NCBI GenBank assembly: GCA_945885485.1 | Contig: CAMCYT010000002.1 | Coordinates: 1-37,875, forward strand | Length of the DNA: 37,875 bases | Direction: 5' to 3' | DNA from: Prosthecobacter debontii | Lineage (GTDB): Bacteria; Verrucomicrobiota; Verrucomicrobiia; Verrucomicrobiales; Akkermansiaceae | In this document: positions 1 through 37,875 of the stretch, piece by piece | Numbering within the stretch: the first letter of the stretch is position 1 | Layout of the letters: each line of letters opens with the position of its first letter | The notes under the pieces: generated by a model | Told to the model about the DNA's origin: nothing | What the model saw: only the letters and a program-made list of their open reading frames with translations | Databases searched by the model: none | Translations under genes and position numbers: made by a program

Positions 1-531
1 GCCAGTGTGCTTAGCGAGAATGCCGTTGAGGCGTTTCTTGAGGTTAAACATAAAACCGATGGTGCGCTCGACGTCGGAAGCGGTGCCTTGGGCTCCGCCT
101 GAAACTTGGTGGATCATGACGTGTGAGTTCGGTAGGCAGAAGCGTTTGCCTTTGGTTCCTGCGGTGAGGAGCACGGAGCCCATCGATGCGGCGATACCGA
201 TGCAGTAGGTGTTCACGTCGCAGGTGAGGAATTGCATGGTGTCATAGATCGCAAGGCCAGCGGTGACGGAACCGCCTGGGGAGTTGATGTAGATGTGGAT
301 GTCCTTTTTCGGATCCTGCATCTGGAGGAAAAGCAACTGGGCGATGACGGAGTTCGCGACGTAATCATCAATGCCTGTGCCGATGAAGATAATGCGGTCC
401 TTGAGGAGGCGTGAGTAAATGTCGAACGACCGCTCGCCGCGTCCATCGGACTCGATGACGATGGGGACGTAGTAGCTGTTCTTTGGCGACTGGTTGGAAC
501 CGGAGTTGTTGGAGGGAGGAAAAAGATTCAT
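1..531 (-). CDS. clpP: ATP-dependent Clp protease proteolytic subunit ClpP (partial, runs off the window start)
   Basis: Minus-strand translation from the ATG at 531 ([14 protein letters not shown]...[37 protein letters not shown]...[19 protein letters not shown]...[11 protein letters not shown]...[14 protein letters not shown]) has the ClpP catalytic Ser (ASMG) and His (MIHQ) motifs. It lies directly downstream of tig. It is absent from the ORF track because it is open at the edge. Confidence 0.95.
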
Positions 532-537
532 GAGTGA

Positions 538-1875
538 TTAAGCGGGGTTTGCTTCAAATTCTTCGGCGGATACTTCAGTGACATTCGCTTGTTCGACGAG
601 GAAGTCAATCGTTTGGCCAATAAGCATGGAATTTCGGATCGATTGGATCTGGCGATTTTTCTGAAGGTCTTTGATGACCTTTTTGATCGGCTGTTTGCGC
701 TGTTGGGCGATTTGGGAAATGTGGCCAAGCAGATCGGCATCGGAAACGCTGATTTTTTCTGCTTGGGCGATTTCTTGTAGAAGGAAATTGGTGCGGAGGT
801 TGGTGACGGCGCGTTTGGTGGCTACGGAGAAGATTTCCTCTTGCTGCTTGAGGATGTCTTCATCGCTTGCTCCTTGCTGGCTGCCTTGCTCGACGAGGGA
901 GTTGGCTTGGTTTTGAACTTCGCGTTTCACGATTTCCTCAGGAAGCTCGAAGCTGACTGCGGTGTTGAGTTTCTCGACGATCTGGGAAACTTTGAGCTCG
1001 TTGATCTGCTTGGTTTTCTCCATCCCCATGTTCTCGCGGACGATGGCTTTGATCTCGTCGAGGGTTTTTCCTGGAACGAGTTTTTCGGCGAAATCGTCGT
1101 TCAACTCAGGGAGTTTCGGGGCTTTGATGCCCTGCACGGTGGTGTGTAGGACGATGGCTTTGCCGCGGAGTTCTTCGAAAGGAAAGGCGTCGTCGAGGGT
1201 GATGGTGACGTCTTTTTGATCGCCTGTTTTAGAACCAACGAGTTGCTCAGCGTAGCCGGGAAGGAACGAACCTTCTTTGACGGGGAGCCAATGATTCTCA
1301 CGCTTGGCGAGGTATTGGCCTTTTTCACCGATGGCTTCGGTGAGCGAAACACCATCAAGGGTGGTGGTGAAATCAACCACAGCGATGTCGTCGTTCTGGA
1401 TCGCGCGGTCGGTGACGTCTTCGAATTCGGCGAGGCGCTCGCGGATGCTTTCGAGTTGGGTGTTGATTTCCTCATCGGTGACTTCCGTGGAAGGCGCTTT
1501 GATCTCGATGCCTTTATAGTTAGGAAGAGTGAATTCTGGGGCGAGGATGAGGCGGGTTTCGAAAGCGATTGAGCCGTCCGGGCGTTCGTTGATGTTGTCG
1601 GGGAAGCCGAAGTCGAGGACTTTGAGGTTCTCGGTTTCGAGGGCTTTATCGCAAGCAGCGCCGAACAAGGACTCGGTGAGTTCTTCGGAAATTTGCTTTC
1701 CAAAACGTTTCTCGATCACGGCTTTAGGGGCCTTACCGGGGCGGTAGCCAGGGAGTTTTGCCTGAGAAGCATAGGTAGAGGTGATGGATGCGCGTTTAGC
1801 TGCGACATCGGCGGATGGGACCTCAACGTTGAGGATGGCGATGCATTTTGGCTGTTTTTCGACGGCGATGTTCAT
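538..1875 (-). CDS. tig: Trigger factor (peptidyl-prolyl isomerase chaperone)
   Basis: 445-aa ORF with trigger factor features: KLPGYRPGKAPKAVIEKRFG near the N-terminus, a GEKGQYL...FLPGYAEQLVG FKBP-like core and a helical C-terminal domain. Classic tig-clpP order. Confidence 0.95.
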   Translation of the reverse strand: MNIAVEKQPKCIAILNVEVPSADVAAKRASITSTYASQAKLPGYRPGKAPKAVIEKRFGKQISEELTESLFGAACDKALETENLKVLDFGFPDNINERPDGSIAFETRLILAPEFTLPNYKGIEIKAPSTEVTDEEINTQLESIRERLAEFEDVTDRAIQNDDIAVVDFTTTLDGVSLTEAIGEKGQYLAKRENHWLPVKEGSFLPGYAEQLVGSKTGDQKDVTITLDDAFPFEELRGKAIVLHTTVQGIKAPKLPELNDDFAEKLVPGKTLDEIKAIVRENMGMEKTKQINELKVSQIVEKLNTAVSFELPEEIVKREVQNQANSLVEQGSQQGASDEDILKQQEEIFSVATKRAVTNLRTNFLLQEIAQAEKISVSDADLLGHISQIAQQRKQPIKKVIKDLQKNRQIQSIRNSMLIGQTIDFLVEQANVTEVSAEEFEANPA

Positions 1876-1973
1876 GAATGTTCTGCTTTGGGGGAGGGAA
1901 ACTAGGCGTGGTTGGGTGAGATTGGCAACGAAATATCTAATCTCTTAACGTTGGATTCTTTGCCACTCGACAT

Positions 1974-1994
1974 CTGTTACCAATTGGGTAACAG
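1974..1994. promoter_or_regulatory. Inverted repeat CTGTTACC-aattg-GGTAACAG, candidate operator
   Basis: Perfect 8-bp arms with a 5-nt spacer, ending 11 nt before the ATG (2006) of a GntR-HTH regulator. Confidence 0.5.
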
Positions 1995-2005
1995 GTTTCC
2001 ACGTC

Positions 2006-3070
2006 ATGAAACCCTTCCGATCACTCACAGCAGTCGAGCAACTTGCTGCGCATTTGCGTCAGGAAATCTTGGCGGGTTCGTTGGGCGATACCTTGCCGGG
2101 GGTGAATCGGTTGGCGAAGGAATTGGCGGTTAGCCCGAAGACGATTATCGCGGCTGTTGCGCAGTTGGAGCATGAGGGCTTGTTGCGCGGGCAGGGTGAG
2201 CGGCGGCGGTGTCAGGTCACGCCGCCAGCAGAAAAAGCCCAAACCATACTGCGGGTGGGGATTATTCTCTATGAGTCTGAGAATAAAAATTCATCCTACA
2301 AAGTTGATTTATTGCATCGTTTGCAACAAGCTGGGCACTCTCCGTTTTTTGCGGAAAAAACACTTCATGATCTAAGCATGAATGTGGAACGGGTTGCGGA
2401 TTTTGTAAAAAAATCCAAAGTCGATGCATGGATTGTTTGCGCAGGATCGAGGGAAATTTTGGAATGGTTTGCAAGACAATCTATTCCGGTTTTTGCGCAA
2501 TTCGGCAGGCCTAACGGGCTTCCAATTGCGGCTATCAAAGTGCGAAAGATTCCGGCGATGATAGAAGCCGTTAGAAAATTAATTGCTTTTGGGCATAGGA
2601 GAATTGTGATGATTGCTCGAGAAGAGCGGCGTAAGCCGAAGCCAGCGATTTTTGAACAAGCATTTCTGGATGAGTTGGAATCCCATGGGATCAAAACTGG
2701 GCCATATCATTTGCCAGATTGGGAAGATAATGTCGCCGGATTGCATCGCTGCATGGATTCGCTTTTCAAACATACTCCTCCGACAGCTATATTTATATCC
2801 GAGTCTCCTTTGCTTATCTCGGCAAAGGATTATCTCGCCCAGAAAGGAATCATCGTGCCGCGTGATGTCTCCATGGTTTGTCACGACCCAGATGTGTCTT
2901 TTTTATGGTGCGATCCGCCAATCTCACACATACGTTGGGATAGTGAACCAGTTGTTAGGCGCATGGTGAGTTGGGCGGATAAAGTCGCGCGCGGTGTAGT
3001 GGATAAGCGCCAAGTCCACACGCTGGCGGAGTTTATTGAGGGAGGAACGATAGGGCCGGTGCCAAGGTAG
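2006..3070 (+). CDS. Transcriptional regulator: GntR-type winged HTH fused to a LacI/XylR-type periplasmic-binding-like ligand domain
   Basis: N-terminus LAAHLRQEILAGSLGDTLPGVNRLAKELAVSPKTIIAAVAQLEHEGLL is a GntR wHTH. The C-terminal half (VGIILYESENKNSSYK...SIPVFAQFGR...PTAIFISESPLL...VPRDVSMVCHD) resembles LacI/GalR sensor domains. The stop codon TAG lies in repeat A1. Confidence 0.8.
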   Translation: MKPFRSLTAVEQLAAHLRQEILAGSLGDTLPGVNRLAKELAVSPKTIIAAVAQLEHEGLLRGQGERRRCQVTPPAEKAQTILRVGIILYESENKNSSYKVDLLHRLQQAGHSPFFAEKTLHDLSMNVERVADFVKKSKVDAWIVCAGSREILEWFARQSIPVFAQFGRPNGLPIAAIKVRKIPAMIEAVRKLIAFGHRRIVMIAREERRKPKPAIFEQAFLDELESHGIKTGPYHLPDWEDNVAGLHRCMDSLFKHTPPTAIFISESPLLISAKDYLAQKGIIVPRDVSMVCHDPDVSFLWCDPPISHIRWDSEPVVRRMVSWADKVARGVVDKRQVHTLAEFIEGGTIGPVPR

Positions 3071-3201
3071 GGTCAACCCCGACAAGTCGGGGTTGACCGT
3101 AGAATTAAAAAGGTTGGCGCTGAAGGGATGTCTCACGCCCGTCAGAACAATCGCGTGTTGATATTTTTGATTTGGGTCGCCGACGGCGCGGCGACCCTAC
3201 C
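3066..3201 (+). repeat. Family A composite palindromic element (REPIN-like), copy A1; apex variant CCCCGACAAGTCGGGG
   Basis: GGTAGGGTCAACCCCGACAAGTCGGGGTTGACCGTAGAAT...TTTGATTTGGGTCGCCGACGGCGCGGCGACCCTACC; left hairpin, conserved interior, right hairpin. Confidence 0.9.
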
Positions 3202-3209
3202 ATTTTTGT

Positions 3210-4067
3210 TTAATCTGGAAATACGATGGCTCGGTTTCCATCGATGAGTGTGCGATCATGGACGTGGTAACGAATGCCTTTAGCTAGGGCAATGCGTTCG
3301 CATTGACGGCCGAGGCGGGAGAGATCGTTGGGTGAATGGAAATGATTCACGCGCTCGACTTCTTGTTCGATGATGGGGCCGGCATCGAGATCGTTGGTGA
3401 CGTAGTGGCACGTTGCGCCGATGAGTTTCACGCCGCGATCGTAGGCTTGGCGATAAGGGTTTGCGCCAATGAAGGCTGGTAAAAAGGAATGATGGATGTT
3501 GATGATTTTTCCGGAAAATTCATCGCAGAAACTCGCTGGCAGAATCTGCATAAAACGCGCGAGGACGATGAGTTCGACATTCTGTTCGATGAGTAATTCG
3601 CGGATGTTTTTGAAACCTTGTTCACGGTTTGTGCCACTCATTTCGACATAGTGAAATGGCAGGCCGGATCGCTCGGCGATGGCGCGGCAGTTTTCGCGGT
3701 TGCCGATGACTGAAGTGATTTCGATGGGTAGTTCGTTGAGTTCGGAACGCCAGATGATTTCATTGAGGCAGTGATCGGTTTTGGTCACCAAAACAGCCGT
3801 GCGCATTTTGTAAGGAAGGTTGCGGAAATGCCATGTGGCATGGAGCTCTTGGGCTAGCGGGTTGAAATTCGTTTTGAATTGCTCGACGCCGATGTTCAGC
3901 TCTGTGGTATCGATCTCAAGACGGGCGAAGAATTTTTTTCCAATCTGATCCGAAAATTGGCTGAATTCGATCAAGTTACCGTGATGCAACGCGACGTAGG
4001 AAGCGATTTTCGCCACAATACCCGGTTGGTCAGGGGAGGAAAGTTTAAGGATAAGGCCAGAACGCAT
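3210..4067 (-). CDS. purU: Formyltetrahydrofolate deformylase
   Basis: N-terminal ACT domain (LILKLSSPDQPGIVAKIASYVALHHGNLIEFSQFSD) plus formyltransferase domain (LIVLARFMQILPASFCDEFSGKIINIHHSFLPAFIGANPYRQAYDRGVKLIGATCHYVTNDLDAGPIIEQEV). Confidence 0.95.
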   Translation of the reverse strand: MRSGLILKLSSPDQPGIVAKIASYVALHHGNLIEFSQFSDQIGKKFFARLEIDTTELNIGVEQFKTNFNPLAQELHATWHFRNLPYKMRTAVLVTKTDHCLNEIIWRSELNELPIEITSVIGNRENCRAIAERSGLPFHYVEMSGTNREQGFKNIRELLIEQNVELIVLARFMQILPASFCDEFSGKIINIHHSFLPAFIGANPYRQAYDRGVKLIGATCHYVTNDLDAGPIIEQEVERVNHFHSPNDLSRLGRQCERIALAKGIRYHVHDRTLIDGNRAIVFPD

Positions 4068-4112
4068 GGGGGTGTTTAAGCTTCAAGTTTCAAAATTCAA
4101 CTTTCAAATTCA

Positions 4113-4240
4113 GGTAGGGTCGCGGCGCCTTCCTCGACCCAAATCAAAAATATCAACGTGGGATTGTGCAAACGCACATGCAACCTACCTTAACGCCCAC
4201 CTTTTTTGAATCACGGTCAACACGGCGTGTTGACCCTACC
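4113..4240 (-). repeat. Family A element, copy A2 (inverted orientation)
   Basis: GGTAGGGTCGCGGCGCC...GACCCAAATCAAAAATATCAACG...ATCACGGTCAACACGGCGTGTTGACCCTACC, the reverse complement arrangement of A1. The ORF track's start codon for the next CDS (4166) falls inside it. Confidence 0.85.
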
Positions 4241-4303
4241 CGGGTTGATCCTACCGTAAATTCATGGGTTGAACTTTTGCTGCGCGCCATTCAGCTTGGG
4301 TTT

Positions 4304-4669
4304 GTGAAAGTCATTGCGATTGCGATTGTTATTGGTTTGGTGGCGGGATTGTTAGGCGCGCTTTGTGGCGTGGGGGGTGGGATTGTGATGGTTCCGGCTT
4401 TTGTGCTGGCTCTGGGATTAAAGCAGCAAGAGGCGATTGCAACTTCGCTTGCTATCATTATTGTCACATCTCTGGTTTCCACTGCTAACAACGCTACGAA
4501 GGCAGGACATCTCATCGATTGGAAAATCGTCGCCATGGTCGGTGCGGCATCGGCTGTAGCGGCCTGGTTTGGTACAGATCTCATGCGTTCACTCTCGAAT
4601 CCAACGCTGACCCGGATTTTCGGTGTGGTGATGGTTCTCTTCGGCGCGAGAATGCTGATTAAAGGGTAG
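4304..4669 (+). CDS. Short TauE/SafE-family membrane permease (half-length, about 121 aa from the GTG at 4304; ORF track opens at 4166)
   Basis: IAIVIGLVAGLLGALCGVGGGIVMVPAFVLALGLKQQEAIATSLAIIIVTSLVSTANNATKAGHLIDWKIVAMVGAASAVAAWFG has the TauE/SafE GxxxGxxGGxxxVP motif. The first ~30 codons of the ORF in the track are repeat-derived, so an internal start is preferred. Confidence 0.75.
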   Translation: MKVIAIAIVIGLVAGLLGALCGVGGGIVMVPAFVLALGLKQQEAIATSLAIIIVTSLVSTANNATKAGHLIDWKIVAMVGAASAVAAWFGTDLMRSLSNPTLTRIFGVVMVLFGARMLIKG

Positions 4670-4679
4670 TTAAAAAGTT

Positions 4680-4915
4680 AGGGTCAACACGCCGTGTTGA
4701 CCGTGATTCTCTTCAATAGGGAATACAAAGAAGAAGTTTTAGAAATTCCTAGGAAGATCACACGCCCGACAGAACAATCCCACGTTGATATTTTTGATTT
4801 GGGTCGCCAGCGGCGTGGCGACCCTACCGTAAACAATCGCGCATTTCCGTTTTTAAATGGGTCGCCGACGGCCCCGACATATCGGGGTGTACGCGGCGAC
4901 CCTACCCTATCGCAT
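4680..4915 (+). repeat. Family A element, copy A3, with tandemly duplicated right hairpin; second right hairpin carries nested palindrome CCCCGACATATCGGGG (4872-4887)
   Basis: GGGTCAACACGCCGTGTTGACCGTG...GGGTCGCCAGCGGCGTGGCGACCCTACC followed by a second GGGTCGCCGACGGCCCCGACATATCGGGGTGTACGCGGCGACCCTACC. Confidence 0.85.
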
Positions 4916-5834
4916 TTAAAACATCAGAAACCTGCAACTCGTTCTGACAGCGGTGGTCCATCTGACATTTTGGTGAGAGGCACGGCGCGCATTCGACGTG
5001 ATGTTTGACGACAATATTCTGTTTGCCGAGCGGGCGTTTCCAGTTGGGATCGTTGGGTCCGAAGAGAGTGATGCATGTGCCTCCGCTGTAGGCGGCGAGG
5101 TGGGGGAGTGAACCATCCGCAGAGATGATTAAATGAAATGTCGCAAGCGTCGATAAAGCGGCACCTAGCGGTGAGGCGTGGAAAAATTCGGCATCGTCGC
5201 CCAAGCGGGTCGATAAAATTTTTCCGAGATCGCGACTTCCTACCGAGCCTGCGACCGTCAGGTGATAGCCTTTTTCTAACAAAGAAATCGCTAACATCTG
5301 CCAGCGATCCAGCGGCCATTCATGGCTGATTCCAAAATCTGATCCCGGGCAAAGCAGAACGGTTTTGGGTTTCGCTGGAATCCCCAAAGAGGCGGGGACA
5401 AAAAACTCGGGTTGGGTGACGGAAACGCCCATTTCCTCGACAAAATTTAGGTAGAAGCGCACGCGGTGCTCGGTTGGTGAATCGAGGGCTTGGAGCGGAT
5501 GAGTGAGAAGTTTTTTGAGGCGAACATCGGAAGGACCGAGTCGACGCGGAATTTTCGCTTTAACAAAGGCTTTTGCAGCTATCCCTTCCTCCCACACAAG
5601 GGACGCCTCCCAATCATTTCCTATGATTTTAGATAGCTCGCCTACGCTGGTTCTAAGGGAAAACGTAAAGCACGGGAGATTACAAACTGTCTTCCAAAAG
5701 CTTTCTTGTCCATCTTGGCAAACAAGTGCGCTAACGATACAGCTACGCACTAGCGCACGCACCGCGGGAACCGCGAAACACGCTTCGTCCCAGCGCTCGG
5801 GCAACGCCATGACCATTCCTTTGCCCTGACTCAT
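4902..5834 (-). CDS. Glycosyltransferase family 9 (ADP-heptose:LPS heptosyltransferase-like)
   Basis: CPGSDFGISHEWPLDRWQMLAISLLEKGYHLTVAGS...LGAALSTLATFHLIISADGSLPHLAAYSGGTCITLFGPNDPNWKRPLGKQNIVVKHHVECAPCLSPKCQMDHRCQ is GT9-like. Confidence 0.85.
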   Translation of the reverse strand: MSQGKGMVMALPERWDEACFAVPAVRALVRSCIVSALVCQDGQESFWKTVCNLPCFTFSLRTSVGELSKIIGNDWEASLVWEEGIAAKAFVKAKIPRRLGPSDVRLKKLLTHPLQALDSPTEHRVRFYLNFVEEMGVSVTQPEFFVPASLGIPAKPKTVLLCPGSDFGISHEWPLDRWQMLAISLLEKGYHLTVAGSVGSRDLGKILSTRLGDDAEFFHASPLGAALSTLATFHLIISADGSLPHLAAYSGGTCITLFGPNDPNWKRPLGKQNIVVKHHVECAPCLSPKCQMDHRCQNELQVSDVLNAIG

Positions 5835-6763
5835 TTCTTGCGGGGCGTTTTCGGATCGAGATTTGCCGCCATGTCTTCCTCGGTCACCTTGGACTCGACT
5901 CCTTTTTCCGGGACTTCAATTTTCGTAATCCAAAGCAACGCATTGAGCACGACTTTACGCATGTTGTCGTCCGCCCAGTTTTTATGGAAATGTCCACCAG
6001 TAAAGCCGACCCCACGTCCGCCTTCTGGGCGTTCGATGCACCACATCATGGTTTCTTCTTCGCCTTTTCGTTCTTGGATGTGAGGGTAAGGACCTTTCGG
6101 GTGAACGTATGGACCGTCGCGGGTTTCATCGGTGGGTGTTGCGACGAGGATCGACTTCACGCCCTTCATTCCCTCAGGGAAACGGATAGAGAAATACCAT
6201 TCGTCGCGGATTTTGAATGGACTCACACCGCGGGAAATTGGGTGTTCGGGGAATTTTTTGTAATCGGCTTCCCACATCGGGTTGCAAGAGAAATTGGTTT
6301 CGTAAGCTCCACCGATCCATTCGCGGAACAGATCGCCGGTTACCGGTTCGCTATGAGAGCACTCGACTGCGTAATGCATCATCATGATCCCGCCACCACG
6401 CTTCGCGACTTTTTGAAGCAATTCAGTATGGTTACCTTGAAGCGCTGGATGGCCTTTTCCTCCGTCTGAGTAGATGACCACGGCATCCGCTGTTTCAAGC
6501 GCCGCATCGTCTTTCACCCAATGATTGTCATGCACCTCCACATCAAGACCGGGAATGTCTTTGAGGCATTTTTGGAAAAGCATGCAACCCGCATTGAATT
6601 CATGGTCACCCGGGCCGTGGCTCTGCTTACCAGCGATGAGGATGAGTTTTTTGTTGGCGGGTTTTTCAGCAAAAGCAGCCGTAGGGATAACCAACGCACT
6701 TAAACAAACACCCATGAAAACGTGACGGAGACTAGACAATTTCATATTCTTGAAATGCATCAT
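5831..6763 (-). CDS. ThuA-domain (trehalose utilization-like, GATase1-like) secreted protein
   Basis: Signal peptide (MKLSSLRHVFMGVCLSALVIPTAAFA) then KLILIAGKQSHGPGDHEFNAGC...ADAVVIYSDGGKGHP...GGGIMMMHYAVE...GVGFTGGHFHKNWADDNMRKVVLNALLWI. It overlaps the GT9 start by 4 bp (ATGA). Confidence 0.85.
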   Translation of the reverse strand: MMHFKNMKLSSLRHVFMGVCLSALVIPTAAFAEKPANKKLILIAGKQSHGPGDHEFNAGCMLFQKCLKDIPGLDVEVHDNHWVKDDAALETADAVVIYSDGGKGHPALQGNHTELLQKVAKRGGGIMMMHYAVECSHSEPVTGDLFREWIGGAYETNFSCNPMWEADYKKFPEHPISRGVSPFKIRDEWYFSIRFPEGMKGVKSILVATPTDETRDGPYVHPKGPYPHIQERKGEEETMMWCIERPEGGRGVGFTGGHFHKNWADDNMRKVVLNALLWITKIEVPEKGVESKVTEEDMAANLDPKTPRKK

Positions 6764-6804
6764 GTCCCTACGTTTGGGGCAACTTCCAAATTACAACCAT
6801 GAAA

Positions 6805-6933
6805 GGTAGGGTCAACACGCCGTGTTGACCGTAGAATTAAATAGGTTGTCACTGAACCAAGGTTTCACACCCGTAAGAACGATCCCGCATTGAGAATTTT
6901 GATTTGGGTCGCCGGCGGCGCGGCGACCCTACC
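6805..6933 (+). repeat. Family A element, copy A4
   Basis: GGTAGGGTCAACACGCCGTGTTGACCGTAGAATTAAATAGG...GATTTGGGTCGCCGGCGGCGCGGCGACCCTACC. Confidence 0.9.
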
Positions 6934-6977
6934 TTTTTAGAAGTTGAATTTTGAAACTTGAAGCATAGAACCCCTAC

Positions 6978-7952
6978 ATGTCAGCAGCATCTTCAGTAAT
7001 TATCGGTGGCTCCATTGCCATAGACCACATCAAAACGCCTGTCGCAGAGGGAAAAAACCTTCTCGGTGGCTCCGCTTCTTTCACGGGAATTGCGGCCTCC
7101 TATTTCACCTCGCCGGTGCATCTTATCGGGATCATTGGAAAAGATTTCCCGCAGGAACACCTGGATCTGTTTGCTTCCAAAAACATCTCCACCCACGGCC
7201 TCGAGCGCTCGGATGGCGATACCTTTTCATGGTCCGGCTCCTACCACGAAAACATGAACGATCGCGAGACCCTCTCTGTCGCAATCAATGTTTTGGAAAA
7301 CTGGACCCCGAAAATTCCTTTGGAAATGACCTGCGCCCCGATCGTCGTGCTTGCCAACATGCACCCGATCAACCAGCTCCAGATGATAGAGCAGCTCACC
7401 TGCGCCAAACCCTTTATCGCGGCAGACACCATGGATCTCTGGATCACCATCGCCAACGACGATCTCCATGAAGTCCTCAAAAAAATCAACCTCCTCGTCA
7501 TCAATGAGTCCGAGGCTAGGGATTTCTGCAAAACCTCCAACCTCATCGTTGCCGGTCAAACCCTGCTCGATAAAGGCCCCGCCAACGTCATCATCAAACT
7601 CGGCGAATTCGGTGCCATCCTCTTTTCCAAACATCCCGATGGCTCCCCAGCCACCGAATTCACCCTCCCGGGCACGAAATTCGATCTCTTCCGCTGCGCC
7701 GCCTTCCCACTCAAAGAAGTCGCCGATCCTACAGGCGCAGGCGATTCTTTCCTCGGCGCCCTCGCCGGTCACCTCGCTTCCACAGGAAAAACCGAGTTCT
7801 CCTTCGATGATATCCGCCAAGCCGTGGTCTACGGCTCAGTCGTCGCCTCCTTCACCTGTGAGGCCTTCTCCGCCAACCGCCTAGCCCATATCACCAGGGA
7901 AGACATCGAAAATCGCCTTAAATTGCTCAAAAACCTCACCCATTGGCCGTAG
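6978..7952 (+). CDS. PfkB-family carbohydrate (ribokinase/adenosine kinase-like) kinase
   Basis: N-terminal GGSIAIDHIKTPVAEGKNLLGGSASFTGIAAS and C-terminal PfkB signature DPTGAGDSFLGALAGHLA. Confidence 0.9.
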   Translation: MSAASSVIIGGSIAIDHIKTPVAEGKNLLGGSASFTGIAASYFTSPVHLIGIIGKDFPQEHLDLFASKNISTHGLERSDGDTFSWSGSYHENMNDRETLSVAINVLENWTPKIPLEMTCAPIVVLANMHPINQLQMIEQLTCAKPFIAADTMDLWITIANDDLHEVLKKINLLVINESEARDFCKTSNLIVAGQTLLDKGPANVIIKLGEFGAILFSKHPDGSPATEFTLPGTKFDLFRCAAFPLKEVADPTGAGDSFLGALAGHLASTGKTEFSFDDIRQAVVYGSVVASFTCEAFSANRLAHITREDIENRLKLLKNLTHWP

Positions 7953-8073
7953 ATTTGAAAAGGTTGGCGTTGGAGAAGGTTACGTGTCTGTTAGATGAAA
8001 CGCACGTTGATATTATTAATTTGGGTCGCCGGCTGCCCCGACATATCGGGGTGTACGCGGCGACCCTACCTTT
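7943..8073 (+). repeat. Family A element, copy A5, 5'-truncated, nested palindrome in right hairpin (8036-8051)
   Basis: TTGGCCGTAGATTTGAAAAGGTTGGCGTTGGAG...AATTTGGGTCGCCGGCTGCCCCGACATATCGGGGTGTACGCGGCGACCCTACC; the left hairpin arm is replaced by pfkB coding sequence. Confidence 0.8.
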
Positions 8074-8518
8074 TGTAGATGTATTTCCAATCATCGCGAT
8101 TTTCTATCAGTCCGGCGCGGACGGGGTTGTTGCGGATGTATTCTCCTTTCTGAAATCCGGATTCCCAGGTGCGGATTCGGTGGTCGAAAAATCCGCGTTC
8201 CCATTGGATGTGATGGTTGAATGAGATCCATGATTTAAAATCCCGGATGACTTGTTTCATGGGTTTGGATCCGGGGAATGAGAACAGGCCATGCAGATGA
8301 TCGGGCATGGCGAGAATCAGGCGGATGTGAATTTCTCCACTGGATTCGCGAAGCGACAAGGTTTCGAGAATGGATTTCCAAACGGGATCGTTGGTGAGCT
8401 GAGTGGTTCCACGCTCCGCGCAGCCGATGGTGATGAAGAAGACCTCGCCTTCCGGATTCGGTGTGACGTGCGCAGGGATCTCATGAGGAAGATACTTTCT
8501 TCCGATGGGTTTGTTCAT
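8066..8518 (-). CDS. REP-associated tyrosine transposase (RAYT, Y1/IS200-like HUH), RAYT-1
   Basis: KYLPHEIPAHV..., HUH motif AMPDHLHGLFSFPG, GFFDHRIR and catalytic-Tyr region EYIRNNPVRAGLI. Flanked on both sides by family A elements. The stop codon TAG lies inside repeat A5. Confidence 0.9.
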   Translation of the reverse strand: MNKPIGRKYLPHEIPAHVTPNPEGEVFFITIGCAERGTTQLTNDPVWKSILETLSLRESSGEIHIRLILAMPDHLHGLFSFPGSKPMKQVIRDFKSWISFNHHIQWERGFFDHRIRTWESGFQKGEYIRNNPVRAGLIENRDDWKYIYKR

Positions 8519-8532
8519 AGGGGGGGATGGTA

Positions 8533-8661
8533 GGTAGGGTCAACACGCCGTTGTTGACCGTGATTCTTAGATGGTTGGCGTTGGGGGAGATTATATGTCC
8601 GTTAGAAAAATCAGGCGTTGTTATTATTGAATTGGGTCGCGGGCGGCGCCGCGACCCTACC
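8533..8661 (+). repeat. Family A element, copy A6
   Basis: GGTAGGGTCAACACGCCGTTGTTGACCGTGATT...GAATTGGGTCGCGGGCGGCGCCGCGACCCTACC. Confidence 0.9.
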
Positions 8662-8671
8662 TTATCAAAAA

Positions 8672-8819
8672 GGTAGGGTCAACACGCCGTTGTTGACCGT
8701 GATTATGAAAGGGGTGCGTTGAGCAAGGTTACGTGTCTGTTAGATAAAACGCGCGTTAAGAATTCTGATTTGGGTCGCCGGCGGCCCCGACATATCGGGG
8801 TGTAGGCGGCGACCCTACC
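8672..8819 (+). repeat. Family A element, copy A7, nested palindrome in right hairpin (8785-8800)
   Basis: GGTAGGGTCAACACGCCGTTGTTGACCGTGATTATG...TTTGGGTCGCCGGCGGCCCCGACATATCGGGGTGTAGGCGGCGACCCTACC. Confidence 0.9.
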
Positions 8820-8821
8820 TA

Positions 8822-9973
8822 TTACTTGCCTTCTGGAATCGAATGATAGATCTCCTCAAGCGCCATCACTGTATACGCTGTCACCAGCACGGGGTTGGAT
8901 TCCATCCAGCGGCCGTTGTCGTTGATCCATGAGCCGTTTTCGCGTTGGGAGGAGAGGAGTTTGCTGGCGAGGTCTTTGCGCCAGTCGGCTTCTTTGCCAT
9001 TTTCGAGTTTGAGTTTATCGATGCCGGCGGCGTTGAGGGCTTTGGCCATGGCTTGGTAGTAATAGTAGAGGCCTTCGGCACCCATGTTAGGGTTCTCGTT
9101 TACTGTATAATTTTTACCGAGCCATTCTTTCACAGCGACGACGCGAGGGTCGTTGGCTTCGACTTTGGCATAAACGAGCGAGAGTAAACCTGCGTAGGAG
9201 ATGGAGCCGTAAGAACGTAGAGCGACTTTACCATCGGCGGTGACGTCTTCACCGGCTTTCGAGCTACCTGGGGTATAGACGAAGCCACCTTTGTTTTTAG
9301 CATCGTCTGATGCCCATTTTTGGTCGTTGGTGGCGGTGAGATTTTGGCTGCGGGAGAGGAAGGTCAGGGCAGCATCCCAGTTGAGTTTGGGTTCATCGGC
9401 GTAGTTGCCGTCCTCGATGATTTTATCGGTGAGAGAAATGGCTTCGATGGCGAGGTAGGTGTTGGACATATCCGTGTGATCGTCCTTGGATCCGTAACCG
9501 ATACCTCCATCGTTTTGATTATCGGTTTTACCTTTTTCACCGATGTCCCACTGGCTGCCAATGAGTTTACGGCGGGCTTTGACGATGGCGGCTTCGAATT
9601 CTTTACGTCCCGCAGAGGAGAGTGCGGTGACGGAGGTGGCGGTGTTGTAGACAGCAAGGCCGCGGTTGTAGATACCTCCGTCTTCTTTTTGTTGCTCAAG
9701 TATCCAGTCGAAACCTTTCTTGAGGTGATCGGGAAGAGGTTTGTCTGGGGCGAGCTCAAGGTTGGGATCGCGGACGCCCGCAGTGAGAGCAAGAGCGGTG
9801 AAAGCAGGGATGCCGCCGTCGTCCCAAAAACCTTTTTCTTTCTGTTGCTCAGCGAGCCAAGCATTGCCGCGCGCAATCGATTGCCGGACTTCGTTTTTGA
9901 TCGAAAGATACTCTTTGTTCTCGGCATGGGAAATACCAGCGGTGAGAGTCAGTGCTAGAAGGATGTTTTTCAT
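8822..9973 (-). CDS. Secreted prenyltransferase/squalene-oxidase-repeat (terpene cyclase-fold) protein of unknown function
   Basis: Start at 9973 gives a signal peptide MKNILLALTLTAGISHAENK. Repeated alpha/alpha motifs include GNAWLAEQQKEKGFWDDGGIPAFTALALTA, FDWILEQQKEDGGIYNRGLAVYNTATSVTALS and LLSSQRENGSWINDNGRWMESNPVLVTAYTVMALE. Confidence 0.75.
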   Translation of the reverse strand: MKNILLALTLTAGISHAENKEYLSIKNEVRQSIARGNAWLAEQQKEKGFWDDGGIPAFTALALTAGVRDPNLELAPDKPLPDHLKKGFDWILEQQKEDGGIYNRGLAVYNTATSVTALSSAGRKEFEAAIVKARRKLIGSQWDIGEKGKTDNQNDGGIGYGSKDDHTDMSNTYLAIEAISLTDKIIEDGNYADEPKLNWDAALTFLSRSQNLTATNDQKWASDDAKNKGGFVYTPGSSKAGEDVTADGKVALRSYGSISYAGLLSLVYAKVEANDPRVVAVKEWLGKNYTVNENPNMGAEGLYYYYQAMAKALNAAGIDKLKLENGKEADWRKDLASKLLSSQRENGSWINDNGRWMESNPVLVTAYTVMALEEIYHSIPEGK

Positions 9974-10170
9974 GGGAACAAGGGGTTGTTTAGTTTGCGC
10001 GATTAAGTTATCGCAAATATGAGTAGAAATCTTATTTTTCTTTGATGTGAGCAAGAATAAGCGTTGGATTTGTTTCTGAAACTCTAAATTTCAGGCAGGG
10101 AGCGGGGATTTGGGTGGTTTTTGATCATGGCAACAAAAGCGATGGGCAATTTTTGACCATTTATAGAAGA

Positions 10171-10312
10171 GTAGGGTCAAACGCGGTAGGGTCAACACGC
10201 CGTGTTGACCGTAGAATAGAAAAGGGTGGGCGTTGAAGGAGGTCTCACGCCCGTTAGATCGATAGCGCGTGGATATTTTGAAATCGGTCGCCAGCGGCGT
10301 GGCGACCCTACC
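10171..10312 (+). repeat. Family A element, copy A8, preceded by a partial left end (10171-10184)
   Basis: GTAGGGTCAAACGC-GGTAGGGTCAACACGCCGTGTTGACCGTAGAATAG...CGGTCGCCAGCGGCGTGGCGACCCTACC. Confidence 0.85.
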
Positions 10313-10313
10313 T

Positions 10314-11315
10314 TTACAAAATCCCGCGCGCTTTTAGGTTGTTCAACCTATGCGCAACATCGACCAATCCATCGACGATCACTTGGGTGTAAGTGCGGCC
10401 GTCGGTGGTGTCGACTCCGTGGCCGGGTACTAGATCGCGGAGGGGTTGGAGGGCGGGGTCGTCATGGCGGAAGACCTCGACGAATACGGTTTCGAGTTTC
10501 CCAGTTTTGGCAGCCGCCAAGAGGGTTGCGCCGACCCAGCCATCGTCCGTGCTGAGGCAGCCGCGGGTGGTTTTGGCGGAGGCATGGAAAATACCCATGT
10601 GATTGGCGGCGGCGAGTTCGCCGATGAGGCGTTGGTTTTCCTCGATGGAGAGGCCGGAGTCGCCCATGTGCGCGGAGTCGATGAGAAGTTTGAAATAATC
10701 GCGGCCGAGTTCTTTGTTGATCGCTTTGATGAAAGCCCATGCACGAGAGATGTTAGTAAAGGTTTTGAATTCACCGGGGCAGAGGAACTCGATGTGCCAT
10801 GAAGTGATGGCGGAATCTAACAAGCCGGATTCTTTCGCGGCGCGGATGTGAAGTTTGACGTTTTGAGCGATGGCTGTATCGAGATCCATATCCACCGGGC
10901 CGTTCATCCATTCCTCGATGGAGGTGGAAGCCACGGAGGCCGCGCCGTAGGTTTGGGCGGCACGGAGTGAGCCGATTAGTTGGGAAATGACCGCGTCTTC
11001 ATCGGCGGGATTCATCGGGTTTGCACCACCGACCATCATGATCAAATGGACATCGAGCTTGAGTGCTTTGAGGCCGGCCATCATTTCTGCGATTTCGGAA
11101 TCGTTGGTGCCTGGGAAAAGGGAGATCTGGACGCAGGAAGGTCGGACCGGTGAAACCGCACAAATGCGATCCATTTCCGCGACGATAGAAATCCGTCCGT
11201 CTTTTTCACGAACGAAGTTCCCGTCCGCATCCGGCACGAGGGCATCGATGAAACCAAGATGAGTGGGGACAACGCCGAGCGCGATATTTGGCTTTAGGTT
11301 GAATGTTTCAGGCAT
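10314..11315 (-). CDS. Sugar phosphate isomerase/epimerase-like TIM-barrel protein (xylose isomerase-like)
   Basis: LMMVGGANPMNPADEDAVISQLIGSLRAAQTYGAASVAS...AAKESGLLDSAITSWHIEFLCPGEFKTFTN...KLLIDSAHMGDSG...GIFHASAKTTRG reads as an AP-endonuclease-2-like TIM barrel. Confidence 0.6.
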   Translation of the reverse strand: MPETFNLKPNIALGVVPTHLGFIDALVPDADGNFVREKDGRISIVAEMDRICAVSPVRPSCVQISLFPGTNDSEIAEMMAGLKALKLDVHLIMMVGGANPMNPADEDAVISQLIGSLRAAQTYGAASVASTSIEEWMNGPVDMDLDTAIAQNVKLHIRAAKESGLLDSAITSWHIEFLCPGEFKTFTNISRAWAFIKAINKELGRDYFKLLIDSAHMGDSGLSIEENQRLIGELAAANHMGIFHASAKTTRGCLSTDDGWVGATLLAAAKTGKLETVFVEVFRHDDPALQPLRDLVPGHGVDTTDGRTYTQVIVDGLVDVAHRLNNLKARGIL

Positions 11316-11434
11316 GAGGAGATTTTGTGGAGGATGACGGGCGAGTCAAGGGCGCGTCTTGTGTGAAGAATGAAAAGTGTGTGAGATCTAGCTCATCAGT
11401 CTAAACCGTCTCCCAATAATCTATGCGGCCATGT

Positions 11435-14400
11435 TTATGGTCTGGGATTTGGTGGAACCGTCTTGCGATCCGCGAAACGCTGGACGAAGACATAGCAAAC
11501 CGGAATCAGGAACAGCCCGATGAGTGTGGAGATAGTCATTCCAAAAACTACGCCGGTGCCCATGGTGCTGCGGGAGGCGGCGCCGGAACCTGAGGCGAGC
11601 ATAAGGGGGACGCAGCCGAGGATAAAGGCAAAGGAGGTCATCAGGATGGGACGCAGGCGGAGTTTGGCACCGATGAGCGCGGCTTCCAACGTGGGCATGC
11701 CTTCATCCCGTTTCATCTTGGCGAACTCGATGATCAGGATGGCATTTTTAGCGGCCAGACCGATGAGCATGACCAGACCCACCTGGGCATACACGTTCAT
11801 CTCGAAGTTCCGCAGGAGGAGACCCACCATCGTCCCTAGGATCACGGTGGGGACGGATAGCAGGACGGCGAACGGCAGAGTCCAGCTTTCGTATTGAGCC
11901 GCAAGCAGGAGGAAAACAAAAATGATGGCCATGCCGAAGATGATGCCAGCCTGTCCTTCGGATTTCTTTTCCTGGAGAGTCAGACCCGACCATTCGTAGC
12001 CGACGTTGGGGGGCATTTCGGCCATGACTTCCTCCATCGCTTTGATCGCTTGGGCGGAGCTGTAGCCCGGTGCGGGCGAGCCCATCATCTCTGCGGAGAG
12101 GAAAAGGTTGAAGCGCGTGACAAAGTTGGGACCCGACATTTTCGAGACATTCACGAGGGTGTTCAGCGGAACCATGCCGCCTTCGTTGTTGCGCACATAG
12201 AATTTCCCGATGTCGTCCGGTGAGTTGGTGAATTGAGGTTCGGCCTGAAGGAAGACTTTGTAAACCCTGCCGAATTTCACGAAATCGTTCACGTAGAGTC
12301 CGCTCAAGTAGGCTTGCAAGGTCTGAAAAACACTGTCCACCGGTACCCCGAGCGTGCGGGCTTTTTCGCGATCGAGTTCCACTTTTACCTGAGGGGTGGA
12401 TGGCTGGAAAGTCGTGGTCACACGCCCTATCTCCGGGCGTTTGGAGGCTTCGGCGATCACCTGTTTCACATAGGTGGAGAGTTGCTCGACACTGCCGCCA
12501 GACTTATCCTGCAACTGCATGGTGAAACCCGACACGCTGCCATAACCGGGAAGGGCGGGCGGGCCGAAGGCAAATACCCGCGCGCCGGGGATGGCGTAGA
12601 ATTTCCTATTCCACTCCGCGACAAGGGCCTTGGCATGGAGTTTCGGATCCTTGCGCTCATCCCAGTCATCCAGACCCACAAACATCATCGCCGAGTTGGA
12701 GAAAGTCTGCGAGTTGAGGATGTTCATCCCAGAGATGGCAAGAGCAGAGCGCACGCCCTCGGTGTTGCCTACGATGTGCTCCACCTGTTTCAGGATCGCA
12801 TCGGAGCGCTGTAATGAAGCGCCCTGAGGAAGCTCGACCGCGACGAAAAGGTATCCTTTGTCTTCATCGGGAATAAACCCGCCGGGAACGAATTTTCCTA
12901 ACAGATAAATGCCGCCGCAGACGACCACCAGCATTAACATCGACCGCGCCGCTTTACGCGTAAGGCTACCAACAATTTTGCCATATCCTTCCGTGATCCA
13001 ATCGAAGAATTGATTGAATTTTTTGAAGAACCAAGCGATCGGTCCGCGACCCGGCTTGGGAGCGCGCAGGAGCATGGCGGAAAGGGCGGGGCTGAGTGTG
13101 AGTGCGTTGATCGCTGAGAAAATCACGGAAATGGCGATGGTCAGTGCGAATTGCTGATAGAGAGCGCCGGTGACGCCGCCCATGAATGCAACAGGGACGA
13201 AGACCGCACAAAGAATCAGGGCGATGGCCACCACCGGCCCGGAGACTTCTTTCATCGCTTGTCGCGTCGCATCGATAGGGGACTTGCCGTGCTCGATGTG
13301 ATGTTGCACGGCCTCGACCACCACGATGGCATCATCAACCACAATCCCGATGGCTAACACCAGCCCGAACATCGTGAGGGTATTCACGCTGAAACCCAAC
13401 ATCGGAAATATGATGAAAACACCTAACAAGGAAACCGGCACCGTGAGCATAGGGATGATGGTAGCGCGGAAACTTTGAAGAAAGATGAAAACGACCACCA
13501 ATACCAGGATGATGGCTTCGAATAAAGTGTGCACGATGGACTCCATCGATGCCTTGATAGGAAGAGTGGAATCCAGCGTGATGCTGTATTCCATATCCGG
13601 TAGAAAACGCGATGAGGCCTCTTCAAGGATAGCCTTCACCTTGTCCGCCGTTTGGATCGCATTCGCTCCCGGTGCCAAATAAACCCCGAGCGCGCCGGCC
13701 GGTGCTTTATCGAGGCGCGCACGCAGTGCGTAGGTCTGAGCACCAAGATCGACACGTCCGATGTCCTTGATCTTCACCTGCTGGCCACCTGGGTTACTTC
13801 TAACAATAATTTCCTCGAACTCTGCCGGCTCACGCAGGAGTCCCTGGGCGCGAATCGTGAATTGGCTTTCCTGACCCGGTGGCGCTGGCTCCGCACCGAT
13901 GCTGCCGGCGGGCGATTGGGCGTTCTGCTCCTTGATCGCATTGGCCACATCTTGCGGTGTTACGCCGAGCGATGCGAGTTTATCGGGATCCAGCCACACG
14001 CGCATGGAATAATCCTGAGCGGTGAAATTTTTCACATCGCCCACTCCGCGAACCCGTTTGATTTGATCGACCAGGTTGATATCCGCATAGTTACCTAGAA
14101 ACACTCCGTCATAGGTGTTGTTTGGTGATGATAATCCAATCGCCATCAAAATATCCGGAGACGAGCGATTCACCACTACGCCCTCACGCTTCACCGCATC
14201 CGGCAGTTGCGCTTGCGCTTGGCCAACCCGGTTTTGCGCATTCACCTGCATGATGTCCACATCTGTTCCGACATCGAAAGTGATGTTGAGCGTCATCTTG
14301 CCATCATTGCCGTTGATGGACTGCCTGTAGAGCAGTTTGTCCACGCCGTTGACCTTGGACTCGATCGGAGTAGCAACCGATTCCATGACCGCTTCTGCCG

Positions 14401-14557
14401 CTGCACCACGGTAACTGGTGGTCGCCTGGATGAGCGTAGGGCTGACGTTTGGATATTCCGAAATAGGCAGGCGTGAGAGTGAGATAAGCCCGACGATGCA
14501 GGTCAGGATCGAAATGACCATTGCCACGATAGGCCTGCGGATGAAAAATTCAGCCAT
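11435..14557 (-). CDS. RND efflux transporter permease (HAE1/AcrB family)
   Basis: MAEFFIRRPIVAMVISILTCIVGLISLSRLPISEYPNVSPTLIQATTSYRGAAAEAVMESVATPIESKVNGVDKLLY...; 1040 aa, typical AcrB/MexB architecture. Confidence 0.95.
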   Translation of the reverse strand: MAEFFIRRPIVAMVISILTCIVGLISLSRLPISEYPNVSPTLIQATTSYRGAAAEAVMESVATPIESKVNGVDKLLYRQSINGNDGKMTLNITFDVGTDVDIMQVNAQNRVGQAQAQLPDAVKREGVVVNRSSPDILMAIGLSSPNNTYDGVFLGNYADINLVDQIKRVRGVGDVKNFTAQDYSMRVWLDPDKLASLGVTPQDVANAIKEQNAQSPAGSIGAEPAPPGQESQFTIRAQGLLREPAEFEEIIVRSNPGGQQVKIKDIGRVDLGAQTYALRARLDKAPAGALGVYLAPGANAIQTADKVKAILEEASSRFLPDMEYSITLDSTLPIKASMESIVHTLFEAIILVLVVVFIFLQSFRATIIPMLTVPVSLLGVFIIFPMLGFSVNTLTMFGLVLAIGIVVDDAIVVVEAVQHHIEHGKSPIDATRQAMKEVSGPVVAIALILCAVFVPVAFMGGVTGALYQQFALTIAISVIFSAINALTLSPALSAMLLRAPKPGRGPIAWFFKKFNQFFDWITEGYGKIVGSLTRKAARSMLMLVVVCGGIYLLGKFVPGGFIPDEDKGYLFVAVELPQGASLQRSDAILKQVEHIVGNTEGVRSALAISGMNILNSQTFSNSAMMFVGLDDWDERKDPKLHAKALVAEWNRKFYAIPGARVFAFGPPALPGYGSVSGFTMQLQDKSGGSVEQLSTYVKQVIAEASKRPEIGRVTTTFQPSTPQVKVELDREKARTLGVPVDSVFQTLQAYLSGLYVNDFVKFGRVYKVFLQAEPQFTNSPDDIGKFYVRNNEGGMVPLNTLVNVSKMSGPNFVTRFNLFLSAEMMGSPAPGYSSAQAIKAMEEVMAEMPPNVGYEWSGLTLQEKKSEGQAGIIFGMAIIFVFLLLAAQYESWTLPFAVLLSVPTVILGTMVGLLLRNFEMNVYAQVGLVMLIGLAAKNAILIIEFAKMKRDEGMPTLEAALIGAKLRLRPILMTSFAFILGCVPLMLASGSGAASRSTMGTGVVFGMTISTLIGLFLIPVCYVFVQRFADRKTVPPNPRP

Positions 14558-14563
14558 GATCGT

Positions 14564-15811
14564 TTAATGTTTTTGTGGTTGAATTTCTTTTTCCGCCTTT
14601 GCTTTGATTGCCGCGAATTGTTCGGCGGTCAAGGCGGTGACAGGCTCTCCCTCGCGGGCTTTCTGAATCCCTTCAAGGATGATGCGTTCTCCTGGCACCA
14701 AGCCATCGGAGATAATGAAGTCCGATCCAATTTGTTCCGTTACGGTGATGGGTCGTTGTTGTGTTAGGTTCTCTTTGGAGACGATCCATACAAAAGTCTT
14801 GCCTTGGATTTCAAGAACCGCCCGCTGGGGAATCACCACGCAGTCCTTGCGGGTTCCTAGATCGACTCTGGCGCGAGCGAACATACCAGGGCGTAGGAGT
14901 TTTTCGCGGTTCGGAAACTCTGCCCTCACCCGTAGCGTGCCGGTCTTCACATCCACGGCGCGATCGATGAAGACGAAGCTACCTTGATCTGTGTGATCTT
15001 TCCCGTTAGAGAGAATCAAATGCACAGGTAATGAAGCCACATTCTTGCCAATGACTCGGCTGCGCTGCTCCGCCTTGATGTATTCCACTTCACTAACGTT
15101 ACAATAGAACCAGATCGGATCGAGCGTGGACATCGTGGCCAACAAGGTAGGTTGGCCTTTGCCGACGAGTTCGCCGATGGATACTTGTTTAGCACCTATG
15201 AGGCCGGTGATGGGCGCCTTTACTTCGCAGTAACCGAGGTCCAGTTGGGCGGACTCGACTTTTGCTTTCGCGGATTCCACATTGGCCATGCCGACTTCAA
15301 CGGAGGCCTCCGCATTATCGAGATCCTGTTTCGGAATGGCGCGCTTGGCATAAAGATCCGTGTAGCGCTCAACGTCCTTCTGATATTTGTTGAGTGCGGC
15401 AGTTGCCTCAGAGAGCACACCATTGGCTGCAGCCAGTTTTTCGACGTAAGGTTTGCGATCCAGTTTGAAAAGCACATCGCCTTGCTTGACTTCCACGCCT
15501 TCGGTAAAAAGCATATCCTCCACAAACCCCTCAACCCGCGCACGCACTTCGACATTTTGAGGCGAGTCCAACTGGCCGATGAGCGAGGCGTGAAGTGGAA
15601 CATCCTTGGTGGTGATCTTCATCACCTGCACGACCGGTGGAGGTATTACTTGAGTCTCGGATTTCTTGCAAGAAACGAGTGCAAATATCAACGTCAAGCT
15701 GCCAACCCATAGACCATTTCCGACCTGCTCACGGAAATACGATAAAGATAGTAAGTGGGTCTTCACAGGGGTAATGGGTGATATTGGAGTTGCTAATGCG
15801 TAGGAAACCAT
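14564..15811 (-). CDS. RND efflux periplasmic adaptor (membrane fusion lipoprotein, AcrA-like); ORF open from 15943, likely start 15811
   Basis: LIFALVSCKKSE lipobox-like segment, then VQVMKITTKDVPLHASLIGQLDSPQNVEVRARVEGFVEDMLFTEGVEVKQGDVLFKLDRKPY...APITGLIGAKQVSIGELVGKGQPTLLATMSTLDPIWFYCNVSE. Confidence 0.9.
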   Translation of the reverse strand: MVSYALATPISPITPVKTHLLSLSYFREQVGNGLWVGSLTLIFALVSCKKSETQVIPPPVVQVMKITTKDVPLHASLIGQLDSPQNVEVRARVEGFVEDMLFTEGVEVKQGDVLFKLDRKPYVEKLAAANGVLSEATAALNKYQKDVERYTDLYAKRAIPKQDLDNAEASVEVGMANVESAKAKVESAQLDLGYCEVKAPITGLIGAKQVSIGELVGKGQPTLLATMSTLDPIWFYCNVSEVEYIKAEQRSRVIGKNVASLPVHLILSNGKDHTDQGSFVFIDRAVDVKTGTLRVRAEFPNREKLLRPGMFARARVDLGTRKDCVVIPQRAVLEIQGKTFVWIVSKENLTQQRPITVTEQIGSDFIISDGLVPGERIILEGIQKAREGEPVTALTAEQFAAIKAKAEKEIQPQKH

Positions 15812-15999
15812 CGCTTGTCTGTCAATCAACACCGTCAAATTGAAGTGAATTTGGTTCATCAGCGCAATGGTCTGTGGAGCTTGTTTTAAAAAAAATCGTT
15901 CTCGCCCTGAGTGGGGAAATATTGATAACCAAGAGTATTGCACTGCGAGATTTACTTCATCCCGAAGCCACTCTTTCCTATCTTCACCGATTTCTTCTC

Positions 16000-17385
16000 A
16001 TGCGTTCACTTTATTACTTTCCTGTTTACGTCCTGTTGAGTTCCTGCGTGCTAGGCCCGCAACCGGGTGCACCGGATACTCTGCTTCCATCATCGATCCG
16101 CGGAGATTCGGCGCCACATGGGTTATCGTTTGGTGATAAATCATGGCGAAAGGTTTTCACGGATGCTACCCTGCGCTCCCTGATTGAGCGCGCAATTGCT
16201 AATAATCCCGATCTAACAGCTGCCACTTACCGGATTGAGATCGCGCGAGCCCAAGCCAATTCCGCTCGTGCCGATTGGTTTCCCACGCTGAATGGCAGCA
16301 GCGGAGGCACTGCGAACTATGCCTCGCTAAATGCAGGACAAATCGCGCCGGGCGCAGATCGAACCTCTGAATCATACGATCTCAGTGCTCTCTTAAGCTG
16401 GGAAATCGATTTATGGGGAGGCATCCGCCGGAGTAATGAAGCTGCCCGCGCCAATCTCCTCGCCGCAGAATATCAACGCGATGCCGTGCAAACCAGTCTG
16501 GTAGCCGCTATGGCCGCAGCTTACATTGAGTTGAAAAATCTTGACGAGCGGCTGTCTATTTCAAAGCGCACTGCCGAGAGCCGTCAGGCTTCGCTGAAAC
16601 TGGTCACTGACCGTCGTGTCGGAGGAGTGAGCTCGGATTTGGAAGTAGGGCAAGCCGAGGCATTGCTGGGACAGGCACGCGTTGCCATACCTGTGACGGA
16701 GCAGGCTATTGCAGCCAAGGAAAATGAAATTCGTGCTTTGCTCGGTGATTATCCCGGAAGTGTGGCTCGTACTGGCAGTCTATCCAACTTGGATGACTCC
16801 CTTTATATCAAAGGTGGGTTGCCCTCCAGTCTTTTGCAAAGGCGGCCGGATCTTGCTGCTGCGGATCAAGCTTACCGCTCAGCCGTGGCACAGATCGGCG
16901 TTGCAGAAGCACTGCGCCTTCCCTCGTTATCTCTAACAGGCAGCGGCGGATTATTGAGTCGGGATCTAGATAATCTGTTAGAGGGTAAATCAGGGATTTA
17001 CTCCGTCGGCCCCCGCCTCGTCGGGCCGATTTTCGATGCGGGACGCGGCAAAGCGCGAAGCGATGCTGCGAAGGCGCAAGCTAGTGAGGCTCTCGCTAAT
17101 CATGAGCGTGCAGCAAAACAAGCATTCCGCGAAGCGGCAGATTCGATCAATAGCCACCTGAAAACCGGACAAATCAGCAAGGAGCTAACGAGTCTTGTTG
17201 ATTCGAACCGCAAGGTTGCCACCGTTGCTAACGACCGCTTCCAGGGAGGGGCATCCAGTTATCTTGAGGTGCTTGATGCCGAACGCAGTCTCTTTAATTC
17301 CGAACTGGAGCTTGCAGATGCCCGCCGCGATCGGCTCCTTTCTGTTGTTCGGGCATATCGCGCTCTGGGCGGTGGCTGGAAGTAG
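16000..17385 (+). CDS. Outer-membrane efflux lipoprotein (TolC/OprM-NodT family), divergent from the adaptor-permease pair; ORF open from 15874
   Basis: Lipobox MRSLYYFPVYVLLSSCVLGPQ, then SWRKVFTDATLRSLIERAIANNPDLTAATYRIEIARAQANSARADWFPTLNGSSGG...LLSWEIDLWGGIRRSNEAARANLLA. Confidence 0.9.
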   Translation: MRSLYYFPVYVLLSSCVLGPQPGAPDTLLPSSIRGDSAPHGLSFGDKSWRKVFTDATLRSLIERAIANNPDLTAATYRIEIARAQANSARADWFPTLNGSSGGTANYASLNAGQIAPGADRTSESYDLSALLSWEIDLWGGIRRSNEAARANLLAAEYQRDAVQTSLVAAMAAAYIELKNLDERLSISKRTAESRQASLKLVTDRRVGGVSSDLEVGQAEALLGQARVAIPVTEQAIAAKENEIRALLGDYPGSVARTGSLSNLDDSLYIKGGLPSSLLQRRPDLAAADQAYRSAVAQIGVAEALRLPSLSLTGSGGLLSRDLDNLLEGKSGIYSVGPRLVGPIFDAGRGKARSDAAKAQASEALANHERAAKQAFREAADSINSHLKTGQISKELTSLVDSNRKVATVANDRFQGGASSYLEVLDAERSLFNSELELADARRDRLLSVVRAYRALGGGWK

Positions 17386-17450
17386 CCAGTCTAAACAACC
17401 AAGGTCATTTATCGTGATGATGATTTTGAGGTGGTGAATTTACGCGCATA

Positions 17451-17483
17451 AAAAAACCCGCACCGGATGACCGATGCGGGTTT
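17451..17483 (-). terminator. Intrinsic terminator downstream of fusA (possibly bidirectional)
   Basis: AAACCCGCACCGG-atga-CCGATGCGGGTTT hairpin with a run of A on the + strand, which gives a U tract on the fusA transcript. Confidence 0.8.
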
Positions 17484-17500
17484 GAAGGTTAGCTTTGGGC

Positions 17501-19597
17501 TTATTTGGCAGCGCGGAGGGCTTCTTCTTTGGCCTTGGCTTTTGCGATGACGTCGTCGGAGACGTTTTTCGGGCACGGGGCGTAATGAGAGAACTCCATG
17601 GAGAACTGACCACGACCGGAAGTCATGGTGCGAAGGTCGCCGATGTAACCGAACATCGCAGAGAGCGGAGCTTCGGCTTTGACGCGAACACCACCCGGAG
17701 TTGGCTCTTGGCCTTGGATCATGCCGCGGCGGCGGTTGAGATCGCCGATGACGTCACCGACTTTTTCTTCGGGAGCGAAGACGTCGAGTTTCATCATTGG
17801 CTCAAGGATTTGCGGGCCGCACTTGACCATGGTCTGACGATACGCGGCTTTCGCAGCGATCTCGAAGGCGATGTTACTGGAGTCCACGGCGTGGAAACCA
17901 CCTTCGTTAAGCGTAACTTTAAAGTCCAGGCAAGGGTAGCCGGCAAGTGGTCCTTTATCGACCGAGGTTTTGAAACCTTTTTCGACGGCGGGGATGAACT
18001 CTTTCGGGATACTGCCACCGACAACCTTCGATTCGAAGATGAAACCTGTGCCTGGCTCGCCGGGCTCGATGGTGTAGTCGATTTTCGCGAACTGACCGGA
18101 ACCACCCGATTGTTTCTTGTGGGTGTAGCTGTCGTTAAGGGACTTGGTGATGGTTTCACGGTAAGCAACCTGTGGAGCACCAACGGTGACTTCCACTTTG
18201 TGCGTGCGCTTAAGGATATCGATTTTGATGTCGAGGTGAAGCTCGCCCATGCCTTTGAGGATCATCTCGTTGGTTTCCTCGTCGGTTTCGACGCGGAACG
18301 ATGGATCTTCTTGGATCATTTTGCCGATCGCGTTAGCGAGTTTCTCGGCGTTGGCTTTGTCCTTAGCGGCAACAGCGATAGAGATAACCGGATCTGGGAA
18401 CACCATTGGCTCCAAGGTCGCTGGGAATTTCTCGTCGCAAAGGGTGTGACCCGTCTGAACGTTTTTGAGACCGACGATGGCGACGATGTCACCAGCTTGG
18501 GCGGAGTCGATTTCCTTGCGGTCATCGGCGTGCATCTCGACCATGCGGCTGATGCGCTCGGGTTTACCGGTGAAGGAGTTGAGAACGGTATCGCCTTTTT
18601 TGATCGTTCCCGAATAGATGCGGGTGAAGGTGAGAGCGCCGAACTTGTCGTCCATGATTTTGAACGCCAAGCCGCGGAACGGAGCTTTCGGGTCGATGAC
18701 CGCGAACTTGCCAGTTGGGGTGCCCTCCTCGTCCACTTCGGGCAGAGGCTTCACGTCGAGCGGGTTCGGCAGGTAATCGACTACGGCATCGAGCACGAGC
18801 TGGAGCCCTTTGTTTTTGAAACTGGAGCCGCAGTAGGTTGGGAAAAAGGCGAGGTCGATGGTGCCCTTGCGGATGCACTTTTTGATCTCATCGATGGAAG
18901 GCTCCTTGCCTTCGAGGTAAGCTTCCATGATCGCGTCGTCTTGCTCGACGGCGGTTTCGATGAGTTGAGCGCGGTATTCTTTAGCCTTGTCCACCATGTC
19001 GGCAGGGATTTCACCGATCTTGAAATTTTCTGGTTGGCCGGATTCGTCCCAGATGTGGGCTTTCATGGTGAGGAGATCGACGACTCCGACGAATTCGGAC
19101 TCGGTGCCGATCGGCAGAACCATGACAAGAGCTTGGGCGCCGAGGATTTTTTTCACCTGAGCGACGACGCGGTAGTAATCAGCGCCGATACGGTCGAGCT
19201 TGTTCACATAAATGACGCGGGAAACGCCCGAATCGTTCGCGTAGCGCCAGTTGGTTTCGGATTGTGGCTCAACGCCGCCAGAACCGCAGAAAACGCCGAC
19301 GCCGCCATCGAGAACTTTCAGCGAGCGGTAAACTTCGATGGTGAAGTCAACGTGGCCGGGAGTGTCGATGATGTTGAACTGGTGATCTTTCCAGAAGCAG
19401 GTGGTGGCAGCGGATTGAATGGTGATACCGCGCTCGGCTTCTTGATCCATGAAGTCCATGGTGGATGCGCCGTCGTGGACCTCGCCGATTTTGTGGATCT
19501 TACCGGTGAGTTTGAGAATGCGTTCGGTGGTGGTCGTTTTGCCCGCGTCAACGTGGGCGAAAATTCCGATGTTACGGTATTTGCTGAGGTCCTTCAT
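17501..19597 (-). CDS. fusA: Elongation factor G
   Basis: [98 protein letters not shown]; full-length 698 aa. Confidence 0.97.
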
Positions 19598-19738
19598 GCC
19601 TGATGTGTGTAATGGTTATAGGGCCGAGGATAGTCGGCGGGGCGGGGTTTTAGCCGAGCAAACAGGTTTTGCAACCTTTGATTGAGGGTTTCACGCGTTT
19701 CTGGGGGGTGGGGAAGATTTTTCAACGCATTGTAAAAG

Positions 19739-19884
19739 GGTAGGGTCAACTCGTATACCCCGATATGTCGGGGCCGTGTTGACCGTGATTCTTGGAAGGT
19801 GGGCTTCGAGGAAGGATATACGTCAGCTAGAACGATCCCGCGTTGCCGTTTTGAAGTGGGTCGCCACGGCGAGGCGACCCTACC
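19739..19884 (+). repeat. Family A element, copy A9, nested palindrome in the LEFT hairpin (19758-19773)
   Basis: GGTAGGGTCAACTCGTATACCCCGATATGTCGGGGCCGTGTTGACCGTGATTC...AGTGGGTCGCCACGGCGAGGCGACCCTACC. Confidence 0.88.
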
Positions 19885-19942
19885 GCAAAGGTCGCAGTAG
19901 CTATATCCACTGCTGCTCATTGAACAAGCGCAGCGCGTCGAA

Positions 19943-20300
19943 TGGTGGAGGCGAGGGGAGTCGAACCCCTGTCCGGAACGTCATCTACATTGGCATCTAC
20001 ACGTTTAGTGGTTCATCTGGTATTTCGGAAATGCTGGGCTGATCCACGGCGTTGCTTTTCCTAGGAACCTGTTTGATCTCGAAAGTGAACCCGGTTACCC
20101 GATCCTCAATCCAGCCTGCTAAGTGTCGTCTACTCCCCTAGCAGGCGTTGGGGTATTGACGTTGCTGTCAATTAAGCAGCAAGTGCGAGCTCGTTAGAGT
20201 CTGCATTTATTTGTTTTGAACGGCTTTTTTAAGAGGCCAACCGATCAACCTCTACGTGCAGCCAGCGCTTCAAACATCCCGTCGAAACCAGAACGCCCCC
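19943..20300 (-). ncRNA. ssrA: tmRNA (transfer-messenger RNA), predicted tag ADSNELALAA
   Basis: Minus strand 5' GGGGGCGTTCTGGTTTCGACGGG...3' GGACAGGGGTTCGACTCCCCTCGCCTCCACCA. The acceptor stem GGGGGCG/CGCCTCC pairs and CCA is encoded. The tag ORF GCA GAC TCT AAC GAG CTC GCA CTT GCT GCT TAA lies at 20204-20172. Confidence 0.95.
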
Positions 20301-20403
20301 ATTCGCTTAGCGATAATCAGAGTAATCCAGAGTTGAGTTTATTCAACGGAAATTTTGCTGGGGGGAAAACAGGGTCATCAAGCTAGGGAGAAGAAAGAGG
20401 TTT

Positions 20404-20550
20404 AACCACGGATAAACGCGGATGAACACGGATCAGAAATCAATAATTGGTGCCGAAGATGAGTTTTAACCCTGCCATTGCGGCTCATTTGGCTGAAATA
20501 CTCACCTTCATCATGCTTTTATCCGTGTCCATCTGCGTTCATCCGTGGTT
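20404..20550. repeat. 147-bp element bounded by ~30-bp imperfect inverted repeats AACCACGGATAAACGCGGATGAACACGGAT / ATCCGTGTCCATCTGCGTTCATCCGTGGTT
   Basis: Left arm 20404-20433 and right arm 20521-20550 are near-perfect reverse complements. The right arm overlaps the 3' end of the neighbouring CDS. Confidence 0.85.
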
Positions 20551-21222
20551 CTCTTCTTTATTTTGCCAAAGTTTCTCCTTAGCTGGATGACCCTGGGGGA
20601 GAAAAGATTCCTCCACCTCGATCTCGATCTCAATTTCCCGGCTGAAGGTCTCGATGGCGGTTTTGCCGACGGAGCGGGTGTCCAGGATGGAGTAACCTCC
20701 TACGACGATAGGGCCGATAATCGGTACCCAACGAGAGATTGATTTGCCGATGGCTTTCTGGGTCAGATGAATCGTGATGTGTTTGAGGATGTTTTGGATG
20801 ACCCTCAGGCTGCCTTGTTTGAGAATGAGTCTTTCACCGACCCGGATGAGAATGTCACGCGCTAGCATGGCGGCGCCATGTCGGAACAGGCAGTAGACCA
20901 TCATTTCTTGGTTCAACTGAGCGGATTTCCCATAGCAGGCGGCGATGTCTGAAACCATTTGCTGTTGGATATCCCATACTTTTTTAAGATCGGGAATGAT
21001 GGTGAGTAATCCTGCTGGCCCGGGTGCAAGCGCTAATGTTGCTGACACGGCTCCAGCTTTGATGCCTGCGATGCGCACGATGTCCCGTGCGCGTTCTTCA
21101 GGCGTGTTGCTGACCGTTTCCTTGGAGATGGGAACGCTGGAAATAAGTTTCTCTAACAGGTTAAACACCTTTTGCTGCGCAGGATGCGCTAGAGATTGGT
21201 TGATGTCAGGTTTGTCGGACAT
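20539..21222 (-). CDS. Hypothetical protein, EcsC-like membrane-associated
   Basis: 227 aa; RIAGIKAGAVSATLALAPGPAGLLTIIPDLKKVWDIQQQMVSDIAACYGKSAQLNQEMMVYCLF resembles EcsC-type glycine/alanine-rich segments followed by an IAACYG motif. Family assignment is tentative. Confidence 0.6.
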   Translation of the reverse strand: MSDKPDINQSLAHPAQQKVFNLLEKLISSVPISKETVSNTPEERARDIVRIAGIKAGAVSATLALAPGPAGLLTIIPDLKKVWDIQQQMVSDIAACYGKSAQLNQEMMVYCLFRHGAAMLARDILIRVGERLILKQGSLRVIQNILKHITIHLTQKAIGKSISRWVPIIGPIVVGGYSILDTRSVGKTAIETFSREIEIEIEVEESFLPQGHPAKEKLWQNKEENHG

Positions 21223-21512
21223 GGTTCGAAGCTGATTTTACAGCACGGAGTAGGTTACTACTAACTTAGTTCAACATTTCGATGCGGATAATGGAATCCA
21301 AATTCCGGCTATCTGCGCATCATCTTGAAATTGAATGTTTTCGAAACAGATATGGTGGCGCGCTATGTCGCTATTCTCCTGTTTAGGAACAACAATCGGA
21401 AATCGACGCTCCTAGCTGCCTGAGTGCTTTATCGGTTTGATTGACGATTGTTAATTGTTGATTTTTGAATGAAGAGAAAAGCGAATTCAAAAAATACCAT
21501 AGACGATGAGGT

Positions 21513-23693
21513 TCAAAGGCTCTTCCGTTTTAGTCTCAGTGCATTAAGGATCACAGAGACGGAGGAGAAACTCATCGCAACGCCTGCGATCATAGGGCTT
21601 AGGAGGATTCCGAAAAATGGGTAGAGCACACCGGCGGCGATGGGGACGCCGATGGCGTTGTAGATGAAGGCGAAGAACAGATTCTGGCGGATGTTGCGCA
21701 TAGTGGCGCGACTGAGTTGGATGGTTTTGGCGATGGCGAGGAGGTCGCCTTTTACGAGGGTGATAGCGGCGCTGCCGATGGCGACGTCGGTGCCGGTGCC
21801 CATCGCGATGCCGACATCCGCACTAGCGAGGGCAGGGGCATCGTTGATTCCATCGCCTGCCATGGCGACGACTGCTCCTTTGGCTTTGAGCGCATGGATC
21901 AGGTTGATTTTATCCTGAGGCAAGACCTCAGCATGGACTTCGGCTATCCCGAGTTCTTTCGCGACTGCTTGAGCGGTTGCTGCGTTGTCGCCGGTGCACA
22001 TGATGACTTTCACGCCCATCTCGTGAAGGGTGCGGATCGCTTCGGCGCTGGATGCTTTGATGGGATCGGCGATGGCGAAAATGCCTGCGAGTTCGGTGCC
22101 AACCCCGACCCATACAACCGTCTTGGCTTTTCCCCGAAGCTCTTGGGCGCGTAGCTCCCAATCGTCAGGAATGGCGATGCCGTGTTCGGATAGGAAAGAG
22201 GATTTTCCAATTCTAACCATTTTTCCATCGACGCCAGCCGTCACGCCGCCTGCGGTGGTTGATTCGAAATTGGTGACTGGAAAAAGTTTAATCTTAGATT
22301 CTTTCGCGGCATCTACCACGGCGCGGGCGAGCGAATGTTCGCTAGGCGACTCGACGGAAGCGGCGAGGCGGAGGAGTGCTTCGCGTTCAAAATTTTGAGA
22401 GGGGATAATATCGGTGACGCTTGGTTTGCCAGCAGTGAGTGTGCCGGTTTTGTCGGTGACGAGATGAGTGATTTTTTCCGCAAGCTCGATGGCACCCGCG
22501 TTTTTCACGAGAATCCCCATCCCTGCCGCGCGGCCAACTCCGACCATGATTGACATCGGAGTGGCTAACCCGAGCGCGCAAGGACAAGCGATGATGAGCA
22601 CGGAAACGGCGTTGACCAAGGCGAACGCTAGCGCAGGAGCAGGGCCGAAAATCGCCCATAGAATAAAGGTGATGGCGGATAAACTGATCACAATCGGCAC
22701 GAACCAACCCGCCACGGTATCGGCGACTTTTTGTATGGGCGCACGGCTGCGTTGCGCTTCCGCAACCATGTGGACGATTTGTGAAAGCAGCGTCTCGCCA
22801 CCGATTTTTTCCGCACGCATCACGAAACTTCCGGTTTGGTTGAGGGTTGCGCCGATCACGGGGTCGCCATCTTTTTTCGCGACTGGCATGGGTTCACCGG
22901 TGATCATGGATTCGTCGATGTTGCCGCCACCTTCGGTGATCGTGCCGTCGATGGGAATTTTTTCGCCGGGACGGACACGGAGGAGATCGCCGACCGCGAT
23001 TTCATCTACTAGGACGTCCTCTTCTTTTCCGTCGCGGAGGCGGTGAGCGGTTTTTGCGGCGAGGCCGATGAGGGATTGGATGGCTTCACCGGTTCGGGCG
23101 CGGGCTTTCGCTTCTAACAATTGTCCGAGCAAAACCAGCACCGTGATCACTGCAGCGGCCTCGAAGTAGAGGCCGACCTCGCCGTGTTCTTTGAACGATT
23201 CCGGAAACATGCCCGGCGCGAGAACCGCGACCGCGCTGTAGATAAACGCTGCGCCGACGCCGGTGGCGATGAGCGTGAACATGTTGAGATTCCATGTTTT
23301 CAGCGAGACCCATGCTTTCGTGAAAAACATTCCGCCCGCCCAGAGAACCACGGGGATAGTCAGGATGAATTCGATCCATTTTGTGAGATCTCTTCGAAAA
23401 TGCAGGTCGGGAAATAGGTGTGTCATGGCGAGGAAAAACACTGGCAGCGTAAGCACGGCGGAGATCCAAAATTTTCGATTCAGCGCAAGGATTTCATGAT
23501 CCTCTCCGTCGGCGGCGAACAAAGGATTTCGCTCCAAAGCCATGCCGCATTTCGGGCAATCGCCGGGTTTGTCGGACTCCACACCGGGACACATCGGGCA
23601 AAAATATTTCGCTCCCGAGGATGGTTCGACATCGGCTTCTGCTGAATGGTCGTGGCCGCTGCAGCAGGATTTTTTTTCGTGGGAATCAGTCAT
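21513..23693 (-). CDS. Copper/silver-translocating P1B-type ATPase with N-terminal Cys/His-rich heavy-metal-binding segment
   Basis: CPC motif ([21 protein letters not shown]), DKTGTLT phosphorylation site, [26 protein letters not shown] and N-terminal [25 protein letters not shown]. Confidence 0.93.
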
Positions 23694-23806
23694 ACGAGAA
23701 CTGGCAGAAGCTTAGTCGCAGTAAAACTAAAAGCAACCTTGCCACCGCAGGCCTAAATCCCAAATATCCCCGCGATCTCTCAATTTAACCAACCAAACAT
23801 CCTCTC

Positions 23807-24850
23807 ATGAAATTCGGAATCATCGGCGCCGGTATGATCGGCCACTTTCACGCAAAAGCCATCACTGCCATGACTGGCGGTGAGCTCCAATCGGTTTTCG
23901 ACCTCCGCGCGGAGGCTGCGGAAAAAATCGCAACGGAATATGGCTGCAAGGCTTACTCGAACATCGACGAGTTTCTTGCCGATCCTGAGTTAGAGATTGT
24001 AACGATCGGCACGCCTTCCGGTGCGCACTTGGATCCTGCGCTTGCTGCTTTGAATGCTGGCAAACATGTGATTTGTGAAAAGCCATTGGAGATCACCACC
24101 GAGCGCATTGATCAGTTGATAGCTGCTGCGGCGAAGAATGGCAAAACGCTTTCCGCGGTGTTGAATCGCCGTTTCCATCCCGGAATGGATGCTTTCAAAA
24201 AAGCGGCCGATGAAGGACGTTTTGGAAAACTCACCTCGGCATCGGCCTACGTGAAATGGTTCCGCGATCAGGCATATTACGATTCCGCCGGTTGGCGCGG
24301 GACATGGGCGTTGGATGGTGGTGGTGCGTTGATGAATCAATCGGTGCACACGGTCGATGCTCTACTCTATCTCGCAGGTCCTGCAAAATCCGTGCAAGCC
24401 GTCACCGCGTGCCTCGCTCACGAGCGCATCGAGGTGGAAGACAGTATCGTCGCAACCGTGGAGTTTGAAAATGGTGCGCTCGGCGTGATCGAGTGCTCGA
24501 CCTGCACTTGGTCGAAAGCCGGACATCCCGCTCGTGTCCAACTGGCCGGAACTGATGGATCGGTTTTCCTAGCCGACGAATCTTTCGAAATCTGGGATTT
24601 CCGCGAAGAGAAACCTGAAGACACACAGATCAAATCAACCTTGATGAAAGGCCAAGAAGCCGGGCTTGGTGCAAACGATCCTACCGCGATCAATTTCTAT
24701 CAGCATCAACGCAATTTTGAAGAGGTCGTGCAATCGATCCAGGAAGGACGCCAGTGCAAAACGCATGCGGGTGAAGCCCGTAAAGCTGTTGCACTCATTC
24801 GTGCGATCTATGAATCCGCGCAGAATGGCGGGAAAAAAGTTTCTGTGTGA
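23807..24850 (+). CDS. Gfo/Idh/MocA-family NAD(P)-dependent oxidoreductase
   Basis: MKFGIIGAGMIGHFHAKAITAMTGGELQSVFDLRAEAAEKIATEYGCKAYSNIDEFLADPELEIVTIGTPSGAHLDPALAALNAGKHVICEKPLEITTERIDQLI, with Rossmann GxGxxG and EKP motif. Confidence 0.95.
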   Translation: MKFGIIGAGMIGHFHAKAITAMTGGELQSVFDLRAEAAEKIATEYGCKAYSNIDEFLADPELEIVTIGTPSGAHLDPALAALNAGKHVICEKPLEITTERIDQLIAAAAKNGKTLSAVLNRRFHPGMDAFKKAADEGRFGKLTSASAYVKWFRDQAYYDSAGWRGTWALDGGGALMNQSVHTVDALLYLAGPAKSVQAVTACLAHERIEVEDSIVATVEFENGALGVIECSTCTWSKAGHPARVQLAGTDGSVFLADESFEIWDFREEKPEDTQIKSTLMKGQEAGLGANDPTAINFYQHQRNFEEVVQSIQEGRQCKTHAGEARKAVALIRAIYESAQNGGKKVSV

Positions 24851-24865
24851 GCTGATTGTTAGATT

Positions 24866-24979
24866 GGTAGGGTGCCATAGCCGAGGGCACCGTGTGCAAA
24901 CGAGGATTCATTAGATTCTCTTATGAAACATCCAATTCTTCTTCATTTCATGCGGCGCCCTCGGCGATGGCACCCTACC
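24866..24979 (+). repeat. Family B composite palindromic element, copy B1
   Basis: GGTAGGGTGCCATAGCCGAGGGCACCGTGTGCAAACGAGGATTC...TTCATGCGGCGCCCTCGGCGATGGCACCCTACC. Confidence 0.88.
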
Positions 24980-24989
24980 TAGCAGTTTT

Positions 24990-25427
24990 TCAATCCCTTT
25001 GATAAGGCCAAGATTCCGATACATCAATTAAGCCTGCACGGTTGGGATTCATTCGAATATAAATCGCTTTCTCTTGGGCGCTTTCTTCTGAGCGTAGTCG
25101 ATGCTCAAAAAATCCATCTTGCCATTCAAATTTGCACTGACGCGCGAGCCAACGCTTCCACTCTTCGATCATTTTGCGCATCTCGAAATGTTGCGGAAAA
25201 AAGACAATTCCATGCAGATGATCCGGCATGGCCAAGATTAGATTCCAATGCCAATCACCTCGATTCTCTCGGAAAGCAATAGATTCTAAAATGGCTTCCC
25301 AATTTTTCGGATTTGCGAACTGATTCACGTTTCGGCGTTTTCCGTTTATTGTTAGGAAGAACGCCTCCTGAGTGGGATCGATCCAAGAGGGCACATCATG
25401 CGGCAGGTATTTCCGAATAGGTAGCAT
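24990..25427 (-). CDS. REP-associated tyrosine transposase (RAYT), RAYT-2
   Basis: MLPIRKYLPHDVPSWI...NLILAMPDHLHGIVFFPQ (HUH), DGFFEHRLRSEESAQEKAIYIRMNPNRAGLI (Tyr region). Paralogous to RAYT-1 but divergent; flanked by family B, not family A. Confidence 0.9.
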   Translation of the reverse strand: MLPIRKYLPHDVPSWIDPTQEAFFLTINGKRRNVNQFANPKNWEAILESIAFRENRGDWHWNLILAMPDHLHGIVFFPQHFEMRKMIEEWKRWLARQCKFEWQDGFFEHRLRSEESAQEKAIYIRMNPNRAGLIDVSESWPYQRD

Positions 25428-25436
25428 AGGGGGGGT

Positions 25437-25595
25437 GGTAGGGTGTCATCGCCGAGGGCACCGCGTGCAAACGAGGAGTCCTTGAGTGAATCGTATGAAG
25501 AATCTTTAGCGCGAAGCGTTGAGTCATTGGAAACATTATTTTCTAAATCTAGGTCATCTCGCTACGCGCGGCTGCCTCGGCGATGCAGCCCTACC
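25437..25595 (+). repeat. Family B element, copy B2 (expanded interior)
   Basis: GGTAGGGTGTCATCGCCGAGGGCACCGCGTGCAAACGAGGAGTC...CGCGCGGCTGCCTCGGCGATGCAGCCCTACC. Confidence 0.82.
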
Positions 25596-25605
25596 TTCAT
25601 GGAGC

Positions 25606-26355
25606 CTATTTCCAGATCGGCAAGCTCGACGCTGGATTCAGGGCTTCTGGAGGTTCGATGGCGAAGGCTTTTTCTTCGCCGACTCGGTATGGGCCGTAGG
25701 CGATGGGGACGACGGTGATTTTCAGTGCTTGCTCTTCATCGACGATAGTTTTTGCAATATAGATGATGGCGGCGCAGTTCGGGTTTTTATTCACCTCAAG
25801 AATATCGCCTTTATTAAACTGATATACGGCATCTTTGTTGTCAGTTGGGAAAATGTATTCCATCACCACGGGGAATCCGACCGCTAGCGCAAAGTCGTCT
25901 TGTTTCACCATTGCTTGAGCGCGGACTACGAAGCCGGGGTAAAGGAAATCGCCCTTTTCAAGCTTGGTTACATCGGCCACTTGATAGTCGCCTTCCGCAT
26001 AGGTGAGCAGTAGATTTTTATCAAAATTGCGCATGTAGTTACGCAACAAGAGTGAGTTGAGTCGCGCGCGCTTTTTCTCGGTTAGTCCGAAATATTTTCC
26101 ATACAGTTCTGATGGATTCAGCGCATTTCCGTTAGGGACATCGAGGACGGTGTAGCGTTTAAGCTCGGGGAGACGACCAAGCCATTTCAGGATCGCGTAG
26201 TTGCGTGGGATTTCTGGATTTCCGAAAACGTGCAGACATAGGGCCCAACTGATTAACGCAAAGGATGCCGCTAGAATATTTGCAAGCATCCACCAGTAGT
26301 ATGCCGGCTTTGGTGGCTCGATTTCTTCGCTCTGTGGTTTGCGTTTCTGAGGCAC
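25606..26355 (-). CDS. Hypothetical membrane-anchored protein (likely GTG start 26355; ORF open from 26385)
   Basis: PAYYWWMLANILAASFALISWALCLHVFG single N-terminal TM segment followed by a ~190-aa soluble domain. The GTG start avoids overlap with the IscA-like gene. Confidence 0.6.
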   Translation of the reverse strand: MPQKRKPQSEEIEPPKPAYYWWMLANILAASFALISWALCLHVFGNPEIPRNYAILKWLGRLPELKRYTVLDVPNGNALNPSELYGKYFGLTEKKRARLNSLLLRNYMRNFDKNLLLTYAEGDYQVADVTKLEKGDFLYPGFVVRAQAMVKQDDFALAVGFPVVMEYIFPTDNKDAVYQFNKGDILEVNKNPNCAAIIYIAKTIVDEEQALKITVVPIAYGPYRVGEEKAFAIEPPEALNPASSLPIWK

Positions 26356-26360
26356 GAAAA

Positions 26361-26747
26361 TTAAACCGCGCCTCCCTCGCCACAAACTTCCCCGTCTTCC
26401 GCGCCGCTGCCTTCGGGTTCGTCATCGGGTTCGAACGATGTGCCGCATCCGCAGGAACGTCGCGCTTTGGGATTGTTGATTTTAAATCCAGCATCTGTTA
26501 GATCATCCGAGTAATCGATTTCACAACCCCGCAATTTATCAAAACTATCCGCCGCGATGATGACCCGCGCCTCGCCTTGCTCGACGATTTCGTCCCCCGC
26601 TTCCGGCTCGGCGACTTTCATTTCATACTGCCAGCCCGCGCAGCCGCCTTTGCTGACGCCAAGCCGCAGCCCAGCCGTCGGCGAGGCCGACTTGCTTTTC
26701 AGCAAGGACACGAGTTCCGCGCTTGCTTTGTCAGTGATTTGGATCAT
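26361..26747 (-). CDS. HesB/IscA/ErpA-type iron-sulfur cluster assembly protein
   Basis: MIQITDKASAELVSLLKS...GLRLGVSKGGCAGWQYEMKVAEPEAGDEIVEQGEARVIIAADSFDKLRGCEIDYSDDLTDAGFKINNPKARRSCGCGTSF has the conserved GGC...CGCG motif. Confidence 0.92.
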   Translation of the reverse strand: MIQITDKASAELVSLLKSKSASPTAGLRLGVSKGGCAGWQYEMKVAEPEAGDEIVEQGEARVIIAADSFDKLRGCEIDYSDDLTDAGFKINNPKARRSCGCGTSFEPDDEPEGSGAEDGEVCGEGGAV

Positions 26748-26804
26748 GGCGAGAACTTAGCCTTTCGATGCGAACTTGAAACCCCAAATTTTACCTTAAA
26801 AAAA

Positions 26805-26931
26805 GGTAGGGTCGCCACGCCGTGGCGACCCAATTCAAGAATCTCAAAAAACTATTAATCCTGTGGTTGTGTAACATCCTTCAATGCCACCCTTTTCTAT
26901 TCTACGGTCAACACGGCGTGTTGACCGTACC
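26805..26931 (-). repeat. Family A element, copy A10 (inverted orientation)
   Basis: GGTAGGGTCGCCACGCCGTGGCGACCCAATTCAAGAATC...TTCTACGGTCAACACGGCGTGTTGACCGTACC. Confidence 0.85.
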
Positions 26932-26939
26932 TTTCCTAA

Positions 26940-28484
26940 TCACAACTGGAACAAATCTTCCGCAGGGCTTTTCCCCATGGACATCTGGGCTTCGTGGTTG
27001 TTTGCGAGGTGGACCAGGCAGTGATAGACCGATTCCGGATCGGCATCGACTTCGAAGGCGACCTGCTCTGCATTTTTCGCTTCGGAAACCAAGCGACCGC
27101 GCACGCGGCTGAGCAGATCGAGGAAAACAATAGCAGCGGCTTTTCCAGCTTCGACGCCTGGTTGGTGATAGGCGTTGATATTGATCAAGGAGGCGTAGAA
27201 GGAAACCGCGCGCTCAAACAAGGCGATCAACATTCCAAGCGTGAACGGAGTGACTTCGAAAATCGAAATCGTCAGCGAGTTGCGGCCGTTTTCGTAAAGC
27301 GCATTGCGTGTGCCGCGAAGGAAGCCTTGCAAGTAATCTTGGCTGGTGTTTCCGGGATCGACCTCGATGGATTTCCCCTGTCGGCCATGGCGAACTTCGA
27401 TAAATGTCGCGAAGAAATTATTCACGCCCTCGCGGAGTTGCTGCACGTAGGCGTGCTGATCGGTCGAGCCTTTGTTGCCGTATACCGCGATTCCTTGGTT
27501 CACGGTATTGCCGGCGAGATCTTTTTCTTTACCCAAAGATTCCATCACGAGCTGCTGGAGATATTTGGAAAATAAAACGAGTGAATCTTTATAAGGCAAT
27601 ACGACCATGTCTTTTTCACCGCGTCCTTTGGTTGCGCTGTGCCATGCGATCGCAAGCTGCATCGCGGCGTTTTTCGCGGCATCGCGAACGCGAGTTTTTT
27701 CATCCATCGCTGCGGCGCCAGAGAGCATCGCATCGATATCGAGGCCTTGCAGAGCTGCTGGCACGAGGCCGACGGTTGAGAGCACGGAAGTCCGTCCGCC
27801 GACCCAATCCTCCATCGGGAAACGGGAGATGAAACCTTGTTCCGTCGCGTAACGATCCAGCTTCGAGCCCACGCCGGTGACAGCGACAGCGTGTTTTCCG
27901 AAATCGATTCCGGCTTTGTCGAACGCCGCTTTGGCTTCGAGCATGCCGTTGCGGGTTTCTGGAGTTCCTCCGGATTTTGAAATGACCAACACCAGTGTCT
28001 CAGAAAGTTTCAGAGTGGCGAGGGTTTCATCGATGCCTTGTGGATCGGTGTTGTCTAAAAATGCGAGAGGGATTTTGGCTTTTTGACCGATCGCTTGAGA
28101 AACCAATTGTGGACCCAGCGCGGAACCGCCGATCCCGATCAAGAGCACTTGCTTAAACACGCCACCCGCCGCGGTGCGGACTTGGCCGGTGTGGACTTTC
28201 TCGGCGAATTTTTTCAGAGCTTTGATGGGCTCGGTGATTTGGGCTTTGATTTCAGCTGTTGGCGCGATCTCCGGTTTGCGCAGCCAGTAATGACCGACCA
28301 TGCGGCCTTCATCTGGATTCGCAATCGCGCCGCTTTCCAATGCCACCATGTCGTCGAACGCTTTTACGATGTTGTCTTTCAGCGCGTCTTTCTCGCTTGA
28401 TTTCACATTCATTAAAGACAGATCCAAGGAGAACCTGAGGTCTTCGTATCTTACCAAACTTTCGTTGTATTCTTTCCAGCTCAT
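26940..28484 (-). CDS. pgi: Glucose-6-phosphate isomerase
   Basis: LIGIGGSALGPQLVSQAIG, LVISKSGGTPETRNGMLEAK, GGRTSVLSTVGLVPAALQG and QPGVEAGKAAA motifs. Confidence 0.93.
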   Translation of the reverse strand: MSWKEYNESLVRYEDLRFSLDLSLMNVKSSEKDALKDNIVKAFDDMVALESGAIANPDEGRMVGHYWLRKPEIAPTAEIKAQITEPIKALKKFAEKVHTGQVRTAAGGVFKQVLLIGIGGSALGPQLVSQAIGQKAKIPLAFLDNTDPQGIDETLATLKLSETLVLVISKSGGTPETRNGMLEAKAAFDKAGIDFGKHAVAVTGVGSKLDRYATEQGFISRFPMEDWVGGRTSVLSTVGLVPAALQGLDIDAMLSGAAAMDEKTRVRDAAKNAAMQLAIAWHSATKGRGEKDMVVLPYKDSLVLFSKYLQQLVMESLGKEKDLAGNTVNQGIAVYGNKGSTDQHAYVQQLREGVNNFFATFIEVRHGRQGKSIEVDPGNTSQDYLQGFLRGTRNALYENGRNSLTISIFEVTPFTLGMLIALFERAVSFYASLININAYHQPGVEAGKAAAIVFLDLLSRVRGRLVSEAKNAEQVAFEVDADPESVYHCLVHLANNHEAQMSMGKSPAEDLFQL

Positions 28485-28508
28485 TGTGTTTGTTCGTGTG
28501 TAATGAAA

Positions 28509-29027
28509 TCAGAAATTCAAGATCGACTTCACGGGGTGCTCCCCGAGTTTTTCGCGTCCATGGAGAAATGAAAGCTCGATTAAAAAAGAAATCGCCACGA
28601 TTTGCGCTCCGAGTCCTGAAAGCAATTTTACCGCAGCGGCCGCCGTGCCGCCGGTGGCAAGGATATCATCGACGAGAAGAACCCGCTCGCCGGGCTTGAG
28701 AGCGTCTTCATGGATCTCCACCACCGCATCACCGTATTCCAGCGCGTAGGCCGCTTCCTTGCATTTCCATGGCAGCTTACCTTTTTTGCGAATCGGCACA
28801 AAACCCAATCCCATCCGATCCGCCACCGCCGCTGCGAGGATAAATCCACGCGCATCAATCCCCACGATTTTATCCACCTTTTCTCCGCCCGCCGAGGAGA
28901 TAAGTAAATCAATCGCCGCCCGAAACAACTCCGCATCGCCCAAGATCGGCGTGATGTCTTTGAACACGACCCCTTCTCTGGGAAATCCCTCGACATCCCG
29001 AATCGCATTTCTAAGTCGCTCAACCAT
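28509..29027 (-). CDS. apt: Adenine phosphoribosyltransferase
   Basis: LRNAIRDVEGFPREGVVFKDITPILGDAELFRAAIDLL...VGIDARGFILAAAVADRMGLGFVPIRKKGKLPWK...GERVLLVDDILATGGTAAAAVKLL (PRPP-binding motif). Confidence 0.95.
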   Translation of the reverse strand: MVERLRNAIRDVEGFPREGVVFKDITPILGDAELFRAAIDLLISSAGGEKVDKIVGIDARGFILAAAVADRMGLGFVPIRKKGKLPWKCKEAAYALEYGDAVVEIHEDALKPGERVLLVDDILATGGTAAAAVKLLSGLGAQIVAISFLIELSFLHGREKLGEHPVKSILNF

Positions 29028-29428
29028 TTCCCAGCCTCACCCGCCCATCGCCCCGAATCAAGACCTGAGAATGTAACGCGAATGAAAAATTCATCAAGCT
29101 GCCCATGAAAATAAAAATACGCGGAGTCTAACGCAAGCCACACGATGCGCGTTTTCTAAAGAACTGCTCGACTCTCGGAGTGCAAGTTCTCGCCATCGCG
29201 TTCAGTTTCGCGCTGATCTACAACGCGACCACTATTACCGTCGCGTGGATGGATTTCATGAATCCTCTCACTGACCATCATCGCCCTTGGGCTGAAGGAA
29301 CCATTGAATCTTTCTAAATGAGGTTTTTTAAGGCAAAACCGCTGAAACTCCGAGGTAGGATCAAAAAGTTGTGTTCTCGGCCAAGTTCCTCTATCGTTCG
29401 CTACATTGCAACTAGGCGGCAGCGAAAG

Positions 29429-30346
29429 ATGACCAGCGATCCAGACCATTTCAACCAAGCGCTTTATGAAAAAGTGCTGCATTGTGAATTGTTCACGACT
29501 TATCAGCACGCATTCCGCAGTGCGACCGGCCTGCCGCTTCGGTTTTTAGGAATAGATGAACTACACGAAGCTGCCTGTGAGCCTGACGCAAACGGTATTT
29601 CGTTTTGTGAAAAGCTCAATCTTTGTAAAAGCGCCTGCAAGGCCTGTATCGACGTCAACCAACGCCTCAACGCAGAGGCAAAAATCAATGGTCCAACCAC
29701 CTGTCATTGCTTTTCCGGAATGTCCGCCACCGCCATACCAGTTTTAAGCAACGGCAGCCCCATCGGTATCCTGCGCACGGGACAAATTTTTCACAAAGTC
29801 CCCAGCCCAACTACCTTCGAACAAGTATCGAAAACCTTGCGCCGCCAAGGCCTGACCAAGAAAGATGTCGATGCACTGAAGGAGGCCTATTTCCAAACTC
29901 AAGTCGTGATTCCCGAGCGCTACCAGAGCATGGTCACGCTGCTTTCGACTTTCGCCTCCCAACTCGGCAGGCATTCAGAGAAACTTGCGATCATCAGCGA
30001 TCATAGCGAACCCGCCGCCGTCGCACGTGCGAGAAAATTCATCGATGAAACCCTCGCCGATCCTCTGCCTCTCTCTCTGGTCGCCAGACAAGCGGGTCTC
30101 AGTGAGTCCCATTTTTGTCGTGTCTTCAAAGAATCCACCGGCCTGACTCTAACAGACTACGTCAACCGCCGCCGCATCGATTGGGCGAAAAAGGAACTCC
30201 TCAAACCAGGAGCCCGCGTCTCCGAAATCGCATTCCACATCGGTTATCAATCGCTCTCCCAGTTTAACCGCAGCTTCGCCCGCTTCACCGGAAACTCCCC
30301 AACCAATTTCCGCCGCGAAGAACTCGCGCGAGCAAGCTCGGTTTAG
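29429..30346 (+). CDS. PocR-domain AraC-family transcriptional regulator (likely start 29429; ORF open from 29318)
   Basis: Cys-rich sensory domain (CEKLNLCKSACKACIDVNQRLNAEAKINGPTTCHCFSGMSATAIPVLSNGSPIGILRTGQIF) plus AraC HTH (LPLSLVARQAGLSESHFCRVFKESTGLTLTDYVNRRRIDWAKKELLKPGARVSEIAFHIGYQSLSQFNRSFARFTGNSPTNFRRE). Confidence 0.88.
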   Translation: MTSDPDHFNQALYEKVLHCELFTTYQHAFRSATGLPLRFLGIDELHEAACEPDANGISFCEKLNLCKSACKACIDVNQRLNAEAKINGPTTCHCFSGMSATAIPVLSNGSPIGILRTGQIFHKVPSPTTFEQVSKTLRRQGLTKKDVDALKEAYFQTQVVIPERYQSMVTLLSTFASQLGRHSEKLAIISDHSEPAAVARARKFIDETLADPLPLSLVARQAGLSESHFCRVFKESTGLTLTDYVNRRRIDWAKKELLKPGARVSEIAFHIGYQSLSQFNRSFARFTGNSPTNFRREELARASSV

Positions 30347-30393
30347 GGTTAATCCCAAAAAGGTAGGGTAGGCATCGCCTTCCAGAAAGGAAC

Positions 30394-30411
30394 CGCGATT
30401 TTAAAATCGCG
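30394..30411. repeat. Perfect 18-bp palindrome CGCGATTTTAAAATCGCG
   Basis: Read directly; located in the convergent intergenic region between the AraC regulator and prfB. Confidence 0.85.
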
Positions 30412-30475
30412 ACCTCACAAGGGATTCATCAGGAGCTCCGCTCGAACCATTTAGTTAAATGAGGTTTGGCTCAGT

Positions 30476-30619
30476 CTGGAGTGCGGAGGCTTGCCTCCGC
30501 CGAGGAGGAGCGGAGCTTGCTCCGCGTGGTGGGTGAAGAGAGCAAGAAAAAGAACAAAGCCACCCGCGACGGAGCAAGCTCCGTCCACCGCATGGCTGGA
30601 GCAAGCTCCAGCACTCTGG
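30476..30619. repeat. Family C palindrome cluster: GCGGAGGCTTGCCTCCGC, GCGGAGCTTGCTCCGC, GACGGAGCAAGCTCCGTC, CTGGAGCAAGCTCCAG
   Basis: Four hairpins arranged as two outward/inward pairs about a short A-rich spacer (GCAAGAAAAAGAACAAAGC). Confidence 0.85.
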
Positions 30620-30730
30620 CTGAAGAAAATCTCGCCGCCTATCAGCTAATCAATCTCAAGGAGGGGCTGCATTCTGCTGCCCTACAACCAAAGTTATCTC
30701 AAGAAGTCGGCAGGATGCCGCCTCTCCTTG

Positions 30731-31871
30731 TCAATCTTCCTCATCCTTCGCACCTTTGACGCGGACTTTTCCGCGTAGCTTGGCTTCGATGAAGTTATCG
30801 ATGTCGCCATCCATGACGTCCTGGATGTTTCCTGATTCCTCACCGGTGCGGAGGTCGAGGACTTTTTGGTAGGGCTGGAAGACGTAGGAGCGGATCTGGC
30901 TGCCCCATGAGACATCGCTTTTTTCGCCGTAGGCGGCTTCGGCTTCGGCGGCGCGTTTGTCTTCCTCGATCTGGAAAAGTTTCGCTTTGAGGATTTGGTA
31001 GGCGAGTTCCTTGTTCGCGCCCTGAGTACGGGATGCGGTGGACTTGATCAGGATTCCAGAAGGAAGGTGGCGCAGTAAAACTCCGGTTTCGACCTTGTTG
31101 ACGTTTTGCCCACCCTTGCCGCCGGAGCGCATGGTGGTGATTTCGACATCCTTATCGTTGATCTCGATCTTAATCTTGTCATCGATTTCAGGGGTGGCGT
31201 CGATGGATGCGAAGGAGGTATGTCGTTTTCCAGCGGCATCAAATGGCGAGATTCTAACAAGTCGGTGCACGCCGCGTTCGTTCTTGAGGAAACCAAACGC
31301 GTTTTCGCCGGTGATTTTGATCGTTGAAGAGCGAAGGCCAGCGCCATCGCCGTCTTCCCAGTCGAGGGTTTCAACCTTGTAACCTTTGCTCTCCGCCCAA
31401 CGGGTATACATGCGGTGAAGCATCTGCGCCCAATCGCAGGCCTCGGTGCCGCCGGCACCCGCCTGGATCACAAGGTAGCAGTTGGCATCGTCGTTGGGGC
31501 GATTTAAAAGTGTGAGGAGTTCGAATTCGCGGATGTCCTTTTCAAGTTTGGCTGCGCCGGTGATGGCTTCTCTAGCAAGATCTTCGTCGTCAAATTCTTT
31601 AGCCAGCGAAACGCCCTCGATGACATCTTTGCACCGACCTTCCAGCGAGAGGAAGCTTCCCAGCTTCTTTTTCATTCCAGCGGCTTCTTCGGAAATTTTC
31701 CGCGCCTTGTCAGGATCGTTCCAAAATGCCGGAGCACCCATCGCTTCTTCAAGCGTCTGGATCTTGTTTTCTAAAACGGGAACGTCAAAGATACCTCCTG
31801 AGTTTTGATAGGCGGCTGGAAATGCCGTCCGTATCAAGTGCCAGGAGGTCAGCGGTAGGAAGTGTGGACAT
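30731..31871 (-). CDS. prfB: Peptide chain release factor 2 with programmed +1 frameshift: complement(join(30731..31786,31788..31871))
   Basis: Main frame carries RF2 features ([28 protein letters not shown]-like GGQ region; [17 protein letters not shown] read). Zero frame from ATG 31871: [31 protein letters not shown], with AGGAGGTATCTTTGAC at the junction, the near-identical counterpart of the E. coli prfB AGGGGGTATCTTTGAC site. Confidence 0.93.
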
Positions 31872-31988
31872 GAGAGCCGAGAACAAATCCCAACAAGGCC
31901 AAGCGAGCAAGGATAAAGCAAATTTCCGTGGATGTTCGCGCTTTTTTAACAACGGAGGCACTGAGGAAGAGGGAGGACATAGAGAATA

Positions 31989-32081
31989 AAACTCTAAATT
32001 TTAAACTTTAAATCTCAAAAGTAAATATGGGTTCACGGGCCGTATTAGAAACTTTTCATCTTCTTTTGGAATTTAGAGTTT
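31989..32081. repeat. AT-rich inverted repeat AAACTCTAAATT (31989-32000) / AATTTAGAGTTT (32070-32081)
   Basis: Exact 12-bp inverted match flanking ~70 bp; a further copy of the motif AAACTCTAAATT occurs at 10079-10090. Confidence 0.7.
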
Positions 32082-32116
32082 AAGATTTAAAATTTGAGCC
32101 TTATCCTCCCGTCACT

Positions 32117-32554
32117 ATGAGTCACAAAATTGTTCCTACGATCTCCTCCGGCACCGCCGGTCCGCTTGGTGTTCTTCATCTTCCACGTCTTTGGCAAAAA
32201 ATGTGCCTTGGTGCGGTCGGTAAGCTTGCCGATGGATATAAAAACTGCGGCCCTGGCTATGACATGATGGTGCTTGATGCGCTTGGTGTTAGCCAAGAGG
32301 CATTGGTTTCATTTGTTGCCAGCAACAAGCCAAGCTACACCCAGTTTGAGAAGTTCTTCGCCGAAAGTGCAACAAAGCTCAACGCCGCCTCCATCGCCGA
32401 AATCAACGGAGCGATTGCTGGTTACCAACACAAAGATGAAACCCGCCAATCCATCCTTGCTGCCGTGGGTCTTCCGGATGGAAAACCCACCGATGCCGTC
32501 AACCTGAATAACCTCGACGACTGGCAGGAATTCTATGCGTCGGAAATCGCCTAA
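32117..32554 (+). CDS. DUF5069-family protein
   Basis: 145 aa; GPLGVLHLPRLWQKMCLGAVGKLADGYKNCGPGYDMMVLDALGVSQEALVSFV matches my recollection of DUF5069 proteins. Confidence 0.7.
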   Translation: MSHKIVPTISSGTAGPLGVLHLPRLWQKMCLGAVGKLADGYKNCGPGYDMMVLDALGVSQEALVSFVASNKPSYTQFEKFFAESATKLNAASIAEINGAIAGYQHKDETRQSILAAVGLPDGKPTDAVNLNNLDDWQEFYASEIA

Positions 32555-32704
32555 AGCGAACTTCATAGGCTGTGGGGTTGCTTCGGCATTTTTCTACAGG
32601 GAGGGATGAGAAGCGGGAGAAGAAGAGGATGAATGGGTAATGTTTATGAATCCCATCTCCTCACCTCCTTAGACTCCTCTCTCCTTGTTTTAAAATACCC
32701 GCGC

Positions 32705-33997
32705 CTATCTCAAGCTCTGAAATCTCTCCACTCCCAGTCTGATTCCCTCCGCTTTGTGCAGGGTTTCTTGAAATTCCTCCTCGGGCACCGAGTCCGCCAC
32801 GATCCCCGCGCCGACTTGATAACTAAGTTTTTCTCCGTCGCGGACTAGGGTTCGGATCGCGATGTTGAATTCGCTTTCGCCATTGAAACCTAGCCAACCG
32901 ATCGCCCCGCAATAGACACCGCGTGGCCGTTGATCAAGTTCCTGAATGATTTCCATTGCGCGTTTTTTGGGTGCGCCGGTGATGCTACCGCCGGGGAAAC
33001 ATGCAGCGAGAGCGCTCAGCGCATCTTGCTCGGGGCACAGAGTTCCCCGCACGGTCGAAACTAAATGATGCACTTGCGCGAGGCTTTCTAACTCTAACAT
33101 CTGGCTCACTTCCACGCTGCCGTATTCACACACCTGTCCCAAATCATTCCGCAGTAAATCCGTGATCATAACCAACTCGGAAATCTCTTTCGGCGATGTC
33201 TGTAACTCCACCGCAGAACGCCTGTCCTCATCGGAATCTCGGAATCTCGGACGCGTGCCTTTGATTGGGCGCGTCTCAATTCCTTTTCCTGAAATTTTCA
33301 AAAACAACTCCGGCGAAGTGCTTAAAATTTCTTTCCCGCCCAATGCCATCCACGCCGCCATCGGTGCAGGCGTTGCTTCACGCAAGGTTTCATAAAGCGC
33401 CAACAACGAGCCCTCGCCGCAGACCTCTGCCTCGAATGCTTGCGCGAGATTCACTTGGTAAATATCTCCCGCAGCAATCCATTCCTTCGCGCGCTCCACC
33501 GCCCTGACAAAATCCTCTTGCTGATTTTGTGGGATGAAACTTTTCGGAATAGCCGAGCTCGGTAGGGGATCGCTGATTTTTGCCGAGAGTCCGCCGATCT
33601 CCCACCAATCGCCGCTCTGCTCATCACGGATGAGCATTTCGCGATACTCGCCGAAAACAAATTCACCTTCGTAGGTCACCCAGCCACACAACCCACCTTG
33701 CGGAAATCCCTGATCACTCACGGCTGAAGCGTTTCGTTTCAGGCTGCCACGCAGCTTTTCTAGATCGGCCTCTTGAAAAATATCTCCCGTGAAAATTTTG
33801 GTCGGTTGCGCCGCGATGACCGAACAAGCCCTACCCCAGTTGCTCGGGATATTTCCCACGGTATCAAAAAACACCAAGCCACCCAACCACTCCAAGCGCT
33901 TGGCGACATCTATCGCCTCCGCGCCATCCAGCCAATGCGCCCTGCGTAAAACGTTTACCTGAGTTTCCACGCCGGAAGCTTGACCATTACTCGGCAT
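32705..33997 (-). CDS. pabB: Aminodeoxychorismate synthase component I (chorismate-binding, anthranilate synthase I-like)
   Basis: IPQNQQEDFVRAVERAKEWIAAGDIYQVNLAQAFEA, SPELFLKISGKGIETRPIKGTRPR, ELVMITDLLRNDLGQVCEYGSVEV and ACFPGGSITGAPKKRAMEIIQELDQRPRGVYCGAIG. Confidence 0.92.
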   Translation of the reverse strand: MPSNGQASGVETQVNVLRRAHWLDGAEAIDVAKRLEWLGGLVFFDTVGNIPSNWGRACSVIAAQPTKIFTGDIFQEADLEKLRGSLKRNASAVSDQGFPQGGLCGWVTYEGEFVFGEYREMLIRDEQSGDWWEIGGLSAKISDPLPSSAIPKSFIPQNQQEDFVRAVERAKEWIAAGDIYQVNLAQAFEAEVCGEGSLLALYETLREATPAPMAAWMALGGKEILSTSPELFLKISGKGIETRPIKGTRPRFRDSDEDRRSAVELQTSPKEISELVMITDLLRNDLGQVCEYGSVEVSQMLELESLAQVHHLVSTVRGTLCPEQDALSALAACFPGGSITGAPKKRAMEIIQELDQRPRGVYCGAIGWLGFNGESEFNIAIRTLVRDGEKLSYQVGAGIVADSVPEEEFQETLHKAEGIRLGVERFQSLR

Positions 33998-34027
33998 CGC
34001 TCAACCCCAAACATTGGGTGATCGACA

Positions 34028-34141
34028 GGTAGGGCGCCATCGCCGAGGGCGCCGCATGAAATGAAGAAGCATTTATTTCTTCATAAAATCATCAAATGCA
34101 TATCTCGCTGCGCGCGGCGCCCTCGGCGATGGCGCCCTACC
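34028..34141 (+). repeat. Family B element, copy B3 (remote from RAYT-2)
   Basis: GGTAGGGCGCCATCGCCGAGGGCGCCGCATGAAATGAAG...TGCGCGCGGCGCCCTCGGCGATGGCGCCCTACC; near-perfect terminal inverted repeats. Confidence 0.9.
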
Positions 34142-34147
34142 TATTTC

Positions 34148-34888
34148 TCAGACTGGCGTCTCCAAAATCAGCTTTTGAAGCTGCGCACGGTATTGTCTCG
34201 GCGTGACCGCCTCGATTTCGCGGAAGCGTTTTCCGAAGTCGCTAGCATCGTAAAAACCCGATTGATAGGCGACCTCCGAGAGCGGAAGGTCCGTGCGCGA
34301 GAGCAGGTCTTTGGCGATTTCGATTTTGTGGTGGAGCAAATATTGGCGTGGGGATTGACCGGTGAGATCGCGGAATACTCGGTTGAACTGGCTCTCCGAG
34401 TAATGACACGCAACGGCGAGTTGCGCGGTGGTAATGGAAGCATGCAGCTCCGAATGGATGAGTTTCAAAGCTGGCTCAATCCTCGCGAAGGGCTTGGTCA
34501 TTCCTTTGGCATTGGAAATTTCATACATCACGCCCGCGATCCCGGAAATTTCCCCAGCTCCGTCATAGGTCGGAAACTTGTTAGAAACCCACCACCGCAG
34601 CAGGCCTTTTGCGCTGGGAACCAGCCAGATGCGGTTGGTGGCGGGATTTCCCGTTTCCATGATTTTACGATCCTCCGTGCGGTATCGGCTCGCGATGGCT
34701 GGGTGATGCAGCGAAAAATCATCCAGCCCGATCACCGCGCCATGGGTCAGGCCATGAAACTCCTCAAAGCGGGGATTGCAGCGTATAAACGACCCCTGCG
34801 CGTCTTTCATGTAGAAAATCACCATAGGGAGATGATCGAATAACCCGATGATTGAATCGTTCATGGGGAAGTGGCTGAGATGCTTCAT
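34148..34888 (-). CDS. PAS-domain AraC-family transcriptional regulator
   Basis: PAS-like N-terminus (GLFDHLPMVIFYMKDAQGSFIRCNPRFEEFHGLTHGAVIGLDDFSLHHPAIASRYRTEDRKIMETG) plus AraC HTH (ITTAQLAVACHYSESQFNRVFRDLTGQSPRQYLLHHKIEIAKDLLSRTDLPLSEVAYQSGFYDASDFGKRFRE). Confidence 0.9.
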   Translation of the reverse strand: MKHLSHFPMNDSIIGLFDHLPMVIFYMKDAQGSFIRCNPRFEEFHGLTHGAVIGLDDFSLHHPAIASRYRTEDRKIMETGNPATNRIWLVPSAKGLLRWWVSNKFPTYDGAGEISGIAGVMYEISNAKGMTKPFARIEPALKLIHSELHASITTAQLAVACHYSESQFNRVFRDLTGQSPRQYLLHHKIEIAKDLLSRTDLPLSEVAYQSGFYDASDFGKRFREIEAVTPRQYRAQLQKLILETPV

Positions 34889-34918
34889 GCGCGGATTCTA
34901 CCATAAAAAGACGATTGC

Positions 34919-34940
34919 GGCATGGAAAGTTTTCCATGCC
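34919..34940. promoter_or_regulatory. Inverted repeat GGCATGGAAA-gt-TTTCCATGCC, candidate operator in a divergent promoter region
   Basis: 10-bp perfect arms between the divergent AraC regulator and the PSD1 gene. Confidence 0.5.
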
Positions 34941-34963
34941 CCGAGTAGTATACTCCCCTACTC

Positions 34964-37875
34964 ATGCGCTGGCTTTCCATACATTTCCTCATCGTTATCC
35001 AATCCACCGCATTGGCTGGGGAAATCGATTTCACGACGCAGATTCAGCCGATTTTATCGGAAAATTGCTACGCCTGCCATGGCCCGGATGAGTCGAAAAT
35101 CGAAGGCGGTCTGCGTTTGGATGTTCAGGAAAAGGCTTTGAAAGGAGGAGATAGCGGCAAGGCGATCGTGCCGGGGAATGCGAAAGCGTCGTTGATCATT
35201 GAGCGCATCATGCACACCGATCCCAAGGAGGTCATGCCGCCGCCGGAGAAAAAGAAGCGGTTATCGCCTGAAAAAGTGCAGCTGATCCGCGACTGGATTA
35301 ACCAAGGCGCGAAATGGGGCACGCATTGGGCATTTCAAACGCCAAAACGCCCACCTGTGCCACAGGTGAAAGACAAAGCATGGGTGAAAAATGCTATCGA
35401 TGCCTTTGTTTTAGCAAAATTGGAGAGCGAGAAATTGGCTCCCGCACCGTCCGCAAAACCTGAGACCTTGCTGCGTCGCTTGTCGCTAGATTTAGTTGGC
35501 CTGCCTCCGACATTAGAAGAACTTGCGGCGAAAGGGGATGCAGAAAAAGAAATCGAGCGCTTGATCGCTAGCCCTCATTTCGGTGAACGCTGGGGCCGTG
35601 ATTGGTTAGATGCTGCTCGTTACGCCGATTCTGCGGGCTACGAAAAAGACTTACCACGTTATCATCACATGTATCGCGACTGGGTGGTCTCCGCGATGAA
35701 TCAAAACATGCCTTACAATGATTTTGTGGTGAAACAAATCGCTGGAGACCTTTTACCAAAAGCAACTCAAGACGATCGCATTGCGACAGGATTTTTACGT
35801 AACTCGATGACTAACGAAGAGGGTGGAGCAAAGCCTGAGCAGTTCCGCGTTGAGGGGATTTTTGATAGGATCGATGCGATTGGAAAATCGACGCTTGGCC
35901 TAACCGCGCAATGCGCGCAGTGCCACACCCACAAATACGATCCGCTCACTCACGATGAGTATTACGGGATGTTCGCGTATTTGAACAACATCAGCGAAAC
36001 ATCGATCGCGGCCTACACCCCGAGTGAGAGAAAAACGGTGGATCAGTTGTTAGGTGAGATAACAGAGATTGATAAAACTGTGCGGAAATTATCACCGGTT
36101 ACCGAAGATAAATTTCAAGCATGGCAGCGTGAAATGCTAGCTCTACCGCGCACCGAATGGGAAGCGCTAGAGCTTTATCAACTTGGTGATTCAGGACAAA
36201 AATTTTGGCCGCTAGCAGATAAGTCCGTTATCAATATGGGCTATGCCAACACTCGTGGCGGTGAGTCGTTTACTAGCTCATCTAATTTGACTGTGATCCG
36301 TTCTGCCCGTCTCGAGGTAATGAATGATCCATATTTACCGATGAATGGACCGGGGCGATCAACTCGAGGAACGGGTGCGCTGACTGAGTTCAATTTAAAA
36401 GGAGGTAAAGAAGCGACAAAAACCGATAAGCTGAAATTTAAAAATCCAGTAGCAAGTGTGAATCCACCAGAAGTTGCGTTGGATCCGAAACGTTTTCCTA
36501 ACAATGCGGAAGCCAAGCCAGATGATAGGCGCACGGGGCCAGTGGCTTTCGCTTTGGATGGTGATAACAAAACGGCATGGACTCATGAGAGAGATCCAGC
36601 ACGTAATAACGATCCCGCAGTGCTGACTTTTGAATTGGAACAACCCTTGGAGGGAGCGGAAAAAACCTATTTCAATTACACGCTTTCGTTAAATCACGGT
36701 GGCTACAATTCCGATGACAACATGACCTATAACTTGGGTCGCGTTCGCTTATCCGTTTCTTCTACTTTACCGAACGCGCTCGATCAATTGCCACCCTTGG
36801 TGTTGGCAGCGCTTGAAACTCCTGCTGACAAACGCAGCCCAGAACAAGAAGCTCGGGTGTTTGCGCATTGGCGTGAAAATCAGACAGAGTTTTCCGCGCA
36901 GACTAAAGAAATCGAAGCACTCTACGCAAAAGTCCCACTGGCGACATGGGCATTGGTAGCGGCGGAATTGAAAACCCCTCGCGAAACCCGTTTGCTTGAA
37001 CGAGGTGAGCAAACCCATCCCAAGCATGTCGTGAAACCTCACGTTCCTGCTTTCCTGCATCCGCTTCCGCCCGGCGATCCTGAATCCCGCCTGACGTTTG
37101 CGAAATGGTTGGTCGATCCTAAATCTCCAGTCGCTTCACGCGTGTTCGTGAACCGCGTTTGGCAAGCCTATTTCGGAACAGGTTTGTTAGAAACTTCAGA
37201 GGATTTCGGGCATCAAGCGGCGCGTCCCTCGCATCCGGAATTGCTGGACTGGCTCGCTTGTGAATTTGTCGAAAGCGGATGGGATATGAAACACCTGCAT
37301 CGTCTCATCACCAACAGCGCGACCTATCAGCAGGAATCTTTTGCTTCTGAAAAACTGCGTGACATGGATCCTAAGAACCGCTTGTTGGCGCGTGCTTCGC
37401 GTTTCCGTGCACCTGCTGAAACCGTGCGCGACATCCAGCTCGCGACCTCCGGTTTGTTAGACGCTTCGCTGGGCGGACGCAGTGTTTACCCCCCAGCACC
37501 GGACTATCTTTTCCAACGCCCCGTTTCCTACGGACCGAAAACCTGGATTGTGGAACAAGATTCACAACGCTACCGCCGTGCGCTTTACACATTTAGATTC
37601 CGCTCGGTGCCGTATCCGATGCTGACCACCTTTGATGCGCCAAACGGTTCGGTTTCTTGTGTGCGTCGCACGCTTTCCACCACGCCGTTGCAGGCGTTGG
37701 TGACGCTCAACGAACAGGTTTCAGTCGAGGCTGCGCTCGGGCTCGCTCATCGGATGCTGACGGATTCCGGTAGTTTGGAAGAAAGGATTTCCCGTGCGTT
37801 CCAGCGCTGCACCGCACGCGTTCCGGATGCGGATGAGATCGCTGCGCTGAAATCTCATTACGAGTCATCTTTGGC
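34964..37875 (+). CDS. PSD1 / planctomycete-type cytochrome c (DUF1549, DUF1553) domain protein, partial (runs off the window end)
   Basis: MRWLSIHFLIVIQSTALAGEIDFTTQIQPILSENCYACHGPDESKIEGGLRLDVQEKALKGGDSGKAIVPG (CxxCH haem motif), DAFVLAKLESEKLAPAPSAKPETLLRRLSLDLVGLPPT (DUF1549) and TTFDAPNGSVSCVRRTLSTTPLQALVTLNEQ (DUF1553). Not in the ORF track because it is open at the edge. Confidence 0.93.
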   Translation, partial: MRWLSIHFLIVIQSTALAGEIDFTTQIQPILSENCYACHGPDESKIEGGLRLDVQEKALKGGDSGKAIVPGNAKASLIIERIMHTDPKEVMPPPEKKKRLSPEKVQLIRDWINQGAKWGTHWAFQTPKRPPVPQVKDKAWVKNAIDAFVLAKLESEKLAPAPSAKPETLLRRLSLDLVGLPPTLEELAAKGDAEKEIERLIASPHFGERWGRDWLDAARYADSAGYEKDLPRYHHMYRDWVVSAMNQNMPYNDFVVKQIAGDLLPKATQDDRIATGFLRNSMTNEEGGAKPEQFRVEGIFDRIDAIGKSTLGLTAQCAQCHTHKYDPLTHDEYYGMFAYLNNISETSIAAYTPSERKTVDQLLGEITEIDKTVRKLSPVTEDKFQAWQREMLALPRTEWEALELYQLGDSGQKFWPLADKSVINMGYANTRGGESFTSSSNLTVIRSARLEVMNDPYLPMNGPGRSTRGTGALTEFNLKGGKEATKTDKLKFKNPVASVNPPEVALDPKRFPNNAEAKPDDRRTGPVAFALDGDNKTAWTHERDPARNNDPAVLTFELEQPLEGAEKTYFNYTLSLNHGGYNSDDNMTYNLGRVRLSVSSTLPNALDQLPPLVLAALETPADKRSPEQEARVFAHWRENQTEFSAQTKEIEALYAKVPLATWALVAAELKTPRETRLLERGEQTHPKHVVKPHVPAFLHPLPPGDPESRLTFAKWLVDPKSPVASRVFVNRVWQAYFGTGLLETSEDFGHQAARPSHPELLDWLACEFVESGWDMKHLHRLITNSATYQQESFASEKLRDMDPKNRLLARASRFRAPAETVRDIQLATSGLLDASLGGRSVYPPAPDYLFQRPVSYGPKTWIVEQDSQRYRRALYTFRFRSVPYPMLTTFDAPNGSVSCVRRTLSTTPLQALVTLNEQVSVEAALGLAHRMLTDSGSLEERISRAFQRCTARVPDADEIAALKSHYESSL

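Follow-up and report, generated by a model that had tools for sequence, protein, structure and literature searches.

The co-evolution of REP-associated tyrosine transposases (RAYTs) with the REPs that flank them was described in papers of 2010, 2013 and 2021 (PMC2817692, PMC3686654, PMC8266576), and the occurrence of several classes in one genome and of class switching has been documented (PMC2817692, PMC3686654). Recognition determinants are known for three RAYT–REP pairs (PMC8266576, 2021). The REPtrons of Stenotrophomonas maltophilia (group 3 TnpAREP; PMC8266576, PMC3686654) resemble those described here in that a genome holds several paralogous RAYTs, each paired with a short GTAG hairpin of its own, and in that the proteins have no C-terminal extension; REP_Sm, however, has an 8-bp stem and a GCT loop, against 9 bp and GCC here. 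In REP_Sm the first loop base, a G, is essential and the three bottom stem positions are tolerant, changes there even improving cleavage (PMC8266576); this matches the conservation seen here. The present system differs in belonging to another phylum and in the fixed A.G mismatch of family B; in REP_Sm, by contrast, cleavage suffers from a mismatch in the middle of the stem.

E. coli TnpAREP with REP y, z1 and z2 (group 2; PDB 4ER8) shares the HUH fold, the GTAG tag and an irregular stem, and there also a single RAYT serves more than one REP type. Compared with it, the hairpins here are shorter (9-3-9), the C-terminal tail (G160/E161) is absent, K82 is replaced by R or S, and there are several RAYTs in one genome. 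Within Verrucomicrobia, GTAG REPs are known (PMC3733652), Opitutus terrae carrying high-copy GTAG-tagged palindromes; in contrast to that species of the same phylum, three matched RAYT–REP pairs are found here in one genome, and no worked-out RAYT–REP matching in Verrucomicrobia was found in the literature examined. The matching principle is already published, and RAYT-2 with family B is a new, unusually clean example of it rather than a new system.

The RAYT-2 locus

The window is the whole 37,875-nt stretch analysed, contig C2 of a 2.5 Mb genome that is 82% complete and belongs to a genus with more than 60 sequenced species. RAYT-2 and the family B elements of the window are as follows.

24866-24979: B1, family B REPIN starting 10 bp beyond the RAYT-2 stop codon; REP GGTAG-GGTGCCATA-GCC-GAGGGCACC and inverted REP GGTAG-GGTGCCATC-GCC-GAGGGCGCC
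24990-25427, minus strand: RAYT-2, REP-associated tyrosine transposase, intact 145-aa ORF with HUH (H70/H72) and Tyr (Y123) motifs, helix 80-98 including R92, and putative tag-reading face W102-R112
25437-25595: B2, family B REPIN of 159 nt, 9 bp upstream of the RAYT-2 ATG; arms GGTGTCATC-GCC-GAGGGCACC and GGCTGCATC-GCC-GAGGCAGCC
34028-34141: B3, family B REPIN without a RAYT; both arms GGCGCCATC-GCC-GAGGGCGCC

The initial annotation had placed RAYT-2 between two B repeats and a third copy at B3 without a RAYT, and both statements hold. Each of the three copies is a REPIN, that is, two inverted hairpins tagged GGTAGGG, and B1 and B2 provide the GT[AG]G-tagged palindromes expected on the flanks of a RAYT, at a distance of 9-10 bp. 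As expected of REPINs, family B consists of inverted REP pairs with a short spacer, dispersed over many contigs. The inner flanks of the B arms exist as either GCGCGAAGCG or GCATGAAATGA, and both versions are found on left as well as right arms, as though the arms recombined (for example at window 34028-34141 and at L145:13180-13291).

The RAYT-2 translation contains the HUH motif as PDHLHG and a catalytic-type tyrosine in YIRMNPNRAG. NCBIfam REP_Tyr_transpos (NF047646) matched it with E=1.7e-21 and 76.6 bits against a cut-off of 80, which is exceeded by its 77%-identical sister in the same genome (P0003, 81.4 bits). The top PDB match of the AlphaFold model (pLDDT 87) was 4ER8, the E. coli TnpAREP–REP complex (TM 0.76, 2.0 Å), and in the alignment with 4ER8 RAYT-2 has the single catalytic Tyr and the HUH motif required of a RAYT/TnpAREP. 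The RAYT-specific motif NP(L/V)(R/K)xG that follows the tyrosine (PMC2817692) is present as NPVRAG in RAYT-1, RAYT-C and the sister, and is one residue off in RAYT-2 (NPNRAG). On its motifs and open reading frame, RAYT-2 is a complete HUH/Tyr REP transposase.

A conventional IS200/IS605 transposase bounded by left and right ends of its own would have the same HUH fold, and a weak Pfam Y1_Tnp match (14 bits) was indeed obtained. However, the ends here are inverted GGTAG-tagged REPs that are also present as dozens of free REPINs, and the TM of 0.76 to 4ER8 compares with 0.4-0.53 to IS608/ISDra2, so that we give this reading practically no credence; classification as an IS200/IS605 insertion sequence was rejected on the dispersed GTAG-tagged REPs and on the fold, which is nearest 4ER8. 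In the genome search Pfam Y1_Tnp at E<=0.001 picked up neither window RAYT, and a protein search was needed to find them.

As for the type of TnpAREP, alignment against the group 3 (subclass 2.5) motif list (PMC6006769) revealed no C-terminal extension, extra N-terminal residues, DH[LF]H and WQ, as in that group. Assignment to it was nevertheless rejected, as the Tyr motif is YIRMNP and not the YI[VI]ANP of subclass 2.5, and family B has a fixed A.G mismatch where short perfect palindromes would be expected.

A scan for sigma-70 promoters and terminators around RAYT-2 gave no match above chance. A run of C, with no Shine–Dalgarno sequence, stands immediately 5′ of the ATG of both RAYT-2 (25428-25434) and RAYT-1 (8519-8525); the RAYT-2 sister has C6A7 before its ATG, and relatives do not show the C run.

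RAYT-1 and the REP systems of the genome

The window contains a second RAYT, which is flanked by family A only.

8022-8070, minus strand: long-apex REP arm of family A, adjoining the stop codon of RAYT-1
8066-8518, minus strand: RAYT-1, 150 aa, 46% identical to RAYT-2, S96 at the K82-equivalent site
8533-8661: family A REPIN adjoining the RAYT-1 start; left arm with a bulged T, right arm GGTCGCGGC-GCC-G(C)CCGCGACC
8672-8819: another family A REPIN upstream of RAYT-1, with a long CCCCGATATGTCGGGG apex in its right arm
26805-26928: family A REPIN without a RAYT, 1.2 kb past B2, the closest A copy to RAYT-2

Family A arms form either a perfect 21-nt hairpin (GGTCAACAC-GCC-GTGTTGACC) or a 22-nt one with one extra base 3′ of the apex. 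Several family A hairpins additionally hold the palindrome ACCCCGATATGTCGGGGC within their apex, giving long-stem versions (10 strand-wise matches, 0 expected; window sites 3076-3093, 4871-4888, 8035-8052, 8784-8801 and 19757-19774).

Beyond the window, the genome carries two more RAYTs of the group together with a third family of REPs.

C62:11890-12324: sister B-type RAYT, 77% identical to RAYT-2, B REPs on both sides
C195:4723-5172: RAYT-C, 47% identical, flanked by family C
Family C REP: GGTAG-GGTCATTTT-GAT-AAAATGACC

Each of the four RAYTs thus has one matching REP family on both flanks, family B being common to the 77%-identical pair. Differences between the two members of that pair are mostly silent (pN 0.16; pS 0.77, saturated), which indicates that both B RAYTs are under purifying selection.

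With <=2 mismatches allowed, the pattern of B tag plus apex has 64 genomic matches, against 0 once the sequence is reversed as a control, giving about 64 family B REPs. A hairpin census took in the greater part of contigs C1-C126, which amounts to 1.72 Mb or 68% of the genome. It yielded 94 GGTRG-tagged 9-3/4-9 hairpins with >=8 pairs, where the reversed control yielded 4. Among the REPIN arms that could be classified (some could not), pairing was always within a family: 11 B-B, 6 A-A and 2 C-C, with no A-B, B-C or A-C. The B REPIN at C25:896-1004 has a second arm of GGTC type. Each family has a typical REPIN length, 112-114 nt for B (most B REPINs falling within 109-114 nt), 128-129 nt for A and about 81 nt for C.

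What defines a hairpin family

REPs beside this RAYT group follow a common plan of GGTAG, a stem of about 9 bp and a loop of 3 nt (sometimes 4 nt), mostly with G first. The initial annotation regarded the stems of A and B as completely different, with the outer GGTAGGG shared; the stems do differ, but the families also have the 9-bp stem and the 3-nt GCC loop in common. Across 49 B copies the GGTAG tag, the A.G mismatch at pair 7 and the apex ATC-GCC-GAG are fixed, while pairs 3-6 vary with compensation, remaining paired in 46-47 of the 49 where 25-36 would be expected after shuffling. Family A has the same tag, geometry and GCC loop, is without the A.G mismatch and often has a one-base bulge.

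Because pairs 3-6 vary in a compensatory manner while mismatch, apex and tag are fixed, RAYT-2 cannot read the lower stem base by base, and the idea that the stem letters are what it reads was not upheld. The retained apex and free lower stem agree with the REP_Sm experiments (PMC8266576). Moreover, the plus and minus REPIN arms differ in stem at 25 of 29 RAYT loci (similarity 0.78 within strand, 0.48 between strands), so a single RAYT goes with two stems. The letters of the lower stem therefore serve poorly to tell REP families apart.

Association of RAYTs and REPs across the genus

RAYTs of this group occur in 42 of 99 related genomes, and relatives in named records are mostly from Verrucomicrobia MAGs. 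For 24 congeneric RAYTs, similarity of the flanking REPs follows similarity of the proteins (Mantel r=0.45, p=0.0002), and the same is seen within the RAYT-2 clade (r=0.41, p=0.008) and within the RAYT-1 clade (r=0.36, p=0.04), all three p values ignoring shared ancestry. Tree support is 100/99 for the RAYT-1 clade and less firm, 81/90, for the RAYT-2 clade. RAYTs of different clades in one genome have a REP similarity of 0.335 (10 pairs), against 0.517 for RAYTs of the same clade in different genomes (101 pairs); the resemblance of REPs follows the RAYT clade rather than the host genome. The expectation that RAYT phylogeny tracks the adjacent repeats is thus supported, both in this genome and among the 24 RAYTs.

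That each RAYT is flanked only by its own family is true of all four RAYTs in this genome and fails once in a relative, G056. There, the REPIN 14 nt downstream of L075, a RAYT-2-type gene, matches the REPINs of L101, a RAYT-1-type gene on the same contig (88% over 52 nt, 96% over 25 nt). The two paralogues (G056:C26) are 2.6 kb apart with both REPIN types between them, and make a good natural test of cross-mobilisation. In G049 a RAYT-1-like REPIN lies directly outside the cognate REPIN of L071, and the RAYT-1-type L104 has A.G-mismatch hairpins like those of family B with other stems. No RAYT-1-type gene beside true family B, the arrangement named beforehand as contradicting specificity, was seen among the congeneric RAYT loci. 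Across these loci flank exclusivity is a tendency rather than a rule. Co-evolved RAYT–REP specificity is partly supported, as an association of clade with REP, and not in its original form of stem letters, a single stem and strict exclusivity. At L094 (G060:C4:43794-44233) a RAYT-1-type gene is split by a frameshift, with REPs still on its flanks.

Exact copies of the REPs of this genome (43 B, 20 A and 10 C) are nearly private to it. Elsewhere, exact B REPs number 8 in G015, 2 in G017 and 2 in G058, with a maximum of 8 in any of 62 other genomes; exact A REPs number 2 in G050, and exact C REPs 16 in G017 and 1-4 each in G005, G015, G045 and G054. The exact B REPs of G015, G017 and G058 were without a detected cognate RAYT, which counts against the REPtron reading given below, and the 16 exact C REPs of G017 were likewise without one (L231-L233, L242). 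Gaps in the MAGs or RAYT loss would explain the orphan REPs in G015, G017 and G058.

Proposed mechanism

We think it very probable that RAYT-2 with B1 and B2 is a working REPtron, cutting and maintaining B REPINs, and one of three systems that diverged by duplication. RAYT-2 would recognise the single-stranded, GGTAG-tagged family B hairpin and cut beside it through its tyrosine, and its action would keep up the scattered, non-autonomous B REPINs. The three systems (A with RAYT-1, B with RAYT-2 and its sister, C with RAYT-C) would have arisen as the RAYTs duplicated and diverged together with their REPs. We infer that RAYT-2 cuts its own REPs and that specificity comes from the mismatch or bulge together with the apex, not from the lower-stem letters, with the helix that carries R92/S96 reading the irregularity of the hairpin.

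A potential explanation that would not need to invoke specificity is that the flank match reflects inheritance only, RAYT and REPINs having duplicated as a unit with no protein–DNA recognition to maintain the match. RAYT-2 and its sister do share both descent and B flanks, and the association test cannot tell co-inheritance from selection for specificity. On the other hand, families are not mixed within REPINs, and B REPs occur far and wide on dozens of contigs, apart from any RAYT, their apex fixed and their stem changes compensatory; we therefore regard inheritance alone as improbable. Dispersal, compensatory stem changes and a fixed apex instead indicate that B REPs are copied by something that reads the hairpin.

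REPs of E. coli have host roles, as terminators or as gyrase or IHF sites. The hairpins here are intergenic, as would suit elements used by the host with the RAYT as an unrelated passenger. Host use does not predict that each RAYT lineage has its own REP class across species, nor three classes in one genome, and neither B1 nor B2 showed the T-run signature of a terminator; this explanation seems to us very unlikely, and a working REPtron remains the reading we prefer.

Candidate recognition residues

Alignment of 10 RAYT-2-type and 10 RAYT-1-type proteins revealed five columns fixed differently between the clades. One of them, R92 in RAYT-2 and S96 in RAYT-1, corresponds in the alignment to K82 of E. 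coli TnpAREP, the residue in contact with the bulged REP base (PMC8266576); the equivalent in RAYT-C is Arg. In the AlphaFold model R92 falls inside helix 80-98, and alignment and model together make R92/S96 a candidate hairpin-reading residue. In the RAYTs here, the tag contacts known from E. coli (Q95, E/D100, H101 and R104, with W94 conserved; PMC6006769, PMC8266576) are retained or exchanged conservatively, with the exception of E at 95 in RAYT-1. The suggestion that the two window RAYTs could serve to map stem- and tag-reading residues fits this pattern, the stem-reading residue being a candidate only.

Variation at the K82 site amounts in essence to a single change between clades; in addition, L066 has H there and also carries hairpins with a 6-nt apex. 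In L077 and L083, S goes with perfect hairpins, and R accompanies perfect as well as mismatched ones, so the hairpin class is not set by residue 82 alone. Tracking of the A.G mismatch by residue 82 was rejected on the same behaviour of R and on L104, which has E together with A.G hairpins. More speculatively, and with considerable doubt on our part, the K82 equivalent might help to set which irregularity is accepted, a symmetric 9-3-9 hairpin (perfect or A.G) or a single bulged base close to the apex. It would then be hairpin shape, not stem sequence, that separates paralogous RAYTs within a cell.

The three RAYT–REP pairs of this one small genome and about 20 more in the genus form a natural series: the stem irregularity and one helix residue vary against a largely constant tag and loop. 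Since the 2021 recognition study had no structure of a group 3 RAYT with DNA (PMC8266576), what a RAYT reads in the hairpin can now be tested with a few swaps.
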